From an uncultured Actinomycetes bacterium (lineage in GTDB: Bacteria > Actinomycetota > Acidimicrobiia > Acidimicrobiales > Microtrichaceae): a stretch of DNA of 64,000 nucleotides. Positions within the stretch are counted from its first letter, which is position 1, and each line of letters starts with the position of its first letter. The DNA is taken from positions 1 to 64,000 of the forward strand of contig CAINRS010000043.1 in assembly GCA_903852755.1 (NCBI GenBank), read 5' to 3'. Under the pieces are notes generated by a model that was given only the letters and a program-made list of their open reading frames with translations, made no database searches and was not told where the DNA came from. Positions 1 to 64,000 of the stretch are shown here, in pieces. Made by a program: the position numbers and the translations under genes.

Positions 1-28
1 AGGACGTCCAGTCGGGGAGCTTCGGCAC

Positions 29-1186
29 GTGAGCGGGTTCCGGGTCCCGCCGTCGCACGGGTCGATCTCGTCCTGGGACGACTACCCCGTGCACCAGGTG
101 GCCGAGACGGTGCGTCACGTCGCCTCGAGCGACCGGAACTTCTACGACCGGTACTACTTCAACTGCCACGCCAACGACGGCCGGGCGTTCCTGGTGGTCG
201 GCCTGGGCCAGTACCCCAACCTGGCCGTCCAGGACGCGTTCGCGTGCGTGGTGGTCGGCGACCAGCACGAGGTGGTCCGGGCCTCCCGGCGACTCGGTGA
301 CCGGATGGACACCTCGGTCGGACCCCTGCGGGTGGAGGTCCTCGAACCGCTCGTCCGGCTCCGCGTGGTCTGCGAGCCGACCGACGACTCTCCGGTCTCG
401 TTCGACCTGGAGTGGCAGGGATCCACCCCGGCGTTCGAGGAGCCGCGCCAGTACATCCGCCGGCACGGACGGGTCCTGTTCGACACCATGCGCCTGGCCC
501 AGACCGGACGGTGGACCGGTTCGCTCACGACGGCCGAGGGCACCTTCGACGTGGAGCCGGACTCGTGGTGGGGGACCCGGGACCGCAGCTGGGGCGTGCG
601 TCCGGTCGGTGAGGAGGAGCCGGCGGGTGTGCGGACCGAGGGCCAGATGACGGGCATGTGGAACTACGCCCCGATGCAGTTCGACGACCACTCGATCCTG
701 TACATCCTCAACGAGCTCGACGGAGCCCCGGACGCTCCGGTGGAGCGTGAACTCGAGGAGGCGGTGCGGATCTGGCACGACCCGACCCGGGAGCCGGAGT
801 GGCTGGGCCGACCGGAGCACGCCTGCGAACTGCGCCCCGGCACCCGGTGGGTGGAGCGCTCGACGCTGTCGTTCCCCGAGGCGCCCGGTGGCGGGTTCTC
901 CGTCACCGTGGAGCCGCTGCTCGACTGCTGGTTGATGCACGGGACGGGCTACGGGATCGATCCCGACTGGCGTCACGGCATGTGGCAGGGCGACCTGGTG
1001 GTGCAGTCCCGTCACCTCGACTACTCCGAGTCCGCCGACACCCTGTTCGGACTCTGCGACCAGGTGGCTCGCTTCACCCAGCACGGTGGACCGCGCGACG
1101 GAGCCGTCGGCCACGGCCTCCACGAGTTCTTCTTCATCGGCGGGTTCGGGCGCTACGGCCTGCGCGACTGGGACCCGGCACCGTGA
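29..1186 (+). CDS. hypothetical protein, AttH/hydroxyneurosporene-synthase-like beta-barrel
   Basis: A 385-residue soluble protein with no signal peptide or membrane segment. The Trp-rich sequence contains SWWGTRDRSWGVRP near residues 184-197, reminiscent of the lipocalin-like AttH/DUF7064-7065 proteins found beside steroid and lipid genes in actinobacteria. The family assignment is from memory of the WGxRDxSWG pattern and is tentative; no catalytic residues can be named. The GTG at 29 is only the first start inside the window: the frame is open to the window edge, so the true start may lie upstream. A small membrane protein and pyrE follow on the same strand. Confidence 0.6.
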   Translation: MSGFRVPPSHGSISSWDDYPVHQVAETVRHVASSDRNFYDRYYFNCHANDGRAFLVVGLGQYPNLAVQDAFACVVVGDQHEVVRASRRLGDRMDTSVGPLRVEVLEPLVRLRVVCEPTDDSPVSFDLEWQGSTPAFEEPRQYIRRHGRVLFDTMRLAQTGRWTGSLTTAEGTFDVEPDSWWGTRDRSWGVRPVGEEEPAGVRTEGQMTGMWNYAPMQFDDHSILYILNELDGAPDAPVERELEEAVRIWHDPTREPEWLGRPEHACELRPGTRWVERSTLSFPEAPGGGFSVTVEPLLDCWLMHGTGYGIDPDWRHGMWQGDLVVQSRHLDYSESADTLFGLCDQVARFTQHGGPRDGAVGHGLHEFFFIGGFGRYGLRDWDPAP

Positions 1187-1256
1187 GCCACCCGCGCACC
1201 ACCACACCGTCACGGACGGCACCCGGCACCGGCCGGATGCCCGAGGAGGGAGCACC

Positions 1257-1421
1257 GTGTTCCAGGGAATCCTGATCTTCGCCATCGGTGGGCTCGTGCT
1301 CATCGCCGCCTTCGCCGTGATCCTCGGCCGCCGGCGGGAGTACGAGGCGACCGGCGATCCGGCCGACCGGCTGACCGACGAGGAGTTCCGGCGCATCGAG
1401 TTCGGCGACGAGGAGCTGTGA
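1257..1421 (+). CDS. small single-pass membrane protein (54 aa)
   Basis: A GTG at 1257 is preceded by a good ribosome binding site (GAGGAGGGAG, about 5 nt upstream). The 54-residue product has one N-terminal hydrophobic helix (about residues 3-23, ending in GRRRE) and an acidic, Arg-containing cytoplasmic tail ending in FGDEEL. The stop overlaps the GTG start of pyrE (GTGA), so the two are probably translationally coupled. Function is unknown. A longer in-frame reading from 1086 would overlap the upstream gene and lacks a ribosome binding site. Confidence 0.6.
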   Translation: MFQGILIFAIGGLVLIAAFAVILGRRREYEATGDPADRLTDEEFRRIEFGDEEL

Positions 1422-1996
1422 CCGTGCCGGCCGGTGGTGCTCCCCCGGACGCTCACGCCGCGCTCGTGGCGCACCTGCTCGAGCACTCGGTCCGTCGGGG
1501 GGACTTCGTGCTCAAGTCCGGGGCGCGCAGCGACTGGTTCATCGACTCCAAGCAGACGGCGTGCGATCCGGAGGGGATCCTCCTGGTCGCCGACGCCGCC
1601 CTGTCGGTGATCCCGGACTCGGCGACGGCGATCGGTGGGCTCACCGTCGGCGCCGACCCCGTGGCCTACGGCGTGGCCGCGGTCGCCGCCACCCGGGGCC
1701 GACGGCTGCGCAGCTTCACGATCCGCAAGGAGGCGAAGGACCACGGGGTCACGGGCCGACTCGCCGGGCCGCTCCGCGAGGGCGACCGGGTCGTCGTCAC
1801 CGAGGACACCGTCACCCGGGGCACGTCGCTGTTCGAGGCGGTCGAGGTGGTCGGTGCGCTCGGTGCCGAGGTCGTCCTGATCATGCCCCTCGTCGACCGG
1901 GGTGGAACGTGCGAGGCCATGGCGGACCGGGCCGGCATCCCCTACCGGCCGCTCGTGACCGCTCCCGAGCTCGGATTCGACTTCGCCGGGGCGTGA
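1418..1996 (+). CDS. pyrE: orotate phosphoribosyltransferase
   Basis: Converts orotate and PRPP to OMP in pyrimidine synthesis; cytosolic. The 192-residue length is normal for the family. The PRPP-binding signature VVVTEDTVTRGTS lies at residues 125-137, and the basic flexible loop IRKEAKDHG is at 102-110. The N-terminal FVLKSGARSDWFID resembles the family motif for the orotate-site region. The GTG start overlaps the stop of the small membrane protein by 4 nt. No other pyrimidine genes are adjacent. Confidence 0.9.
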   Translation: MTVPAGGAPPDAHAALVAHLLEHSVRRGDFVLKSGARSDWFIDSKQTACDPEGILLVADAALSVIPDSATAIGGLTVGADPVAYGVAAVAATRGRRLRSFTIRKEAKDHGVTGRLAGPLREGDRVVVTEDTVTRGTSLFEAVEVVGALGAEVVLIMPLVDRGGTCEAMADRAGIPYRPLVTAPELGFDFAGA

Positions 1997-2034
1997 GGAC
2001 CCGGTCGGGATCGGGCCCCCGGGCGTCGAGGCGG

Positions 2035-2040
2035 TAGCCT
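2035..2040 (+). promoter_or_regulatory. -10 element TAGCCT, malic enzyme
   Basis: TAGCCT ends 9 nt before the ATG at 2050. This fits an actinobacterial -10 box (TAnnnT) with transcription starting at or just before the start codon; no Shine-Dalgarno sequence lies in the gap. Confidence 0.55.
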
Positions 2041-2049
2041 CCGCAGGCC

Positions 2050-3450
<1,401 letters not shown>

Positions 3451-3512
3451 CCGCGGCCCCACCGGAGCCCGTCGGAGCGTCACCTGCGGGACCGATCCAC
3501 CGGACCGGTCGC

Positions 3513-3518
3513 TACCCT
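3513..3518 (+). promoter_or_regulatory. -10 element TACCCT, GT-C gene
   Basis: TACCCT ends 7 nt before the GTG at 3526, consistent with a leaderless transcript. Confidence 0.55.
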
Positions 3519-3525
3519 GCTCAGC

Positions 3526-5331
3526 GTGACGGAGGTGGCCCAGCTCGAGCAGGCCGACCGGCGCAGCGGGACCGGGCCCCGGCGGATCAGCGAGTGGCTC
3601 GACGACCGACTCGCCGGCCGGTTCGTCGCCGCCGAGGTCGTGCTGGTGTGCGTCGCCGCCGTGGCGGCCTGGATCATCCGGTTCGCCCAGGACGACGCCT
3701 TCATCACCTACCGGTACGCGCGCAACCTCGCCCGGGGTGAGGGGCTCGTGTTCAACCCCGGTGAGCCGGTCGAGGGGTACACCAACTTCCTGTGGACCGC
3801 CCTGCACGCGCTGCCCGAACGACTCGGCTGGTCCACGCCGCTGTTCAGCCAGGTGGTCGGCATCCTCACCATGGTCGCCGCCGTGCTGGTGACCGGCGTG
3901 CTGGCCCGGCGGTTGTTCGCCTCGCCGGGGATGGCCCTGCTCGTCCAGGCGGCGCTCGTCGCCAACGTCACGTTCCTCGGGTACGCCACGGGCGGCCTCG
4001 AGACCATGCTGCAGACCCTCCTGGTGCTCGCCGTCACGGTCTGCCTGCTCCCGTACGGGACCGAGCGCGCCGTCAGCGGCGGGTGGGGCGCCCGCCGTGT
4101 CGCCGCCGGCCTGTTCGCCGGTCTGGCCCTGCTGACGCGTCTCGACTCCGCGGTGCTGGTCGCGACCGTCGTCGTGGTGCACCTGGTCGCGGTGTGCCGC
4201 CATCAGCGACGGTCGGGTGCCGATGGGGGCACCGCCGCGCTCCTGTACGTCGGCGCGGCGGTGGCGGTCCCGGCAGCGGTGGTCGTCGTCCCGTGGATGG
4301 TCTGGAAGTGGGGCGTCTACGGCTCGCTCGTACCCAACACGTTCTTCGCCAAGTCGGCCGCCAACCCGGTCGTGCCGTTCGTGTTCGGCGTCGTGTACCT
4401 GGTGTGCTTCTTCCTGTCCTACGCCGCGTTCGTGTTCATCGGTCGGGCACGCCGGTACGGACGTGCCCTGCTCGCGGTCCCCGGCGTGCCACAGGTGCTC
4501 TGGGTGGTGCCGGTGTGGTTCCTCTACATCTGCGTGGTCGGTGCCGACTTCATGGAGTTCCGCTTCCTCGTGCCGGTGCTGCCCGCCCTCGCCGTGGTGG
4601 CGGCCGCGCTGGTCGATCCGGTGGTCTCGGTCGTGCGGCAGGTCCTGCTCGTGGGGACGTTGCTCGCCTTCTCGGCGGCACACGCCGTCGCACCCACGGT
4701 CCTGCCGTACCCGGTGCTGACCTTCCGGGAGATCTCCCACTGGCCGAGCTCGTCGCCCACCGCCTGGCAGGCCATGGGGGAGCTGCTCGCCGAGCAGTTC
4801 CCCGGAGGGCCGGACGTTCCGGGCCAACCGGTCATCGCCGTGGCACCGCTCGGGGTCATCGGCTACTTCGCCGACCTGCCGACCATCGACATGCTCGGAC
4901 TGGCCGACGCGACCGTGGCTCGGGAGGGCGCCACGTTCGACCTCTACTACCCGGGTCACGTCCGCATGGCGACCGTGCCGTACCTCGAGCAGCGTGGAGT
5001 CGACCTGGTGGTCGGCCAGCCGCGCGTCGTCCCGTTCGAGTCGGACCGCAGCTCCTACCGTCTGTCCGAGGTGGCGAACCTCTGGCCGGCGGCCGACCTC
5101 AAGCTGCTGGGGGAGCAGGCCCGGGTGATCGAGGTCCCGGTGACCGACGACCAGGTCTGGCTGCTGGTGTGGCTGGAACCCAACGACCGAGTGGCCGACG
5201 CCGTGGAGCGCAACGGCTGGAGGGTCCTCCCGATCGATCGGGTGTGCGACCCGGCCGACCAGCCCAACTGGTTCGCCCGGGCGGCGGTCGGGAGCGCCAC
5301 CGCGGACGGCTGCCCGTCGGCGACGCCCTGA
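3526..5331 (+). CDS. GT-C fold membrane glycosyltransferase (AftB/ArnT-like)
   Basis: A 601-residue polytopic membrane protein with about 10-11 hydrophobic helices and a C-terminal soluble domain from about residue 400. After the first helix comes DDAFITYRYARNLARG followed by GLVFNPGEPVEGYTNFLW. This Asp-Asp loop is typical of polyprenyl-phosphate-sugar-dependent GT-C enzymes such as the arabinofuranosyltransferase AftB. It probably transfers a sugar to a cell-envelope glycan on the outer face of the membrane; donor and acceptor are unknown. The convergent neighbour is an acyltransferase 3 protein, consistent with envelope decoration. Confidence 0.7.
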   Translation: MTEVAQLEQADRRSGTGPRRISEWLDDRLAGRFVAAEVVLVCVAAVAAWIIRFAQDDAFITYRYARNLARGEGLVFNPGEPVEGYTNFLWTALHALPERLGWSTPLFSQVVGILTMVAAVLVTGVLARRLFASPGMALLVQAALVANVTFLGYATGGLETMLQTLLVLAVTVCLLPYGTERAVSGGWGARRVAAGLFAGLALLTRLDSAVLVATVVVVHLVAVCRHQRRSGADGGTAALLYVGAAVAVPAAVVVVPWMVWKWGVYGSLVPNTFFAKSAANPVVPFVFGVVYLVCFFLSYAAFVFIGRARRYGRALLAVPGVPQVLWVVPVWFLYICVVGADFMEFRFLVPVLPALAVVAAALVDPVVSVVRQVLLVGTLLAFSAAHAVAPTVLPYPVLTFREISHWPSSSPTAWQAMGELLAEQFPGGPDVPGQPVIAVAPLGVIGYFADLPTIDMLGLADATVAREGATFDLYYPGHVRMATVPYLEQRGVDLVVGQPRVVPFESDRSSYRLSEVANLWPAADLKLLGEQARVIEVPVTDDQVWLLVWLEPNDRVADAVERNGWRVLPIDRVCDPADQPNWFARAAVGSATADGCPSATP

Positions 5332-5345
5332 GCGGCCGGCCCGGA

Positions 5346-6602
5346 TCAGGCGGTCGGCGGTGTCGAGCCCGAGTTGGCGGCGCTGGCACCCGACGCGTCC
5401 GACCCGGCGAGCTTCAGGCGGGCCTGCATGGCCGGCCGCTCGACCAGCCGGTGCGCCAGCTCCACGCTGACTGCGAGCAGCGGCAGGTAGAGCAGCAGTG
5501 AGAGTCCCTCGGAGACCTTCGCCACGGTCTCGAAGAGCAGCACGCCGATCGGAACGTGGAGCAGGTAGATGGCGTAGCTGCGCCGCCCGAGCTCGGTGAA
5601 GGGCTTCCACGACAGGAACCGGGCGACCGGGTGGTCGCGGTACCTGGCGAAGGTGATCGCCATGACCGCCACGCTGGCTGCGATCACGGTGAACCCGAAC
5701 TCACCCCAGTAGAGCCCGTCGTCGAGCGACCCACCCACGGGCACGAGGAACGGAACGAACAACCCGAGCGGCTTGGCGAACCACGTGCCGATGAAGAACG
5801 TCCCGAGCAGCACGCCGGTCGCCACCCACGCAGCGGTGCGGAGCCGCCGTCCGGTCGCCTCGCTCAGCCTGCCGGGGATCCGGGCGTTCACGAAGGCCAC
5901 GACCACGCCGAGCATGAGTGAGTCCGGACGCTGGTACCAGGCGAACACCGGGCCCACGTGGCCGGTGAGCCGGGCGATGCCGATCGCCACCCAGCAGACC
6001 ACGAACACGGCGGCCAGCCACTGCAACCAGTTGCGGCGCACGGCGACGATGACCGCCAGGGCACCGAACAGGTAGAAGTGCTCCTCGACCGTGAGCGACC
6101 ACAGGTGCAGCAGGGGCCGGATCTCCGGTGGTCCGCCACCCACCAGTTCGACGTGCACGGGGTGCACCACGTGGTAGAGGTACGTCCCACCGGCGATGGC
6201 GTCCTCGACCGCCTTGTCGAGCAGGTCCCGGTTGTCGGTGAGCAGGTGGACGGCCAGCGCGGCGAGCACGGTGCCGACGATCACCAGGTACATGAGCGGC
6301 AGCAGGCGCAGGGCCCGCCGGGAGTAGAACCGGCGCAGGTCGACCCGACCCGCTCGGCGGTCCTCCTCGAGCAGGAGCGTCGTGATCAGGAATCCGGACA
6401 GCACGAAGAACACGTCGACGGTGCCGGCGAACCCTCCGAAGGGCTCGAACGTGGCGTGGACCAGGATGACCAGGCACACCGCGATGCCGCGCATCCCGTC
6501 GAAGGGCGGCAGGTAGCCGAGCTTGTCGGCGTTGGAGATGAACGGCGCCGGTGCACGGTCCGACCCGGGCGACGTCCCCTGCGCTCCACCGTCGTCGCTC
6601 AC
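5346..6602 (-). CDS. acyltransferase 3 family membrane protein (OafA/YrhL type)
   Basis: A 418-residue integral membrane protein with about 10 helices. It starts with the family N-terminus YLPPFDGMRGIAVCLVILVH, where the Arg and the later His are conserved, followed by DVFFVLSGFLITTLL and RFYSRRALRLLPLMYL. These proteins O-acylate exported carbohydrates. No SGNH domain is fused: the C-terminus is short and Ser/Ala-rich. The GTG start lies just after a G-rich stretch. It converges on the GT-C gene. Confidence 0.85.
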   Translation of the reverse strand: MSDDGGAQGTSPGSDRAPAPFISNADKLGYLPPFDGMRGIAVCLVILVHATFEPFGGFAGTVDVFFVLSGFLITTLLLEEDRRAGRVDLRRFYSRRALRLLPLMYLVIVGTVLAALAVHLLTDNRDLLDKAVEDAIAGGTYLYHVVHPVHVELVGGGPPEIRPLLHLWSLTVEEHFYLFGALAVIVAVRRNWLQWLAAVFVVCWVAIGIARLTGHVGPVFAWYQRPDSLMLGVVVAFVNARIPGRLSEATGRRLRTAAWVATGVLLGTFFIGTWFAKPLGLFVPFLVPVGGSLDDGLYWGEFGFTVIAASVAVMAITFARYRDHPVARFLSWKPFTELGRRSYAIYLLHVPIGVLLFETVAKVSEGLSLLLYLPLLAVSVELAHRLVERPAMQARLKLAGSDASGASAANSGSTPPTA

Positions 6603-6742
6603 TCGACCCCGTCCCCCTCCGGCCCGCCCTGCCCGATCGTTCGAGCCCTGCCCACGTGCCCGGAGCGCACCCCCGGCTCGCTCCTGCGCTCAGGGTACCG
6701 GTCCCGTGCGCGCGGCCGACCGGCCGGGACGGTGCTGGTTCG

Positions 6743-6818
6743 TGGTGGTCGGGACCGGCGTCGATCCGGTGACCTTCCGCTTTTCAGGCGGACGCTCTGC
6801 CAACTGAGCTACCCGACC
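6743..6818 (-). tRNA. tRNA-Phe (GAA)
   Basis: The minus-strand cloverleaf has acceptor GGTCGGG pairing with CCCGACC, a D-arm GCTCAGTTGGCAGAGC and an anticodon loop CTGAAAA, giving anticodon GAA. The T-arm is ACCGG-ATCGACG-CCGGT. The discriminator A and the 3' CCA are encoded. T-loop position 54 is A rather than T. Confidence 0.95.
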
Positions 6819-6855
6819 GGGTACGGACCGGACGCCCGGGGGCACCGGTCCGTGG

Positions 6856-6933
6856 TGGCGGTCCCGACGGGATTTGAACCCGCGACCTCCGGCTTGACAG
6901 GCCGGCGTGCACTCCAAACTGCACCACGGGACC
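6856..6933 (-). tRNA. tRNA-Asp (GTC)
   Basis: Acceptor GGTCCCG pairs with CGGGACC; the anticodon loop CTGTCAA gives anticodon GTC; the T-arm is GCGGG-TTCAAAT-CCCGT. Discriminator G and the CCA end are encoded. Confidence 0.95.
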
Positions 6934-6947
6934 ACGGTTGTGGTCTG

Positions 6948-7020
6948 CACCCCCAACGGGATTCGAACCCGTGTTACCTCCTTGAAAGGGAGGCGTCCTA
7001 GGCCGCTGGACGATGGGGGC
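6948..7020 (-). tRNA. tRNA-Glu (TTC)
   Basis: Acceptor GCCCCCA pairs with TGGGGGT (first pair a G-U wobble, as in other actinobacterial tRNA-Glu). The anticodon loop CTTTCAA gives TTC, and the T-arm is ACGGG-TTCGAAT-CCCGT. CCA is not encoded, unlike in the Asp and Phe neighbours. The order on the transcribed strand is Glu-Asp-Phe. Confidence 0.95.
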
Positions 7021-7094
7021 TCGTTGCCCATCAGGGGAGCCGGAGCACCATAGCCGCTCGCCCCGAGCCCGGACCAACGTGGTGGCGGGAGCCC

Positions 7095-7556
7095 TCAGTC
7101 GGACAGGGCCCGGACGATGAGCTCGAGCAGGGCGCTCAGGTGCTGGTACCAGTTGAGCTCGGCGGACTCGGAGGTCTCGTCGTCGAGCTCCGCCGGTTCC
7201 TCGTCCTCGATGCCGATCCGCGTCGCCAGCACCAACCGGGCGTCGTTGATGGTCCGCATCCAGGCCTCGAGCTGCTCCCGGGTCAGCCGTTCGGAGTGCA
7301 GCGTCTCGAGGACCGTGTCGGTGGCGGCCAGCCGGCGATCGACGAGCTCGCGGCCGGCCAGGGCGGCGTACCCGGCGTTGCGGTCGTCGTCCTCGCCGTA
7401 GGCGGGCGGGAAGAGCCGGTGCAGGTCGGGATCGTCGGTGGTGAGTCCCGGACGGAGGTCCGCCTCGACGACGTGTCGGACGAGTTCCCGGTACGCCTCG
7501 GGGATCTGGAACCGGTACGTGCCGTCGGACCGTCGTCGGATGGGGGAGCGGAACAC
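7095..7556 (-). CDS. DUF2017 family protein
   Basis: A 153-residue acidic, all-helical cytosolic protein located 4 nt downstream of clpS. DUF2017 proteins typically follow clpS in actinobacteria, so a role connected with Clp proteolysis is possible, but no activity is established. The N-terminus is RRRSDGTYRFQIP and the helical core contains TREQLEAWMRTINDARLVLATRIG. GTG start at 7556. Confidence 0.75.
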   Translation of the reverse strand: MFRSPIRRRSDGTYRFQIPEAYRELVRHVVEADLRPGLTTDDPDLHRLFPPAYGEDDDRNAGYAALAGRELVDRRLAATDTVLETLHSERLTREQLEAWMRTINDARLVLATRIGIEDEEPAELDDETSESAELNWYQHLSALLELIVRALSD

Positions 7557-7560
7557 CGGG

Positions 7561-7899
7561 TCAGTCCTGCTGCATCGTGGCCCACAGGCCGTGTTCGTGG
7601 AGGCGGAAGACGTCCCGCTCGGCCTCGTCGCGCGCCCCGCTGGAGACCACCGCCCTGCCCTCGTTGTGGACCTGGAGCATCAGCCGGTTCGCCTCGTGCT
7701 CGGAGTACCCGAAGAGCTTGCGGAACACGAACGCCACGTAGCTCATGAGGTTGACCGGGTCGTTCCAGACGATGACCACCCACGGGGCATCGAGGTCGAC
7801 CTCCTCGGTCGTGTCGGGTTCGACCACCTCGGCGGGCGCCGTCGATGCTGCGGTGTCCCGTACCCGGTGGCCGGTCGATCGCATCGCCGGTCGGCTCAC
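7561..7899 (-). CDS. clpS: ATP-dependent Clp protease adaptor ClpS
   Basis: Delivers N-degron substrates to the ClpAP/ClpCP protease. The core matches Clp[21 protein letters not shown] carries the conserved Asn-Asp/Met substrate pocket, then [18 protein letters not shown]. The chosen start is the GTG at 7899, which overlaps the ctaA stop as GTGA and gives 112 aa; an ATG six codons in (7884) is the alternative. The first about 35 residues are a variable, disordered lead. It is probably co-transcribed with ctaA and the DUF2017 gene. Confidence 0.9.
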
Positions 7900-8903
7900 G
7901 ACGCGGACGCTGCCGCGGTCGGGCCCACCGGTGCGCCGCCCGGTGCCGACGTCACCTCGTCCGTCGAGGTGTGGTGGTCGCTGCCCGCTGCGTCCGCCGC
8001 TGCGACCGGGGCGGAGGTGCCCAGGTGGAACCACACCGTGGTGGCCAGCACGGTGGTCGCGCCGAGGATGTGCAGGAGCACGATCCAGGCCGGGATGCCG
8101 AGCGCGTACTGCAGGTAGCCGATCCCGCCCTGGGCCACGACCACGGCCAGCACGACCCAGGCCCGGCGCAGGATGCGCCCGTCGCCGGCCGTCGCAGCGG
8201 CGGGCCGTCGGGCCAGTCGCACCATGAGCACCACCAGGACGGCCAGGAACACCCACATGTTGATCGAGTGGATCCGGACGACGTCGGGGATGGCCCAGCC
8301 GAAGCGGGGCGAGGCGGCGTCGCCCGCGTGCGGGCCGGAACCGGTGACCGCGGGGCCGGTGAGCATGAGGCACCACGCCAGGGTGACCGCAGCCCGGGAC
8401 AACCAGAGCTCGCCCCGGTCGACCACGACCCGCCGCCGGCCGGGCGGCCGGCCGGCCCGCCAGACCAGGACGACGGCGTTGGTCACCAGCACCATCGACA
8501 GGACGAAGTGTCCGGCGACGGCGAGCGGGTGGAGCTCGACGAGCACCGTGATGCCGCCCAGGACGATCTGACCGATCACGCCGGCGACCAGGCCGAGCGA
8601 CAGCCACACCAGGTCGCGCCGGTAGGGCCGGCGTCGCAGCGATCCGAGCACGGCGGCGGCGACCGACAGTGACACGAGCCCCGTGAACAGCCGGTTGAGC
8701 TGTTCGATCGCCTGGTTGGGCGTGGACACGGCGAGGAACTCATCGGGCTCGCAGTTGGGCCAGTCGGAGCAGCCCAGACCGGATCCCGTCAGCCGGACGG
8801 CGGCACCGGTGATCACGATCGCCACCAGCATCCCGAGGGCGGCGACGGCGAGGCGCCGGTAGGTCGCAGGACGCACGGTGAGTCGTTCGGCGGTCCGGGG
8901 CAC
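7896..8903 (-). CDS. ctaA: heme A synthase (COX15/CtaA family)
   Basis: Oxidises heme O to heme A for the aa3-type oxidase; a membrane enzyme with about eight helices in 335 aa. Family features are the first-loop Cys pair in [12 protein letters not shown], the heme-ligand-type histidines in [18 protein letters not shown] and LHILGATT, and the Asn-Arg motif EQLNRLFTG. It is divergent from ctaB, whose product makes its substrate. A -10 box lies 6 nt before the GTG start. The C-terminus is a low-complexity Ala/Ser tail. Confidence 0.9.
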
Positions 8904-8909
8904 GGGGTC

Positions 8910-8915
8910 AGGCTA
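8910..8915 (-). promoter_or_regulatory. -10 element TAGCCT, ctaA operon
   Basis: On the minus strand TAGCCT-GACCCC-GTG places the -10 box exactly 6 nt before the ctaA start, as expected for a leaderless ctaA-clpS-DUF2017 transcript. Confidence 0.65.
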
Positions 8916-9069
8916 GGCGCAGGTGGTGGCCGACCGGGAGGCGCGGCCCCGACCGTCCGGTCGTGACGCCGGCCACTCCCTCCGGCCCGTCGCTCCGGAG
9001 CGTCGCTCGGGATCGTTCCCCGGGGATCGTGCGGGTCACCCGTGCTGGCAGCCCGTGCTCGGCCGCCCG

Positions 9070-9075
9070 TATCCT
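9070..9075 (+). promoter_or_regulatory. -10 element TATCCT, ctaB
   Basis: TATCCT ends 10 nt before the ctaB ATG; the spacer contains no Shine-Dalgarno sequence, so a leaderless or near-leaderless start is likely. Confidence 0.55.
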
Positions 9076-9085
9076 GACGTCCGGC

Positions 9086-9991
9086 ATGGTCGCTCCCGCC
9101 GCACCGGCTCCCCTCCCGCTCACGACGCGGCTCGCCGGGTTCGTCGCGCTCACCAAGCCCCGGATCATCGAACTCCTGCTCGTCACGACGGTGCCCACGA
9201 TGATCGTCGCCGAGGGCGGGTTGCCGTCGGTGTGGCTCATGGTCGCGACCGTCATCGGCGGCACCCTCGCAGCCGGCGGTGCCAACGCCATCAACATGGT
9301 CGTCGACCGTGACATCGACGCCCGGATGGAGCGCACCAAGGGCCGACCGCTGGTCACCGGGGTGGTCACGGCGCGGGAGGCGCTCGTCTTCGCCGTCGGG
9401 ATCGAGGCGCTGGCGTTCGTCTGGCTGGCGCTGCTGGTCAACCTGGTGTCGGCGCTGCTCGCGCTCGCAGCCTGCCTGTTCTACGTCTTCGTCTACACGC
9501 TCTGGCTCAAGCGGTCCTCGAGCCAGAACATCGTGATCGGCGGGGCCGCCGGTGCGGTGCCCGTGCTGATCGGCTGGTCCTCGGTGACCGGGACGGTCTC
9601 GGTCACGGCGTGGCTGCTGTTCGGGGTGATCTTCTTCTGGACCCCACCGCACTTCTGGGCGCTCGCGATCCGGTACCGGGACGACTACGCGGGGGTCGAC
9701 GTCCCGATGCTCCCGGTGGTGGCCGACGACCGGTCGACGGTCCGCCAGATGGTCGCCTACGCCGTCGTGGTGCTCGGACTGAGCGTTGCGGCCGGGTTCA
9801 CCGGGTCGCTCGGCATCCTCTACCTGCTGATCGCCGGGGTCGGCGGCGTCGCCTTCGTGTGGAGCTGCGCCGACCTGCTCCGGAATGCCGAGGCGAGCCG
9901 GGCGATGCGGGTCTTCACCTACTCGATCTGGTACCTCTCGGCGCTGTTCCTCGGGATGGCGGTCGACGTCCTCGTCCGCAACGGTCTCTGA
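9086..9991 (+). CDS. ctaB: protoheme IX farnesyltransferase (heme O synthase)
   Basis: Transfers farnesyl diphosphate to heme B to make heme O. The 301-residue UbiA-fold membrane protein has the motif NAINMVVDRDIDARMERTKG (NxxxDxxxD) in its first Asp-rich loop and FWTPPHFWALAIRYRDDYA in the later loop. The ATG at 9086 is chosen because the family N-terminus (LTKPRIIELLLVTTVPTM) begins shortly after it and a -10 box lies just upstream; an open frame back to 8963 is non-homologous. Divergent from ctaA, upstream of the oxidase operon. Confidence 0.93.
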   Translation: MVAPAAPAPLPLTTRLAGFVALTKPRIIELLLVTTVPTMIVAEGGLPSVWLMVATVIGGTLAAGGANAINMVVDRDIDARMERTKGRPLVTGVVTAREALVFAVGIEALAFVWLALLVNLVSALLALAACLFYVFVYTLWLKRSSSQNIVIGGAAGAVPVLIGWSSVTGTVSVTAWLLFGVIFFWTPPHFWALAIRYRDDYAGVDVPMLPVVADDRSTVRQMVAYAVVVLGLSVAAGFTGSLGILYLLIAGVGGVAFVWSCADLLRNAEASRAMRVFTYSIWYLSALFLGMAVDVLVRNGL

Positions 9992-10038
9992 CCCTCCGCT
10001 CGCTCCCCGCCGGCCCTCGGGAACTGCGTCCCGGCGGT

Positions 10039-10069
10039 TTGCCACCCGGGTTCTGGCCTGCGGTAGTGT
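10039..10069 (+). promoter_or_regulatory. candidate sigma70-type promoter of the oxidase operon
   Basis: TTGCCA (10039-10044) and TAGTGT (10064-10069) are separated by 19 nt. Transcription from here would begin near 10076 and leave about 170 nt of leader before the first oxidase gene, unlike the leaderless pattern elsewhere in the window. I see no recognisable riboswitch in the leader. Confidence 0.4.
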
Positions 10070-10245
10070 CCGCGGGTCGCTCCACCCGGAACGCACCGGG
10101 CCACGGCGCCTCCGCACGGTCGAACCGGTCCTGACGGGCTCCGTGCCGGTGGTCCCGGGCTGCGATCCGCGGGTGGCACGGCGGTGTGCGGGACGAGAGC
10201 GTGTCGCACGGCGGTTCGGATCAGGATCGTGAGGGCAGTCGACAG

Positions 10246-11838
10246 ATGGCAGTGACCGAGACACCACCCGAGAGCCTGGGTGCATCCGGCGGAACCAGGT
10301 CCGTGCGACCCCAGACCCCGCTGGAGCGGCTCCTCGGCGGGGCCGACCACACGACCCTCGGTCGGGCGTTCGTCGTGGCCGGTCTCGGCTGGTTCGCCGT
10401 GGCGATCGTCGCCCGGCTCCTCGTCGGCGTCGACATGGTGGCCGACAACGGGGTGCTCGGCGGTGCGCTCGGTCTGGTCTCCAACAGCGCCCGGGTCGTG
10501 GGCCCGCTGGGGCTGGTGGGAGCGCTCGCCGGCGTGATGTACCTGCTCGTCCCGCTGCAGCTCGCCTCGCCGGCGATCTCGTACCCCCGGGCTGCTGCCC
10601 TCGCGTTCTGGACGTGGCTGCTCGGAATGTTCGTGTTCGCCGTGAGCGTCGCCTTCGACGGCGGTATCGGCGGGGCGAACACCGAGGCCGCCCGCCTGGG
10701 GAACGTCTCACTCGGTGCGACCCTCGCCGCGCTCGGCCTGGCCGCCGTCTGCGTGGCGACCACGGTCGTCACCCACCGACCCGCCGGGATGGGTCTGGCC
10801 CGTGTTCCGTTCGTGTCGTGGGCCGCACTGCTCGGTTCCTCGCTGTGGATCCTCACCCTGGCGGCGGCCTTCGCGCACGTCGTGGTGGGCCACGTCTCCC
10901 GGTTCCGGGCCCCGGGGCTGGCGGAGAACTTCCTGACGGGGATCGTCTGGCTCACCCGGGCCCCGGCGGTCTACGTGCTGGCCATCCCGGTGCTCGGCAT
11001 CGCCGTCGACGTGGTGAGCGCCACCACGGGCACCAAGGTCCGCTTCTACGGTGCCGCCCAGGGCGTGATCGGTGCGTTCGCCATCCTCTCGATCGGGTTC
11101 TGGGCCCAGACGGACCGGTCGGTCAACACCGTCGTGTGGACGTTGTTCGCACTCGCCATCGCCCTCCCGGTGCTCGGACTGCTGGGACTGCTCGGAGACG
11201 CCGCCCGACGTGGCGGGCTCCGGGCCACCCCGGCGCTGCCGCTCGTGCTCGTGTCGGTGCTGCTGCTCCTCGGTTCGGCCGTCGCCGGCCTGCTGTGGTC
11301 GCTCAACCTGGCGGGGTCCGGCGTCCTGCTCGGTTTCGACGTCCGACTGCTGGGCGCGGCGCAGGTGACGTTCGTCGGGGCGACGATGGTGACCGGGGTG
11401 CTCGCAGCGGTGTTCCACTGGGCGCCGCAGTTCTGGGGCGCCCCGGTGCGCCCGGGTCCGGCGTGGGCCGCCTCGCTCCTGACGATCGCCGGCGGCGGGC
11501 TGCTGTCGACGCTGATGCTGGTGCAGGGTCTCGTGCAGCGCAACGGTGAACGACCCGCCAACCAGCTCTTCGGTGTGATCGTGGTGGCCGCGGCCCTGTG
11601 CTACCTGCTCGGGGTCCTCGCTGCGCTCTCGGCGATCCGCGGGGCCGTCGACGCCGCCGCTTCGGCAGCGGACGACGCAGCGACGACGGACGACGCGACC
11701 TCGGTGCAGGGCGCCACGCTCGAGTGGGCGCTCCCAACGCCCGCCAGGGGTGACCGGATCCCCGACGACCTGCCGACGATCGACTCGCCGTACCCGCTCG
11801 CAGCGGAGGGCGACCAGGCTGAGGAGGTGTCCCGGTGA
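10246..11838 (+). CDS. ligand-less cytochrome oxidase subunit I-like protein
   Basis: A 530-residue protein with about 12 membrane helices, homologous to the CtaD encoded downstream. Shared blocks are MYLLVPLQLASPAISYPR (CtaD: NYLLPLQIGARDVAFPR), FWTWLLGMFVF, AGMGLARVPFVSW, AVYVLAIPVLGIAVDVV, FHWAPQFWG (CtaD: YFWWPKIFG) and the C-terminal TLEWALPTPA. Ungapped alignment puts Ser81, Ala239, Gln288, Thr289, Gln373 and Thr375 at the six His ligands of heme a, heme a3 and CuB; the cross-link Tyr is kept (Tyr243). It cannot be a normal oxidase catalytic subunit. A GTG at 10186 is an alternative start. The gene is coupled (GTGA) to a subunit III gene. Confidence 0.8.
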   Translation: MAVTETPPESLGASGGTRSVRPQTPLERLLGGADHTTLGRAFVVAGLGWFAVAIVARLLVGVDMVADNGVLGGALGLVSNSARVVGPLGLVGALAGVMYLLVPLQLASPAISYPRAAALAFWTWLLGMFVFAVSVAFDGGIGGANTEAARLGNVSLGATLAALGLAAVCVATTVVTHRPAGMGLARVPFVSWAALLGSSLWILTLAAAFAHVVVGHVSRFRAPGLAENFLTGIVWLTRAPAVYVLAIPVLGIAVDVVSATTGTKVRFYGAAQGVIGAFAILSIGFWAQTDRSVNTVVWTLFALAIALPVLGLLGLLGDAARRGGLRATPALPLVLVSVLLLLGSAVAGLLWSLNLAGSGVLLGFDVRLLGAAQVTFVGATMVTGVLAAVFHWAPQFWGAPVRPGPAWAASLLTIAGGGLLSTLMLVQGLVQRNGERPANQLFGVIVVAAALCYLLGVLAALSAIRGAVDAAASAADDAATTDDATSVQGATLEWALPTPARGDRIPDDLPTIDSPYPLAAEGDQAEEVSR

Positions 11839-12422
11839 CCGAACTCGCCACCTTGGACCTCGACGAGATCGAACCGGCACCGCCGCTGCGCCGACGGGAG
11901 CTGCTGTTCGCCACGGCGTTCGCCACGGCGGGGGTGGTGATGGTGTTCGTCACGCTGCTCGGGGCCTATCTGGCGGCTCGCAACGCCGCCGGAGACCTCT
12001 GGCTCGAGGGCTCGCGGATCCCGCTGACGCAGGCCAACATGCAGATGGCGACCATGGTCATGGCGGCGGTCACGATGCAGTGGGCCGTCTACTCGATCAG
12101 CCGGGACGACCGGCTCCACGCCTACCTGGCGCTCGGTGTCACGCTCCTGCTCGGGCTGGCGTTCGTGAACCAGACCACCTTCCTCGTCAAGCAGGCCAAC
12201 GTCGTGCTGGCCGAGCCGGGCGGCGGGCTCTTCTACTCGCTCGTCGGGTTCCACACCGCCATGGTCGTCGTCGGCCTCGCCTACCTCGTCCTGATGTCGT
12301 TCCGGACGCTGGCCGGACAGTTCTCGAGCCGTCAGCCCGACGGGATCTCCGCACCGGCGGTGTACTGGTACGCCTGCGTGGCGACCTACGCCGCCCTGTG
12401 GATCGTCTACGTGATGAAGTGA
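11835..12422 (+). CDS. cytochrome c oxidase subunit III paralogue
   Basis: A 195-residue membrane protein with five predicted helices, belonging to the heme-copper oxidase subunit III family. Features are an N-terminal helix with FVTLLGAYLAAR, then SLVGFHTAMVVVGLAYLV and the C-terminal YWYACVATYAALWIVYVMK. The window also contains a second subunit III (16740-17369), so this one is probably the partner of the ligand-less subunit-I-like protein with which it overlaps by 4 nt. The Glu/His pattern of canonical subunit III is only partly kept. Confidence 0.8.
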   Translation: MTELATLDLDEIEPAPPLRRRELLFATAFATAGVVMVFVTLLGAYLAARNAAGDLWLEGSRIPLTQANMQMATMVMAAVTMQWAVYSISRDDRLHAYLALGVTLLLGLAFVNQTTFLVKQANVVLAEPGGGLFYSLVGFHTAMVVVGLAYLVLMSFRTLAGQFSSRQPDGISAPAVYWYACVATYAALWIVYVMK

Positions 12423-12429
12423 GCAGCTG

Positions 12430-13302
12430 ATGATCACCAGGGGTTCCAAGTTCTTCTTCGCCGCCGCAGGTTCCTGCTACGTCCTGGCGCTGCTGTACGG
12501 ATTCATCACGAGCGCGTCCGATCAGTCGGGCGTGTTCGGCGTGTTCTCCGACGGTGGCGCCGTCCAGGCGATCGTCGGGCCGTTCAGCTTGGGCTGGCTC
12601 GGCGGTGTCGGTGAGCACGTCGGCTACACGGTGCTGATGGGCGCCGCAGCGGTCCTCGCCGGGTTGGGTGGGTTCACCACGGCGTTCCGCGACGGCAGCG
12701 TCGAGGCCGTCGCCCAGATCACGCCCTCCGGTGAGGCGGGACCCGTCGCGGTGCCGAGGGGTCTCAGCTACTGGCCGCTGCTGACGGCGTTCGCCGTCAC
12801 CGTGGCGGTCGTCGGGCTGGCGGTGAACACGGCGTTCTTCGTCCTCGGTGCGGTGCTCATCGTCGTGGCCGGCTTCTCGTGGACCGTGCGCACCTGGGCC
12901 GAGCGGGCGGCCGCCGACCAGGCGGCGAGCAGTGAACTCCGCCACACGATGCTCGACCCGCTCGAGATCCCGGTGCTGTCCCTGGTCGCACTCGGCGTGG
13001 TGGCGGTCAGCATCTCCCAGATCCTGCTTGCCATTCCGGTCGCAGTGGCCACCTACGTGATCATCGTGCTGGCGACGCTGGTGTTCGTGATCGCCGTGGT
13101 GCTGGCCAACCGGCCCCACCTGAAGCGCTCCCTCCTGATCGGACTCCTCGTCGGCGGTGGCCTCCTGCTGATCGTCGGCGGGATCGTCGGCGGGATCCTC
13201 GGCCCGAGCCACGGCGGCGGGAGCGAGGAGGGCCTGGGCGGTTCGCCGATCGTGTCGGTCGTGGGCGATACTGGCTCCGGTGCCGGTTCCGCCGGGTTCT
13301 GA
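12430..13302 (+). CDS. membrane protein of the oxidase operon, unknown
   Basis: A 290-residue polytopic protein with about seven hydrophobic segments and a Gly/Ser-rich C-terminal tail (PSHGGGSEEGLGG). I do not recognise a family. Its position between the pseudo-oxidase pair and ctaC suggests a structural or assembly role in the oxidase or in the accompanying complex. The ATG start lies 7 nt after the preceding stop. No metal-binding motif is visible. Confidence 0.6.
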   Translation: MITRGSKFFFAAAGSCYVLALLYGFITSASDQSGVFGVFSDGGAVQAIVGPFSLGWLGGVGEHVGYTVLMGAAAVLAGLGGFTTAFRDGSVEAVAQITPSGEAGPVAVPRGLSYWPLLTAFAVTVAVVGLAVNTAFFVLGAVLIVVAGFSWTVRTWAERAAADQAASSELRHTMLDPLEIPVLSLVALGVVAVSISQILLAIPVAVATYVIIVLATLVFVIAVVLANRPHLKRSLLIGLLVGGGLLLIVGGIVGGILGPSHGGGSEEGLGGSPIVSVVGDTGSGAGSAGF

Positions 13303-13343
13303 GCGTTTCGAGCGGGTTCGAGGGACGGACGGAAAGGACGGGA

Positions 13344-14567
13344 ATGCCGAGGAATCGCAAGGCCACCGTGGTCGCCCTGATCAGCACGGCGGCAATCCTC
13401 CTGGGCTTCTGGCTCATCATCCGGACCATCGGGCAGCCGACCGGCAAGCCGCTCAACACCCTGGCCCCGTTCGGCCAGCAGGCCCAGGACATCCAGAACC
13501 TGACGATCCCCGTGTTCGCCGTCGCCGGCGTGATCTTCGTGCTCGTGATGGTCGCCGTGATCTGGATGGTGGTGCGGTTCCGCGCCCCCGACGACGCCGT
13601 CGAGGGCGAGCACGAGCCGGCCCAGACGCACGGCAACACGCCGCTCGAGATCGGTTGGACGATCGTGCCGGCGGTCATCCTGGCGGTGCTGGCCGTGCTC
13701 AACGTCCAGACGCTCCTGCGCCTCGACGACACCGGCGAGAACCCGCTCGAGGTGACGGTCGCCGGGCAGCAGTGGTGGTGGGAGTACCGCTACGACCTCG
13801 ACGGTGACCAGACCCCCGAGATCGTCACCGCCACGCAGATGGTCATGCCGGCGGGTCGCGACGTGACGGTGAAGATCCAGTCGAACGACGTGATCCACTC
13901 CTTCTGGATCCCCTCGCTCAACGGCAAGAAGGACGCCGTGCCGGGCCGGACCCACGAACTCGTGTTCAACTCCGACAACCCCGGGATCTACGAGGGGCAG
14001 TGCACGGAGTTCTGCGGCCTGTCGCACGGGGTGATGCGGATGCAGGTGAAGGTGCTCCCGCCCGCCGAGTACGACGTGTGGATCCGGGAGATGACCAAGG
14101 CGCCGGCGCAACCGACCTCGGCTGCGGCCTCACGGGGCGAGGCGCTGTTCGTCGGGCAGTGCGCCCGATGCCACGAGGTCAACGGCCTCACACCGGACAG
14201 CACGCCGCCGTTCACCTACTCCGACGAGCCCTCACCCGACTACGGCGTTGAGGTCGACTCGTCCCTGTCGTCCAAGAACGCGCCCAACCTGACCAACTTC
14301 ATGATGCGCCAGACCTTCGCCGGCAACCTGCTCGCGCTGTGGGAGGGCGACGCGGCCACCGCCGTGGTCGCGGTCCCCGGTCAGGTCCCGGGAGCCACAC
14401 CCGACAAGGTCAACATCAAGCGGTGGCTCCGCAACCCCCAGGACGTCAAGCCCATGGATGCCGAGAACAACCAGGGCATGCCCAACCTGAACCTGTCCGA
14501 GGACCAGATCGACGACCTGACCGAGTACCTGGTGACGCTCGGTCCGTCGACCCGACCTGCTGCGTGA
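13344..14567 (+). CDS. ctaC: cytochrome c oxidase subunit II fused to cytochrome c (caa3 type)
   Basis: Receives electrons at the outer face and passes them to subunit I. The 407-residue protein has two N-terminal helices (about 10-30 and 55-78 plus a helix at 103-122), then the CuA cupredoxin domain with ligands His185, Cys220, Glu222, Cys224, His228 and Met231 (CTEFCGLSHGVM). A fused C-terminal c-type heme domain follows with C273-A-R-C-H277 and a probable axial Met in GMPNLNL near residue 380. The ATG is preceded by GAAAGGACGGGA. The fusion defines a caa3-type oxidase. Confidence 0.93.
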   Translation: MPRNRKATVVALISTAAILLGFWLIIRTIGQPTGKPLNTLAPFGQQAQDIQNLTIPVFAVAGVIFVLVMVAVIWMVVRFRAPDDAVEGEHEPAQTHGNTPLEIGWTIVPAVILAVLAVLNVQTLLRLDDTGENPLEVTVAGQQWWWEYRYDLDGDQTPEIVTATQMVMPAGRDVTVKIQSNDVIHSFWIPSLNGKKDAVPGRTHELVFNSDNPGIYEGQCTEFCGLSHGVMRMQVKVLPPAEYDVWIREMTKAPAQPTSAAASRGEALFVGQCARCHEVNGLTPDSTPPFTYSDEPSPDYGVEVDSSLSSKNAPNLTNFMMRQTFAGNLLALWEGDAATAVVAVPGQVPGATPDKVNIKRWLRNPQDVKPMDAENNQGMPNLNLSEDQIDDLTEYLVTLGPSTRPAA

Positions 14568-14586
14568 CGGCCGACGGCGCCGTCGT

Positions 14587-14592
14587 TACCCT
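14587..14592 (+). promoter_or_regulatory. candidate internal -10 element TACCCT before ctaD
   Basis: TACCCT lies just after a 12-bp perfect palindrome GACGGCGCCGTC (14574-14585) and 33 nt before the ctaD ATG. A transcript from here would have a leader of about 27 nt including GAGGACC. This could boost ctaD-ctaE-ctaF over the upstream genes. Confidence 0.4.
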
Positions 14593-14625
14593 GACCGACA
14601 CGAACCCGACTGAGGACCACGACCC

Positions 14626-16743
14626 ATGGCCATCACCGAGGAACGTCCCCCGCTCGAGCTGACCTCCGGCGACCTCCCGCCGCTCGAGGTCGAGACGCTC
14701 GGCGTCTTCCACCGGCCCCGGGCCACGCACGGCTGGGCCTCGTGGTTCACCACGGTGGACCACAAGAAGATCGGGATCATGTACGGCTTCGCGTCGTTCT
14801 TCTTCCTGCTCGTCGGCGGGTTCGAGGCGATCCTCATCCGGACCCAGCTGGCGGTCCCGGGCAACAAGCTCCTGTCGGCGGACCTCTACAACCAGGTCTT
14901 CACCATGCACGGTGTGACCATGGTGTTCCTCGTGGTGATGCCGCTCGCAGCGGCGTTCGCCAACTACCTGCTGCCCCTGCAGATCGGGGCGCGCGACGTG
15001 GCGTTCCCACGCATGAACGCCCTGTCGCTGTGGGTGTGGCTGCTCGGCGCCATCTTCTTCAACACCTCGTGGTTCCTCGGCGGAGGCGCCGACGGTGGGT
15101 GGTTCAACTACGCGCCCAACTCCGGGGTGGTGTTCTCACCCAGCCACGGCATCGACTTCTACGCCGTGGGCCTGCTGATCATGGGCATCGGCTCCACGGT
15201 GTCGGCGGTCAACCTGACGGTGACGGTGCTCAACATGCGGGCGCCGGGCATGACGCTGATGCGCATGCCGGTGTTCACGTGGATGACCTTCATCGTCCAG
15301 GTGCTGCTGGTGTTCGCCCTCCCGGTCATCACCGTTGCGCTGATCCTGTTGACGGCCGACCGCATGTTCGGGGCCACGTTCTTCGACGCCTCGGCGGGCG
15401 GTGACCCGTTCCTGTGGGAGCACCTGTTCTGGATCTTCGGTCACCCCGAGGTCTACATCATGATCCTGCCGAGCTTCGGGATCGCCTCCGAGGTCATCCC
15501 GACGTTCTCGAGGAAGCCGATCTTCGGCTACCCGTTCATGGTCGGTTCGGGCATCGCCATCGGTTTCATGGGGTGGGGCGTGTGGGCCCACCACATGTTC
15601 GCCTCGGGCATGGGGCCCATCTCGGTGTTGGCGTTCTCGCTCGCCACGATGTTCATCGCCGTGCCGACCGGCGTGAAGATCCTCAACTGGATGGCGACCA
15701 TGTACGGCGGTCGGATCCGCTTCACGACGGCCATGCTGTTCTCGGTCGGCCTGGTCGCCATGTTCACGATCGGCGGCCTCTCGGGCGTCACCCACGCGTT
15801 CGCCCCGATGGACACCCAGCAGACCGACACCTACTACATCGTCGCCCACTTCCACTACGTGCTGTTCGGCGGGGCCCTCTTCGGCCTGTTCTCGGGCATG
15901 TACTTCTGGTGGCCGAAGATCTTCGGGTACTTCCTCAACGAGAAGCTGGGCAAGTGGCACTTCTGGTTGATGATCCTCGGCTTCAACCTGACCTTCGGTC
16001 CGATGCACATCCTCGGTCTGCAGGGCATGATGCGACGGACCTACACCTACACCGAGGGCCAGGGGTTCAACGGCTGGAACCTGGTGGCGACCATCGGCGC
16101 CTACCTGATCGCCGTGTCGATCCTGGTGTTCATGTGGAACGTGATCCGGAGCTACCGCCAGCACCGGGCCAACCCCGTCAACCCCGGCCCGGACCCGTGG
16201 GACGCACGCTCGCTCGAGTGGATGGTCCCGTCGCCGACGCCGGAGCACAACTTCGACGAGGTGCCGGTGGTCGAGGACTTCGACGAGTTCTGGCACCGGA
16301 AGTACGGCCACGACGAGCAGGGTCGACCCGTGCGCATCGCCGCCACCGAGGACGTCGTCCAGAAGGGCGACGCGACGGACGTGCACCTGCCGTCGCCGTC
16401 GTACTGGCCGCTCGTGCTGGCCGCCGGACTGCCGCTGATCGGCTACGGGCTCATCTTCAACCTGTGGTGGGCGCTCCCGGGGGCGATCCTCCTGATCGCC
16501 GGGATCTACGGCTGGGTGCTGGAGCCGTCGACCGATCCGTCGGCCGGCCACGGTCACGACGACGACCACCACCACGACGGTGACGACGGCGACGCTGCGG
16601 CGCTCGAGGAGCCCTCTGGCGACGAGGCCGACACGGCTTCCGGCGACGAGGCCGGCGAGGGTGCCGGCGTCGCTTCGGCGGACGAACCCGAGCCGGCGAT
16701 GGCCTCGGCGTCGGCCGATGCAGAGGACGGGGGATCCAAGTGA
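14626..16743 (+). CDS. ctaD: cytochrome c oxidase subunit I
   Basis: Catalytic subunit reducing O2 to water at the heme a3-CuB centre while pumping protons. All ligands are present: His95 and His410 (heme a), His408 (heme a3), and His273, His322 and His323 (CuB), with cross-link Tyr277 in GHPEVYI. At 705 residues it is longer than usual: after the conserved SLEWMVPSPTPEHNFDEVP comes an extra hydrophobic hairpin (about residues 585-630). A His/Asp-rich, then very acidic, low-complexity tail of about 75 residues (DDDHHHDGDDGD) follows, possibly metal-binding. The stop overlaps the start of ctaE. Confidence 0.95.
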   Translation: MAITEERPPLELTSGDLPPLEVETLGVFHRPRATHGWASWFTTVDHKKIGIMYGFASFFFLLVGGFEAILIRTQLAVPGNKLLSADLYNQVFTMHGVTMVFLVVMPLAAAFANYLLPLQIGARDVAFPRMNALSLWVWLLGAIFFNTSWFLGGGADGGWFNYAPNSGVVFSPSHGIDFYAVGLLIMGIGSTVSAVNLTVTVLNMRAPGMTLMRMPVFTWMTFIVQVLLVFALPVITVALILLTADRMFGATFFDASAGGDPFLWEHLFWIFGHPEVYIMILPSFGIASEVIPTFSRKPIFGYPFMVGSGIAIGFMGWGVWAHHMFASGMGPISVLAFSLATMFIAVPTGVKILNWMATMYGGRIRFTTAMLFSVGLVAMFTIGGLSGVTHAFAPMDTQQTDTYYIVAHFHYVLFGGALFGLFSGMYFWWPKIFGYFLNEKLGKWHFWLMILGFNLTFGPMHILGLQGMMRRTYTYTEGQGFNGWNLVATIGAYLIAVSILVFMWNVIRSYRQHRANPVNPGPDPWDARSLEWMVPSPTPEHNFDEVPVVEDFDEFWHRKYGHDEQGRPVRIAATEDVVQKGDATDVHLPSPSYWPLVLAAGLPLIGYGLIFNLWWALPGAILLIAGIYGWVLEPSTDPSAGHGHDDDHHHDGDDGDAAALEEPSGDEADTASGDEAGEGAGVASADEPEPAMASASADAEDGGSK

Positions 16744-17369
16744 CCGACGTGGCGCTCGAACCGGTCGACGACGTCGAGTTCCCCGACGACGTCCACGCGA
16801 CCTCCACCGGCATCTCCAACCCGAAGTTGGCGATGTGGACCTACCTGGCCTCGGACTGCCTCCTCTTCGGCGGCCTGATCTCCACGTACCTCCTCTACCG
16901 CAACCGGCCGGGGAACATCCCGGGCCTGTCGGGGTCGGATCTGCGCGCCTCGGAGCTGTTCAACATCCCCTTCACCTCGATGACCAGCTTCATCCTGCTG
17001 ATGAGCTCGCTCACCATGGTGCTGGCGGTCAACGCCGTCATGCGTCGGGATGTGGAACGGATGCGCCTGTGGCTCGTCGCCACCTCGGTGCTCGGTGCGA
17101 TGTTCCTGGGTGGCCAGATCTACGAGTTCGCCGAGTTCGTCAACTACGGGCTCGGGTACACCTCGAACGTGTCGGCGTCGGCCTTCTACACGCTCACCGG
17201 CCTGCACGGCGCGCACGTGGCGGTCGGTGTCCTCATGCTCATCTCGGCGACCGTGTACTCGATGCGGCGCCAGTTGAACGCCGAGGCGGTCGAGACGCTG
17301 GGCCTGTACTGGCACTTCGTCGACATCGTCTGGGTGGTCATCTTCGCCATCGTCTACCTGATCCCCTGA
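16740..17369 (+). CDS. ctaE: cytochrome c oxidase subunit III
   Basis: A 209-residue five-helix subunit III of the caa3 oxidase. Conserved features are KLAMWTYLASDCLLFGGLISTYLLYR at the N-terminus (long helix), GQIYEFAEF, FYTLTGLHGAHVAVGVLML and the terminal YWHFVDIVWVVIFAIVYLIP. The GTG start overlaps the ctaD stop by 4 nt (GTGA). Confidence 0.92.
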   Translation: MTDVALEPVDDVEFPDDVHATSTGISNPKLAMWTYLASDCLLFGGLISTYLLYRNRPGNIPGLSGSDLRASELFNIPFTSMTSFILLMSSLTMVLAVNAVMRRDVERMRLWLVATSVLGAMFLGGQIYEFAEFVNYGLGYTSNVSASAFYTLTGLHGAHVAVGVLMLISATVYSMRRQLNAEAVETLGLYWHFVDIVWVVIFAIVYLIP

Positions 17370-17379
17370 GGAGCGGTTC

Positions 17380-17820
17380 GTGAGCGCAACCATCGACGTC
17401 GACGACGACTCGCCGGTCCACCCGGGCGAGCACCACGACCACGGCCCGAGTGACGGCACCTACTGGAAGGTCTTCTGGGCACTCGTCGTCATCACGGCGC
17501 TCGAGGTCTCGACCTACTTCTGGGACGTCTGGTTCGGCGAGTCCTCGTGGACGTTCGCCGTGCCGCTGCTGCTCGTCCTGATGGTCGTGAAGTTCGTGCT
17601 GATCGCCTCGGTGTTCATGCACCTGCGATTCGACTCGAAGCTGCTGACCCGCATCTTCTACTTCGGCCTGGCGCTCGCCTGCATCGTGTACCTCGCAGCG
17701 CTCGCGGTGATGAACATCTTCACCGACAACGGCAACCCCTGGTTCAACGACCCGCCTCCCGCCGTCACGCCCAGTGCGGTGGTGACCGGTGAGACGACCG
17801 GAGGGGGCATGGGCGGCTGA
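17380..17820 (+). CDS. ctaF: cytochrome c oxidase subunit IV (prokaryotic COX4 type)
   Basis: A 146-residue small membrane subunit with three helices. The family pattern YWKVFWALVVITALEVSTY, VVKFVLIASVFMHLRFDSK and the last helix around YLAALAVMNIF match prokaryotic subunit IV. The N-terminus is His/Asp-rich (EHHDHGPSDGT). Preceded by GAGGAGCG. It is the last gene of the oxidase operon; a convergent ABC exporter follows. Confidence 0.85.
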   Translation: MSATIDVDDDSPVHPGEHHDHGPSDGTYWKVFWALVVITALEVSTYFWDVWFGESSWTFAVPLLLVLMVVKFVLIASVFMHLRFDSKLLTRIFYFGLALACIVYLAALAVMNIFTDNGNPWFNDPPPAVTPSAVVTGETTGGGMGG

Positions 17821-17832
17821 TCCCGGACGGGG

Positions 17833-18558
17833 TCACTCCCAGCGGAACCACCTGACGGCGGCCAGCGGGGCCGCCGCAGCCCACAGGGTGAGCGTGATCC
17901 ACGCCCACGGAGCGACCGAGGCGTCCGGTGTCAGCGACCCGGTGGTGATCTCGACGAGGGGAGCCGCGGGGAGGACCCGGGAGACCGCCGCCATCGGCCC
18001 GGGCAGCTCGTCGACCGGGACGATCATTCCCCCGGTGAGCAGCAGGACCAGGTAGAGGCCGTTCGTCACCGCCAGCGTGACCAGCCCCGGAAGGGTGCCG
18101 GCGATCAGCAGTCCGATGCCCGCGAAGGCCAGGGTGCCGAGCGCCAGGCCGGCCAGCGCCGGCAGCCACCCGGCCATCGGCGGCCGCCACCCCAGTGCGA
18201 ACGCCACGCCCGTGAGCACGGCGAGCTGGACCACCTCGGTGAGCACCACGAGCGTCGTCTTCGCCGCGACCCAGCGCCCGGTCCCGAGCGGTGAGGCGCC
18301 GAGCCGCTTGAGGACCCCGTACTGCCGTTCGAACCCGGTGCCGATCCCGAGCGAGACCATGGAGGTCGACATCACGGCCAGGGCGAGCGTCGCCGGGGCC
18401 ACGTAGTCCACGGCGCGCTCCGTCGGGACGGGGACGACGTCCACCAGCGAGAAGAACACGAGGACCAGCAGCGGGATGCCGAGGCTGACGAGGAGCTGCT
18501 CGCCCTGCCGGGACGCGAGTGCCACCTCGGTGCGGAGCTGTGACGCCCAGGCGCTCAC
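17833..18558 (-). CDS. ABC-2 type transporter permease
   Basis: A 241-residue, six-helix permease with the ABC-2 export architecture: a charged N-terminal amphipathic region, then MSTSMVSLGIGTGFERQYGVLKRLGASPL, a coupling-helix-like stretch typical of DrrB-type permeases. The GTG start overlaps the ATPase stop (GTGA). Together they form a two-gene exporter; the substrate is unknown. It is close to the oxidase operon but convergent, so a link to oxidase assembly is not implied. Confidence 0.85.
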   Translation of the reverse strand: MSAWASQLRTEVALASRQGEQLLVSLGIPLLVLVFFSLVDVVPVPTERAVDYVAPATLALAVMSTSMVSLGIGTGFERQYGVLKRLGASPLGTGRWVAAKTTLVVLTEVVQLAVLTGVAFALGWRPPMAGWLPALAGLALGTLAFAGIGLLIAGTLPGLVTLAVTNGLYLVLLLTGGMIVPVDELPGPMAAVSRVLPAAPLVEITTGSLTPDASVAPWAWITLTLWAAAAPLAAVRWFRWE

Positions 18559-19502
18559 GATGCGCTCCGGTCGTTCCCGCCACCGGTCAGGTCACGGTAG
18601 ACGTCCTCGAGCCGGCTCCCGCCGGCACGGATCTCCGTGGCCGTCAGGCCCTGCTCGGCGAGCCAGGCCCCCAGCCGGGCGATCTGTTGCGGGTCGGCGG
18701 GTCCGTCGACGACGTGGGTGCCGGACCCGACGGTGCGCGCCGGTGCGCCGAGTGCCGCGCCGAGTGCCTCGAGATCCACCGGATCGTGGCAGCGGAACCA
18801 GAGCGTGGTCGAGCGCTCGCCGGTGAGCTCGCCGAGCGAACCCTCGGCGACGACCCGTCCGCCGTCGACCACCACCACGTGGTCGGCGATCCGTTCGGCC
18901 TCGTCGAGGTCGTGGGTCGTCACCAGCACCCCGGTGCCCTCCCGACGGAGGTCCGACAGCGTCGAGCGGATCAGCTCGCGGCCCTCGAGGTCGATGCCTG
19001 CGGTCGGCTCGTCGAGCAGCACGACCTCGGGCCGTCCCACCAGGGCCAGCGCGAGCGAGAGCCGCTGCCGCTCCCCGCCGGACAGCCGGCGCACGGTGGT
19101 GGTCGACCGGTGGGCGAGCCCGACCGAGTCGAGCAGCTCGTCGACGTCGAGCGGGTCGTCGAAGAACCCGGCGTACTGTCGGAGCACCTCCCGGGGTCGG
19201 ATCGCCGGCTGGATGCCGCCCTCCTGGAGCATGATGCCGACGCGGCGCACCAGGTGGCGGTGGTCCAGCACCGGGTCCATCCCGAGGATGCGGGACCGTC
19301 CCGCAGCGGCCGGGCGGAACCCCTCGAGGTGCTCGACCGTGGAGGTCTTCCCGGCACCGTTCGGACCGAGGATCACGGTCACCGCTCCGGCCCGGGCGCT
19401 GAACGAGACGCCGTCCACGGCCACCAGATCGCCGTAGCGGATCACCAGGTCCCGGACCTCGACGACCACGTCCCCTCGGTCGGGTGAGGTGGCGGTGGGC
19501 AC
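18555..19502 (-). CDS. ABC transporter ATP-binding protein (DrrA-like)
   Basis: ATPase of the adjacent exporter, 315 residues. Walker A GPNGAGKTS, signature LSGGERQRLSLALAL, Walker B VVLLDEPTAGID and switch His in LVTTHDLDE are all intact. A C-terminal DrrA-type extension of about 95 residues follows. The GTG start has a -10 box 6 nt upstream that overlaps the stop codon of the HAD gene. Confidence 0.9.
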   Translation of the reverse strand: MPTATSPDRGDVVVEVRDLVIRYGDLVAVDGVSFSARAGAVTVILGPNGAGKTSTVEHLEGFRPAAAGRSRILGMDPVLDHRHLVRRVGIMLQEGGIQPAIRPREVLRQYAGFFDDPLDVDELLDSVGLAHRSTTTVRRLSGGERQRLSLALALVGRPEVVLLDEPTAGIDLEGRELIRSTLSDLRREGTGVLVTTHDLDEAERIADHVVVVDGGRVVAEGSLGELTGERSTTLWFRCHDPVDLEALGAALGAPARTVGSGTHVVDGPADPQQIARLGAWLAEQGLTATEIRAGGSRLEDVYRDLTGGGNDRSAS

Positions 19503-19508
19503 GGGCGG

Positions 19509-19514
19509 AAGCTA
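19509..19514 (-). promoter_or_regulatory. -10 element TAGCTT, ABC exporter operon
   Basis: Minus-strand TAGCTT-CCGCCC-GTG gives a 6-nt gap to the ATPase start. Its first three bases are also the TAG stop of the upstream HAD gene. Confidence 0.55.
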
Positions 19515-20153
19515 TCGCCGGTCGACGAGTCCGGGCACGTCGGCCGGGTGGTGGGCCAGGACGGCGGCTCCTGCGTCGCGGAGCTCCTCGGCGCCGCCGT
19601 AGCCCCAGGTGGCCCCGATGCAGTCGATGCCGTGTGCCCGAGCGCCCTCCACGTCGTGGTGGCGGTCACCCACCATCCGGCACCGGTCCGGTCGGGGGTC
19701 GCCGAGTGCGGTGAGGGTGCGGGCCAGGACCTGGGACTTGGTGGTGGCCGTGCCGTCCATGGTGGCCGCACCGACCACGGCGAACCGGTCGGTCAGGCCG
19801 AAGTGGTCGAGCATGGTGTGCGTCGGGACCTCGCCCTTGGAGGTGGCCGTGGCCAGTGTGTGCCCGTCGTCGGCGAGCCGGTCCAGCATCTCGGTGACGC
19901 CCGGGTAGAGCTCGCTCTCGAACACCCCGGTCGTCAGGTAGCGCTCCCGGTAGGCGGTCACCCCGGCGTCGAGGTGTTCGTCGGGGACACCGAGGTGGGC
20001 CAGCATCAGGTGGAGGGGCGGTCCGATCGCCCGCACCAGGTGCGCCCGGGGTGGGACCGTCCGCTCGAGCGACTCGAGGGCGTGGACCGCGCTGCGCACG
20101 ATGCCCTCCTCGGAGTCCCACACGGTGCCGTCGAGGTCCAGCAGCACGATCAC
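19512..20153 (-). CDS. HAD superfamily hydrolase, phosphoglycolate phosphatase-like
   Basis: A 213-residue HAD-IA phosphatase. Motif I is LLDLDGTVWDS (nucleophile and acid Asp), motif II ATATSKG, motif III Lys in TKSQ and motif IV MVGDRHHDVEGARAHG. Gph-like enzymes remove phosphoglycolate from DNA repair or oxygenase side reactions, but substrate cannot be read from sequence. It is divergent from serS with a 115-nt gap. Confidence 0.8.
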   Translation of the reverse strand: MIVLLDLDGTVWDSEEGIVRSAVHALESLERTVPPRAHLVRAIGPPLHLMLAHLGVPDEHLDAGVTAYRERYLTTGVFESELYPGVTEMLDRLADDGHTLATATSKGEVPTHTMLDHFGLTDRFAVVGAATMDGTATTKSQVLARTLTALGDPRPDRCRMVGDRHHDVEGARAHGIDCIGATWGYGGAEELRDAGAAVLAHHPADVPGLVDRR

Positions 20154-20256
20154 CGCCCCACTCTCGCACGGGGCGACGCCGGTTGGCCCCGACGGTCCGC
20201 TCCCACGCCGGTCGCAGGCAGGGGCACCGGGGTTCGGGACCGCACCCCCGGACCGC

Positions 20257-20262
20257 TACCGT
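20257..20262 (+). promoter_or_regulatory. -10 element TACCGT, serS
   Basis: TACCGT-GCCCGC-ATG: a 6-nt gap to the serS start, leaderless arrangement. Confidence 0.6.
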
Positions 20263-20268
20263 GCCCGC

Positions 20269-21561
20269 ATGCTCGACCTGCGGCTGATCCGCAACGACCC
20301 GGACACGGTCCGGGCCGGCCTCGCCCGACGGGGCGAGGACCTCGCACCGCTCGACCGGCTCGTGGAACTCGACACCGAGCACCGCTCCCTGACCGCCGAG
20401 CGCGATGCGCTCCGCGCCGAGGTCCGGACGCTGTCGAACCAGGTGGGGGCGCTCCACCGGGAGGGGCGAGGTGACGAGGCAGTGGCGCTCCAGGAGGAGT
20501 CGAGGGCCCTCGGTGAGCGGGAACGTGAGCTCGACGTCCGCTGCGACGAGGTCGCCGCATCGGTGCGCGACCTGCTGCTGCGCCTCCCCAACCTGCCGGC
20601 GGCCGACTGTCCGGACGGTGACGACGAGCGCGACAACGTCGTCGTCCGCGTCGAGGGTGCCGAGGGTGCCGACTGGGCCGACCACCAGCGGGTCCCGCAC
20701 TGGGAGATCGGGGAGCAGCTCGGCATCCTGGACGTCGAACGGGCGGTGAAGCTGTCCGGGTCGATGTTCGTCATGTACCGCGGCGCCGGGGCGGCCCTGG
20801 TGCGGGCGCTGTGCCAGCTGGCGATCGACCGCAACGTCGACCGCTACGAGGAGGTCCGTCCCCCCACGCTCGTGCGCACCGACACGCTCACCTCGACCGG
20901 GCACCTGCCCAAGTTCGCCGACGAGGCCTACCACCTCGAACGTGACGACCTCTGGGCCATCCCGACCGCCGAGGTGCCGCTGACCTCACTGCACCGCGAC
21001 GAGATCCTGCCCGAGGCCGACCTGCCCCGGCGGTTCGTGGCGCACACGAGCTGCTTCCGCCGCGAAGCCGGCTCGGCCGGGAAGGACACCCGTGGACTCC
21101 TGCGGGTCCACGAGTTCGACAAGGTCGAGATCCTGGCGCTCGGCACCCCCGACCAGGCCGCCGAGCTGCACGCCGAGATCCTCGCCCGGGCCGAGGGCCT
21201 GATCGCCGAGCTCGGTCTCGCCTACCGGATCCTCGACCTCTGCGCCGGCGACATCGGCAACAGTGCCGCCCGCACCTTCGACATCGAGGTGTACGCCCCC
21301 GGTGTCGACCAGTGGCTCGAGGTCTCGTCGGTCTCGTGGTTCAGCGACTACCAGGCGCGGCGGGCGAACCTCCGGTTCAAGCCGACCTCCGGGAAGGGCA
21401 CCGAGGTCCTCCACACCCTCAACGGCTCGGCGCTCGCCGTGCCCCGGGTGTGGGCGGCGCTCGTCGAGACGCACCGCCGACCCGACGGCACCGTGCGGAT
21501 CCCCGACCTGCTGCGTCCCTACCTGCAGCCCTACCTGGGCGGTGAGGGGCCGTTCCGCTGA
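20269..21561 (+). CDS. serS: seryl-tRNA synthetase
   Basis: Charges tRNA-Ser; class II synthetase of 430 aa. The N-terminal arm (MLDLRLIRNDPDTV, then a coiled coil of about residues 30-105) is followed by the catalytic domain with TSCFRREAGSAGKDTRGLLRVHEFDKVE (motif 2) and a motif 3 stretch ending near HTLNGSALAVPR. The ATG at 20269 is fixed by the conserved N-terminus and the -10 box; the longer open frame from 20101 has no homology. Confidence 0.95.
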   Translation: MLDLRLIRNDPDTVRAGLARRGEDLAPLDRLVELDTEHRSLTAERDALRAEVRTLSNQVGALHREGRGDEAVALQEESRALGERERELDVRCDEVAASVRDLLLRLPNLPAADCPDGDDERDNVVVRVEGAEGADWADHQRVPHWEIGEQLGILDVERAVKLSGSMFVMYRGAGAALVRALCQLAIDRNVDRYEEVRPPTLVRTDTLTSTGHLPKFADEAYHLERDDLWAIPTAEVPLTSLHRDEILPEADLPRRFVAHTSCFRREAGSAGKDTRGLLRVHEFDKVEILALGTPDQAAELHAEILARAEGLIAELGLAYRILDLCAGDIGNSAARTFDIEVYAPGVDQWLEVSSVSWFSDYQARRANLRFKPTSGKGTEVLHTLNGSALAVPRVWAALVETHRRPDGTVRIPDLLRPYLQPYLGGEGPFR

Positions 21562-21583
21562 GTCCGCCCCGGCAGCGGGCCGG

Positions 21584-21922
21584 TCAGGCCCCGAGCACCA
21601 GCCCGACCGTGGCGGCGGCCACGGCACCGACGACGGTGAGCACGGTGTAGGTCGCTGCGTGCCACCGCCGGCCGGAACGCAGGTGCTCGGCCAGCTGGGT
21701 GGCGAACGTCGAGAAGGTCGTGAACGCCCCGAGCGCGCCGGTCACGGCGACGAGCTCCCACCCGCCGTCGAGTCGGGCGTGGAGGAACCCGGCGACCAGG
21801 CTGCCGGTGAGGTTGACCACCAGCGTCCCGGTGGGGAACGTCGGCCGGTCCAACAGCGAGGTCAGGCCGACCCGCGCCCACGCGCCGAGCACACAGACCG
21901 TGGCGAAGGCCGCGATGGTCAC
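21584..21922 (-). CDS. crcB: fluoride channel Fluc/CrcB, second subunit
   Basis: A 112-residue four-helix protein that exports fluoride through an antiparallel dimer. The channel signature [12 protein letters not shown] (residues 62-73) with the Phe-box is intact, and the conserved Asn is in VVNLTGS. The GTG start overlaps the stop of the upstream crcB gene (GTGA), indicating coupled production of the two halves of a heterodimer. Confidence 0.9.
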
Positions 21923-22308
21923 CGGAGTCCGTCCCCGTCCGGTGCCGGGGCTGCGAGCCGGCTGCCCGCCCACGCCGCCGACACACCGGCGGTGACCCCG
22001 AGCGTCACCCACGCGAGGGCGACCAGCGGTCGCCCGTCGAGCAGGTCCTCGGCGAGCTCGACGGCGAGGGCGGACCAGGTGCTGAGGGCACCGCAGAGTC
22101 CCGGACCGATCAGGTCCCCGACCGTGGCCGAACGGATCCGGCCCGAGCGGATCGATCCGACCGACCACCCCAGGATCGCTGCAGCCGCCGTGTTGACCAC
22201 CAACAGCCCGAGGTGGGGGTCCACGCCGGTTGCCGACAGGGCGAGCCAGCGGAGCCCGCCACCGGCGACGGCGCCGACGGCGACCGCGGCGAGTCGTCGG
22301 TCGGGCAC
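21919..22308 (-). CDS. crcB: fluoride channel Fluc/CrcB, first subunit (degenerate pore motif)
   Basis: A 129-residue CrcB-family protein with four helices and the conserved Asn in VVNTAAAA. The signature normally read GGxTTFSTF is [13 protein letters not shown] here, so the Phe-box is not kept. Two-gene Fluc channels in which one pore is inactivated are known; this pair fits that type. The GTG start has a TAGAGT -10 box 6 nt upstream and is divergent from pdxH. No fluoride riboswitch is recognisable. Confidence 0.85.
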
Positions 22309-22314
22309 GGCCCG

Positions 22315-22347
22315 ACTCTACGGTCCGGGTCCGTGGCGACGTACCCT
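22315..22347. promoter_or_regulatory. divergent leaderless promoters, crcB pair (-) and pdxH (+)
   Basis: On the minus strand TAGAGT occupies 22315-22320, 6 nt before the crcB GTG. On the plus strand TACCCT occupies 22342-22347, 6 nt before the pdxH GTG. The two -10 boxes are 21 nt apart, so RNA polymerases would compete. Confidence 0.55.
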
Positions 22348-22353
22348 CTCGGC

Positions 22354-22986
22354 GTGGGCCTCGAGCACCGGATCGACTACGACTGGGGAACCCTCGACGT
22401 CGACGACGTCGACGGTGACCCGATCGTGCAGCTCGGGGCGTGGTTGGCCGAGGCCGAGGCCCAGCAGGTGAGCGAGTTCAACGCCATGGCACTGTGCACG
22501 GTCGACGCTGCCGGCCGCCCGAGGGCCCGCAACGTCCTGCTGCGCGGCCTCGACGACGGCGCGCTCCGCTTCTTCACCAATCGCGACAGCGTGAAGGGTT
22601 CGGACCTGGCGGCCGACGGTCGGGTGGCGCTCCTGTTCAGCTGGCTGGGCATCCACCGCCAGGTGCGCATCCAGGGGGTGGCCACGGCGATCGCCGACCC
22701 GGACAGCGACGCCTACTTCGCCTCCCGGCCCCGTGACAGCCAGCTCGGCGCGTGGGCCAGTGCGCAGTCGACGGTGCTGCGCGACCGTGCACAACTGCTG
22801 GACCGGCTCGCCGAGGTGACGGATCGCTTCGACGGCGGTGAGGTGCCCCGTCCGGCCAACTGGGGTGGGTACGACGTGGTCCCCGACGAGTTCGAGTTCT
22901 GGCAGGGCCGGCCGAGTCGTCTGCACGACCGTGTGCAGTACCGACGTGAGGGCAGCGGCTGGGTGGTCGAGCGCCTGTCCCCCTGA
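22354..22986 (+). CDS. pdxH: pyridoxamine 5'-phosphate oxidase
   Basis: FMN enzyme making pyridoxal 5'-phosphate from PNP/PMP. The 210-residue protein shows [39 protein letters not shown], the VRIQGVA region, [13 protein letters not shown] and the C-terminal [19 protein letters not shown] with substrate-binding Arg residues. The GTG at 22354 is preferred because of the 6-nt leaderless spacing; the GTG at 22333 lies upstream of the -10 box. The product is the cofactor for HemL encoded further right. Confidence 0.9.
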
Positions 22987-23025
22987 GGCCGGTCCCCTGG
23001 GGTCGTGACCCGGGGGTCCCGACCG

Positions 23026-23925
23026 TCAGGTCCCCTCGGGTGTCCGGCGGTCGACCTCGGCGGTGACCGGGTTCGCCCGTCGACGGTGGCCGAACCACAC
23101 CGCGAATCCGACCGCGGTGCCCACGAACACGATGGCGCCGAGTGCCAGAGCCGCTGCGCCGACCCCTTCGATCCACCTGCTGGCGGCGCTCTGGATGTCC
23201 CGGACGGCTCGTACCGGTCCGCTGGCGCCCCGGCCGTCGAGCTCCTGCAGTTCGATCCAGGCGTAGTAGGTCACGAAGCAGCCCGCCAGGATGACCAGCA
23301 CTCCCGAGGCGCGCTGGACGTACGGCAGTGCCCGGCGGAAGGTCGTGACGATCCCCGTCCTGGCGAGCGCGACCGACACGGTCAGCACGGCGAGCAGCGC
23401 GCCCATCCCCAGGGCGTACGCCACGAACGTCGCCGTCGAGGACAGCAGGTCGGCGTCGTCGAGCGTGATCGACACGATCGAGATGAACACCCCGATCGAG
23501 CAGCTCAACGAGGCCACTGCGTAGGTGACGCCGTACAGGTACATCGAGGCCAGCTCGCGCCCGTCCCGGGTGAGCCCGACCTTCGGCAGGCGCACCGTCG
23601 GCTCGAAGCCTCGGGTGATGGCGACACCGAGGACCACCAGCGCCACCCCGACTCCCATCGTCACGTACGGGAGGCGGGTGGCCACGACGCTCGAGATCGA
23701 CGACCAGATGAGACCGACCACACCGAACACCGTGACGAAGCCGAGCGTGACGGCCATCGACACCCACAGCGCCCGCAGGACGGGTGGTCTCGACGGTGTG
23801 TCCGCCCCGGGGTCGTCGATGCCGAGGAAGTACGTCAGGTAGGCCGGGAGGAGCGCGAAGCCACACGGGTTGATCGCCGTGAGCATCCCGGCGGTGAACG
23901 CGAGGGCCAGTCGGCTGGTGTTCAC
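23026..23925 (-). CDS. ccdA: CcdA/DsbD-type thiol-disulfide transmembrane protein
   Basis: Carries reducing equivalents across the membrane for c-type cytochrome maturation. The 299-residue protein has about eight helices. The first redox Cys is in AINPCGFALLPAYLTYFLG and the second in ASLSCSIGVFISIV, as in CcdA. The GTG start overlaps the TlpA stop (GTGA), so the thioredoxin-like partner is co-translated. It may serve the cytochrome c domains encoded in this window (ctaC and 62384-63136). Confidence 0.88.
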   Translation of the reverse strand: MNTSRLALAFTAGMLTAINPCGFALLPAYLTYFLGIDDPGADTPSRPPVLRALWVSMAVTLGFVTVFGVVGLIWSSISSVVATRLPYVTMGVGVALVVLGVAITRGFEPTVRLPKVGLTRDGRELASMYLYGVTYAVASLSCSIGVFISIVSITLDDADLLSSTATFVAYALGMGALLAVLTVSVALARTGIVTTFRRALPYVQRASGVLVILAGCFVTYYAWIELQELDGRGASGPVRAVRDIQSAASRWIEGVGAAALALGAIVFVGTAVGFAVWFGHRRRANPVTAEVDRRTPEGT

Positions 23926-24632
23926 GGGACCGCGACGCCGTTGCGGGCGAGCAGGTCGGCCAGCGCGGCGTCGTCGAGGGCGCCGTCCACCTCGTCGAGG
24001 ACCCGACCGTCGGCACCGACCAGCACGGTCCTGGGCAGCGCCGTCCCGCCGAACACGGCGAAGATCGATCCGGTCGGATCGGCGGCGTTGCGGTAGGTCA
24101 CGCCGGTCCGGGCGATCTGGCGCTGCGCCGCCTCCGGGGTGTCGACCACGTCGACGCCGACCACACGAACGGCCCCGTCCGCCCGCTGGGCGAGTCGCTC
24201 GAACACGGGCATCTCGGTGATGCACGGGGGACAGGTCGACGCCCAGAAGTTGAGCAGCAGCGGCGTGCCCTGCAGCTCGGTGAGCGGCTGGCGTCCGCCG
24301 TCGAGGTAGCGGAGCTCGACCGTGGGGGCCGGTTCGCCCACGCGTGCGACCGGTGTGCCCGCGGGGACGGCAGGGCCGACCGTCAGGTCCGACAGGGCGA
24401 CCGCCGGGTCGACGCCGCTGCCCCGGTCGAGCACCCGGAGGGCGACGAGCGAGAACGCCGCGGCGACGCACAGTCCGACGAGCGCAGCGGACACCACGAT
24501 CCGGGGGGTGACCCGGCGCCTCCGGGGGGTTCCGCCGTCGGTGGCCGACGTGCCGGCCACCCGGTCCGCGTCGACGCCCCCGTCCGAGGAGGTCTCCCCG
24601 TGCTCGGCGTCGTCGGTGGGTGTCGTGGTCAT
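23922..24632 (-). CDS. TlpA/ResA-like thioredoxin-fold protein, membrane-anchored
   Basis: A 236-residue extracytoplasmic thiol-disulfide oxidoreductase. It has a disordered acidic N-terminus, a transmembrane anchor (about 45-67), then a redoxin domain with active site WASTCPPCITEMP and the cis-Pro region TALPRTVLVGADG. It probably reduces apocytochrome c thiols using electrons from the adjacent CcdA protein. Confidence 0.88.
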   Translation of the reverse strand: MTTTPTDDAEHGETSSDGGVDADRVAGTSATDGGTPRRRRVTPRIVVSAALVGLCVAAAFSLVALRVLDRGSGVDPAVALSDLTVGPAVPAGTPVARVGEPAPTVELRYLDGGRQPLTELQGTPLLLNFWASTCPPCITEMPVFERLAQRADGAVRVVGVDVVDTPEAAQRQIARTGVTYRNAADPTGSIFAVFGGTALPRTVLVGADGRVLDEVDGALDDAALADLLARNGVAVP

Positions 24633-24729
24633 GGTCGAAGGACCAGCTGCGGGGCCGTCCCCGGGCCGGAGTCCCGGTCGACCTGGGGGCCGGTGCCGCT
24701 CCTGAGGCTACGGCACCGGCCCGGACCGC

Positions 24730-25248
24730 TCACACCGGCTCGGGCTGGCGGGTGCGGGCGACGAGCCCCCGGTAGACGTCCGGCAGGTCGACCGTGGGGA
24801 AGGTGTCCTCCGGTCGGGGGTGGCGCGGCGGCCGACCACGCCGGCGCTTGTGCAGGACGATCCGGCCGTCGACGAACAGGTGGCCGCCCCAGACCCCGGC
24901 GGGCTCCCGGTTGGCCACGGCGGCATCGAGGCACTCCCTGCGGACGGGACACGCCAGGCAGAGACGCTTGGCTGCAGTGATGTCGTCGAGGTCGTCGGAG
25001 TAGAAGCCGACCGGCGTGAGGTCGCGGCACGCCGCCCGGTCGTGCCAGGCCAGTTCGTCGGTGGCGAGCAGGCTCAGGAGGTCGTCGGCCCGTCCTCCGG
25101 ACCGGTCCGACGCGGACGGGGTGTCCGTGGTGACCGCGGCGGCGGCGGTGGGGGTCGGGGTCGGGTTGGGGGTGGGGATCGGGATGGGGGTCGGGATTGG
25201 GGTCGGGATCGGGATCGGAGTCGGGGTGGGTGCGTCGGTGTCGTGCAT
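24730..25248 (-). CDS. WhiB-family transcriptional regulator with PT/PI-repeat N-terminus
   Basis: A [4Fe-4S] DNA-binding regulator. Four cysteines (AACRDL, then LCLACPVRREC) give the C-x27-29-C-x2-C-x5-C cluster motif, followed by the GVWGG turn and the basic KRRRGRPPR segment for DNA binding. The ATG at 25248 (172 aa) is chosen. A longer open frame starts with a GTG at 25332 that lies inside the T-tract of a terminator. Residues 6-35 are a Thr/Ile-Pro dipeptide repeat encoded by G-rich hexamers, unlike any WhiB I know. Confidence 0.85.
   Translation of the reverse strand: MHDTDAPTPTPIPIPTPIPTPIPIPTPNPTPTPTAAAAVTTDTPSASDRSGGRADDLLSLLATDELAWHDRAACRDLTPVGFYSDDLDDITAAKRLCLACPVRRECLDAAVANREPAGVWGGHLFVDGRIVLHKRRRGRPPRHPRPEDTFPTVDLPDVYRGLVARTRQPEPV
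25151..25228. repeat. G-rich hexamer tandem repeat within the WhiB gene
   Basis: Thirteen consecutive hexamers, variants of GGGGTC/GGGATC, encode alternating Thr-Pro/Ile-Pro on the minus strand. Regular G3-4 runs every 6 nt on the plus strand make G-quadruplex formation and slippage plausible. The number of units can change without a frameshift. Confidence 0.85.
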
Positions 25249-25334
25249 GTCTCGCTCGCTCGGTTCGGCTCGGTGGGGTTCGGTGGGGTTCGGGCGGTGG
25301 GTGCGTCCGGGTCGTCCGGCGGTGAAAATCACGA

Positions 25335-25364
25335 GAGCCGCCGGGAGTGTCCTCCCGACGGCTC
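25335..25364 (-). terminator. rho-independent terminator downstream of the 73-aa gene
   Basis: The minus-strand stem GAGCCGTCGGGAG pairs with CTCCCGGCGGCTC (13 positions, one mismatch) around the loop GACA, followed by TCGTGATTTTCACC with a T-run. It separates the small gene at 25402-25623 from whiB. Confidence 0.75.
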
Positions 25365-25401
25365 TGAACCCGCTTCCGCAGTGCTGGTGATCAGTGGTCG
25401 A

Positions 25402-25623
25402 TCACGTGCGGTGGGGCTCCCCGTCGGGGAATCGGTGGTACCCGAATCGATACGTCGGCTGCGCGTGCGGCCGCTTCAGCCGGAGGTCCGTGGTCGGGTA
25501 CCGCAGTGCCGTGTGCCACGAGCCGGCCTGCCAAGGATTCGCCCGCCACGCCCGAGGGCGCGCCGTCTCCACGGCGGGCGTCGCCGGGGCGGTGGGGGTC
25601 GGGCAGGTGGTGGTGGTGGTCAT
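25402..25623 (-). CDS. small hypothetical protein (73 aa)
   Basis: An ATG at 25623 opens a 73-residue frame with GC-ending codons and a terminator right after it, which support a real gene. The product begins with a Thr/Pro-rich stretch and continues with an aromatic, basic segment (NPWQAGSWHTALRYPTTDL, KRPHAQPTYRFGYHRFPDG). No family is recognised. It may be a secretion-independent cytosolic peptide; there is no hydrophobic helix. Confidence 0.5.
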   Translation of the reverse strand: MTTTTTCPTPTAPATPAVETARPRAWRANPWQAGSWHTALRYPTTDLRLKRPHAQPTYRFGYHRFPDGEPHRT

Positions 25624-25710
25624 CGTCTCGGAGATGGTCGACCAGCGCGGCCGGTGCGGCGGTGCTCGTCGGGGCCGAGCGAACCACGCCGTCCCGGGGT
25701 CGTCAAGTGA

Positions 25711-26280
25711 TTAATCGGTCGGACCGTCGGGAGCTCCACCGGCGGTGGGGACCCGGAACACCGTGGACCGCCAGTGGCGCAGCTCGGCGACGGACTCGCG
25801 GATGTCGTCCATCGCCCGGTGGGCGGCGGCCTTGCGCGGCTGGGCGGCGAGCGCCTCGGGGTACCACCGGCGGGCGAGCTCCTTGACCGTCGAGACGTCG
25901 ATCGAGCGGTAGTGGAGGTACTCCTCGATCTCCGGCAGGTACGCCGCCAGGAACCGACGGTCCATCCCGATCGAGTTGCCGCACAGCGGCACGGTGCGGG
26001 GCTCGCTCACGTGCTGCATGATGAACTCCAGGGTGGCGGCACCGGCGTCGGCGAGGGTGGTGGTGGAGGACCGGATCTGCTCGAGCAGACCGCTCGAGGT
26101 GTGCATCTCGAGCACGACCGGCGCCATCGACGCCAGTGCATCCTCGGGGGTGGCGACGACCAGGTCGGGGCCCTCGGCGACGACCTCCAGGTCGTCGTCG
26201 GTCACCAGCGTGGCGATCTCGACGATGCGGTCGACGGTCGGGTCGAGCCCGGTCATCTCGAGGTCCATCCACACGAGCAC
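25711..26280 (-). CDS. orn: oligoribonuclease
   Basis: 3'-5' exonuclease that degrades nanoRNA and pGpG (the end product of c-di-GMP breakdown). The 189-residue DEDDh-fold protein has WMDLEMTGLDP (first acidic pair), the GNSIGMDRRFL motif, and Lys/His/Asp in KAAAHRAMDDIRES. The GTG start is 6 nt after a TAGGGT box. Divergent from znuA. Its pGpG activity is notable because an RsiG-like c-di-GMP effector is encoded at 43977. Confidence 0.92.
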   Translation of the reverse strand: MLVWMDLEMTGLDPTVDRIVEIATLVTDDDLEVVAEGPDLVVATPEDALASMAPVVLEMHTSSGLLEQIRSSTTTLADAGAATLEFIMQHVSEPRTVPLCGNSIGMDRRFLAAYLPEIEEYLHYRSIDVSTVKELARRWYPEALAAQPRKAAAHRAMDDIRESVAELRHWRSTVFRVPTAGGAPDGPTD

Positions 26281-26286
26281 CCGTGC

Positions 26287-26292
26287 ACCCTA
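26287..26292 (-). promoter_or_regulatory. -10 element TAGGGT, orn
   Basis: Minus-strand TAGGGT-GCACGG-GTG, 6-nt gap, leaderless orn transcript. Confidence 0.6.
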
Positions 26293-26322
26293 GGTGCCGG
26301 GGCCGGAGTTGGTGCTCAGGTA

Positions 26323-26338
26323 TGGGAATCGTTATCAT
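26323..26338 (+). promoter_or_regulatory. znuA promoter with candidate Zur operator
   Basis: TATCAT (26333-26338) ends 6 nt before the znuA GTG. Overlapping it is TGGGAATCGTTATCA (26323-26337), a 15-bp imperfect 7-1-7 palindrome in an AT-rich island, similar in form to Fur-family Zur boxes of actinobacteria. Half-site match is 4 of 7, so the assignment to Zur is by position and shape rather than strict consensus. Confidence 0.5.
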
Positions 26339-26344
26339 TACGTC

Positions 26345-27355
26345 GTGACGCGTCATCGTGTACCCCGCTCCGCCGACACCCGACTGCTGGTCTCAGCCGT
26401 GCTCGCAGCACTCGCCACCGTGACGCTCGCAGCATGCGGCTCGGAGGAGTCCGCCTCGACCACCACCACGTCGGGTGCGCCTGCGACCACGCTGGCCGAG
26501 ACCACCACGACCGTGGCCGCCCCGGCGCCTCCGCCACCCTGCCCGGTCGAGCCGATCCAGGTGGTGGTGAGCGTCGACCAGTGGGGTGACATCGTCGACC
26601 AGCTCGCCGGGGAGTGCGCCACGGTCACCACGGTCATCTCCTCCTCGGCACTCGACCCGCACGACTACGAACCGTCGCCCGCCGACATCGCTGCGTTCAC
26701 CGATGCCGAGATCGTCGTCGTCAACGGCTGCGACTACGACCACTGGGCCGCCGACACGGCAGCGGAGCTCAGTCCGACGCCGGTCGTCGTCGACGCCTGC
26801 GAGGTGGTCGGCAGGACCGATGGCGACAACCCGCACATCTGGTACGGGCCCGACTTCGTGTTCGCCGTGGCAGCGGACGTGACGGCGCAGCTCCAGCAGC
26901 AGCTACCGGCGGCCGCTGCGTACTTCACCGATCGTGCGGCGGCCTGGGACGCGAGCATGCAGGGGTACCGGGACGAGATCGCCCGGATCAGGGAGGCGTT
27001 CGCTGGTCGGACCTACGCGGCGACCGAGTCGGTGTTCGACGACATGGGTGATGCCCTCGGACTGGCCCGGACGACACCCGAGGGCTTCGCGCAGGCGGCC
27101 GCGAGTGAGACCGATCCGTCACCGGGTGACGTCCAGGCCTTCGACCAGCTCCTGAGCTCGGGTGGTGCCGGCGTGCTCGTCTACAACGTCCAGACCGAGG
27201 GCGCCATCCCGCAGCAGGTACGAGCGACCGCCGAGGCTGCCGGTGTGCCGGTGGTCGACGTCACCGAGACGGTGGCGGAGGGCGCCACCTCGTTCGCTGA
27301 GTGGCAGGTCGCCCAGCTGCGGGCGCTGTTCGCGGCGCTCGACGGACAGGGCTGA
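26345..27355 (+). CDS. znuA: zinc/manganese ABC transporter substrate-binding lipoprotein (ZnuA-like)
   Basis: A cluster A-I metal-binding lipoprotein of 336 aa. It has signal peptide and lipobox (VTLAAC), a Thr/Ala/Pro linker (about residues 33-68), then the binding domain with probable ligands His in DPHDYEP, His in NPHIWYGP and Glu in AATESVFDDMG. There is no long His-rich loop. The GTG at 26345 follows the -10 box directly. It heads an operon with znuC and znuB. Confidence 0.88.
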   Translation: MTRHRVPRSADTRLLVSAVLAALATVTLAACGSEESASTTTTSGAPATTLAETTTTVAAPAPPPPCPVEPIQVVVSVDQWGDIVDQLAGECATVTTVISSSALDPHDYEPSPADIAAFTDAEIVVVNGCDYDHWAADTAAELSPTPVVVDACEVVGRTDGDNPHIWYGPDFVFAVAADVTAQLQQQLPAAAAYFTDRAAAWDASMQGYRDEIARIREAFAGRTYAATESVFDDMGDALGLARTTPEGFAQAAASETDPSPGDVQAFDQLLSSGGAGVLVYNVQTEGAIPQQVRATAEAAGVPVVDVTETVAEGATSFAEWQVAQLRALFAALDGQG

Positions 27356-27361
27356 GGTCGG

Positions 27362-28183
27362 GTGCCGGATCCGTCGGTCGGGTCACCCGTCCCGGGTGAC
27401 CGGGTGGCCGGAGATCCGGCCGACGAGCCGGCGGTCCGTCTGCAGGGGGTGTCGGTCGCCTACGGCGGACGCACCATCTGGTCCCACGGCGACTTGGAGA
27501 TCCCCTCGGGCGGACTCGTCTGCATCATCGGACCCAACGGGTCCGGCAAGACGAGCCTGCTCCACCTGCTGCTCGGGATGATCCCGCCGGCCAGCGGAAC
27601 GGTCGAGGTGCTCGGCGCCCCGGCCCGCCGTGGCGACGCCCGGATCGGCTACGTCCCGCAGCGCTTCGGCGACTCCGTCGGCGACGCCATCACCGGCCGC
27701 GACCTGGTCCGGCTCGGCCACACCGGGAGCCGGTGGGGTCTGCGACGTGACCGGCAGGTCACCGCCGAGGTCGACGCGGCGCTCGACGCGGTCGGGGGCC
27801 GGGAGTTCGCGTCCCGGCGTCTGGCGACGCTCTCGGGTGGCCAGCAGCAGCGGATCGCCGTGGCGCAGGCGCTCGTCGGGTCGCCCGAGATGCTCGTGCT
27901 CGACGAACCGCTCGCCAACCTGGACCTGCGCAACCAGCGGGACGTGGTCGACCTCCTGGTCGGACTGCGCGAGCAGCGGCATGTCACGATGCTCGTCGTC
28001 GTCCACGACCTGAACCCCTTCCTGCCGCACCTGAGCGGGATCGTCTACCTGCTCGACGGCCACCCCCACTACGGCGCCGTCTCCGACGTGGTCGACGGCG
28101 ACCTGCTGACCCACCTCTACGGGACGTCGATCCAGGTGGTGCGCACGGCGACGGGCGACCTGTACACGAGGGCCCGGACGTGA
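27362..28183 (+). CDS. znuC: zinc/manganese ABC transporter ATP-binding protein
   Basis: A 273-residue ATPase of the metal importer. Walker A GPNGSGKTS, Q-loop YVPQRFG, signature TLSGGQQQRIAVAQAL, Walker B LVLDEPLANLD and switch LVVVHDLN are intact. It starts 6 nt after znuA and overlaps znuB by 4 nt (GTGA). Confidence 0.9.
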   Translation: MPDPSVGSPVPGDRVAGDPADEPAVRLQGVSVAYGGRTIWSHGDLEIPSGGLVCIIGPNGSGKTSLLHLLLGMIPPASGTVEVLGAPARRGDARIGYVPQRFGDSVGDAITGRDLVRLGHTGSRWGLRRDRQVTAEVDAALDAVGGREFASRRLATLSGGQQQRIAVAQALVGSPEMLVLDEPLANLDLRNQRDVVDLLVGLREQRHVTMLVVVHDLNPFLPHLSGIVYLLDGHPHYGAVSDVVDGDLLTHLYGTSIQVVRTATGDLYTRART

Positions 28184-29043
28184 CGGCGCTGCTCGCCGAG
28201 ATCGGCTACCAGTCGAACTGGGTCGAGATCCTCGGTGCGCCGTTCATGCGCAACGCATTCATCGGGGGAGCCCTGGTGGCGCTCGCCGGGGGGATGATCG
28301 GCTACTTCGTCGTGGTTCGCGGGGGCGAGTTCGCGGCGCACGCGCTCGGCCACATCGGGTTCCCCGGTGCGACCGGTGCGGTCCTGCTCGGACTGTCGCC
28401 GACGCTGGGCCTGGGGGTGTTCTGCGTGGCCGGGGCCCTGGTGATCGGCGCGCTCGGGCACCGAGCGCGTGAGCAGGCGGTGGCGACGGGAACGGTGCTG
28501 GCGTTCGCGACCGGGCTCGGCATCCTGTTCGCGTCGATGGCGACGAGGAACACCTCGACGGTCACGAGCGTGCTGTTCGGCAACCTGCTCGCGGTGTCGT
28601 CGGACCAGATCGTGGTGTTCGCCGTCGTGGCGGTGGTCATCGCCGCGGTGCTGGTGGTGGTCGCCCGGCCGTTGACGCTCGCCTCGGTCTCACCCGAGGT
28701 GGCCGCGGCCAAGGGCGTGCCGGTGCGTGCGCTCGGCACCTGCTTCCTGGTGCTCATGGCGCTCGCCACGACCGTGGCGGTTCAGGTCGTCGGGACGCTC
28801 CTGCTCTTCGCGCTCCTCGTCACACCGCCGGCCGCGGCGTTGCGGTTCAGCGCCCGGCCGGTGGTCGTGTGTGGGTTGGGAACGCTGTTCGGGCTGGTGT
28901 CGGTGGTGCTGGGGCTCGTCGTCTCGGTGGTGTTCAACCTGCCACCGAGCTTCTTCATCGTCACCGTCTCGACGCTGATCTGGGCGACGTCGCTCGTGTC
29001 GACCAGGGAGCGCCACCGGAGCACCGCCAACGTGTCGGAGTGA
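28180..29043 (+). CDS. znuB: zinc/manganese ABC transporter permease
   Basis: A 287-residue ABC-3 family permease with eight or nine helices. The family motifs RGGEFAAHALGHIGFPGATGA and GTLLLFALLVTPPAAAL are present. Last gene of znuACB. Confidence 0.9.
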   Translation: MTALLAEIGYQSNWVEILGAPFMRNAFIGGALVALAGGMIGYFVVVRGGEFAAHALGHIGFPGATGAVLLGLSPTLGLGVFCVAGALVIGALGHRAREQAVATGTVLAFATGLGILFASMATRNTSTVTSVLFGNLLAVSSDQIVVFAVVAVVIAAVLVVVARPLTLASVSPEVAAAKGVPVRALGTCFLVLMALATTVAVQVVGTLLLFALLVTPPAAALRFSARPVVVCGLGTLFGLVSVVLGLVVSVVFNLPPSFFIVTVSTLIWATSLVSTRERHRSTANVSE

Positions 29044-29088
29044 CGGATCGGCGGGCGCGGCACCCGTCCTGATCCGTGATCGCTCTGA

Positions 29089-29388
29089 TCAGTGCTCGTC
29101 GTAGTGGTCGCCGTGCGCGGCGTGCCGGTGGCCGTCGTGCAGGTAGTCCACGTGGTCGCCGTGGGGCACCGCCTCGTGGCCGCAGTCGGGGCCGTGGACG
29201 TGGTCGTCGTGGCCCTCTGCGACGACGTGCAGACCGGACACGTCGCACTCGTCCCAGTGGTCACCGTGGGCGTGGTGGGCGTGGCCGTCGTGCAGGTAGT
29301 CGACGTGGTCGCCGTGGGTCACGGCGACGTGCCCGCAGTCGTCACCGTGGAGGTGGTCGTGGGCCTCGTGGACGGTGTGGGTGCTCAT
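29089..29388 (-). CDS. His-rich metal-binding protein with two tandem repeats (99 aa)
   Basis: About one third of the 99 residues are His. Two copies of a roughly 35-residue unit (HGDDCGHVAVTHGDHVDYLHDGH and HGPDCGHEAVPHGDHVDYLHDGH, shown as cores) occupy about residues 13-45 and 62-96. Each carries Cys-Gly-His plus several HxD/HxH pairs suited to Zn(II) or Ni(II). Similar proteins sit beside zinc transporters in actinobacteria; storage or buffering of zinc is likely but unproven. The ATG, with GGGAGGAA upstream, overlaps the ArsR stop (ATGA). Confidence 0.8.
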   Translation of the reverse strand: MSTHTVHEAHDHLHGDDCGHVAVTHGDHVDYLHDGHAHHAHGDHWDECDVSGLHVVAEGHDDHVHGPDCGHEAVPHGDHVDYLHDGHRHAAHGDHYDEH

Positions 29389-29684
29389 GGTTCCTCCCGG
29401 GGTTCGCAGGTGTGGGTGAGGGCGTCGCGCACGATGTGGGCGACGTGGTCGTCGGCGAGGGAGTACAGGACCTCCCTGCCGCGACGTTCGGTGCGGAGCA
29501 GGTTTGCGGAGCGCAGGACCCGGAGGTGCTGCGAGACGAGCGGCTGGTCGACCCCGAGTGCGTCGACCAGCTCGTGCACGCACCGTGGGCCAGCCCCCAG
29601 GATGTCGACGATGGCGACCCGGGTCGTGTTGCCGAGTGCCCGGAACAGCTGGGCGGTCTCGTCGAGGACCCGGGCGTCGGTCAC
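29385..29684 (-). CDS. ArsR/SmtB-family metal-sensing repressor
   Basis: A 99-residue winged-helix repressor with recognition helix QPLVSQHLRVLRSANL. The C-terminal helix ADDHVAHIVRDALTHTCE matches the alpha-5 zinc site of CzrA/SmtB: Asp78, His80, His91 and Glu94 (the last is usually His). The CVHEL segment at 35-39 sits where other family members have alpha-3 ligands. It is translationally coupled to the His-rich protein and its own operator covers the promoter, so zinc-induced autoregulation is the expected behaviour. Confidence 0.87.
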   Translation of the reverse strand: MTDARVLDETAQLFRALGNTTRVAIVDILGAGPRCVHELVDALGVDQPLVSQHLRVLRSANLLRTERRGREVLYSLADDHVAHIVRDALTHTCEPREEP

Positions 29685-29705
29685 ATGCGAACATTAGCAT
29701 GTGAC
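29680..29705 (-). promoter_or_regulatory. ArsR operator overlapping a leaderless -10 element
   Basis: A perfect 9-bp inverted repeat, GTCACATGC and GCATGTGAC, surrounds GAACATTA. On the minus strand TAATGT (29691-29696) is the -10 box, 6 nt before the GTG start of the ArsR gene, so the palindrome is centred on the promoter and covers the start codon. Repressor binding would block polymerase directly. Confidence 0.75.
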
Positions 29706-29819
29706 GATGTCTCCGGGTGGCGCGCCCGATCGGCCGTTCCGGGCCGGGGGCGGTCTTGCGAGCCCTCGGCCCGGTGAGCGATCCTGTACGGCCGTCCGAG
29801 CGCTCGAGAGGAGCCCGCC

Positions 29820-30056
29820 ATGCCAATGGTCTGTCAGGTCACCGGCCGTCGACCGCGCACGGCCAAGAACGTGAGCCACTCCCACCGGCGGACCAACCGC
29901 TGGCAGTACCCGAACGTCCACCAGAAGCGCTACTGGCTCCCCAGTGAGCGTCGCTGGGTCAAGCTCTGGGTCTCCACCAAGGGGATGAAGACGATCGACA
30001 AGCGCGGCATCGAGCGTGTGGTCGCCGACATCCGGGCCCGCGGGGAGAAGATCTGA
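29820..30056 (+). CDS. rpmB: 50S ribosomal protein bL28 (zinc-independent form)
   Basis: A 78-residue bL28: [55 protein letters not shown]. It has a single Cys, so no zinc knuckle (the C-minus form). Preceded by GAGAGGAG 5 nt upstream. It overlaps rpmG by one base (TGATG). No Zur-type palindrome is visible upstream. Confidence 0.93.
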
Positions 30057-30220
30057 TGCCCAAGAACGACAAGCGTCCGATCATCAAGCTGCGGTCGACC
30101 GCCGGCACCGGGTTCACCTACGTGACCCGGAAGAACAAGGTCAACAGCCGGGAGCGCCTGGAGCTCAAGAAGTACGACCCGGTGGTGCGCAAGCACGTCG
30201 TGTTCCGCGAGGAGCGCTGA
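30056..30220 (+). CDS. rpmG: 50S ribosomal protein bL33 (zinc-independent form)
   Basis: A 54-residue bL33 read from the ATG at 30056 (stop-start overlap TGATG with rpmB): [20 protein letters not shown], then [20 protein letters not shown]. There are no Cys residues, so this is the zinc-free form. Confidence 0.93.
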
Positions 30221-30233
30221 TCCACCGGGAGCC

Positions 30234-30254
30234 GGGGCCCTGCTGCGGGGCCCC
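30234..30254 (+). terminator. hairpin downstream of rpmB-rpmG
   Basis: GGGGCCC and GGGCCCC form a 7-bp all-GC stem with a 7-nt loop, 13 nt after the rpmG stop. No T-tract follows, so efficiency is uncertain. Confidence 0.45.
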
Positions 30255-30315
30255 GCCGTCGCCGGACCCGGTCCGGGTGACGCTCCGGGCAACGCCGGTG
30301 CCCGGCGTCGGCCAC

Positions 30316-30321
30316 TAGGTT
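30316..30321 (+). promoter_or_regulatory. -10 element TAGGTT, dut
   Basis: TAGGTT-GGCCGAC-GTG: 7-nt gap to the GTG at 30329, which supports that start over the TTG at 30320 lying inside the box. Confidence 0.55.
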
Positions 30322-30328
30322 GGCCGAC

Positions 30329-30766
30329 GTGCTGGAGGTTCCCGTCGTCCGACTCGACGCCGGGCTTGACCTGCCCGAGTACGCGAAGCCCGGCGACGCC
30401 GGCGTGGACCTCCGGGCGAGCGAGGCGGCGGTGCTCGCACCGGGTGGCGGCCGTGCGCTCGTCCCGACCGGGATCGCCGTGGCCATCCCCCGGGGGTACG
30501 CCGGCTTCGTGCAGCCGAGGAGCGGTCTCGCGCTGCGGCACGGCGTGACCTGCCTCAACACCCCGGGCCTGATCGACGCCGACTACCGCGGTGAGCTCAA
30601 GGTGCTGCTGGTCAACACCGACCCGACCGAGGCCTTCGAGGTCCGGCGCGGGGAGCGCATCGCCCAGCTGGTGATCCAGGCGGTCGAGCACGTCCGGTTC
30701 GTCGAGGTCGATGAACTCGACTCCACCGAGCGGGGCGAGGGCGGGTTCGGTCACACGGGTCGCTGA
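30329..30766 (+). CDS. dut: deoxyuridine 5'-triphosphate nucleotidohydrolase
   Basis: Hydrolyses dUTP to dUMP and PPi, preventing uracil incorporation. The 145-residue trimeric type shows its motifs: [11 protein letters not shown] (1), [13 protein letters not shown] (2), [14 protein letters not shown] (3), [11 protein letters not shown] (4) and the C-terminal [11 protein letters not shown] arm (5). Confidence 0.93.
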
Positions 30767-30806
30767 ACGGGCCGCTGAACGGTCCGCCCGGTCGCCCGGC
30801 CGGACC

Positions 30807-31901
30807 TCAGCCGGCGAGCTGCACCGGGTGCAGGACGTCCACCCACATGCTCGACACACCCAGGAGCAGGAACGCACCGACGACCGCCAGTGCCACCGGC
30901 TGCAGCCTACGGGTGTCGAGCTGCAGTGTCGGCCGACGACGGATCCTGGCCAGGACACCCTCGGCGACCACCACCACGGCGTGGCCGCCGTCGAGCGGCA
31001 GGATCGGCAGCAGGTTGAGGATCCCGACGCTCGCCGAGAACAGCCCCGCCATGACGAGCAGCTTCCCCTGCTCACCGGCGAGCAGTTGGTCCGTGACCTG
31101 GGCGCCGCCGACCACCGACAGCATCCGCTGGTCGGGTGCCTGGCCGCCGGCGACCGAGGCGGCGTAGTCGCCGGCGCCGGTCACCAGGCCGTACATCGAG
31201 TGCAGGGTCCCGGTGGTCACGTCCCAGAGCAGGTCGAACGATCCGAGCACGATGCGGGCCGGCGTCGGGTCGATCGTCGGGCTGGTGGCGGCGTAGAGCG
31301 CGAACAGCACCAGGGCCAGTACGAGGTTGGACAGCGGCCCCGCCAGGATCACGGCCAGCCGGCGTCCTCGTGACGCAGCGCGGTAGGTGAACGGCTCGAG
31401 GGAGGACTCGACCTGCTCGGCCGGACCCATCCCGGGGATCTTCACGTAGCCGCCGGCGGGCAGCAGCTTGAGGCCGTACCGCAGACCGTCGCGCGTTCGG
31501 GCCGACCACACGGTCGGTCCGAAGCCGACGAAGAACTCGACGGGTCGCATGCCGCACCGGCGCGCCACGACGTAGTGGGCCGCCTCGTGGACGACGATGA
31601 GCCCGACGAGCATCCCGAGGAACACCGCTGCACCCGGGACCACGACGGCGAGCGCCACGACCGCCGCCACGAGCACCGCACCCCGCACGGGGTGGAACTC
31701 GCGCCGTCGGCCCTCGGCCCGGCCCGCCCGTCGCCAGGCCACCCACCAGCGCACCGGTGCCGGGTCCCGTCGGACGACGGTGATCGTCGGAGCATCACCG
31801 GGAGTGGAGGGCGTCGCCGGGTCGGCCTGGCTCACGGCGTCACCGGGTGACCCGGTGGCTGCCGGGTCGTCGGTGACGGTCTCCGTCTGCAGTCGGCGCA
31901 T
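30807..31901 (-). CDS. site-2 protease, M50 family (RseP/RasP-like)
   Basis: An intramembrane zinc metalloprotease that cleaves anti-sigma factors or signal-peptide remnants. The 364-residue protein has the zinc motif HEAAHYVVA in the second helix and the third ligand in LLPILPLDGGHAVVV. GYVKIPGMG is the typical loop after the active-site helix. No clear full PDZ domain is seen between the catalytic helices. The first 75 residues are disordered. The ATG is 6 nt after TACCCT. Confidence 0.87.
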   Translation of the reverse strand: MRRLQTETVTDDPAATGSPGDAVSQADPATPSTPGDAPTITVVRRDPAPVRWWVAWRRAGRAEGRRREFHPVRGAVLVAAVVALAVVVPGAAVFLGMLVGLIVVHEAAHYVVARRCGMRPVEFFVGFGPTVWSARTRDGLRYGLKLLPAGGYVKIPGMGPAEQVESSLEPFTYRAASRGRRLAVILAGPLSNLVLALVLFALYAATSPTIDPTPARIVLGSFDLLWDVTTGTLHSMYGLVTGAGDYAASVAGGQAPDQRMLSVVGGAQVTDQLLAGEQGKLLVMAGLFSASVGILNLLPILPLDGGHAVVVVAEGVLARIRRRPTLQLDTRRLQPVALAVVGAFLLLGVSSMWVDVLHPVQLAG

Positions 31902-31907
31902 GCGGCG

Positions 31908-31913
31908 AGGGTA
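31908..31913 (-). promoter_or_regulatory. -10 element TACCCT, M50 protease
   Basis: Minus-strand TACCCT-CGCCGC-ATG, 6-nt gap, leaderless. Confidence 0.6.
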
Positions 31914-32002
31914 ACGGTGTCCGTGGCCGCTGTCCCGGGCGGCGAGGGGGCAAACCTCCCAGGACGACCGGGCGACGGTGGGTCGTCCGGACCAGTGCCC
32001 GC

Positions 32003-33349
32003 TCACCCGACGGTGAGGACTTCGCCGTCGGGGACGAGTTCGGTGCGCCTCGGTCGCCCGTGCTCGAGGTGGTGGACGACGAGCCGGACCGGGTCGCTGC
32101 GTGAGCCGTCCCACTCGATCGCCGTGAAGGCACCGGGCAGGACGCCGCACCCGGAGTTGGCGTAGCGGACCGGCGTCCCACCGGCGTCGACCGGCCGGAG
32201 CATCGGGAAGTGGGTGTGACCGAGGATCAGCCACGGCCAGCCCTCGGCCGGTGCCGCCGCCGCGAGGCGTGCGAACAGGCGCTGCTCGTCGAGCGAGTCG
32301 AACCGCCGGTTGCCGCCGTAGCGGGCGTCGAGCGTGATCAGCCGGTTCTCCCCCCGGCCCGTGAGCAGGGCGTCGGTGGCGAGTTCGCCCGGGAGCCCGC
32401 TGAGCGCGCCGCCCGTCGGCAGGTCGTCGAGCCCGGACGCCACCCACGTGGCCGCCCGGCCGAGGGTGGCCAGTCCGGGCCCGTTCCACGCGTCGGTCAG
32501 GTGGCCGTGCATCACCACGGCCGCGACCGTCCCGACCGACGGCCCGTTCGCTGCTTCGGCGGCTGCGTCGGCGAGCACGATGGCGTCGGGGACCTCGACC
32601 CCCGGGAGGTGTGTCCGGAGCCGCTCGACGAGCCGGGGGTCGACCAGGACGTCGTCGTGGTTGCCGAGGGTGCGGTGGTAGCGGCCGGTAGCGGCGAGTT
32701 CGGCGAGCAGCCCGTACAGCGGCCGGTTGTTGCTGACGATCCGGTCGAGGTGGTCGCCGAGCAGCTCCTGACGGGTGTGGTCGGCGAGGGGGCCGGCGAC
32801 CCCGGCGGCCAGTCGACCCACGTCGTAGGTGGCGCCCCACGTCGAGCCCCCGACCATCCAGAAGTCCTCGACGTCGCCGTTCTCGACGATCGACCAGCCG
32901 TCCGAGGCGTAGGCGGCGACGACGTCGAGGTAGAGGCCCTTGGTGCCCTGCCGGGCCGGCCAGTCGGACCGGCCCGGGACGCAGCGGTGCAGGTCCGAGG
33001 TGAACACGAACCGCCCGGACGCATCCAGGCGCACGGGCCGACGCACCGGCAGGGGACCCGGCCGGTCCTCGCACGTCGCCCGCAACTGCTCGGGGAACCG
33101 GTCGATCCGCCCGAGCGCCGTGCGCTGGGACCGCAGGGTCACGGCGGCGGCGACGGGAACCGTCGCCGGCAGCGACGCGGTGGCGATCCCCGCCTTGGCC
33201 AGTGCCCAGGTGCGGGCCGCCGGACCGGGGGTGTCGCCGGGCCCCACGGCCGGGCGATCACCGTCGGGTCCCGATCCGTCCAGCAGGTCGGCGATCCCGG
33301 CCGCAGCGCGCCGGATGGTCCGTCGCCACGATTCGGGGAGGAGGTCCAC
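32003..33349 (-). CDS. calcineurin-like metallophosphoesterase
   Basis: A 448-residue dinuclear-metal phosphoesterase. All motifs are present in order: FTSDLHR, NGDVEDFW, LGNHDD, VMHGHLTD and GHTHFPM. It is large for the family, with a basic N-terminal region of about 110 residues and an insertion between GNHD and the last His motifs. The substrate (nucleotide, phospholipid or phosphoprotein) cannot be told. The GTG start is 6 nt after TAGCGT. Confidence 0.85.
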   Translation of the reverse strand: MDLLPESWRRTIRRAAAGIADLLDGSGPDGDRPAVGPGDTPGPAARTWALAKAGIATASLPATVPVAAAVTLRSQRTALGRIDRFPEQLRATCEDRPGPLPVRRPVRLDASGRFVFTSDLHRCVPGRSDWPARQGTKGLYLDVVAAYASDGWSIVENGDVEDFWMVGGSTWGATYDVGRLAAGVAGPLADHTRQELLGDHLDRIVSNNRPLYGLLAELAATGRYHRTLGNHDDVLVDPRLVERLRTHLPGVEVPDAIVLADAAAEAANGPSVGTVAAVVMHGHLTDAWNGPGLATLGRAATWVASGLDDLPTGGALSGLPGELATDALLTGRGENRLITLDARYGGNRRFDSLDEQRLFARLAAAAPAEGWPWLILGHTHFPMLRPVDAGGTPVRYANSGCGVLPGAFTAIEWDGSRSDPVRLVVHHLEHGRPRRTELVPDGEVLTVG

Positions 33350-33355
33350 CGCGTC

Positions 33356-33361
33356 ACGCTA
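33356..33361 (-). promoter_or_regulatory. -10 element TAGCGT, metallophosphoesterase
   Basis: Minus-strand TAGCGT-GACGCG-GTG, 6-nt gap, leaderless. Confidence 0.6.
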
Positions 33362-33563
33362 CGTGGGATCGTCACCGCCTGCACGCCCGGAGCCCCGGCA
33401 ATCCGGGCCATCTCGGACGCTCAGGGTGGTCTCCACGTGTCGCTCGGTGTTCCCCGCGAAAGTCGCTCGTTGTTCCTCGCGAAAAAGGTGTCAGTTCCCG
33501 GTTGCGCCGACTCCTGCAGTCGACGGCGGCGAGGGAGTCGCCACCGAACCAGGAGACAGGACC

Positions 33564-34385
33564 ATGCACACCAACCACACCACCGAACCGATCACCGCCA
33601 CGACCACCGCCACGGCCACCGCCACGGCCACCACCCGCCACCGGGTCCGGGACCTCCGTCCGGCCCGCCGGGTCGCCCGTGGCGCCGCCGCGCTGGTCCT
33701 CGCCGCCTCGGCGGCGTTCGGCGCGACGGCGATCACCGCCGGAGCCGCGGGGGCCTGGACGCCGGCACCCGACGGCCCGCTCGGCGGGCACTGGACGCCG
33801 CAGCTCCCGGCCGAGCCGCTGCCGACCCTGCCGCCGCTGCCGAGGTTCCCCCGGGTGACCTTGCCCGACTCGGCGTTCCAGCCGGTGCTGCCCGACACGC
33901 CGCTCGTGCCCGTGACGCCGGTCGGGCCCGTCGACGACGGCGGTGCACCCGACCGCCCGGCCGACGAACCGCCCTGGCGGATCCCCGAGATCGACGCCGG
34001 CCCGATCGACGCCGACGACCTGTACCTGGATGATCCGCTGTGCGAGTTCGTCGACTGCAACGTGGAGCCCGAGGTCCCCGTCGAGCCCGAGGATGTCCCC
34101 GACGACACGACCACGACGACCATCCCTGAGGACCTGGGCTACCCCGACAGCGAGGGGCTCGTCGACCCCGAGGGTCTCGGCTACCCCGACGGCGAGGGCC
34201 TGGACGAGGCACCCCCGGCACCGGAGGACCTCGAGCCGGTCCGGGCCGAGTCGGCGACCGGGTCGCTCGCCTTCACCGGGTCCGAGCTCGCCCTGCCCAT
34301 CGCCGGTGCCGGACTGCTGGGCGCCGGCGGCCTCCTGGCCGGGATCTCGGTCCTCGCCCGTCGGGCCCGGTCCGGGCGGTCCTGA
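33564..34385 (+). CDS. secreted Pro-rich surface protein with LAFTG sorting signal
   Basis: A 273-residue exported protein. The N-terminus has a Thr-Ala repeat (about residues 10-25), a basic region, then a signal helix (RGAAALVLAASAAFGATAITAG) ending near AGA-WTP. The mature part is Pro/Asp-rich and has only two cysteines (CEFVDC). The C-terminus has LAFTG, a hydrophobic helix and a basic tail (ARRARSGRS), the layout of a sortase E-type LAxTG anchor. The last third has short GYPD-SEGL/GYPDGEGL repeats. Preceded by AGGAG. No sortase gene is in the window. Confidence 0.75.
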   Translation: MHTNHTTEPITATTTATATATATTRHRVRDLRPARRVARGAAALVLAASAAFGATAITAGAAGAWTPAPDGPLGGHWTPQLPAEPLPTLPPLPRFPRVTLPDSAFQPVLPDTPLVPVTPVGPVDDGGAPDRPADEPPWRIPEIDAGPIDADDLYLDDPLCEFVDCNVEPEVPVEPEDVPDDTTTTTIPEDLGYPDSEGLVDPEGLGYPDGEGLDEAPPAPEDLEPVRAESATGSLAFTGSELALPIAGAGLLGAGGLLAGISVLARRARSGRS

Positions 34386-34392
34386 CTCCCCG

Positions 34393-34424
34393 CCGGACCC
34401 GGCCGCCGCACGGCCCGGGTCCGG
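34393..34424 (+). terminator. hairpin after surface protein gene
   Basis: CCGGACCCGGCCG and CGGCCCGGGTCCGG pair with a single bulged base across a 5-nt loop, 8 nt after the stop codon. There is no T-run. Confidence 0.5.
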
Positions 34425-34476
34425 TGCAGGGACCGCCCCCGCTGCGGTTCCGTCCCCCTGAGCGCAGCGGGAACCT

Positions 34477-34510
34477 CCGCACCCACCGGCCATCCGTCCG
34501 GTGGGTGCGG
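34477..34510. terminator. perfect 13-bp hairpin between surface protein and nitroreductase
   Basis: CCGCACCCACCGG and CCGGTGGGTGCGG form a perfect 13-bp stem with an 8-nt loop. It precedes a TAGTCT box (34524-34529). Either a second terminator or a regulatory hairpin; no T-tract follows. Confidence 0.5.
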
Positions 34511-34554
34511 TCGCGTCCGGGCGTAGTCTCGGCCCGGACGACGGAGGTGTCGAC

Positions 34555-35304
34555 GTGACGATCAACGAGCGAGGACCCGACGGCGACCGGTCGTACGCAG
34601 CGGTCGCGGACCGGTTCTCGATGCCGCTCGACGAGGCGATGATGACCCAGCGGGCCGTGCGCAGGGTCCTGCCCGACCCGGTCGACCCCGACATCGTGCT
34701 CCGCTGCATCGAGTTCGCGCTCCGGGCGCCGACGGGCTCCAACGGCCAGAACTGGGAGTTCGTCGTGGTCGAGGACCGTGAGGTGCTCGCGGCGTTCGCC
34801 CGTCGGTACCGTTCTGCGTGGAGGATCTACGGCGGCATCGGCGAGCGGGTGACCGCCGGCGATCCGGCGATGTCGAAGGTGCTCCGGGCCGTCGAGTGGC
34901 AGGTGGACCACTTCACCGAGATCCCGGTGGTGGTGGTCCCGTGCCTCCGTGGGGCGACCCGGTTCGCTCCGTTCCCGACGCTCGCCCAGACGAGCCACTA
35001 CGGCTCGATCTACCCGAGCGTGCAGAACCTGCTGCTCGCGGCGCGGTCGGTCGGTCTGGGCGCCTCGCTGATCACGTTGCCCCTGTGGAGCGTCACGATG
35101 GCCCGACGGACCCTGGGCCTGCCGCTGAACGTCCAGCCGATCTGCATGGTGCCACTGGGCTGGCCGCGTGGCCGGTACGGACCGACGACACGCCGTCCCG
35201 TCGGCGACGTCGTGCACCGCGACCGCTGGGGCGAGCAGCCCTGGCGGGGGTGGGAGCCACCGGGTGCCGACGGTGCCGGAGCGTCGGAGTCGCCGGCGAC
35301 CTGA
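34555..35304 (+). CDS. nitroreductase family flavoprotein
   Basis: A 249-residue FMN-dependent NAD(P)H oxidoreductase. The family N-terminus MTQRAVRRVLPDPVDPDIVLRC and the FMN-binding RAPTGSNGQNWEFVVV are followed by SIYPSVQNLLLAARSVGLGASLITLP. The GTG at 34555 is preferred: GGAGG lies 7 nt upstream. An in-frame GTG at 34501 lies inside the upstream hairpin. Substrate unknown. Confidence 0.85.
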   Translation: MTINERGPDGDRSYAAVADRFSMPLDEAMMTQRAVRRVLPDPVDPDIVLRCIEFALRAPTGSNGQNWEFVVVEDREVLAAFARRYRSAWRIYGGIGERVTAGDPAMSKVLRAVEWQVDHFTEIPVVVVPCLRGATRFAPFPTLAQTSHYGSIYPSVQNLLLAARSVGLGASLITLPLWSVTMARRTLGLPLNVQPICMVPLGWPRGRYGPTTRRPVGDVVHRDRWGEQPWRGWEPPGADGAGASESPAT

Positions 35305-35346
35305 TCGGGCTGCCCGGGTCGACACCGGACGGTCGTATCCGGGCAA

Positions 35347-35352
35347 TAGGGT
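35347..35352 (+). promoter_or_regulatory. -10 element TAGGGT, lipoprotein gene
   Basis: TAGGGT-TGCGGC-ATG, 6-nt gap, leaderless. Confidence 0.6.
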
Positions 35353-35358
35353 TGCGGC

Positions 35359-35934
35359 ATGTTCCGCACCGCCCCCAGGCTCCGACTGCTCCCGGTCGTG
35401 CTCGCCGTGCTCGCCGCAGCGGCGCTCGTCACCTCGTGTGGTGACGAGCAGTCCTCGTCCACGACCGCCGTGGCGGCGACCGGTGGCTCGCAGGACGCCG
35501 ACGAGGCTCCCGCGTCCACGACCCCGTCGACGGCCGGGTCGTCCGGCTCCTCGGGCTCGACCGCGGGCTCCGGCGCGGGGTCCGGTTCGGTCGATCCTCC
35601 GACGACCACTGCCGGCTCCGACGGGCCGGTCGGTGCGGCCGAGCAGGCCGTCGACGAGGCCTTCGGCGCAGCGCCGTGGGCGGGAGCGATCACCGGGGTG
35701 TCGATCTCGCCGGGTGAGGAGCTGATCGTGTCGATCTCGACCGGCGACGAGACCCTCCCGGCGCTCGAGGTGTGCGAGGCCGCCCGGGGGGCGCTCGCCG
35801 GGGTCGACGGTGGTGCGTCGGCCACGATCAACGTGTGGTTCGCCCCGGACCTCTCTGCCGACGGGGGTGACGAGCGGGTGCTCGCCACATCGCTCGGTGG
35901 CGTCGAGTGCGAGCTCGTCCGACCGGCCGAGTGA
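35359..35934 (+). CDS. hypothetical lipoprotein (191 aa)
   Basis: A signal peptide with lipobox ALVTSC (Cys about 29) is followed by a Ser/Thr/Gly-rich linker to about residue 90. A compact C-terminal domain of about 100 residues with two cysteines follows (LEVCEAARGAL and GGVECELV), which may form a disulfide. No known family is recognised. Probably anchored on the outer face of the membrane. Confidence 0.65.
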   Translation: MFRTAPRLRLLPVVLAVLAAAALVTSCGDEQSSSTTAVAATGGSQDADEAPASTTPSTAGSSGSSGSTAGSGAGSGSVDPPTTTAGSDGPVGAAEQAVDEAFGAAPWAGAITGVSISPGEELIVSISTGDETLPALEVCEAARGALAGVDGGASATINVWFAPDLSADGGDERVLATSLGGVECELVRPAE

Positions 35935-35996
35935 TCGGTCCTCGCAAGGGTCACCCGGGACTCAGGTCGGTCCGGTCGTCGCCCGATCACAACGGG

Positions 35997-36764
35997 GTGG
36001 ACAGCTCGACAGGTCCCGGTGCACCGGGTGGGGTTCGGGGTTCCCGGACCGTTCGACGCAGCGGGTCGGTCCTCGCGATGGTCGGGCTCGCACTCGTCGT
36101 GGCGACCGGTTGCCTCCGGGTGCCGCTGCCCGGGCCGCCGCCCGGTCCGCAGCCGGACCGGATCGCCGTCTACGGGGACTCGCTCCTGCACTCGGCAGGC
36201 CCCCGGTGGCGCTGGATCATCGCGTCGTCGCTGCCCGACTGGGGCACCGTCGACCGGACCGAGTGGGGGACGGCGCCGTGTGACCACCTCGAGCAGATGG
36301 AGGCCGACGCCCGGTCCCGCTGGAACATCAGGGTGGTGGTGCTCGCCTACTTCGGCAACCAGGCGACACCGTGCACGCAGGGCCACGACGTCGAGACCCT
36401 GTACCGAGCCGACCTGCTCGCTGCGGTCGAGCTGTGGCGGACGCAGGGTGTCCGGGTCGTCCTGGCCGTTCCACCCGGCCGGGTCGACGACGAGCCCCTC
36501 AGCCCCGGGGCCCGGGCGGCGCTCGACGTCGCCGAGCAGGGTGGAGTCGAACTCGTCGACCTGACCGGGACGTTCGTGGACCCGACGACCGGCCGGTACG
36601 CCCGCGAGCTCGACGGTGAGGTCGTGCGGGCCGACGACGGCGTCCACCTGTGCGAACCGGGACCGCCCGACCCGCTCGTCTGTCCGGCGGATGCTCCCGG
36701 GGTGGTCCTGTTCGCCGATCCCGTCGTCGATGCTGCCGTCGGACAGGCCCGTCTGGTCAAGTGA
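35997..36764 (+). CDS. SGNH/GDSL-type hydrolase, putative lipoprotein
   Basis: The catalytic block I Ser is in AVYGDSLLHSAG, and the C-terminal Asp-x-x-His is in DDGVHLC. Between them FGNQATPC corresponds to block III (Gly-x-Asn). Esterase or O-deacetylase activity is likely. The N-terminus RRSGSVLAMVGLALVVATGC has a signal helix and lipobox. The start is uncertain: GTG at 35997 (255 aa) avoids overlap with the previous gene; the open frame extends to 35907. Confidence 0.7.
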   Translation: MDSSTGPGAPGGVRGSRTVRRSGSVLAMVGLALVVATGCLRVPLPGPPPGPQPDRIAVYGDSLLHSAGPRWRWIIASSLPDWGTVDRTEWGTAPCDHLEQMEADARSRWNIRVVVLAYFGNQATPCTQGHDVETLYRADLLAAVELWRTQGVRVVLAVPPGRVDDEPLSPGARAALDVAEQGGVELVDLTGTFVDPTTGRYARELDGEVVRADDGVHLCEPGPPDPLVCPADAPGVVLFADPVVDAAVGQARLVK

Positions 36765-36791
36765 CCGTCGGCCCCGGTGCGGCGACCGGGT

Positions 36792-38090
36792 TCAGCCCCC
36801 TGCGCCGGTGGTCTGGGGTGCACCGGTCGATTCGGGTGCACCGGTCGTGGCCGTGACGACCAGGTCCTCGGTGTACTCGACGGGGACGTCCCACGCCTCG
36901 ACGACCCCCGGCCCGAGTCCGGCCCCGGACTCGTCGAGTCCGAGCCCGGCCCGCAGCTCGGCGACGGTGAAGCTCTGCGTGATCGCCCAACCCACCTGGG
37001 TGTCGATCGCCTCCGGCTGGCAGCCGTCGACGGCACCGGCGGCCAGGCCCTCGGGCAGGTCGAACCCGATCGACTGGGCCAGTCCGATCAGGTCGCTGCC
37101 CGATCGCACCGCCAGGCAGACATCGGTGAAGGAGTTGTGGCCTGCACCGTCGATGACCACGAGCCGCTTCGGTGGCGCCATCCCGGCGTAGGTGGCGCGC
37201 ACCTCCTCGACGGGGACGAGGACGTCGACGAGTGCAGCGATGTTCATGGACGGCTTCTCGGGTGCCGGGATGTCGGCCCGCCCTGCGGCCGCCCAGCCGA
37301 CCGCCACGTCGACCTGCGGTTCGCTGAGCGCCGTCAGCACGGCCCGACCACCGGCCGAGTGACCGACCGCCCCGACCCGTTCGGTGTCGGTCAGTCCGGC
37401 GAGCACCCCACCGGCGGAACCCACCAGGTCGATCGTGTCGAGCAGGACCTCGACGTCCCGCTCCGGTGCCCGCGTGACCTGACCGGTGACGAGCGCCGCC
37501 CGACCCCGCTCGATGTGATCCGGTGCCGCCACGACGAAACCCCACGACGCGATCCCCCGCAACAGCGCCGAGGCGTCGAGCCGGAACGAACCGAACCCGT
37601 GGGAGAACAGCACGAGCGGGAACGGACCGTCGGTCGACGCCGGCACGTCGCGGAACGTGTCGGCCATGGTGACCGTGAGGATGTCCGGCGAGGTGCCCGC
37701 TGGCAGGAGGCCCGGGGCCAGCGCCGCCAGGTTGTCGGGCAGCGCGTCGAGCTGGCTGTAGGTGGCCACGGGCGTGCCGGCCGGGACGGCCGTGGCCGGG
37801 TACCAGACCTCGACCTGACGGTCGGGGAGCGACAGGGAGGTCACGCCGACGGCGAAGGGGCCCGGCTGGGCGAAGGCCGGGTCGTCCGGCCCACCCGGAG
37901 CTGGGGGCACCGAGGCCGGGAGGGTCGTCGTGGTCTCGTCGGTCACAGCCGTGGACTCCCCGGACTCCGACGACGAACACGATGCAGCGAGGACGGCCAG
38001 GGCACAGGCCGCGATGACGACCGGGCGGAGGAGCCGGGGGAAGCGGGACGGAACGGCGGGGGACTCCGGAGGAGTCGGCGTGCGGTGCAT
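36792..38090 (-). CDS. alpha/beta hydrolase lipoprotein (chlorophyllase/PAF-acetylhydrolase-like)
   Basis: The nucleophile elbow GHSAGGRA and the oxyanion region LVLFSHGFGSFR are typical of the dienelactone-hydrolase/PAF-AH group; a probable catalytic His is in GAGHNSFTD. A signal peptide and lipobox VLAASC place it on the cell surface. The ATG at 38090 is chosen (432 aa); CAGACT 6 nt upstream is a near -10 box. An open frame extends to 38171 but would bring a non-signal N-terminus. Confidence 0.8.
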   Translation of the reverse strand: MHRTPTPPESPAVPSRFPRLLRPVVIAACALAVLAASCSSSESGESTAVTDETTTTLPASVPPAPGGPDDPAFAQPGPFAVGVTSLSLPDRQVEVWYPATAVPAGTPVATYSQLDALPDNLAALAPGLLPAGTSPDILTVTMADTFRDVPASTDGPFPLVLFSHGFGSFRLDASALLRGIASWGFVVAAPDHIERGRAALVTGQVTRAPERDVEVLLDTIDLVGSAGGVLAGLTDTERVGAVGHSAGGRAVLTALSEPQVDVAVGWAAAGRADIPAPEKPSMNIAALVDVLVPVEEVRATYAGMAPPKRLVVIDGAGHNSFTDVCLAVRSGSDLIGLAQSIGFDLPEGLAAGAVDGCQPEAIDTQVGWAITQSFTVAELRAGLGLDESGAGLGPGVVEAWDVPVEYTEDLVVTATTGAPESTGAPQTTGAGG

Positions 38091-38172
38091 CCGGTCAGTC
38101 TGGTGCACGAACGGGCCCGCCGACCCGCTGTCCGGGTGTGCGAGGATCGGCGGCGGTGGGGCGTCGACCACC

Positions 38173-38245
38173 GGGCCTCTAGCTCAACTGGCAGAGCAGC
38201 GGACTTTTAATCCGTCGGTTCAGGGTTCGAGCCCCTGGGGGCCCA
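38173..38245 (+). tRNA. tRNA-Lys (TTT)
   Basis: Acceptor GGGCCTC pairs with GGGGCCC (one G-U); the D-arm is GCTCAACTGGCAGAGC; the anticodon stem GCGGA/TCCGT encloses CTTTTAA, anticodon TTT; the T-arm is CAGGG-TTCGAGC-CCCTG; discriminator A. CCA is not encoded. Confidence 0.95.
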
Positions 38246-38252
38246 CGCGGAT

Positions 38253-38271
38253 CACCGGTCGGGGACCGGTG
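38253..38271 (+). terminator. hairpin between tRNA-Lys and its partial copy
   Basis: CACCGGTC-GGG-GACCGGTG is a perfect 8-bp stem with a 3-nt loop beginning 8 nt after the tRNA-Lys 3' end, followed by AGCGGACTTTT. It could act as the tRNA-Lys terminator, using the T-run of the copied anticodon loop. Confidence 0.45.
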
Positions 38272-38272
38272 A

Positions 38273-38319
38273 GCGGACTTTTCATCCGTCGGTTCAGGGT
38301 TCGAGCCCCTGGGGGCCCA
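38273..38319 (+). pseudogene. partial tRNA-Lys copy (3' 47 nt)
   Basis: Identical to tRNA-Lys positions 38199-38245 in 46 of 47 bases, offset by 74 nt. It covers the anticodon arm, variable loop, T-arm and 3' acceptor strand. The single change is A to C at position 37, 3' of the anticodon. The 5' acceptor strand and D-arm are absent, replaced by a hairpin, so no cloverleaf forms. Confidence 0.85.
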
Positions 38320-38358
38320 CTTCCAGCCCCTGCCCCCTCGCTCGGGGACACCGGTCGC

Positions 38359-38364
38359 TAGGCT
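38359..38364 (+). promoter_or_regulatory. candidate -10 element TAGGCT, M23 peptidase gene
   Basis: TAGGCT lies 87 nt before the GTG at 38452. Transcription from here would have a leader of about 80 nt with GAGGGGG near the start codon. Confidence 0.35.
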
Positions 38365-38451
38365 GCGTGTGCGTCGAGCCGCCGGTTCCCCGACCCCGGT
38401 GGTGACGTTCCGGAGCGGTGCGGCCGCTCACGCCGATCCGAGGGGGCCAGC

Positions 38452-39438
38452 GTGACCAACACCAGTGACGACCGGGTAGTTGAACCCGTCGAGTCCACGA
38501 TCGACACCGACCTCGGGACCCGGTTCGGTGAGACCTCGCTCCGCCGAACCCGGCGGAGCCGTCGCCTCGGCGTGCTCGCGGCGCTCGCCGCCGGGGTGCT
38601 CCTGCTCGCCGCCTGCGACAAGCCCCCGTACCAGATGGTCTTCCCGGTCGCCGGGACGAGTCGTTTCAGCGACACCTTCGGAGCGCCGCGCGGGCCGAAC
38701 TTCACCCACCAGGGCGAGGACATCTTCGGCGCCAAGGGCCAGCCGCTGGTCGCCGTGACCGACGGGACGATCACCCACATGCGTTGGGGGACGGGCAGCC
38801 GTTCCGGCAACCTGCTCCAGCTGACCGATGACAGCGGCTGGTTCTACTACTACATCCATCTGAACAACGACTCCCCGGGTACCGACGACGGGGTCAACCG
38901 GTACGACCAGGCGTTCGCCGACGGCATCACGATCGGACAGCGCGTCAAGGCCGGGGAGATCATCGGCTACCTCGGTGACGCCGGCGACGCGGAGAACACC
39001 GCACCCCACCTGCACTTCGAGGTCCACAAGCCGGGTACCGGTGCGATCAACCCCAACCCGGCCCTGCTCGAGGCCCGCCGTTTCGTCCGGACCGACGAGC
39101 AACGGACCACCGACAGCCCGACCGGTACCGCCGAGGTCTTCGCCTTCAACGCCGACGGCTCCGTGCTCATCACGGGATTCGCCTTCGACGCCGTCCGCAA
39201 CGACCCCGTGCGCGTCAGCGCGTACGTCGCCGGGAACCTGATCGCCACCACGACGGCCAACGGGGACCGTGCCGACCTCGCCCCGAGGGGTCGGGGCACT
39301 CGTCGCGGGTTCGTGTTCCCGTCGGTGGGTGCGCGCGGTGGGGGACCCGTCCCCAAGGGGGCGGAGATCTGCGTGGTGGCGCACAGCATCGGCGGTGGCG
39401 GGTCGGCCCGGATCGGCTGCTCGACCGCGCCGAAGTGA
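38452..39438 (+). CDS. M23 family metallopeptidase, lipoprotein
   Basis: A LytM-type endopeptidase or peptidase-like protein acting on peptidoglycan. Zinc ligands are His and Asp in THQGEDIF and His in HLHFEVH. The N-terminal signal LAALAAGVLLLAAC has a lipobox (Cys about 57). A C-terminal domain of about 120 residues after the peptidase is probably a beta-sandwich (FNADGSVLITGFAFD). The long 40-residue cytoplasmic N-terminus before the signal helix is unusual. GTG start with GAGGGGG upstream. Confidence 0.85.
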   Translation: MTNTSDDRVVEPVESTIDTDLGTRFGETSLRRTRRSRRLGVLAALAAGVLLLAACDKPPYQMVFPVAGTSRFSDTFGAPRGPNFTHQGEDIFGAKGQPLVAVTDGTITHMRWGTGSRSGNLLQLTDDSGWFYYYIHLNNDSPGTDDGVNRYDQAFADGITIGQRVKAGEIIGYLGDAGDAENTAPHLHFEVHKPGTGAINPNPALLEARRFVRTDEQRTTDSPTGTAEVFAFNADGSVLITGFAFDAVRNDPVRVSAYVAGNLIATTTANGDRADLAPRGRGTRRGFVFPSVGARGGGPVPKGAEICVVAHSIGGGGSARIGCSTAPK

Positions 39439-39460
39439 TCCCCGCCGAGTTGCGGACCCG

Positions 39461-40948
39461 GTGACGAACGGACCCGATCCGAGCACCCCGGTCCTGGTCG
39501 GGGTCGGCCTCGGGCACCGGCCGCCGGACGGCGCAGCGGGAGCCACGCCGCTCGAGCTGATGGCCGAGGCGGCGCACGCCGCCGTCACGGACACGGGTGC
39601 ACCCGGGATCCTGGGGCGGATCGACACGGTCGCGGTCACGGTCGGGAACTGGGAACTGCCTGATCCCGGCCGGGAACTGGCGCACCGGATCGGGGCCGGT
39701 GAGGTGCGGAGCATCAGGGCCGACGTGGGAGTGCTCCAGCAGGCACCGGTCAGCGAGGCGCTCGCCAGGGTGCGAACCGGCCGGGCCGACGTCGTGCTGG
39801 TCGCCGGGGGCGAGGCGATGGCCAGCCACCTCGCCGCGGTCCGAACCGGGGCCGAGCCGCCCGCCGACGTGCCGGTCCTCCCCGAGTCGGTGCCCGACGA
39901 GCACTGGCAGCACGACGACTCGGTCTCGGGCGAACTGGTCGCCGCATCCGAGATCACCGCCGGCTTCTGGGCGCCGGTGGAGCAGTACGCGTGCATCGAG
40001 ACCGCCCGAGCGGCCCAGAACGGTTGGACCCGACGTGAGCTCCTCGACGACATCGGGGCGCTCTGGTCCGACCTCGACCTGGTCGCAGCCACCAACCCGC
40101 ACGCCGACTTCGCCGGTCCGAGGTCGGCGGAGTTCCTGACCACGCCGTCGCCGTTGAACCGACCGCTCGCATCCCCGTACACGAAGTGGCTGGTCTCGCA
40201 GTGGAGCGTCGACCAGGCGGCGGCGCTCCTCGTGTGCTCGGCGGGCACTGCTGCCGAACTCGGCATCAGTCGGGACCGCTGGTTGTTCAGCCGCGTCGCC
40301 CTGCAGTCGACCGGGGCGGTGCCGGTGACGCGCCGCGCCCGGATCGACCGCTGGCCCGCCATGGGGGTGCTCGGCCGGGCCGCCGAACAGCACCTTGGTC
40401 GGCCGCTCGCCGAGGTCGAGCACGTCGAGTGCTACAGCTGCTTCCCGGTGGCCGTCAGGGTGCAGCAGCTCGAACTGGGACTGGACCACGGTCGCGTCCC
40501 GACCGTGACGGGCGGCATGACCTTCGCCGGCGGACCGTTCAACAACGCCACCTACCAGTCGACGGTGGCACTGGCCGGGTTGCTCCGCACCGATCCGGCA
40601 GCGACCGGACTGCTGACCACCGTGTCGGGTCTGCTCACCAAGCCGGCCCTGATGGTGTGGAGCGCCACGCCGGGACCGCACGAGGTGGTCGCCGACCTGG
40701 CACCGGAGGCCGCAGCGGCGACTGCGACGGTCCCGTCGCACGCCGACCGGCACGGCCGGGGAACGGTCGTCACGGCCACGGCGACCTACGAGGGGCTCGA
40801 CCCGGTCCGGGCCTTCGTGGTCGCCGACCTGCCCGACGGTGACCGGTGGATCGGCGGCACCGAGGACCTGTCACTGGTCGCCGCCACCGTCGAGGGCGTC
40901 GTCGTCGGCACCGAGGTGGTGCTCGAGGGTGGGACCTGCCGGTCCTGA
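39461..40948 (+). CDS. thiolase-like protein (acetyl-CoA acetyltransferase family)
   Basis: A 495-residue thiolase-superfamily protein. It has repeated thiolase half-folds, DVVLVAGGEAM in the first and the second active-site region GGMTFAGGPFNNATYQ. VECYSCFPVAVRVQ probably replaces the usual CSxFP-type loop. A C-terminal extension of about 100 residues is beta-rich, as in actinobacterial thiolases with an additional C-terminal domain. The usual N-terminal nucleophile motif CxS is not evident, so condensing activity is uncertain. GTG start at 39461. Confidence 0.75.
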   Translation: MTNGPDPSTPVLVGVGLGHRPPDGAAGATPLELMAEAAHAAVTDTGAPGILGRIDTVAVTVGNWELPDPGRELAHRIGAGEVRSIRADVGVLQQAPVSEALARVRTGRADVVLVAGGEAMASHLAAVRTGAEPPADVPVLPESVPDEHWQHDDSVSGELVAASEITAGFWAPVEQYACIETARAAQNGWTRRELLDDIGALWSDLDLVAATNPHADFAGPRSAEFLTTPSPLNRPLASPYTKWLVSQWSVDQAAALLVCSAGTAAELGISRDRWLFSRVALQSTGAVPVTRRARIDRWPAMGVLGRAAEQHLGRPLAEVEHVECYSCFPVAVRVQQLELGLDHGRVPTVTGGMTFAGGPFNNATYQSTVALAGLLRTDPAATGLLTTVSGLLTKPALMVWSATPGPHEVVADLAPEAAAATATVPSHADRHGRGTVVTATATYEGLDPVRAFVVADLPDGDRWIGGTEDLSLVAATVEGVVVGTEVVLEGGTCRS

Positions 40949-40960
40949 GGCCCGGGTCGG

Positions 40961-41036
40961 CTCCGGGGGGTCAGCTCCCGGGGGTCAGCTCCCGGGGGTC
41001 AGCTCCCGGGGGTCAGCTCCCGGGGGTCAGCTCCGG
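40961..41036. repeat. 14-bp tandem repeat, about five copies
   Basis: TCAGCT recurs at 40971, 40985, 40999, 41013 and 41027, each within a unit CGGGGGTCAGCTCC. The array lies between two convergent genes. Its last unit contains the TGA stop of the minus-strand DUF3039 gene; each of the other units carries a TGA on that strand, in successive frames because 14 is not a multiple of 3. Confidence 0.9.
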
Positions 41037-41395
41037 GGCGTCTCGTCCAGACCGTCGTTGAACTCGCGGTACATCCGGTAGACCTCGAGGCACGGTTCGC
41101 ACACGGGCAGCCGCATCGGGTCCCGGGAGGGCACCCACACGTGACCGCACAGCGCCTCGACGGGGGTGCCGTTGATGCGGGCCTCGAGGATCTTCGCCGC
41201 AGCGTCCTCACCGGGCTTGGTCCGGACGATGTGGGCGACCGGGCCGTCCTCGGTGGAGTGGTCCTCGTCGGTCCGCCGTTCGATGGTCGTGATCCCGCCC
41301 GGGGTTGGTGCCGGGTCGGTCGGCCGGTCGCTCGAGGCGTGAGGTGCTGCGCGCATCCGGCCCATGTTCGCACGCTCGGGTGACGGTCGGCCCAT
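41027..41395 (-). CDS. DUF3039 family zinc-ribbon-like protein
   Basis: The conserved C-terminal part (AAKILEARINGTPVEALCGH, then VWVPSRD and LPVCEPCLEVYRMY) has three cysteines and a His in a zinc-binding arrangement. This family is actinobacterial, of unknown function. The ATG at 41395 overlaps the stop of the upstream gene (TGATG), giving 122 aa; ATGs at 41365 and 41356 are alternatives. The first 50 residues are variable. Confidence 0.7.
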   Translation of the reverse strand: MGRPSPERANMGRMRAAPHASSDRPTDPAPTPGGITTIERRTDEDHSTEDGPVAHIVRTKPGEDAAAKILEARINGTPVEALCGHVWVPSRDPMRLPVCEPCLEVYRMYREFNDGLDETPRS

Positions 41396-41805
41396 CACGC
41401 ACCGGGGTCCGGGGGCCCGCTCGGTACCAGCTCGATGACGGTGCCCCCCGGACCGGCCCTGCGCCCGACCTCGCGCAGGCCCGAACGGTCCAGGGCGTCC
41501 CGGAGGAGCAGGTCGACGACCGTCCGGTCCACGGGCTGCCCGTCGACGGTGCAGTCGTCCGGGAGCTCCACCTCGCCCCCTGTACCGCGGAGCCCCGCGA
41601 TCCGGGCGACCACCGCCTCGAGTCCGCTCGGGTCCGGCGCGGCTGGCACCGCGGCCGGGGGCGCGCCGATCCCGGCCGCTGCCCTGGCGGCGCGCACCTG
41701 ACGGAGCTTGAACACCCCGTAGGGCAGGACGATCACCGCGGCGACGAGCAGTGAACGGACCAACGTACCTGCGTCGATGTCGGCGAGGAGCTGGGCGGGT
41801 GGCAT
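41395..41805 (-). CDS. hypothetical membrane-anchored protein (136 aa)
   Basis: One N-terminal transmembrane helix (about residues 16-34: LVRSLLVAAVIVLPYGVFKL) is followed by a positively charged stretch and a soluble domain of about 75 residues (DDCTVDGQPVDRTVVDLLLRDAL). No family recognised. Coupled to the downstream DUF3039 gene. Confidence 0.6.
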   Translation of the reverse strand: MPPAQLLADIDAGTLVRSLLVAAVIVLPYGVFKLRQVRAARAAAGIGAPPAAVPAAPDPSGLEAVVARIAGLRGTGGEVELPDDCTVDGQPVDRTVVDLLLRDALDRSGLREVGRRAGPGGTVIELVPSGPPDPGA

Positions 41806-41830
41806 GGCCGAGGGGGAGCGTACCGGCAGC

Positions 41831-41836
41831 TACGGT
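41831..41836 (+). promoter_or_regulatory. -10 element TACGGT, 99-aa gene
   Basis: TACGGT ends 8 nt before the GTG at 41845. Confidence 0.5.
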
Positions 41837-41844
41837 CCTCTCCC

Positions 41845-42144
41845 GTGTCGATGGACGATCCGCAGCCTCCCGCCGGGCTGGAGCAGGGAGCAGGAACTGA
41901 ACCGGAACCGGAGCCGGAGCCGGAGCAGGTGACCGTCGGTGCGGTCGGTGACCCCGGTGACCTGTCCGAGCTCGAACGCCTCGAGGCCGAGCTCGCCGCC
42001 GTGGAGTCGGCCATGGAGTCGCTCGTGGCCATCGCCGGGGCGTCGGAACTCGGTGACGCAGCAGTGGCGCAGATCCGGGCCGTCGTGAACGACGACCGCT
42101 TCCCGCCGCGCTCGGACGAGCCCGGTCCGGGCGCTGACGGCTAG
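41845..42144 (+). CDS. small acidic helical protein (99 aa)
   Basis: A Pro/Glu-rich N-terminus with a Glu-Pro repeat (about residues 19-28) is followed by an amphipathic helical segment (LSELERLEAELAAVESAMESL, about 40-60) and a short acidic tail. No family recognised. A structural or regulatory partner role is conceivable. It converges with the phosphatase gene, overlapping by 4 nt. Confidence 0.6.
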   Translation: MSMDDPQPPAGLEQGAGTEPEPEPEPEQVTVGAVGDPGDLSELERLEAELAAVESAMESLVAIAGASELGDAAVAQIRAVVNDDRFPPRSDEPGPGADG

Positions 42145-42725
42145 AGGCTGTCGGGCACCGTCTCGTCGGTGAGCAGGTGGACCCGCTCGCCGAGCTGCCA
42201 GCCTGCGGTGCTGCGCACGAACCAGCGTCCGCCCAGGTTGGCGATGCGTTCCCGGGGCGCGCCGAGTGCACCCTCGGCGGCGAAGATCACCCCGGCGTGG
42301 GCGATCGCGAGCACGTACCCCGACGGATGGTCGCGGTGGGACGCCTCGAGTGCGGCGAGCACCCGGTCCCGGACCTGCTCGTCGGGTTCCCAGCCGTCCG
42401 GTCGGCGACCCGCTTCGAGCGCACCCGGGTCGAGCTCCTCGATCTCGGCCCGGGTCAGCCCCTGCCAGGCCCCGGCGTGGCGCTCGAGCAGGCCCGGCGA
42501 CACGACCACCGGTCCGATCCCAAGTTCCTCGGCGATGATCGTCGCCGTGGTCCGGGCCCGGTCCAGTGGTGAGCAGATGATGGCGTCGAGCGCGCCGACC
42601 GCCCTGGCGGCCTGGAGCGCCTGGGCCCGGCCGCGGTCGGTCAGCGGCGGATCCTCCTGGCCCTGCCAGCGGCCGGCGGCGTTCCACTCGGACTCGCCGT
42701 GCCGGGCCAGGAGCAGGTGGGTCAC
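42141..42725 (-). CDS. histidine phosphatase family protein (phosphoglycerate mutase-like)
   Basis: A 194-residue branch-2 type histidine phosphatase. Catalytic His is in LLARHGESEWN, with PLTDRGRAQA, CSPLDRARTTA and the second His in LAIAHAGVIFAA. Such proteins dephosphorylate sugars, nucleotides or cofactors. The GTG start is 6 nt after TACGGT. Confidence 0.87.
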   Translation of the reverse strand: MTHLLLARHGESEWNAAGRWQGQEDPPLTDRGRAQALQAARAVGALDAIICSPLDRARTTATIIAEELGIGPVVVSPGLLERHAGAWQGLTRAEIEELDPGALEAGRRPDGWEPDEQVRDRVLAALEASHRDHPSGYVLAIAHAGVIFAAEGALGAPRERIANLGGRWFVRSTAGWQLGERVHLLTDETVPDSL

Positions 42726-42731
42726 GGGCCG

Positions 42732-42737
42732 ACCGTA
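42732..42737 (-). promoter_or_regulatory. -10 element TACGGT, histidine phosphatase
   Basis: Minus-strand TACGGT-CGGCCC-GTG, 6-nt gap, leaderless. Confidence 0.6.
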
Positions 42738-42813
42738 CCGGACCGACGCCTGCCGACCCCTGCCCGGGGTCGCAGGTGGGGCTGCGGCCGGGAGCCGGGC
42801 CGGCCCGGAGCGC

Positions 42814-42819
42814 TAGCCT
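42814..42819 (+). promoter_or_regulatory. -10 element TAGCCT, MoaD-like gene
   Basis: TAGCCT-CTGGCC-ATG, 6-nt gap, leaderless. Confidence 0.6.
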
Positions 42820-42825
42820 CTGGCC

Positions 42826-43065
42826 ATGGCGGTGTTGCGGCTCTTCGCCCAGGCGCGCGTCGCTGCGGGGACCGGCACCGTGGAGTGCCCGTCGACGTCG
42901 GTGGGCGAGGTGCTCGACTGGGCGTCGTCACGGTTCGGTCCGGGGTTCGTCGAGGTGCTCGAGCACAGCGCCGTGTGGCTCAACGGCGAGCCGGTGGACC
43001 CGGGTGAGCGGGTGGGTGACACCGACGAGGTCGCCGTGCTGCCGCCGGTCTCGGGTGGTTCGTGA
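42826..43065 (+). CDS. MoaD/ThiS family ubiquitin-like protein
   Basis: A 79-residue beta-grasp protein similar to the MoaD small subunit of molybdopterin synthase: VLRLFAQARVAAGTGT, VWLNGEPVDPGERVGDTDEVAVLPPVSGGS. The terminus is Gly-Gly-Ser rather than a bare Gly-Gly, so it would need trimming to be thiocarboxylated. No other molybdopterin genes are adjacent, so its pathway is open. It overlaps the next gene by 4 nt (GTGA). Confidence 0.8.
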   Translation: MAVLRLFAQARVAAGTGTVECPSTSVGEVLDWASSRFGPGFVEVLEHSAVWLNGEPVDPGERVGDTDEVAVLPPVSGGS

Positions 43066-43913
43066 CCACCGCCGAGCTGCCCAAGGTGACGCCAGTGCGC
43101 CGGAGCCGCCGGTCGGCGGCACCGGCGGCCGCTCCTGCCCGGCCCCGCCGTCCGGACCAGCCATCGTGGCTCGGTCGGACACCGGTCGCCGGACCGCGCA
43201 TCCGTCTCGGGGTCCTCTGGTTCCTGGTCGCCGTCGCTGCGGCGACCGCGGGTCGGTGGGCCTCGGCGATCGTGTGGTCGGCGACTGCTGCGGTCGGTGC
43301 CGCCGACCTGGTCCGGGTCTGGAGGGACTGGGGCGGGGTCGCCGAACAGCGGGGTCCCCAGCGGGTCGTCGCCGGGGTCCTGGCGGGTCTGGCCACGCTC
43401 GCTGCGGCCATCGGGGTCGGGGCGAGCGGCGCCGCACTCGTCCTCGTGGGTGTCGCCGTCGTCGTCTGCACCGTCGTGCTCGCCCGGCGGGCGCAGCCGT
43501 CGCCCGAGCTCCCGCTCGCCTCGGTCCTCCCGGTGATCGCCTGCGCCCCCGTCGTGCTCGTCGTGCTCGAGGGGCCGCTCGCAGCGCTCTTCCTGATCGG
43601 CGCCGTGTCCATGTACGACGCCGGGAACTTCCTCATCGGTGCCCAGGCCCGGCGGGCGTGGGAGGGCCCGGTCGTCGGCGTGATCGGCGTGCTCGCAGTG
43701 ACCTTCACCATGGCCGCCCTGCAGGCCCAGCCGTTCGACACGGCGACGGCGTGGGTGGCGGGTGCGGTCCTGGCGGTGGCGTGCCCGCTCGGGCAGGCGG
43801 TCCTCACGGCGTTCCTGCCGGCCCGTGACACGCTCGCCGTGCGGGCCCGCCGCATCGACACGTACCTGGTGGCGGCTCCGTTGTTCCTGGCGGCCACCTG
43901 GGTGGTCGGCTGA
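43062..43913 (+). CDS. degenerate CdsA-like membrane protein
   Basis: A 283-residue protein with a basic disordered N-terminus and about eight helices. The C-terminal half follows phosphatidate cytidylyltransferase: MYDAGNFLIGAQARRAWEGP resembles the D-x-G-x-F-x-G ... KTWEG block, and RRIDTYLVAAPLF resembles the DRxDSLLFAAPxF end of the CDP-OH signature. The Lys and the GHGG-type part are missing, so cytidylyltransferase activity is doubtful. Translationally coupled to the MoaD-like gene. Confidence 0.6.
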   Translation: MTTAELPKVTPVRRSRRSAAPAAAPARPRRPDQPSWLGRTPVAGPRIRLGVLWFLVAVAAATAGRWASAIVWSATAAVGAADLVRVWRDWGGVAEQRGPQRVVAGVLAGLATLAAAIGVGASGAALVLVGVAVVVCTVVLARRAQPSPELPLASVLPVIACAPVVLVVLEGPLAALFLIGAVSMYDAGNFLIGAQARRAWEGPVVGVIGVLAVTFTMAALQAQPFDTATAWVAGAVLAVACPLGQAVLTAFLPARDTLAVRARRIDTYLVAAPLFLAATWVVG

Positions 43914-43963
43914 CCCCACTCGCCCGTCCCGCCCCGCCGCGCCGGTCCGGACCGAGACGGCGG

Positions 43964-43969
43964 TAGCGT
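43964..43969 (+). promoter_or_regulatory. -10 element TAGCGT, RsiG-like gene
   Basis: TAGCGT ends 7 nt before the GTG at 43977. Confidence 0.55.
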
Positions 43970-43976
43970 TGCGGTC

Positions 43977-44495
43977 GTGGACCTGGACGCACTGATCGAC
44001 GTCGACGTCCCGCAGGACCTCCCGGCGGCGTCGATGGAGGACCTCCGGCGGGCCCGGAACGAGCTGCAGGAGGTCGAGAACGGGCTCTCGTACGCGCGCC
44101 GCATGATCCAGGGACGGCTCGACACGGTGGCGGCCGAGGTCGAGCTCCGCTCGTCCGACGGCCCGTCGGACGACTCGGTGGTGGACCGGCTCCCCGCAGC
44201 GTTGGCGGCCGGTACCCGCAGCGCCGGGCTCCCGCGCCCCCCGCAGGACCTCGAACCGCCCGAGTGGGTCGACTCGCTCGTCGCCGAACTCGACGCCGTC
44301 GTCGGACCGGTCGAACTGGGGCGACTCTCCGAGCTCGACGCCGACCGGCTCCGGGTCATCACCGACGGCCTCGCAGCGTTCGAGCAGTCGGTCTCCTCCG
44401 CCCGGCGTGAGGTCCACGCCCGGATCGACCGGCTCCAGGAGCAACTCGTCGAGCGGTACCGGGCCGGAGCGTCGGTCGACGACCTGCTGCCCTGA
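43977..44495 (+). CDS. rsiG: RsiG-like anti-sigma factor with two c-di-GMP-type motifs
   Basis: A 172-residue helical protein. In Streptomyces RsiG sequesters sigma WhiG when bound to c-di-GMP through E(x3)S(x2)R(x3)Q(x3)D on a helix. Here helix 1 has Glu34, Ser38, Arg41, Gln45 and Asp49 (NGLSYARRMIQGRLD), a perfect match. Helix 3 has Glu136, Ser140, Arg143, His147 and Asp151, the same spacing with His for Gln. A central linker of about 40 residues separates them. No whiG gene is in the window. Upstream -10 box 7 nt away. Confidence 0.8.
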   Translation: MDLDALIDVDVPQDLPAASMEDLRRARNELQEVENGLSYARRMIQGRLDTVAAEVELRSSDGPSDDSVVDRLPAALAAGTRSAGLPRPPQDLEPPEWVDSLVAELDAVVGPVELGRLSELDADRLRVITDGLAAFEQSVSSARREVHARIDRLQEQLVERYRAGASVDDLLP

Positions 44496-44522
44496 GGTCG
44501 GCCGAGTCCTCCGGTACGACCG

Positions 44523-44574
44523 GATGGGCCCCACCGATGGGCCCCACTGATGGGCCCCACCGATGGGCCCGACC
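44523..44574. repeat. 13-bp tandem repeat, four copies
   Basis: Four units of GATGGGCCCCACC (third position variants CACT and CGACC) each contain the palindrome GGGCCC. The array starts 28 nt after the rsiG-like stop and lies between it and the XRE regulator. Confidence 0.9.
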
Positions 44575-44641
44575 GACGTGCCTGACCGACGCACTTGACC
44601 CGCGGGTCCGGCGCGATCGGGGTGCGGTGGCCGACCCGCAG

Positions 44642-44647
44642 TAGCCT
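44642..44647 (+). promoter_or_regulatory. -10 element TAGCCT, XRE regulator
   Basis: TAGCCT ends 7 nt before the GTG at 44655 and supports that start. Confidence 0.55.
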
Positions 44648-44654
44648 CGATCCG

Positions 44655-45074
44655 GTGAAGGACGACCTCGACCGCCGTTGGCAGGACCTCGGCGAGTTCA
44701 TCCGTGAGCAGCGCAACGTCGGGCAGATGTCGCTCCGTCGTCTCGCCGACCTCGCCGGTGTGTCGAATCCGTACCTCTCCCAGATCGAGCGGGGTCTCCG
44801 CCGACCGTCGGCCGAGATCCTCCAGCAGATCGCCAGGGCGCTCGAGATCTCCTCGGAGTCCCTCTACATCCGGGCCGGGATCCTCGACCCGCCGAGCTCC
44901 ACGGTCGACCCGATCGTCGAGATCCGACGCGACCAGTCCCTCACCGAGGAGCAGCGCAAGTCGCTGATCCGCATCTACGAGTCGTTCCGACGGGAGAACG
45001 AGCTGACCGGCGTCGTCGCAGCGCCGGTCGCACCGGGGGCCGGGCAGACCGCCGACCAGCCGCCGGCCGTCTGA
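44655..45074 (+). CDS. XRE-family helix-turn-helix transcriptional regulator
   Basis: A 139-residue cytosolic regulator. The HTH (about residues 27-72) reads MSLRRLADLAGVSNPYLSQI with ERGLRRPSAEILQQIARALE, close to the actinobacterial Rv0474-type group that precedes adhesin genes. A short C-terminal helical segment (TEEQRKSLIRIYESFRREN) follows. Start at 44655 is set by the -10 box; an upstream in-frame start at 44595 lies before the promoter. It ends 8 nt before mshA. Confidence 0.85.
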   Translation: MKDDLDRRWQDLGEFIREQRNVGQMSLRRLADLAGVSNPYLSQIERGLRRPSAEILQQIARALEISSESLYIRAGILDPPSSTVDPIVEIRRDQSLTEEQRKSLIRIYESFRRENELTGVVAAPVAPGAGQTADQPPAV

Positions 45075-45082
45075 GGCACGTC

Positions 45083-46291
45083 GTGACCTCGGTCGCCGTC
45101 CTGTCGCTGCACACCTCGCCGCTGGCACTCCCCGGCGTCGGTGACTCGGGCGGGATGAACGTCTACGTGCGCGAGCTCGCGGGCGGACTCGGCCGGGCCG
45201 GGGTCGACGTCCGGGTGTTCACCCGTCGGTGGGCCGAGGACCTGCCCGAGCGCGTCGTGGTCGAACCCGGGGTCGAGGTCGTCCACGTGGCCGCCGGCCC
45301 CCCGGACCTGGCCAAGGAGGCGCTGCCGCCCGTCGTCGACGAGTTCGCCCACGGTGTGGCGGTGGACATCGAACGCCGACCGGTCGACGTCCTCCACGCC
45401 AACTACTGGTTGTCCGCCGTGGCGGGACACGACCTGAAGCACCGGATCGACCTGCCGCTCGTGTCCACCTTCCACACGCTCGCCCGGGTCAAGGCCGACT
45501 CCGGTGACCCCGAGCCCGAGTCCCGGGTGGCGGCCGAGTCACGCGTGATCGGTTGCTGCGACACGATCTGCGCCTCGAACACGGTCGAGGCGGCGCAGCT
45601 CGTCGAGCTCTACGGGGCGGAGCCGACGAGGATCGAGATCGTGCCGCCCGGTGTGGATCGGGCGTTCTTCTCCCCGGGCGACCGGGCCGGAGCCCGGCGC
45701 GCCCTCGGGTTGGTCGACCGGCCGACGGTACTGTTCGTAGGTCGGATCCAGCCGCTCAAGGGCCCGGTGATCGCCGTCGAGGCGCTCGCCGCCATGCGGA
45801 ACCGCGAGGCGCAGCTGATCGTGGTCGGTGGGCCCAGCGGCGTCGACGGCGACGAGGAGTGGGGACGGCTCCTCGAGGCGGTGGACCGGAACGACCTCCG
45901 GTCCCGGGTGCGGTTCGTCCCGGCGCAGCCGCACCACGTCCTGTCGACCTACTACCGGTCCGCCGACGTGGTGGTCGTCCCGTCGAGGTCGGAGTCGTTC
46001 GGACTCGTGGCACTCGAGGCGGCTGCGTGCGGCCGGCCGGTGGTCGGCGCTGCGGTGGGGGGTCTGCGAACCCTCGTCGAACACGGCCACACCGGGTACC
46101 TGGTCGACAGCCGTGCACCTGCGGAGTTCGCCGCCCGGATCGACGACCTCGTCGAGCATCCGGCACGTGCTGCTGCCATGGGCAGGGCGGCCGCCGAGCT
46201 CGCCTCGGGGTTCTCGTGGTCGACCACCTCGGCCCGGCTCCGACGTCTGTACGCGGATCTCGCCCTGCGGACGCCGACGAGGTGTGCGTGA
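45083..46291 (+). CDS. mshA: D-inositol-3-phosphate glycosyltransferase (mycothiol synthesis)
   Basis: First committed step of mycothiol synthesis: GlcNAc from UDP-GlcNAc to 1L-inositol 1-phosphate. The 402-residue GT4 protein starts with VAVLSLHTSPLALPGVGDSGGMNVYV, typical of MshA, then HANYWLSAVAG, ASNTVEAAQLVELYGA, VGRIQPLKGP and the nucleotide-sugar motif SESFGLVALEAAACG (E-x7-E). It marks an actinobacterial genome. The stop overlaps the YbjN gene start (GTGA). Confidence 0.92.
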   Translation: MTSVAVLSLHTSPLALPGVGDSGGMNVYVRELAGGLGRAGVDVRVFTRRWAEDLPERVVVEPGVEVVHVAAGPPDLAKEALPPVVDEFAHGVAVDIERRPVDVLHANYWLSAVAGHDLKHRIDLPLVSTFHTLARVKADSGDPEPESRVAAESRVIGCCDTICASNTVEAAQLVELYGAEPTRIEIVPPGVDRAFFSPGDRAGARRALGLVDRPTVLFVGRIQPLKGPVIAVEALAAMRNREAQLIVVGGPSGVDGDEEWGRLLEAVDRNDLRSRVRFVPAQPHHVLSTYYRSADVVVVPSRSESFGLVALEAAACGRPVVGAAVGGLRTLVEHGHTGYLVDSRAPAEFAARIDDLVEHPARAAAMGRAAAELASGFSWSTTSARLRRLYADLALRTPTRCA

Positions 46292-46761
46292 GCGACGGAC
46301 GACGCCCGCCCGACCCGGCGGTGCGACGCCGGTCGCTCGACCTCGTCGAGTCCTGGCTCGACCGCCTCGTCGTCGAGAACCCGGTGGTCCAGGCCGTGGA
46401 GCGCGACGAGGATCCGGATGTCGACCGCTGGTTCGTCCGGGTCACCGGTGAGGAGAAGTCGGTGTTCTCGGTGTGGTTCCACATGCAGCAGCGGTCGCTG
46501 CACGTCGAGACCTACGTGATGCCGGCACCGGTCGAGCGACACGCCGAGTGCTACGAGTACCTGCTCCGCCGCAACGTGGCGCTGCGCGGTCTGGCCTTCG
46601 CGATCGGTGACGAGGACGCCGTGTACCTGGTCGGCTCGGTCCTCCTCGAGCACCTCGACGAGTTCGAGCTCGACCGCCTGCTCGGCAGCGTCTACGCCTA
46701 CGTCGAGCAGCACTTCCGGCCGGCCATGCGGATCGGCTACGGCAGCCGCTTCGGTGGGTGA
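46288..46761 (+). CDS. YbjN domain-containing protein
   Basis: A 157-residue protein of the YbjN/T3SS-chaperone-like fold, which commonly follows mshA in actinobacteria. Visible are SWLDRLVVENPVVQAV, FHMQQRSLHVETYVMPAPVE and the C-terminal YAYVEQHFRPAMRIGYGSRF. No enzymatic motif. Coupled to mshA by GTGA; a role with mycothiol or redox stress is inferred only from position. Confidence 0.75.
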   Translation: MSDGRRPPDPAVRRRSLDLVESWLDRLVVENPVVQAVERDEDPDVDRWFVRVTGEEKSVFSVWFHMQQRSLHVETYVMPAPVERHAECYEYLLRRNVALRGLAFAIGDEDAVYLVGSVLLEHLDEFELDRLLGSVYAYVEQHFRPAMRIGYGSRFGG

Positions 46762-46855
46762 GCCCCGGGTGCTGCGACCCGTCGACGCCCCTGCTCCCCG
46801 GTCGTAGGGTCGCCGCACCGGGTCGGTCGTGGGGAAGCGCGGCCGACCCGGCCGG

Positions 46856-46861
46856 TACGCT
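46856..46861 (+). promoter_or_regulatory. -10 element TACGCT, proC
   Basis: TACGCT ends 8 nt before the GTG at 46870. Confidence 0.5.
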
Positions 46862-46869
46862 CCGACGCT

Positions 46870-47742
46870 GTGACCTCCACCGGACCCGGGTCCAGCGCCC
46901 CGGTCGAACTGCTCTTCCTCGGCGGCGGCCGGATGGGGGCAGCGCTCATCGGCGGCCTGCTCGCCGCTGGGCGACCGCTCGGGAGCGTGGCCGTCGTCGA
47001 GCGCGACGCCCGGCGGCGGTCCGAGTTGTCCGGGGAGTTCCCCGGCCTGCGCGTCGAGCCGTCGCCCGTTCCGGCACGCACGGTCGTGGTGTGCACGAAG
47101 CCCGGTGACGTGCTCGATGCGGTCGGTGCCGCGGCGACGGTCGGCCTGGAGCAGGTGGTGTCGATCGCCGCCGGCGTGGGCACCGGCGCGATCGAGTCGG
47201 TGGTGGGAGCGGTCCCGGTGGTCCGGGCCATGCCGAACACCCCCGCGCTCCTCGGCGCAGCGGCCACTGCCATCGCCGCCGGGTCCCACGCGGGACCCCA
47301 GGCGCTCGACGAGGCCGAGGCGCTCCTCGCCACGGTGGGCACGGTCGTGCGGGTGGACGAGCAGGCACTCGACGCCGTCACGGCGGTCTCCGGTTCGGGT
47401 CCGGCGTACGTCTTCCTGCTCGCCGAGCACCTCGCCGCCGCCGGCGCCGACCTCGGCCTCCCCGACGACCTCGCTGCAGCACTGGTGCGCCAGACGGTCC
47501 TCGGTGCGGCACGGATGCTGTGCGAGACCGGTGACGACCCGCAGGGACTCCGGGCAGCGGTGACGTCGCCGGGTGGGACGACCGCGGCTGCGGTGGCGGC
47601 CTTCGACGACGCCGGGTTCGACGCGATGGTCCGTCGGGCGGTCACCGCGGCCGCTCGACGCTCGGCGGAGCTGGGTGCAGCGTTCGGGCCGGGCGCTCCC
47701 GAGACCGGTGGTGCGGCCGAACCGTCCGGTGACGAGCGGTAG
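46870..47742 (+). CDS. proC: pyrroline-5-carboxylate reductase
   Basis: Last step of proline synthesis. The 290-residue protein has the N-terminal Rossmann loop LFLGGGRMGAALIGGLLAAG, then VVRAMPNTPALLGAA, VTAVSGSGPAYVFLLAEHLA and the helical dimer domain with VTSPGGTTAAAVAAFDDAGF. GTG start. Confidence 0.92.
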   Translation: MTSTGPGSSAPVELLFLGGGRMGAALIGGLLAAGRPLGSVAVVERDARRRSELSGEFPGLRVEPSPVPARTVVVCTKPGDVLDAVGAAATVGLEQVVSIAAGVGTGAIESVVGAVPVVRAMPNTPALLGAAATAIAAGSHAGPQALDEAEALLATVGTVVRVDEQALDAVTAVSGSGPAYVFLLAEHLAAAGADLGLPDDLAAALVRQTVLGAARMLCETGDDPQGLRAAVTSPGGTTAAAVAAFDDAGFDAMVRRAVTAAARRSAELGAAFGPGAPETGGAAEPSGDER

Positions 47743-47745
47743 GTT
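47740..47745 (+). promoter_or_regulatory. -10 element TAGGTT overlapping the proC stop codon
   Basis: TAGGTT-CCGGAC-GTG, 6-nt gap to the DUF62 gene; its first three bases are the TAG stop of proC. Confidence 0.55.
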
Positions 47746-47751
47746 CCGGAC

Positions 47752-48729
47752 GTGGTCGACCGGACACCCGAGGGCGAGCTGCGCTACGACACCGTGTCGT
47801 TCCTGTCCGACTACGGCCGGACCGACGAGTTCGTGGGCGTCGTGCACTCGGTGCTCCACCAGCTCTGCCCCGGTGTGCGGATCGTCGACGTCTCGCACGA
47901 CGTCCCGGCGTTCGACGTGCGGGCCGCCGGGCTGACGCTCGCCCGCAGCGTGCAGTACCTCGCTCCCGGGGTGGTCCTCGCCGTCGTCGACCCGGGGGTG
48001 GGCACGGCGCGCCGCAGGATCGCCGTCGAGGTGGGCGACGGCGCCTCCGTCCTGGTCGGCCCGGACAACGGACTGCTCGCGCCCGCAGTGGCCATGGTCG
48101 GCGGGGCCAGCCGTGCGGTCGTCCTGACCGACACCTCCCACCACCTCGAGGCCGCCGGCCCGCTCTTCGACGGGCGTGACGTGTTCGCCCCGGTCGCCGC
48201 CCGGCTCTGCGCGGGCGTCCCGCTCGAGGAGTTCGGCGAACCGATCGATCCGTCCGCCCTCGTCCCCGGGCTGATGGGCGTGTCCCGTGTCGAGGACGAC
48301 GGCTCGATCGCGGCCGAGGTGCTCTGGGTCGACCGGTTCGGCAACGTGCAGCTCAACCTGGGACCCGACGACCTCGAGCCGGGGACGGAGTCGGTCGAGC
48401 TGCGCATCGCGGGCGTCTGGCACTCGGCCCGGCGGGCCGGTTCGTTCTCCGAGGTCCCGCCGGGCGGCCTCGGACTGGTCGTCGACAGCTACGGCATGCT
48501 CGCCGTGGTCGCCGATCGGTCCTCGGCGGCCGAGGAACTCCGGGTCTCGAGCGGCGACGAGGTGCTCGTCATCGCGGGCGACGGGACGACGGGCGCCGGG
48601 ACGACGGGGGCCGGGACGACGGGGGCGGGGACGAGAGGGGCCGGGACGACGACGCCGGTCCAGCTCGGCCGGAGCGGGGCACCCCCGGCTGCGGGTGCCG
48701 ACGTGGTGACGACCGGAGAGGGGAGCTGA
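47752..48729 (+). CDS. S-adenosyl-L-methionine hydrolase (adenosine-forming), DUF62
   Basis: Members split SAM into adenosine and L-methionine using hydroxide; halogenating relatives use chloride or fluoride. The family start is VSFLSDYGRTDEFVGVVHSVL, followed by VVDPGVGTARR (Asp-Arg-His-type catalytic region), GPDNGLL and WVDRFGNVQLNL. The hydrolase branch is suggested by its general context. The 325-residue protein ends in a Gly-Thr-Thr-Gly-Ala repeat (about 277-300) encoded by a 15-bp repeat. Confidence 0.83.
   Translation: MVDRTPEGELRYDTVSFLSDYGRTDEFVGVVHSVLHQLCPGVRIVDVSHDVPAFDVRAAGLTLARSVQYLAPGVVLAVVDPGVGTARRRIAVEVGDGASVLVGPDNGLLAPAVAMVGGASRAVVLTDTSHHLEAAGPLFDGRDVFAPVAARLCAGVPLEEFGEPIDPSALVPGLMGVSRVEDDGSIAAEVLWVDRFGNVQLNLGPDDLEPGTESVELRIAGVWHSARRAGSFSEVPPGGLGLVVDSYGMLAVVADRSSAAEELRVSSGDEVLVIAGDGTTGAGTTGAGTTGAGTRGAGTTTPVQLGRSGAPPAAGADVVTTGEGS
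48583..48651 (+). repeat. 15-bp in-frame tandem repeat in the DUF62 gene
   Basis: Four full units of GGGACGACGGGGGCC (with small variants) and a partial fifth encode repeated G-T-T-G-A at the C-terminus. Because 15 is a multiple of 3, copy changes keep the frame. Confidence 0.9.
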
Positions 48730-48730
48730 G

Positions 48731-48820
48731 GTGCGACGGAACACGACGATCGCCCTGGTGATCCTGCTGGTCGTCATCTTCGGGGCGACCTTCCTGCAGT
48801 TGGTCGTCCTCGCCCGCTGA
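48731..48820 (+). CDS. 29-aa single-pass membrane peptide
   Basis: A GTG at 48731, directly preceded by GGGGAGCTGAG, opens a 29-residue frame: a short basic N-terminus (RRN) and one hydrophobic helix (IALVILLVVIFGATFLQLVVLA) ending in Arg. Size, strong ribosome binding site and pure membrane-helix composition support a real small protein. It starts one base after the DUF62 stop, so it is probably co-expressed with that gene. Confidence 0.5.
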   Translation: MRRNTTIALVILLVVIFGATFLQLVVLAR

Positions 48821-48828
48821 GGGGCCGG

Positions 48829-48834
48829 TAGGGT
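48829..48834 (+). promoter_or_regulatory. -10 element TAGGGT, acyl-CoA synthetase
   Basis: TAGGGT ends 9 nt before the GTG at 48844. Confidence 0.5.
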
Positions 48835-48843
48835 GCGAGGCCG

Positions 48844-50337
48844 GTGAACCTGGCGAACGTGATCGAGGCGCACGACGCCGACCGGGTGGCGCTGATCAGT
48901 CGGGGGCGGACGACGACCTACGGCGAGCTCCGCGACCAGGTCGCCCGACTGCGTGGGGGACTGCAGCGCCTCGACCTCGAGCCGGGCGACCGGGTGGCCA
49001 TCGTGGCGGCCAACAACTGGTACGCCGTGGTCTCCTACCTCGCGGTCGTCGGGTCCGGACTGGTCGCGGTGCCGCTCAACCCCCAGAGCCCCGCACTCGA
49101 ACTCCAGTGGGAGCTCGAGGCCGTCGGGGCGGCGGCGGTGGTCCTCGGGCCGACGGTGCAGAACACCTTCGCCTCGGCGGAGCTCGCTGCGGTCGGTTCG
49201 ATCCGGCACGTGGTGCGGACCGGGTCGTCCGACGACGGCCTCGACCTCGACGAGCTCATGGCCGGCGACCCGGCCCCAGTGGTCGACGTGGCACCCGACG
49301 CCCTGGCCGTCCTCATCTTCACCTCCGGGACGGCCGGTTCACCCAAGGCGGCGATGCTCACGCACGCGAACCTGTTCGCCAACATCCAGCAGGCGCTCGC
49401 TGCACAGCCGGAGCGCCAGGGTCTCGACGACGTCGTGTTCGGGCTGCTCCCGTTGTTCCACATCTTCGGGCTGAACGTCATGCTGGGACTGTCGCTCGCC
49501 ACCGGCTCGCAGGTGCTCCTCGTCGAGCGCTTCGATCCGTCCTCGGCGTTCGAGGCGATCGAGCGCCACGGGGTGACGGTCATCGCCGGACCCCCGACGA
49601 TGTGGGCGGCGTTCGCCGGGATGCCCGGGGTCCCCGCCGAGGCGCTGGCCACCGTGCGCACGGCCGTGTCCGGCGCTGCGAAGCTCCCCGTCGAGGTGGC
49701 GCAGGCCGTGGAGGACCGGTTCGGGGTCCACATCGACGAGGGCTACGGCCTGACCGAGGCGTCCCCGGTGGTGACCTCGTCCGCCGGGACCGGTGCGCCG
49801 TTCGGGTCGGTCGGCGTCCCCGTTCCCGGCCTCGAGCTCCGCATCGTCGACGACTCGGGGGCCGACGTGCTCATCGGCGACGTCGGGAACCTGATCGTGC
49901 GCGGCCCGAACGTGTTCGCCGGGTACTGGGAGGACGCCGAGGCCACCGACCGGGTGATCGTCGACGGGTGGCTGCAGACAGGCGACATGGCCGTGGTCGA
50001 CGACGCCGGGTGCATCTACATCGTCGACCGGGCCAAGGACCTCGTCATCGTGTCGGGGTTCAACGTCTACCCGGCCGAGGTCGAGGACGTCCTGCTCCAC
50101 CACCCGGCGGTCGCAGGTTGTGCCGTGGTGGGGGTTCCGCACCCCTACACGGGTGAGACCATCCGCGCCTACGTGCAGGTGCACGAGGGGTTCTCGGTCG
50201 AGGAGGAGGAGCTCGTGGGGTTCTGCGCCGACCACCTGGCCCGGTACAAGTGCCCCAACAAGATCTGGTTCGTCGACGAGGTGCCCCACAGCGTGACGGG
50301 CAAGGTGCTCCGCCGACACCTACGCGACGAGGCCTGA
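48844..50337 (+). CDS. AMP-binding acyl-CoA synthetase (FadD-like)
   Basis: A 497-residue acyl-CoA/acid-thiol ligase. The P-loop motif LIFTSGTAGSPKAAMLTH, the A5-type block EGYGLTEASPVVTSS, QTGDMAVVDDAGCIYIVDRAKD and the C-terminal catalytic Lys in SVTGKVLRR are all present. The substrate is probably a medium or long-chain fatty acid. GTG start. Confidence 0.88.
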   Translation: MNLANVIEAHDADRVALISRGRTTTYGELRDQVARLRGGLQRLDLEPGDRVAIVAANNWYAVVSYLAVVGSGLVAVPLNPQSPALELQWELEAVGAAAVVLGPTVQNTFASAELAAVGSIRHVVRTGSSDDGLDLDELMAGDPAPVVDVAPDALAVLIFTSGTAGSPKAAMLTHANLFANIQQALAAQPERQGLDDVVFGLLPLFHIFGLNVMLGLSLATGSQVLLVERFDPSSAFEAIERHGVTVIAGPPTMWAAFAGMPGVPAEALATVRTAVSGAAKLPVEVAQAVEDRFGVHIDEGYGLTEASPVVTSSAGTGAPFGSVGVPVPGLELRIVDDSGADVLIGDVGNLIVRGPNVFAGYWEDAEATDRVIVDGWLQTGDMAVVDDAGCIYIVDRAKDLVIVSGFNVYPAEVEDVLLHHPAVAGCAVVGVPHPYTGETIRAYVQVHEGFSVEEEELVGFCADHLARYKCPNKIWFVDEVPHSVTGKVLRRHLRDEA

Positions 50338-50427
50338 CCCCTCGAACTCGCCTGAGCCCTCGAACTCGCCCGACCCCTCGAACTCGTACGGCTGGTTCGC
50401 CTCAGGGCGACCGGCCGTACGAGTTCG
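50338..50427. repeat. 18-bp direct repeats running into a 14-bp inverted repeat
   Basis: CCCTCGAACTCG recurs three times at 18-bp spacing directly after the acyl-CoA synthetase stop. The last copy leads into CGAACTCGTACGGC (50379-50392), which is perfectly inverted as GCCGTACGAGTTCG (50414-50427) with a 21-nt loop. Possible roles are terminator or regulatory element upstream of rex. Confidence 0.85.
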
Positions 50428-50468
50428 GATGGGTGGGGGGGGCTTTGTGGGGCCGTTCCGGGGCGCGT

Positions 50469-50474
50469 TACCGT
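50469..50474 (+). promoter_or_regulatory. -10 element TACCGT, rex-heme operon
   Basis: TACCGT-CTCGGG-ATG, 6-nt gap, leaderless rex. Just upstream (50445-50462) TTGTGGGGCCGTTCCGGG keeps only one good half of a Rex operator, so autoregulation is uncertain. Confidence 0.55.
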
Positions 50475-50480
50475 CTCGGG

Positions 50481-51221
50481 ATGGTGAGCGAGGGTCCGCG
50501 CCGGAGTGTTCCGGACGCCGCGGTGGCCCGACTGCCGATCTACCACCGTTGCCTGCTCGAACTCGAGGCCGAGGGTCGGGCGACCGTCTCGTCGGAGCAG
50601 CTCGCCGAGCTCGCCGGCGTCAACGCCGCCATGGTGCGCAAGGACCTCTCGTTGTTCGGCACCTACGGCACCCGAGGGGTGGGCTACAACGTGCCCCAGC
50701 TGCTCCTCGACCTGCGCCGGGAGCTGGGTCTCACGTCCAGCTGGCCGTGCGTGATCGTCGGTGCCGGCAACCTGGGTTCGGCCCTGGCCGCGTTCGGGGG
50801 GTTCCGGGAGCGGGGGTTCGAGGTCGTCGGCGTGGTCGACGTGGACCCCGACCGGATCGGTCGGCGGATCGCCTCGCTCACCGTGACCCACCAGAACGAC
50901 CTCGAACGGATCATCTCCGAGCACGGCGTCCTGATCGGTGTGGTCGCCGTACCACCGGGTGCGGCGCAGGAGGCCGCCGACCGGCTGGTCGACTGCGGTG
51001 TCCGCTCGATCCTGAACTTCGCACCGACCGTGCTCGACGTGCCCGAGGGCGTCGGTGTCCGCAACGTCGACCTGGCCGTGGAGCTCCAGATCCTCGCCTT
51101 CCACGAGGGTCGGCGCGGTGACGATCCCGGTCGACCCGTCGGTGGCGGAGCGGCCGGTGTCGGGCCGGCCGGTGGTGGAGCGGCCGGTGGTGGAGCGGTT
51201 GAGGAGTCGGCGAGCGCCTGA
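50481..51221 (+). CDS. rex: redox-sensing transcriptional repressor Rex
   Basis: Binds DNA when NAD+ is high and releases it on NADH binding, controlling respiratory genes. The 246-residue protein has an N-terminal winged helix (VPDAAVARLPIYHRCLLELE, INxxxVRKDLSLFGTYG-like stretch VNAAMVRKDLSLFGTYGTRG) and a Rossmann domain (VIVGAGNLGSALAAFGGF). The C-terminal domain-swapped helix is followed by a Gly/Ala/Val repeat tail of about 30 residues. It heads the siroheme/heme gene cluster, an arrangement known from other actinobacteria. Confidence 0.93.
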   Translation: MVSEGPRRSVPDAAVARLPIYHRCLLELEAEGRATVSSEQLAELAGVNAAMVRKDLSLFGTYGTRGVGYNVPQLLLDLRRELGLTSSWPCVIVGAGNLGSALAAFGGFRERGFEVVGVVDVDPDRIGRRIASLTVTHQNDLERIISEHGVLIGVVAVPPGAAQEAADRLVDCGVRSILNFAPTVLDVPEGVGVRNVDLAVELQILAFHEGRRGDDPGRPVGGGAAGVGPAGGGAAGGGAVEESASA

Positions 51222-51235
51222 GCGCCGCTGCCACC

Positions 51236-51895
51236 GTGCTGCTCGACGTCGACGTCCACGGATGGTCGTGCCTCGTGGTGGGAGCGGGTCCCGTGGGCAC
51301 CCGCCGGGCGCTGCGGTTGGCCGCTGCGGGCGCCCGGGTGGTCGTCATCGCTCCCGCGGCCACGGATGCGCTGCAGTCGGCGCACCGGGACGGTCGGCTG
51401 CGGTGGGAGCGGCGGGTGGTCGAACCGGCGGACGTCGACGGCGTCCGACTGGTCGTCCTGGCGAGCGGTTCGGCCGAGGTCGACGACCGGGTCGCGGCGT
51501 CGGTCGCGCCGGAGGTGCTGGTCGCCAGGTCCGGTGACGCCACCCGGACCCAGGTGGCGTTCCCCGCCGTCGCCGTGTCGGACGGGGTGGTGGTGACGGT
51601 CGCCACACCCGACCGGGTCCCCGGCCTCTCCCGGTGGGTGGCCGACCGGCTCGCAGCATCGTTCGACGACCTGGTGGGCCTCGATCCCGACGGTCGGCGC
51701 CTGCTCGCCGAGCTGCTCGCCGAGGTCCGCTCGGAGGAGCGCTCCGGCCTGCCCGAGGACGCCCGAGCGGGCGGCGTAGATTGGCGGTCGGGACTGGACC
51801 GGAGCATGCTGGATGCGGTCCTGTTGGATCACATCCGTCGTGGCCGTCGGGCCGAAGCGAAGGAGCGCCTGCTGGCGTGTCTGTCGTCGTCGTAG
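51236..51895 (+). CDS. precorrin-2 dehydrogenase/sirohydrochlorin ferrochelatase-like (Met8/CysG N-terminal)
   Basis: NAD-dependent oxidation of precorrin-2 toward siroheme. The 219-residue protein has the Rossmann loop CLVVGAGPVGTRRALRLAAAGARV, then VVLASGSAEVDDRV, FPAVAVSDGVVVTVATPDRVPGLSRWVADRLA and a C-terminal helical domain. It works with the CobA half of the fused protein encoded at 54141. It overlaps hemA by 19 nt. Confidence 0.85.
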   Translation: MLLDVDVHGWSCLVVGAGPVGTRRALRLAAAGARVVVIAPAATDALQSAHRDGRLRWERRVVEPADVDGVRLVVLASGSAEVDDRVAASVAPEVLVARSGDATRTQVAFPAVAVSDGVVVTVATPDRVPGLSRWVADRLAASFDDLVGLDPDGRRLLAELLAEVRSEERSGLPEDARAGGVDWRSGLDRSMLDAVLLDHIRRGRRAEAKERLLACLSSS

Positions 51896-53220
51896 GAGCC
51901 AACCACCGATCGGCACCGCTCGAGCTGCTCGAGCTGATGACGGTCGACCGTTCGCGGCTGGTGAAGGTGCTCGCGTCGCTCGCCGAGGCCGAGCACATCT
52001 CCGAGGCCGTGGTGCTCTCGACGTGCAACCGGACCGAGGTCTACCTGGTCGCCGAACGGTTCCACGGCGCCTACGACGAGGCCCGTGACGTCTTCGCCGA
52101 CCTCACCTACCTGCCGCCGGAGCGGTTCGCCGACTCCCTCTACGTCCACCACGACGACGACGCGGTCCGACACCTGTTCACCGTCGCAGCCGGGCTCGAC
52201 TCGGCGGTCCCGGGGGAGCACGAGATCCTGGGCCAGCTCCGCAGCGCCTGGGAGGTGGCGCGCGACGAGGGCGTGGCGGGCCGTCAGCTCAACGCCCTGT
52301 TCCGGCACGCGGTCGAGGTCGGCAAGCGTGCCCGCACGGAGACGGCGATCGCCCAGGGTGTCACGTCGGTCCCGCAGGCGGCCGTCGTGATCGCCACGGC
52401 GCAGCTCGGTTCGCTGCGCGGCCGCGATGCGCTGCTCGTCGGGGCCGGATCCATGGGCCGGTCGGTCGGCGGGTTCCTGCTCGACGCCGGGGTGGCGTCG
52501 CTCTCGGTCGCCAACCGCAGCCTCGACGCTGCGACCCAGCTGGTTGCGGAACTCGACGGCGAGTGCGCAGCGGTCGGACTGGATCGACTGGGGGAACTGC
52601 TCGATCGGGTCGACGTCGTCGTCACCGCCACGAGCGCGCCCGACCCGGTCGTGACCCGGGAGCTGGTGGCGCACTGCCGCGCCGACTCCGACCGGCCGCT
52701 GCTCGTCGTCGACATCGGACTGCCCCGTGACGTCGAACCGGACGTCGCCGGGTTGGACGGGGTGACCCTCCTCGACCTCCACGCCGTGACGGAACTCACC
52801 GACGCCAGCCTGGCGGAGCGGCACCGAGAGGTCGTCGCCGTGCAGCGGATCGTGCGGGACGAACTCGAGCGCTTCGCCGCCGTCGTGCACGCACGTGAGG
52901 TCGACCCGGTGGTGCGGGCGCTCCGGGACCGCTTCGAGCAGGTCCGGCAGGCCGAGCTGGGACGGACGCTCGGTCGGCTCGACGCCGAGCAGGCGGCGCT
53001 GGTCGAGGAGGTCACCCGGGCGCTCGTGGCGAAGCTGCTCCACGAGCCGACGGTGAGCCTCAAGCGGTCGGCGGGTACGTCGCTCGGAGACCGACTCGCC
53101 GATTCCGTGCGCGACCTGTTCGACCTGGCCGGCCCGGACCTGTCCCCGGGCCGTCCCGGCGCCGATCCCGTCGGTTCCGACCCGGGTGACGCTGCGGAGC
53201 GGCCGCCGACGCCGAGCTGA
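51877..53220 (+). CDS. hemA: glutamyl-tRNA reductase
   Basis: First step of C5-pathway heme synthesis: Glu-tRNA to glutamate-1-semialdehyde. The 447-residue protein has catalytic Cys in LSTCNRTEVYLV, PGEHEILGQ and the NADPH loop LLVGAGSMGRSV. The GTG at 51877 with GAAGGAG upstream matches the family N-terminus VVVVGANHRSAPLE and lies inside the end of the previous gene. The C-terminal 30 residues are a Pro/Gly/Asp tail. Confidence 0.93.
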   Translation: MSVVVVGANHRSAPLELLELMTVDRSRLVKVLASLAEAEHISEAVVLSTCNRTEVYLVAERFHGAYDEARDVFADLTYLPPERFADSLYVHHDDDAVRHLFTVAAGLDSAVPGEHEILGQLRSAWEVARDEGVAGRQLNALFRHAVEVGKRARTETAIAQGVTSVPQAAVVIATAQLGSLRGRDALLVGAGSMGRSVGGFLLDAGVASLSVANRSLDAATQLVAELDGECAAVGLDRLGELLDRVDVVVTATSAPDPVVTRELVAHCRADSDRPLLVVDIGLPRDVEPDVAGLDGVTLLDLHAVTELTDASLAERHREVVAVQRIVRDELERFAAVVHAREVDPVVRALRDRFEQVRQAELGRTLGRLDAEQAALVEEVTRALVAKLLHEPTVSLKRSAGTSLGDRLADSVRDLFDLAGPDLSPGRPGADPVGSDPGDAAERPPTPS

Positions 53221-53226
53221 CCGGTC

Positions 53227-54144
53227 GTGGCCGCACGAGCGCTGCGGATCGCGACGCGGTCCTCGCCCCTCGCCCTGGTCCAGGCCGACCTGGTCGCCGG
53301 CCTGCTGCGCGATGCCGTCGGGGCGGTCGAGGTCGAGGTGGTCCCGCTGGTGACCGAGGGTGACCGTCGCACGGACGTCCCGCTGAGCGAACTCGGCGGC
53401 AAGGGGGTCTTCGCGACCGAGGTCCAGGCGGCGGTGCTCTCGGGTCGGGCGGACCTGGCGGTCCACTCTGCCAAGGACCTGCCGGCCCGAACCCCTGAGG
53501 GCCTCACGATCGCGGCCGTGCCCACCCGTGCCGACCCCCGGGACGCCCTGGTGGGAGCTCCGCTGTCCGGTCTGCCCGAGGGCGCCGTGGTCGCGACGGG
53601 GTCGCGTCGCCGGCGGGTCCAGTTGGCCCACCTCAGGGACGACCTGCGCTTCGTCGACCTGCGCGGCAACATGGCGACCCGCCTGGGCCGGGTCGGCACC
53701 GACGGGATCGCTGCGGTGGTGGTGGCCGTGGCGGCGCTCGAGCGCCTGGGTTGGGGTGCCCGGCTCGCTGATCCCTCCTCCGAGGTCCTGGAACCGGACA
53801 CCTTCGTCCCCCAGGTCGGCCAGGGTGCACTGGCCGTGGAGTGCCGGTCCGACGACGACCGCACCATCGAGCTCGTCGGTGCCGTCGATCACCCGCCGAC
53901 CCGCCGTTGCGTCGACGCCGAGCGGGCGTTCCTCACCGAGCTCGGTGGCGACTGTGACCTGCCGGCCGGCGCCCACGCCCACCTCGACGGTGGGACCCTC
54001 GTCCTGCGAGCGGTGCTGTCGCCGGCCGAGTGGGATCGGCACCCGGCACCCGTGGCCCGCCTCGAACGTCGGGGCCCGGACCCGGTGGAGCTGGGTCGGT
54101 CGGCGGCGGTCGACCTCCGCGCCGCACTCCCGGAGCCGGCGTGA
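53227..54144 (+). CDS. hemC: hydroxymethylbilane synthase
   Basis: Polymerises four porphobilinogens. Starts ARALRIATRSSPLALVQADLVA and includes FATEVQAAVLSGRADLAVHSAKDLP, DLRGNMATRL and the dipyrromethane-binding Cys in LGGDCDLPAGAHA. 305 aa. GTG start; stop overlaps the next gene by 4 nt. Confidence 0.93.
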   Translation: MAARALRIATRSSPLALVQADLVAGLLRDAVGAVEVEVVPLVTEGDRRTDVPLSELGGKGVFATEVQAAVLSGRADLAVHSAKDLPARTPEGLTIAAVPTRADPRDALVGAPLSGLPEGAVVATGSRRRRVQLAHLRDDLRFVDLRGNMATRLGRVGTDGIAAVVVAVAALERLGWGARLADPSSEVLEPDTFVPQVGQGALAVECRSDDDRTIELVGAVDHPPTRRCVDAERAFLTELGGDCDLPAGAHAHLDGGTLVLRAVLSPAEWDRHPAPVARLERRGPDPVELGRSAAVDLRAALPEPA

Positions 54145-55604
54145 CCGTCTACCTGGTCGGCGCCGGTCCGGGCGACCCGGGTCTGGTCACGGTCCGCGGC
54201 GCCGAGGTCCTCGCCCGGGCCGACGTGGTGGTGTTCGACCGACTGGCACCGCCCGAACTGCTCGACCTGGTGCCGGCTGGTGCCGAGCGCATCGACGTGG
54301 GCAAGTCCCCGCGCCACCCGACCATGAGCCAGGAGGACATCAACGCCGTCCTCGTCGACCGGGGACTCGCCGGACTCGAGGTCGTCCGGCTGAAGGGCGG
54401 CGACCCCTACGTCTTCGCCCGAGGTGCCGAGGAGGCCGCAGCGCTCGCCGGTGCGGGTGTCGATTTCGAGGTGGTGCCCGGGGTCTCGGCGGCCTTCGCC
54501 GTGCCGGCTGCAGCGGGCATCCCGGTCACGCTGCGACAGCGGTCCACCAGCGTCACGGTGGTCACCGGTCACGAGGATCCGGCGAAGGGAGCTCCGCAGG
54601 TGGACTGGGAGGCGGTCGCCCGGGTGGGTGGGACGATCGTGATCCTGATGGGGGTGACCCACCTCCGGACGATCGCCGAACGGCTCCAGTCCGGGGGTCT
54701 CGACCCAGGAACGCCGGTGGCAGCGGTGACCTGGGGGACACGTCCGAACCAGCGTTCGGTGCGGGCCACGCTCGCCACGATCGCGGACGCCGGTGTCGAG
54801 GCCCCGGCGACGATCGTGGTGGGCGACGTGGCCGCGGAGGAGCTCGACTGGTTCGGACGTCGGCCGCTGTTCGGCCGGACGGTCGTGGTCACCCGGGCCC
54901 GTCCCCAGGCCTCCGATCTGGCCGTCCGACTCCGGGCCGCCGGCGCCGAGGTCGTCGAGGCGCCGGTCATCAGCATCGGGGCGCCCACGGACCGGGGCGC
55001 AGCGTTGTCGGCGGCGCTGGCGGCGATCGACCGCTACGACTGGCTCGTCGTCACCTCGCCCAACGGGGCGGCGCGCGTGTGTGACGGGTGCCGTGACGCC
55101 CGGGACCTGGCGGGGGTCCGGGTGGCGGCGATCGGTCCGGGGACGGCCCGGGTCCTGGCCGACTGGGGCATCGTGGCGGACCTGGTCCCGCCCCGCTTCG
55201 TCGCCGAGTCCCTGCTCGAGGTCTTCCCCGATCCACCTCCGACCGGTGGTCGGATCCTGCTCGCCCGGGCCGAGCAGGCACGTGACGTGCTGCCCGAGGG
55301 GTGGCGCGCTCAGGGGTGGGAGGTCGACGTCGTGGCCGCCTACCGGACCGACCGCGCGCCGGTCGACCCGACGCTCGTCGATCAGGTGCGATCGGCCGAC
55401 GTGGTCACCTTCACGAGCTCGTCGACCGTCGAGCGGTTCCTCGACGCGTTCGGTCAGGACGCGGTCCCGCCGGTGGTCGCCTGCATCGGCCCGGTGACCG
55501 CCGCGACGGCCCGGGAGCGGGGGCTCCGGGTCGACGTCGAGGCGGGGGAGCACACCATCGGTGGGCTCGTCGACGCGCTCTCGGAGTGGGCGGCGCCCAC
55601 GTGA
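54141..55604 (+). CDS. fused uroporphyrinogen-III C-methyltransferase/uroporphyrinogen-III synthase
   Basis: Bifunctional protein (487 aa). Residues 1-240 are the CobA/SUMT methyltransferase (VYLVGAGPGDPGLVTVRGAEVL, RLKGGDPYVFARGAEE, VVPGVSAAFAVPA) making precorrin-2 for siroheme or B12. Residues about 250-487 are HemD (VVVTRARPQASDLAVRLRAAGA, VVTSPNGAARV, VVTFTSSSTVERFLDA) closing the macrocycle. The fusion serves both branches of the pathway; Met8 is encoded 3 kb upstream. GTG start overlaps hemC (GTGA). Confidence 0.92.
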   Translation: MTVYLVGAGPGDPGLVTVRGAEVLARADVVVFDRLAPPELLDLVPAGAERIDVGKSPRHPTMSQEDINAVLVDRGLAGLEVVRLKGGDPYVFARGAEEAAALAGAGVDFEVVPGVSAAFAVPAAAGIPVTLRQRSTSVTVVTGHEDPAKGAPQVDWEAVARVGGTIVILMGVTHLRTIAERLQSGGLDPGTPVAAVTWGTRPNQRSVRATLATIADAGVEAPATIVVGDVAAEELDWFGRRPLFGRTVVVTRARPQASDLAVRLRAAGAEVVEAPVISIGAPTDRGAALSAALAAIDRYDWLVVTSPNGAARVCDGCRDARDLAGVRVAAIGPGTARVLADWGIVADLVPPRFVAESLLEVFPDPPPTGGRILLARAEQARDVLPEGWRAQGWEVDVVAAYRTDRAPVDPTLVDQVRSADVVTFTSSSTVERFLDAFGQDAVPPVVACIGPVTAATARERGLRVDVEAGEHTIGGLVDALSEWAAPT

Positions 55605-56272
55605 GCGACCTGCACGCCGTCGTGTTCGACTTCGACGGTCTGGTGATCGACACCGAGTGGTGCGAGTTCGCGACCGTCGCCGGGATCTTCGCGGAACACG
55701 GTGTCGAGCTGTCGATCGAGCTCTGGAGGACGTTCATCGGCACGACCGACCACCCCCACTGGGCCGACATCCTCGAGGAGTCCGTGGGGCACGCCGTCGA
55801 CCGGGCCGAGCTCGTCCCGCGCCGACGCCTGGCCAACTGGGACTGCGCCCGCGGACTCGAGCCTCTCCCGGGTGTGATCGACCTGATGGACGCCCTGGCG
55901 GCCGACGGGGTCCCGATCGCCGTGGCGTCCTCGTCGCCGGCCGACTGGGTCGTGGCCCACCTCGACGAACGTGGCCTGTTGGATCGGATGGTCGCGGTGT
56001 GCAGCGGTGACGAGGTGCACCGCACCAAGCCGGACCCGGCGCTCTACCTGCTCGCCGTCGAACGCCTCGGCGTGGCCCCCGGTCGCACGGTGGCGGTGGA
56101 GGACTCCGTCCACGGGGTCGCCGCGGCCCGGGCAGCCGGACTGCGGTCGGTCGCCGTGCCGAGCTCGCTGACCTCGGGCATGGACTTCTCGGCGGCCGAC
56201 CTGGTCGTCGACTCCTGTGTCGAGCTCGATCCGCAACGTCTGGCTGGACTGGTCCGGCACCCCGAGCCGTAG
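55601..56272 (+). CDS. HAD superfamily hydrolase, beta-phosphoglucomutase-like
   Basis: A 223-residue HAD-IA phosphatase with motif I VVFDFDGLVIDTEW, motif II VASSSPADWV, motif III Lys in RTKPDPALYL and motif IV VAVEDSVHGVAAARAAG. It starts within the fused hem gene (GTGA overlap), so it is co-translated with heme enzymes. Its substrate is unknown; a housekeeping role on pathway phosphoesters is possible. Confidence 0.83.
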   Translation: MSDLHAVVFDFDGLVIDTEWCEFATVAGIFAEHGVELSIELWRTFIGTTDHPHWADILEESVGHAVDRAELVPRRRLANWDCARGLEPLPGVIDLMDALAADGVPIAVASSSPADWVVAHLDERGLLDRMVAVCSGDEVHRTKPDPALYLLAVERLGVAPGRTVAVEDSVHGVAAARAAGLRSVAVPSSLTSGMDFSAADLVVDSCVELDPQRLAGLVRHPEP

Positions 56273-56275
56273 GCT
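56270..56275 (+). promoter_or_regulatory. -10 element TAGGCT, hemB
   Basis: TAGGCT-CACGCC-GTG, 6-nt gap, so hemB-hemL may also be transcribed independently. The first bases overlap the HAD stop codon. Confidence 0.55.
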
Positions 56276-56281
56276 CACGCC

Positions 56282-57262
56282 GTGGACCTGCCGACCCGCC
56301 GTCCCCGTCGCCTCCGGCGCACGGCCGCCCTCCGGCGACTCGTCGCCGAGACGCGGCTCGGTGTGGACGACCTGGTGGCGCCGCTGTTCGTGCGCGAGGG
56401 GATCGACGAGCCCGTACCGGTGGCCTCGCTGCCGGGCGTCGTGCAGCACTCCCGCAGCTCGCTCGTCCGTGAGGTCGGCGAGCTCGTCGACCTTGGCGTG
56501 CCGGCGGTGATCCTGTTCGGGGTGCCCGGGCACAAGGACGCCCGCGGATCGGGTGCGTCCGATCCCGATGGCGTCGTCCAGGTGGCGCTGCGCGACCTAC
56601 GCGACCGGTTCGGTGACGAGGTGGTGCTCGTCGCCGACCTGTGCATCGACGAGTACACCGACCACGGCCACTGCGGTCTGCTCGACGGGTTCGGTCGCGT
56701 CGACAACGACGCGACGCTCGCCCGCTACGCCGAGGTCGCCGTCGCCCAGGCCGCCGCCGGCGCCGACGTGTGCGCGCCGTCGGGGATGATGGACGGGCAG
56801 GTGCGCGTCATCCGGGGTGCGCTCGACGACGTCGGCGCCACCGATGTGTCCATCCTCGCCTACGCCGCCAAGTACGCCTCGGCGCTCTACGGACCGTTCC
56901 GGGACGCCGTCGACGTGGAGATCGCCGACGGGGGTGACCGCCGGGCCTACCAGCAGGATCCGGCGAACGTGCGCGAGTCGCTCACCGAGCTGCGCCTCGA
57001 CCTGGCCGAGGGAGCGGACGCGCTCATGGTCAAGCCCGCGCTCACGTCGCTCGACGTGCTGAGTCGTGCCCGGTCGATCGTCGACGTGCCGCTCGCGGCG
57101 TACCACGTGTCGGGGGAGTACGCGATGGTCCACGCCGCGGCCGAGCGGGGGTGGATCGACGGGGACGCGGTGGCCCTCGAGCAGATCACCGCCGTCGTCC
57201 GGGCCGGTGCGGACTTCGTGGTCACCTACTTCGCCCGCTCCCTGGCGGAGCGTCTCCAGTGA
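56282..57262 (+). CDS. hemB: delta-aminolevulinic acid dehydratase (porphobilinogen synthase)
   Basis: Condenses two ALA molecules. The 326-residue protein has Schiff-base lysines in LAYAAKYASALYGPF and LMVKPALTS. The metal loop DLCIDEYTDHGHCG has Cys-x-Asp-...-Cys, between the all-Cys zinc form and the Asp-rich magnesium form. GTG start; stop overlaps hemL (GTGA). Confidence 0.93.
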   Translation: MDLPTRRPRRLRRTAALRRLVAETRLGVDDLVAPLFVREGIDEPVPVASLPGVVQHSRSSLVREVGELVDLGVPAVILFGVPGHKDARGSGASDPDGVVQVALRDLRDRFGDEVVLVADLCIDEYTDHGHCGLLDGFGRVDNDATLARYAEVAVAQAAAGADVCAPSGMMDGQVRVIRGALDDVGATDVSILAYAAKYASALYGPFRDAVDVEIADGGDRRAYQQDPANVRESLTELRLDLAEGADALMVKPALTSLDVLSRARSIVDVPLAAYHVSGEYAMVHAAAERGWIDGDAVALEQITAVVRAGADFVVTYFARSLAERLQ

Positions 57263-58542
57263 CCACCAACGCCGAACTGTTCGAGCGCGGTCTCCGGGTC
57301 ATCCCCGGTGGGGTCAACTCACCCGTCCGGGCGTTCCGGTCGGTGGGTGGGACGCCGTACTTCGTGGCCCGTGCCGAGGGTGCCCACGTGTGGGACGTCG
57401 AGGGGCGTCGCCTCGTCGACCTGGTCCAGAGCTACGGCGCGTCGATCCTCGGTCACGCCGACCCGCGGGTGGTCGCCGCCGTGCGCGACGCCGCCGGACG
57501 GGGATCGACCTACGGCGCACCCACCGAGGGGGAGGTGCTGCTCGCCGAGGCGCTCACCGGCCGCTACCCGGGCCTCGAGCAGGTGCGGCTCGTCAGTTCG
57601 GGCACCGAGGCGGCCATGTCGGCCCTCCGGCTCGCCCGGGGGGTCACCGGAAGGGCGACCGCCGTGAAGTTCGCCGGCAACTACCACGGTCACTCCGATG
57701 CGCTCCTCGCCGCGGCCGGTTCCGGGGTGGCCGAGGGGGTGATCGGCACCGAGGTGGTGCCCGACTCGGCCGGCGTGACGGCCGGTGCCGTGGCCGACAC
57801 GGTGGTACTCCCGTACAACGTCGTGCCGACGCTCGACGACTCGGTGGCGGTCGTGTGCGTCGAACCGGTGGCGGCCAACATGGGGCTCGTCCCCCCGGAG
57901 CCCGGGTTCCTCGAGGGGTTGCGGGCGGAGTGCGACCGGGTCGGTGCCCTGCTCCTGTTCGACGAGGTCATCACCGGGTGCCGTCTGGCGGCGGGCGGTG
58001 CCACCGAACGGTTCGGCGTGCGTCCCGACGTGTGGTGCTTCGGCAAGGTGATCGGTGGCGGACTCCCGGTCGGTGCCTTCGGGGCCTCGGCCGAGGTCAT
58101 GGCCGAGCTCGCACCGACCGGTCCCGTGTACCAGGCGGGGACGCTGTCGGGGAATCCGCTCGCAACCGCAGCCGGGCTGACGGTGCTCCGGGCGCTCGAC
58201 GCTGCCGCCTACGAGCAGCTCGAGACGACCGCCACGGCCCTCGCCACCGGACTCCGACTCGCCTTCGACGCAGCCGGCGTGGAGGCGGTCGTCCCGAGGT
58301 GCGGACCGCTCGTCGGGCTCTTCTTCGGCACGGCGTCACCGGTCGACTTCGACGGCGCCGTCCGGTCGGTCGCCGCCGGTCGGTACCCCGCGTTCTTCCA
58401 CGGCATGCTCGAGCGCGGCGTGGCCCTCGCCCCGGGTCCCTACGAGGTGATGTTCCCCTCCCTGGCCCACACCGACGCCGACCTCGAGCTGGTCGTGGGG
58501 GCAGCGCACGAGGTCGCTGCGGTACTCGCGGCCGGTGGCTGA
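57259..58542 (+). CDS. hemL: glutamate-1-semialdehyde 2,1-aminomutase
   Basis: PLP enzyme making ALA from the HemA product. The 427-residue protein has VIPGGVNSPVRAF at the N-terminus, SSGTEAAMSALRLAR, NYHGHSDALL and the PLP lysine in CFGKVIGGGLPVGAFG. Last gene of the heme cluster. Confidence 0.95.
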   Translation: MTTNAELFERGLRVIPGGVNSPVRAFRSVGGTPYFVARAEGAHVWDVEGRRLVDLVQSYGASILGHADPRVVAAVRDAAGRGSTYGAPTEGEVLLAEALTGRYPGLEQVRLVSSGTEAAMSALRLARGVTGRATAVKFAGNYHGHSDALLAAAGSGVAEGVIGTEVVPDSAGVTAGAVADTVVLPYNVVPTLDDSVAVVCVEPVAANMGLVPPEPGFLEGLRAECDRVGALLLFDEVITGCRLAAGGATERFGVRPDVWCFGKVIGGGLPVGAFGASAEVMAELAPTGPVYQAGTLSGNPLATAAGLTVLRALDAAAYEQLETTATALATGLRLAFDAAGVEAVVPRCGPLVGLFFGTASPVDFDGAVRSVAAGRYPAFFHGMLERGVALAPGPYEVMFPSLAHTDADLELVVGAAHEVAAVLAAGG

Positions 58543-58572
58543 TCGCGAGCCCACCGGGTCGGGTTCGTTCCG

Positions 58573-58578
58573 TAGGCT
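58573..58578 (+). promoter_or_regulatory. -10 element TAGGCT, 298-aa gene
   Basis: TAGGCT-GCGGGA-ATG, 6-nt gap, leaderless. Confidence 0.6.
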
Positions 58579-58584
58579 GCGGGA

Positions 58585-59481
58585 ATGAGTGCTGCGACCG
58601 CCCGCGCGGGTGCCCCGGATCCGTCCCGGAGGACCACCGCTGCGGACGCGCCCGCCGCCGGCCGGCCACCCGCCCTGGACCGTGACGCCGCGGAACGGGT
58701 CCTGCGCCGGGCCGTCGAGCTCGGTGAGCAGGCCGACCCGGCCGGCGACACCATCGACGTGGCGTCGCTCCTCGCGGCGGCGGACGAGCTCGAGGTGCCC
58801 GCTGACGGGATCCTCCGGGCAGTCGCCGAGGAGCAACTGGGTCTGCTCCACCCGGTCGCCCGACCGGGGGACCGTCTGCTCGGACCCGATCAGGTCGTGG
58901 TCGCCCGGGTGGTGGACGGTGGACCGGACGAGGTGCTCGAGCGGCTCGACGCCTGGATGCGACTGGGACGGGTCCTGCGCCGCCGCCGTTGCGACCCCGG
59001 CCGCGCCGTCTACACGCGACGGGCCGACCCGGTCGCGTTCGTCCAGCGGTCCCTCCGGGCGGTCCGCGGCAGCGAGCGCCTGGCACGGGTGCGCCGTCTC
59101 GAGGCGGCCGTGACCGGTGTCGGGACGGGTCGCAGCCTGGTCGTGCTGCGGGTCGACACCTCGACGAGCCGGGTCACGGCGGCCGCAGGCGGCGCGACCG
59201 TGGCGGCGTCAGGGGTCCTCACCTCCACGGTCGCTGCGCTCGACTGGGCGTCGTGGGCCTGGCTCGGCCTCCCGGTCGCGGTCGCCGGCGGCGTGGGTGT
59301 CGCGGCGGCGCGCCGGGCCTGGCTCGCTGCGGTGGACGACGACCTGGAGTCGGTGCTCGACGGTCTGGCCTCGGGCGGCGCGCCGGCGTCGGTCCTCGAC
59401 GCCGTGGCGGCGCGGTTCGTCGCCTCGGCCGGCCGGGTCATGCCCGGCTGGACCCGACCGGGCGCTCCTCGTCCGGGGTGA
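58585..59481 (+). CDS. hypothetical membrane protein (298 aa)
   Basis: A soluble N-terminal half includes a helical module (DRDAAERVLRRAVELGEQA to VAEEQLGLL, about residues 32-90). A pair of hydrophobic segments follows (about 205-220 and 228-248), then a short helical C-terminus. No family recognised; a regulator or anti-sigma-like membrane protein is possible but unsupported. Its 3' end overlaps the convergent AI-2E gene by 44 nt. Confidence 0.6.
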   Translation: MSAATARAGAPDPSRRTTAADAPAAGRPPALDRDAAERVLRRAVELGEQADPAGDTIDVASLLAAADELEVPADGILRAVAEEQLGLLHPVARPGDRLLGPDQVVVARVVDGGPDEVLERLDAWMRLGRVLRRRRCDPGRAVYTRRADPVAFVQRSLRAVRGSERLARVRRLEAAVTGVGTGRSLVVLRVDTSTSRVTAAAGGATVAASGVLTSTVAALDWASWAWLGLPVAVAGGVGVAAARRAWLAAVDDDLESVLDGLASGGAPASVLDAVAARFVASAGRVMPGWTRPGAPRPG

Positions 59482-60676
59482 GGTCACCGGTCCCGTCGCT
59501 CGCCCGGTCGGTGACGGGGTCCGCACCGGCGTGGACGAGCAGGGCCACCAGCAGGCAGCCGAGGAACAGTCCGACGACCACACCGACGACGCCGTAGAGA
59601 CTCGCACCCAGGGCGATCGAGACCACGGTGACCAGCAGGCCGACACGGACCGACCGCTCGTTGATCCGAGGTTGCACGACGGCACCGTCCAGCGCCTGCA
59701 GTCCGATGGTCACGACGCCGACCGCTCCGACCGCCGCCCCGCCCTCGAGTGAGGCGACGATGAGCATCGGCAGGAGGCCGAGGACGATGCCGACCCTGGG
59801 GACGAACGATCCGATCGCCGCCAACAGGGCGAGCACGGCGGCCAGATCGAGCTCGAGCAGTTCGGCGAGCGTGAACGCGACCGCACCGACCGCGATGGCG
59901 CGGAGTCCGGTGAGTCCCAGGTAGCGCAGCGTCGACCGGTTCGCCGCCGCGACCACCTGCGTCGCCCGTGACCGACCGGCCGGTGGCACGAGTCCCACGG
60001 CACCGTCGACCATCGCCGGTCCGGCGAAGACGAGCATCACGGCGAGCACCCACACGATGAACGCCGAGGACAGCCGGCCGCCGACTGCGGTCGCCAGTCC
60101 CGGGAGGTCGTCGCCGCTCAGGTCGAGCGTCCGGTCGACCCGGTCGGCGACCTCCCGGACCTGGTCCGCGAACCGAAGTTCGGTGAGCACCGGCCCGAGC
60201 GGTTCGGTCGCCTCGAGACGGAGCGCCGCTGCGGGTGCCCGCTCGGCGAGCCGGGCGCTCTCGGCCCGGAGCTCGCCGAAACCCACCGCAGCGAGTCCGG
60301 CCACGACCAGCACCGCCGCGACGGTGATGGCCAGGACGGCGAGCCACTCCGGCATGCGTCGGCCCAACCGGACGACCAGCGGCCGTGCGAGCGTGGCGAT
60401 CACGGCCGCCTCGAGGAACGAGACCAGCGGGTGGACCGCCCGCAGGGCGATCGCCGCAGCCGCTCCGGCGACGGCGACGATCGCGACGGCGCGGATGATC
60501 GAGCCGACGCTGATGCGCAGGGTCGTCCGGTCGGCCCGGTCGGTCCGGTCGGTCCGGTCGGTCTGGTCGGTCTGGTCGGTCCCGGCGGGGCCCGGACCAC
60601 CCGACCCGCCGTCGCCGTCGGTGCCCCGACCGTCGCGCTGGTCCTCGTCGGGGACGTCGTGCCGCGGTTCGTCGAT
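59438..60676 (-). CDS. AI-2E family transporter, apparent ATC start
   Basis: A PerM/AI-2E family membrane protein. The first canonical start (GTG, 60403) falls inside the second hydrophobic segment. In-frame coding continues upstream for 91 codons and includes another helix (SIIRAVAIVAVAGAAAAIAL) and EAAVIATLARPLVVRLGRRMP, alignable to the divergent paralogue. No ATG/GTG/TTG occurs there. An ATC at 60676 sits exactly 6 nt after the minus-strand TAGGCT box. The resulting 412-aa protein has a disordered Asp/Thr/Arg repeat N-terminus. Conserved later motifs include PRINERSVRVG. Confidence 0.75.
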   Translation of the reverse strand: MDEPRHDVPDEDQRDGRGTDGDGGSGGPGPAGTDQTDQTDRTDRTDRADRTTLRISVGSIIRAVAIVAVAGAAAAIALRAVHPLVSFLEAAVIATLARPLVVRLGRRMPEWLAVLAITVAAVLVVAGLAAVGFGELRAESARLAERAPAAALRLEATEPLGPVLTELRFADQVREVADRVDRTLDLSGDDLPGLATAVGGRLSSAFIVWVLAVMLVFAGPAMVDGAVGLVPPAGRSRATQVVAAANRSTLRYLGLTGLRAIAVGAVAFTLAELLELDLAAVLALLAAIGSFVPRVGIVLGLLPMLIVASLEGGAAVGAVGVVTIGLQALDGAVVQPRINERSVRVGLLVTVVSIALGASLYGVVGVVVGLFLGCLLVALLVHAGADPVTDRASDGTGDLTPDEERPVGSSRA

Positions 60677-60682
60677 GGGTCG

Positions 60683-60692
60683 AGCCTAGAGT
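60683..60692. promoter_or_regulatory. overlapping divergent -10 elements sharing CTAG
   Basis: The 10-bp AGCCTAGAGT reads TAGAGT on the plus strand (60687-60692) and TAGGCT on the minus strand (60688-60683). The intergenic gap is only 22 nt (60677-60698). The two -10 boxes share TA/AT at the centre, so only one polymerase can occupy the site at a time. Confidence 0.65.
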
Positions 60693-60698
60693 CGCTCC

Positions 60699-61829
60699 GT
60701 GCCCCCGGAGTGGGACCGTCCCCGCGTGACGGTCGTCGACCTCGACTGGCGCAGCGTCGTGTGGACGCTGGTCGCTCTGGCCGGTCTGGCCTTCCTCGTC
60801 TCGGTGCTCACCATCGCGTCCTCGGTGGTCCTGGTCGTCGTCGTGGCGGTCTTCGTGGCGCTGGCGCTCGACCCCGTCGTCTCGGCGCTGGAGCGGCGCG
60901 GTCGCGCCACCGGGTGGCCGAGTCGAGGCTGGTCCGTGCTGATCGTGGGTGCGGTCACGTTCGGTGCACTCGGTGTCTTCGGCGCCCTCGCCGGCCCGGA
61001 GCTCGTCCGACAGACGCGGTCGATCGGTGTCGAGCTCCCCCGCACGGTGGAGTCGATGACGGAGCTCCCACTCGTCGGCGGGTGGCTCCGTGACGCCGAT
61101 GCACCGACCAAGGTGAGCGAGTTCATCAGCTCGATCCCCGCCAGGATCGCAGCGACCGACGCCAACCTGTCCCGGCTCGCCGAGGGATTCGGGCTCGGGC
61201 TGGCCGTCGCACTGTTGTTCGTCGTGCTCGTCGCCGGGGTCCTCTTCGACGGGCCCCGTCTGGTCGCACTCGTCCGTCGTGCGGTTCCGCCGGATCGTCG
61301 GGACCGCCTCGACTCGTTCGGTCGCATCGTCTACGAGGTGATCGCCCGCTACTTCGCCGGCAGCCTCCTGATCGCCCTGATCAACGGTCTGTGGGTCACG
61401 GTGACCGCGCTGGCGGCGCGGGTGCCGCTGGCCCCCGTCCTCGGTCTGTGGGCGGCGGTCACGTCGTTGATCCCGCAGGTCGGCGGTCTGCTCGGCTTCG
61501 CGTTGGTGGCGCTCGTGAGCCTCACGGCGGGCCTGGTCCCCGCAGTGGTCGTGTGCGCGTCGTTCCTCGTGATCATGCTCGTGACCAACCACGCGCTGCA
61601 GCCGCTCATCGTCGGTCGTGCGGTGAGTCTCTCGGCTCCCACGACGATGCTGGCCACGATCGTGGGGCTCACGGTGGCGAGCATCCCCGGGGCGCTCTTC
61701 GCCGTGCCGACGACCGGAGCGGTGAAGGCCATCGTCCAGCACCTGCGGGGCATCGATCCGCCGGCCCCGACCGAGGGGTCGGGGCTCCTCGAGCGGTGGC
61801 GACGTCACCGGGGGGCCGGCAGCGCCTGA
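60699..61829 (+). CDS. AI-2E family transporter
   Basis: A 376-residue paralogue of the divergent gene, with about eight helices: an N-terminal pair (WTLVALAGLAFLVSVL, then VVLVVVVAVFVALALDPVVSAL), an extracytoplasmic segment, and the family core FGRIVYEVIARYFAGSLLIAL, AVTSLIPQVGGLLGFALVAL, NHALQPLIVGRAVSLS and LTVASIPGALFAVPTTGAVK. Family members transport small molecules or ions; the AI-2 name is historical. The GTG is 6 nt after TAGAGT. Confidence 0.85.
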   Translation: MPPEWDRPRVTVVDLDWRSVVWTLVALAGLAFLVSVLTIASSVVLVVVVAVFVALALDPVVSALERRGRATGWPSRGWSVLIVGAVTFGALGVFGALAGPELVRQTRSIGVELPRTVESMTELPLVGGWLRDADAPTKVSEFISSIPARIAATDANLSRLAEGFGLGLAVALLFVVLVAGVLFDGPRLVALVRRAVPPDRRDRLDSFGRIVYEVIARYFAGSLLIALINGLWVTVTALAARVPLAPVLGLWAAVTSLIPQVGGLLGFALVALVSLTAGLVPAVVVCASFLVIMLVTNHALQPLIVGRAVSLSAPTTMLATIVGLTVASIPGALFAVPTTGAVKAIVQHLRGIDPPAPTEGSGLLERWRRHRGAGSA

Positions 61830-61856
61830 CGCCGGGTTCGGTGGTGCCGGGTCGAC

Positions 61857-62408
61857 TCAGGTGGCCTGGAGCGTCAATCGGACCCGGATCCGCTCGCCCT
61901 CCGGGGTGACCTCGAGGGCGCGGTTCACGCCGTCGCGCACGTCTGCGGCGCCGCTGAGCGGCGTTCCCGGGTTGAGCTTCCACAGCGGTGAGGAGTGGAG
62001 GATCACCCGGGCGCCGTCGGCGAGCGGGGGCAGGTCGGATCCCGCCACGAGCGCGTCGACCTGATCCGGGGTGACCGTGAACGACACGTCGAGCTGGCGG
62101 TCGCCGTCGAGTCGGGCGCTCAGGAAGTCCGCCGCGCCGTCGGGGACGTCGATCCCGCCGAGCGCCTCGACGCCGGCGAGCGAGAGGTCGCCCAGCGGGA
62201 GGGTCGATGTCGGTCGGGGTGGGACCGTGGTGCCGGCACCCTCACCCGACCCACCTCCGGTGATGACCAGACAACCTCCGACGACCAGGCCGACGAGCAG
62301 CAGGCCGAGGACCGCGATCGTGCCGAGCCCGGGCCCGGGGCGGGGTGCGGTGTCCCCGGTCAGGCGGGGTGCGGTGTCCCCGGTCAGACCGGGGGCTGGG
62401 CCGTCCAC
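61857..62408 (-). CDS. putative lipoprotein/membrane-anchored protein (183 aa)
   Basis: A short N-terminus with a duplicated LTGDTAPR, a hydrophobic helix (LGTIAVLGLLLVGLVVGGC, lipobox-like VGGC) and an extracytoplasmic domain of about 135 residues (VDVSFTVTPDQVDAL-like stretch LDVSFTVTPDQVDALVAG). Function unknown. The GTG start at 62408 overlaps the 3' end of the cytochrome c gene by 25 nt, so it is probably co-translated with it. Confidence 0.6.
   Translation of the reverse strand: MDGPAPGLTGDTAPRLTGDTAPRPGPGLGTIAVLGLLLVGLVVGGCLVITGGGSGEGAGTTVPPRPTSTLPLGDLSLAGVEALGGIDVPDGAADFLSARLDGDRQLDVSFTVTPDQVDALVAGSDLPPLADGARVILHSSPLWKLNPGTPLSGAADVRDGVNRALEVTPEGERIRVRLTLQAT
62340..62387. repeat. 24-bp perfect tandem duplication across the cytochrome c stop
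   Basis: Two identical 24-bp units (62340-62363 and 62364-62387). One contains the cytochrome c stop codon; together they duplicate LTGDTAPR in the overlapping downstream gene. Confidence 0.92.
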
Positions 62409-63136
62409 TCCTCGAGCACCTTCTCGTACTCGGCGGCCTCGTCCGGGAGGAACTCCTCCATGGTCGCCGCGAAGTCCTTGGACCACACCTCTGCGTCGAA
62501 GGCCTCGCCGTTCAGGAGCCGCTCGTGGAGGGTGACCGCCATGATCTCCTCGGGATCGAGCGACGCCGCGAACGCAGGCATGCCACCCTTGACGGCCATG
62601 CCGTTCTCCATGGTGGTCTGGCCGGACTTCTTCCAGCCCTCGGAACCGAGCGCGATCCACGCGACCTGCTTGGCGGGTGTGGGCCAGACCTTGGTGACGG
62701 CGGTGTCGCCGATGAGCGCGGGGATGTTGCCGTTGCCCCCGCCGCCCGCACCGTGGCAACCGGAGCAGCCCTTGTTCGCGTAGACCTCGTCGCCGAGTGC
62801 GATGGGCGAGTCCTTGGGGGTGGGCGGGTCGAGGGTGAGGGCGTAGAACACTGCCCAGACGGGCAGTGCGGCGAGCACGGGCACCGCCCAGAACGGGATC
62901 TTTCGGCGCCGCTTCGCGGCCTCGACCCACGGGGGCGTCGGCTCGACGGCGGCCGGGGTCACAGCCGCCGGCGCTGCTGCGGCGGTGGCGGTGGCGGGCG
63001 CCGAGCCGGACTCCTCGACGGCGGGGACCGAGGCGGCCGCCTCGGCGGCCGGCGCCGGGGTGTCGACGCTCTCACCGGTCAGGGCGGCGCGTCGGGCGCG
63101 GCTCCGGGCCAGCAGGTGCTCGGGAACTTCAGTCAA
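62384..63136 (-). CDS. membrane-anchored cytochrome c
   Basis: A 250-residue protein with an Ala/Pro-rich N-terminus (about 85 aa), one membrane helix (IPFWAVPVLAALPVWAVFYAL), then a class I c-type heme domain with C-S-G-C-H in YANKGCSGCHGAGGGGNG and a probable Met ligand in KGGMPAFAASL. Electron donor to an oxidase or component of a bc complex is likely. TTG start at 63136 with GGAGG 5 nt upstream. It is divergent from a Rex-controlled operon. Confidence 0.83.
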   Translation of the reverse strand: MTEVPEHLLARSRARRAALTGESVDTPAPAAEAAASVPAVEESGSAPATATAAAAPAAVTPAAVEPTPPWVEAAKRRRKIPFWAVPVLAALPVWAVFYALTLDPPTPKDSPIALGDEVYANKGCSGCHGAGGGGNGNIPALIGDTAVTKVWPTPAKQVAWIALGSEGWKKSGQTTMENGMAVKGGMPAFAASLDPEEIMAVTLHERLLNGEAFDAEVWSKDFAATMEEFLPDEAAEYEKVLEEWTAQPPV

Positions 63137-63348
63137 CGCAGCCTCCGCAGCGGGTCGAGGACGACGGGTTCACCGGGGGCCACTCTACGCTCCCGGACAG
63201 CGGCCGGAACAAGCCCACGGTCGGCGTTCCGGTGGCGGATCCGGAGCGCCGACCCGGACGACCGGGCCGTGTCCCCGGATGTGCCATCGCCGGCTCCCGG
63301 GTGGTAGACCAAACCTCGGACGCGTTCCCTCCACGGACGCGGAGCGAC

Positions 63349-63370
63349 TATCTTGTGAGAAGTTTCACGA
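63349..63370 (+). promoter_or_regulatory. Rex operator overlapping a -10 element
   Basis: TATCTT (63349-63354) is a -10 box. TTGTGAGAAGTTTCACGA (63353-63370) matches the Rex consensus TTGTGAA-N4-TTCACAA at 12 of 14 fixed positions. Transcription would start near 63361, in the middle of the site, so Rex binding would repress. rex itself is encoded at 50481 in this window. Confidence 0.75.
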
Positions 63371-63383
63371 GCGGAGGCCGAGT

Positions 63384-63818
63384 GTGGTTGCGTTCCTGAC
63401 ATCGCTGCTGTTGACGGTGGTCATGGTCGCTCCCATCTTCCCGTACGCCAAGCGCCGTCCGGTCGGCACCCCGGTGACCTGGGGCGAGGCGATCCTCGCC
63501 GGGACCTACATCTTCTTCGTGCTGTTCTGGATCTACGGAGTCGTGCCGCACCACTGGCTCACGTGGGCCGACTCCGAGCTCAACTGGCGCCCGGACACCA
63601 TCTGGGTCGGCCCGGGTGGCTCGGTCCTCCAGGCCTTCCCGGTGCAGATCACGGCGCTCGTCGTCCGCGACATCATCGCCACCCTGATCTACGTGCTGTT
63701 CCTCGGCGGGCAGATCTGGATCTGGGCGTGGTGGCAGAACCGAGGGGTCCGCGCCGAGAAGCTCGCTGCGATCGAACCCACGTCGACCTACGGCCGCCCG
63801 CTCATGAAGCGGGCCTGA
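63384..63818 (+). CDS. membrane protein of Rex-linked operon, unknown family
   Basis: A 144-residue protein with three hydrophobic helices (FLTSLLLTVVMVAPIFPYA, AILAGTYIFFVLFWIYGVV, IIATLIYVLFLGGQIWIWAWW) and Trp-rich loops. No heme or metal motif is certain; His pairs (VVPHHWLTW) occur at a helix end. The Rex operator upstream and the divergent cytochrome c point to a respiratory complex. GTG start with GGAGG 6 nt upstream. Confidence 0.65.
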   Translation: MVAFLTSLLLTVVMVAPIFPYAKRRPVGTPVTWGEAILAGTYIFFVLFWIYGVVPHHWLTWADSELNWRPDTIWVGPGGSVLQAFPVQITALVVRDIIATLIYVLFLGGQIWIWAWWQNRGVRAEKLAAIEPTSTYGRPLMKRA

Positions 63819-63823
63819 GCGGC

Positions 63824-63859
63824 CACGACAGAACGACCAGACACGACAGAACGACCAGA
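63824..63859. repeat. 18-bp perfect tandem duplication
   Basis: CACGACAGAACGACCAGA is repeated exactly at 63824 and 63842 between two genes, directly before the ribosome binding site (AGAGGAGGAG) of the next gene. Confidence 0.95.
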
Positions 63860-63875
63860 GAGGAGGAGCGAACCG

Positions 63876-64000
63876 GTGACCACCACAGATGCGAACCCAC
63901 CCATGCCGGAGTTCGTCGACGACTACGTCCTCCAGGAGGTCGACGCCGACTACCTCGCCAAGGCGGTCAAGCCCAAGCAGTTCATCCACATCGACCAGTC
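63876..64000 (+). CDS. N-terminus of a protein running off the window
   Basis: GTG at 63876 with AGAGGAGGAG 7 nt upstream; 41 codons are visible (PPMPEFVDDYVLQEVDADYL, then AKAVKPKQFIHIDQ) before the window ends. Hydrophilic, no membrane segment yet. Too short for assignment; from its place in a Rex-linked membrane operon a respiratory subunit is possible. Confidence 0.5.
   Translation, partial: MTTTDANPPMPEFVDDYVLQEVDADYLAKAVKPKQFIHIDQ

Follow-up and report, generated by a model that had tools for sequence, protein, structure and literature searches.

To our knowledge, all members of the heme-copper oxidase superfamily keep their heme ligands and a binuclear centre. The closest known relative of the protein considered here, which we call psCtaD, is the A-type subunit I (CtaD/CoxA, PF00115), with which it shares the fold of 12 transmembrane (TM) helices, an N-terminal DHK..G motif, a PLQ...PR motif and the LEW tail. 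It differs in that no member of its family has a CuB site, the ligands of heme a and heme a3 are mostly lost, the D- and K-channels are lost, and identity to the CtaD encoded next to it is about 26%. Likewise, the neighbouring psCtaE is homologous to subunit III (CtaE, PF00510) and coupled to a subunit I as in real oxidases, but it is found only paired with psCtaD, in a module that carries no subunit II gene.

In design, the nearest described systems are the eNOR-type two-subunit NO reductases, which have a cupredoxin subunit II (PMC8756737). Basal members of our family likewise pair a subunit-I-like protein predicted to bear heme with a membrane-bound cupredoxin. However, the NO reductases keep the histidines of the binuclear centre, whereas the modules have no non-heme metal site, its His ligands being absent, and their copper domain follows a hairpin resembling subunit IV. 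Surf1, Sco and Caa3_CtaG, which are cytochrome oxidase assembly factors (reviewed in PMC9145763), are encoded in the same genome and possibly belong to the same pathway as the module, but their folds are unrelated to it and none of them is a paralogue of subunit I or III. The earlier note on this DNA knew of no description of such a module, and we found none in open-access full texts.

A subunit I paralogue in front of a caa3 operon

The window, i.e., the whole stretch of 64,000 nucleotides that was analysed, contains the following genes around the module:

7896-8903, minus strand: ctaA, heme A synthase, divergent (Pfam COX15-CtaA, 2.5e-22)
8963-9991, plus strand: ctaB, heme O synthase, directly upstream of the module, a conserved position; exact start uncertain (Pfam UbiA, 2.1e-63)
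10246-11838, plus strand: psCtaD, ligand-less subunit I paralogue, 530 aa, 12 predicted TM helices (COX1 match, fold, residues at the ligand positions)
11835-12422, plus strand: psCtaE, subunit III paralogue, 195 aa (COX3 match, HHalign match to CtaE)
12430-13302, plus strand: MP3, membrane protein, 290 aa; residues about 90-160 are a probable paralogue of the C-terminal subunit-IV-like hairpin of CtaD
13344-14567, plus strand: ctaC, subunit II with a CuA domain and a C-terminal cytochrome c domain (Pfam COX2, 5.9e-21; Cytochrom_C, 4e-9)
14626-16743, plus strand: ctaD, catalytic subunit I with all six His and a fused C-terminal IV-like hairpin (Pfam COX1, 1.2e-154; Cyt_c_ox_IV, 3.1e-7)
16740-17369, plus strand: ctaE, subunit III of the catalytic set (Pfam COX3, 2.5e-18)
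17380-17820, plus strand: ctaF, subunit IV (Pfam COX4_pro, 2.4e-10)

The window also holds tRNA genes for Phe, Asp and Glu in tandem (6743-7020, minus strand), and at 38173-38320 a predicted tRNA-Lys and a predicted tRNA-Pro overlap by 18 bases, such that one of the two calls is probably spurious.

The earlier note had presented psCtaD as a subunit I paralogue without metal ligands that resembles CtaD over its full length, and this description stands. In a profile search, psCtaD matched Pfam COX1 (PF00115) with an E-value of 4.3e-14 and 52.7 bits against a cut-off of 34.8, and it matched the NCBIfam model TIGR02891 (CtaD_CoxA) at 1.3e-18, far under the equivalog cut-off. Its alignment with CtaD spans 457 columns at 26% identity (E 2e-19) and includes the LEW tail. 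An AlphaFold2 model is confident and shows 12 helices (pLDDT 88.4, pTM 0.91), and its top Foldseek matches in the PDB are oxidase subunits I (TM 0.80, E 6e-15), so that the structural match on which the note had staked its claim was found. The start at 10246 is backed by an N-terminal motif common to the relatives, M[AT]xT[ED], and this conserved motif together with the confident fold rules out an artefact of ORF calling. Hence, psCtaD is confirmed as a genuine subunit I homologue of the heme-copper oxidase superfamily. It and CtaD are the only two COX1 genes in the genome.

Opposite the six ligand histidines of CtaD (H95, H273, H322, H323, H408 and H410), psCtaD has Ser81/Ala82, Ala239, Gln288, Thr289, Gln373 and Thr375, and thus no histidine at any of them; the first position is given as a pair since the alignment of TM2 is uncertain by one residue, but that helix contains no His at all. 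The cross-link tyrosine (Tyr243) is kept, in agreement with the earlier note. At the proton-uptake positions of the D- and K-channels (D124, N131, E275 and K351 in CtaD), psCtaD carries A, A, A and L, and its helix cores hold hardly any charged residue. Exchanges of the channel residues, mostly for small or apolar ones, are found in nearly all forms without cofactor sites (apo forms). Judged by these residues and by the absent binuclear centre, O2 reduction and proton pumping by the window protein would be excluded.

The start of psCtaE, a GTG codon, overlaps the stop of psCtaD (GTGA), with the motif GAGGAGGTG ahead of the overlap. The protein is homologous to COX3 (PF00510, 2.2e-9) and 26% identical to CtaE (HHalign 99.4%), which upholds the proposed coupling to a separate subunit III paralogue. 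In contrast, the third protein, MP3, which the earlier note had called unknown, can be placed in part: its residues 90-160 or so match the C-terminal hairpin of CtaD (HHalign 96.1%, E 3.6e-9), and its basal relatives carry a C-terminal cupredoxin. The match of MP3 to Pfam Cyt_c_ox_IV (PF12270) is weak (0.0062; 17.1 bits versus a cut-off of 26.9), and its structure model, with about 7 long helices, is of low confidence (pTM 0.42). The module is thus composed of I′, III′ and IV′ (psCtaD, psCtaE and MP3) and has no gene for a subunit II. This composition is consistent with a copper domain having once been supplied by MP3. The cupredoxin domain with its H-C-H-M ligands is absent from the MP3 of the window, in whose lineage it has been lost.

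Proteins homologous to the C-terminal half of MP3 are encoded behind ctaF in a sister order (L130, 9265-10047) and in another class (L151, 8344-9453). They carry TM segments and one or two cupredoxin domains and, unlike MP3, are products of stand-alone genes without psCtaD or psCtaE; they likely represent the source of this half of MP3. In one group of modules (f7: L047, L086, L088-L091, L093, L094, L097, L116 and L125), the C-terminal part of MP3 is a longer extracytoplasmic domain that lacks copper ligands. An HHalign match of 97.7% suggests that this is a degenerate cupredoxin, though the shared TM part makes up much of the match.

Graded loss of cofactor sites

While all six histidines are present in the real CtaD proteins that we compared (60 of caa-type, one of them with an alignment gap at one position, and 30 others), the CuB site is kept in none of the 170 distinct psCtaD. 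The two histidines that ligate heme a, however, are retained in 35 of the 170, several of which also have the heme a3 histidine. The total loss of ligands seen by the earlier note therefore holds for the window protein, but as a trait of the family it is only the end of a series. The most common substitutes among the 170 are glutamines, at CuB1 (70), CuB2 (110) and the a3 position (67).

The basal modules show what may have been present originally. A plastocyanin-like cupredoxin forms the C-terminus of MP3 in 26 of the 170 modules, and 24 of these have the heme a His pair. The copper ligands H, C, H and M are invariant in all 26, and Pfam Cupredoxin_1 (PF13473) matched each of the six basal MP3 tested. 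Furthermore, the position of R72 in CtaD, the heme-a-formyl arginine that lies at heme a in A-type oxidases, is occupied by Arg in 17 of the 26 cupredoxin forms as compared to 7 of 133 apo forms. The retention of heme a ligands and of a cupredoxin in basal members argues for a redox-active past of the module. In one basal group (f29: L050, L269, L270, L273, L276, L277 and L281-L283), which keeps the heme a histidines and the cupredoxin, the CuB triad is replaced by a largely conserved Tyr-Ser-Glu and the cross-link tyrosine by Trp, and these proteins may have a distinct chemistry.

In phylogenetic analysis, psCtaD forms one clade with a support of 100/100 and has no clear sister group among the A-type oxidases, such that an origin by recent duplication of the neighbouring ctaD is unsupported. 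When the tree is rooted on real CtaD, the forms with cupredoxin and His branch first, and a large apo group that includes the window protein is nested among His-bearing forms without cupredoxin. The simplest order of loss is CuB first, then the cupredoxin and then heme a, with several independent losses of the heme site. The association between heme a ligands and cupredoxin is inseparable from shared ancestry, because each trait changed independently only 5 times and a phylogenetic pair test has no power with so few transitions.

Distribution of the module and its tie to caa3

Gene order was first surveyed in 61 relatives, and the survey was then extended to several hundred genomes from the class and order. 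The arrangement ctaB-psCtaD-psCtaE-MP3-ctaC-D-E-F holds across about 35 family groups of Acidimicrobiales-type genomes. Among 182 module loci, which include some genomes twice under two names and comprise the 170 distinct psCtaD, psCtaE is present in 181 and MP3 in 180. Apart from contig ends, no locus was found in which the module lies away from ctaC-D.

The presence of the module closely follows that of the oxidase. In 397 genomes of the order, the result lists for MP3 and for caa3-type CtaD were compared genome by genome, ignoring kinship: MP3 was present in 246 of the 249 genomes that have a caa3-type CtaD, and absent from 127 of the 148 that lack it. The exceptions that we examined were mostly contig ends, with the module still followed by ctaC or ctaD.

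Almost all named records with the module belong to the Acidimicrobiia (Acidimicrobiales, Acidimicrobiaceae, Microthrixaceae, Ca. Microthrix) or to unplaced actinobacteria. Five metagenome-assembled genomes titled Bifidobacterium breve, Thermoanaerobacterales, Actinomyces or Acidobacteria (L230, L172, L194, L203 and L213) carry the Acidimicrobiia module and are probably misnamed bins. The 20 loci inspected from the best-scoring matches in other classes each encoded an ordinary oxidase with its six His, and the absence of the module elsewhere thus holds for the sample searched. In sister orders of the class (L130, L131), a related caa3 operon occurs and the module is missing from it, which means that caa3 in general does not need it.

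Possible roles beside the working oxidase

The tight tie to a single oxidase argues for a role in that oxidase. We favour the reading that psCtaD, psCtaE and MP3 form a pseudo-oxidase module whose proteins are structural partner subunits, and would be obligate companions, of the caa3-type oxidase whose genes follow immediately downstream. The ancestor of the module would have had no CuB; its I′ would have bound heme a through two histidines, and its MP3 would have carried a cupredoxin with type 1 copper. Electrons would most likely have passed from this periplasmic copper domain into the membrane beside caa3. The window's lineage has lost both the heme and the copper sites. There, the remaining proteins would most likely have a structural and no longer a redox function, packing against the core of caa3 in a kind of oxidase dimerisation between unlike partners and giving the complex stability or shape. 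That the basal forms bind cofactors, that electrons are transferred and that the module's proteins physically join caa3 is read here from conserved residues and gene context, and membership of the caa3 complex in particular is inferred from co-occurrence and synteny. We give an even chance to this history as a whole, in which an electron-transfer complex with heme a and copper became a set of structural, non-redox subunits of the caa3 oxidase.

Synteny and co-occurrence fit an assembly factor equally well, and an assembly platform comes next in our ranking. The module would then be a chaperone-like pseudo-oxidase that holds CtaC, CtaD or CtaE while heme a and copper are inserted, and the sites of the basal forms would be places of cofactor hand-over. 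Such a function would suit the place of the module, which always adjoins ctaB, and usually ctaA, and precedes ctaC-D, as well as its co-occurrence with caa3. However, Sco (3 matches), Surf1 and Caa3_CtaG are encoded elsewhere in the window's genome, which makes this role less likely; furthermore, the H-C-H-M ligands of the basal cupredoxins are those of type 1 electron transfer and not a chaperone motif, and most members have no cofactor sites to hand anything over. We therefore consider it an unlikely explanation, though the most serious of the alternatives.

Less probable still is an independent membrane complex, for instance a sensor, or a carrier of electrons among other partners, that shares the operon for co-regulation only. 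A complex free of caa3 can be imagined, since the module comprises counterparts of subunits I, III and IV and formerly included a copper domain of its own, and the tree shows no clear branching of psCtaD from the CtaD beside it; but the near-perfect match to the presence and absence of caa3, and the lack of any module locus away from ctaC-D other than at contig ends, speak against it. A transporter or a proton or ion channel evolved from an oxidase would make use of the 12-TM fold that psCtaD keeps. This is very improbable, because charged residues are almost missing from the helix cores and nearly all apo forms have lost the proton-channel residues, and no conserved new polar path was identified, although Gln at CuB2 is common (110/170). 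Thus, from the three functions that the earlier note had offered, the structural half of an oxidase is the one we retain, with the assembly platform set back and the transporter close to abandoned.

The note had also allowed for a decaying copy confined to this genome. Within the genus and the family, dN/dS of psCtaD ranges from 0.13 to 0.44 by a crude counting method (the pair L058/L060 gave an aberrant value for ctaD). Most values lie close to those of ctaB and ctaC, and they are about 2.5-4 times those of ctaD. Hence, psCtaD evolves faster than ctaD, yet is clearly maintained by purifying selection. That psCtaD outpaces CtaD and has lost all catalytic residues could suggest a pseudogene on its way out, but this reading is ruled out for practical purposes by 170 distinct modules intact across an order, a dN/dS well under 1, invariant motifs such as PLQ...PR and an identical place in the operon everywhere. 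By contrast, the evidence strongly supports a conserved module that resembles an oxidase but is non-catalytic: it occurs order-wide and in synteny, is under purifying selection and has a confident fold.

The module is a non-catalytic branch of the heme-copper superfamily, and labelling proteins of the psCtaD type 'cytochrome c oxidase subunit I' is a functionally wrong annotation. Nearly every caa3-bearing genome of the order carries this second, look-alike set of subunits, which lacks the metal sites needed for the reaction, beside its working oxidase. Somewhat short of an even chance, in our estimate, is the wider proposal of a new oxidase architecture across the order, in which an active caa3 core would be permanently joined to a dead I/III/IV half that began as a heme a and blue-copper electron-transfer complex without a CuB site and, in several lineages, subsequently lost every cofactor. 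A branch that loses CuB first and then copper and heme, yet stays tied to a working oxidase, offers a natural series from a redox enzyme to a structural part. If expressed, the intermediates with heme a but no CuB would separate a heme a electron-transfer site from O2 chemistry. The proposal also makes a testable prediction about the composition of the respiratory complex in Microthrix-like sludge bacteria and other Acidimicrobiia.
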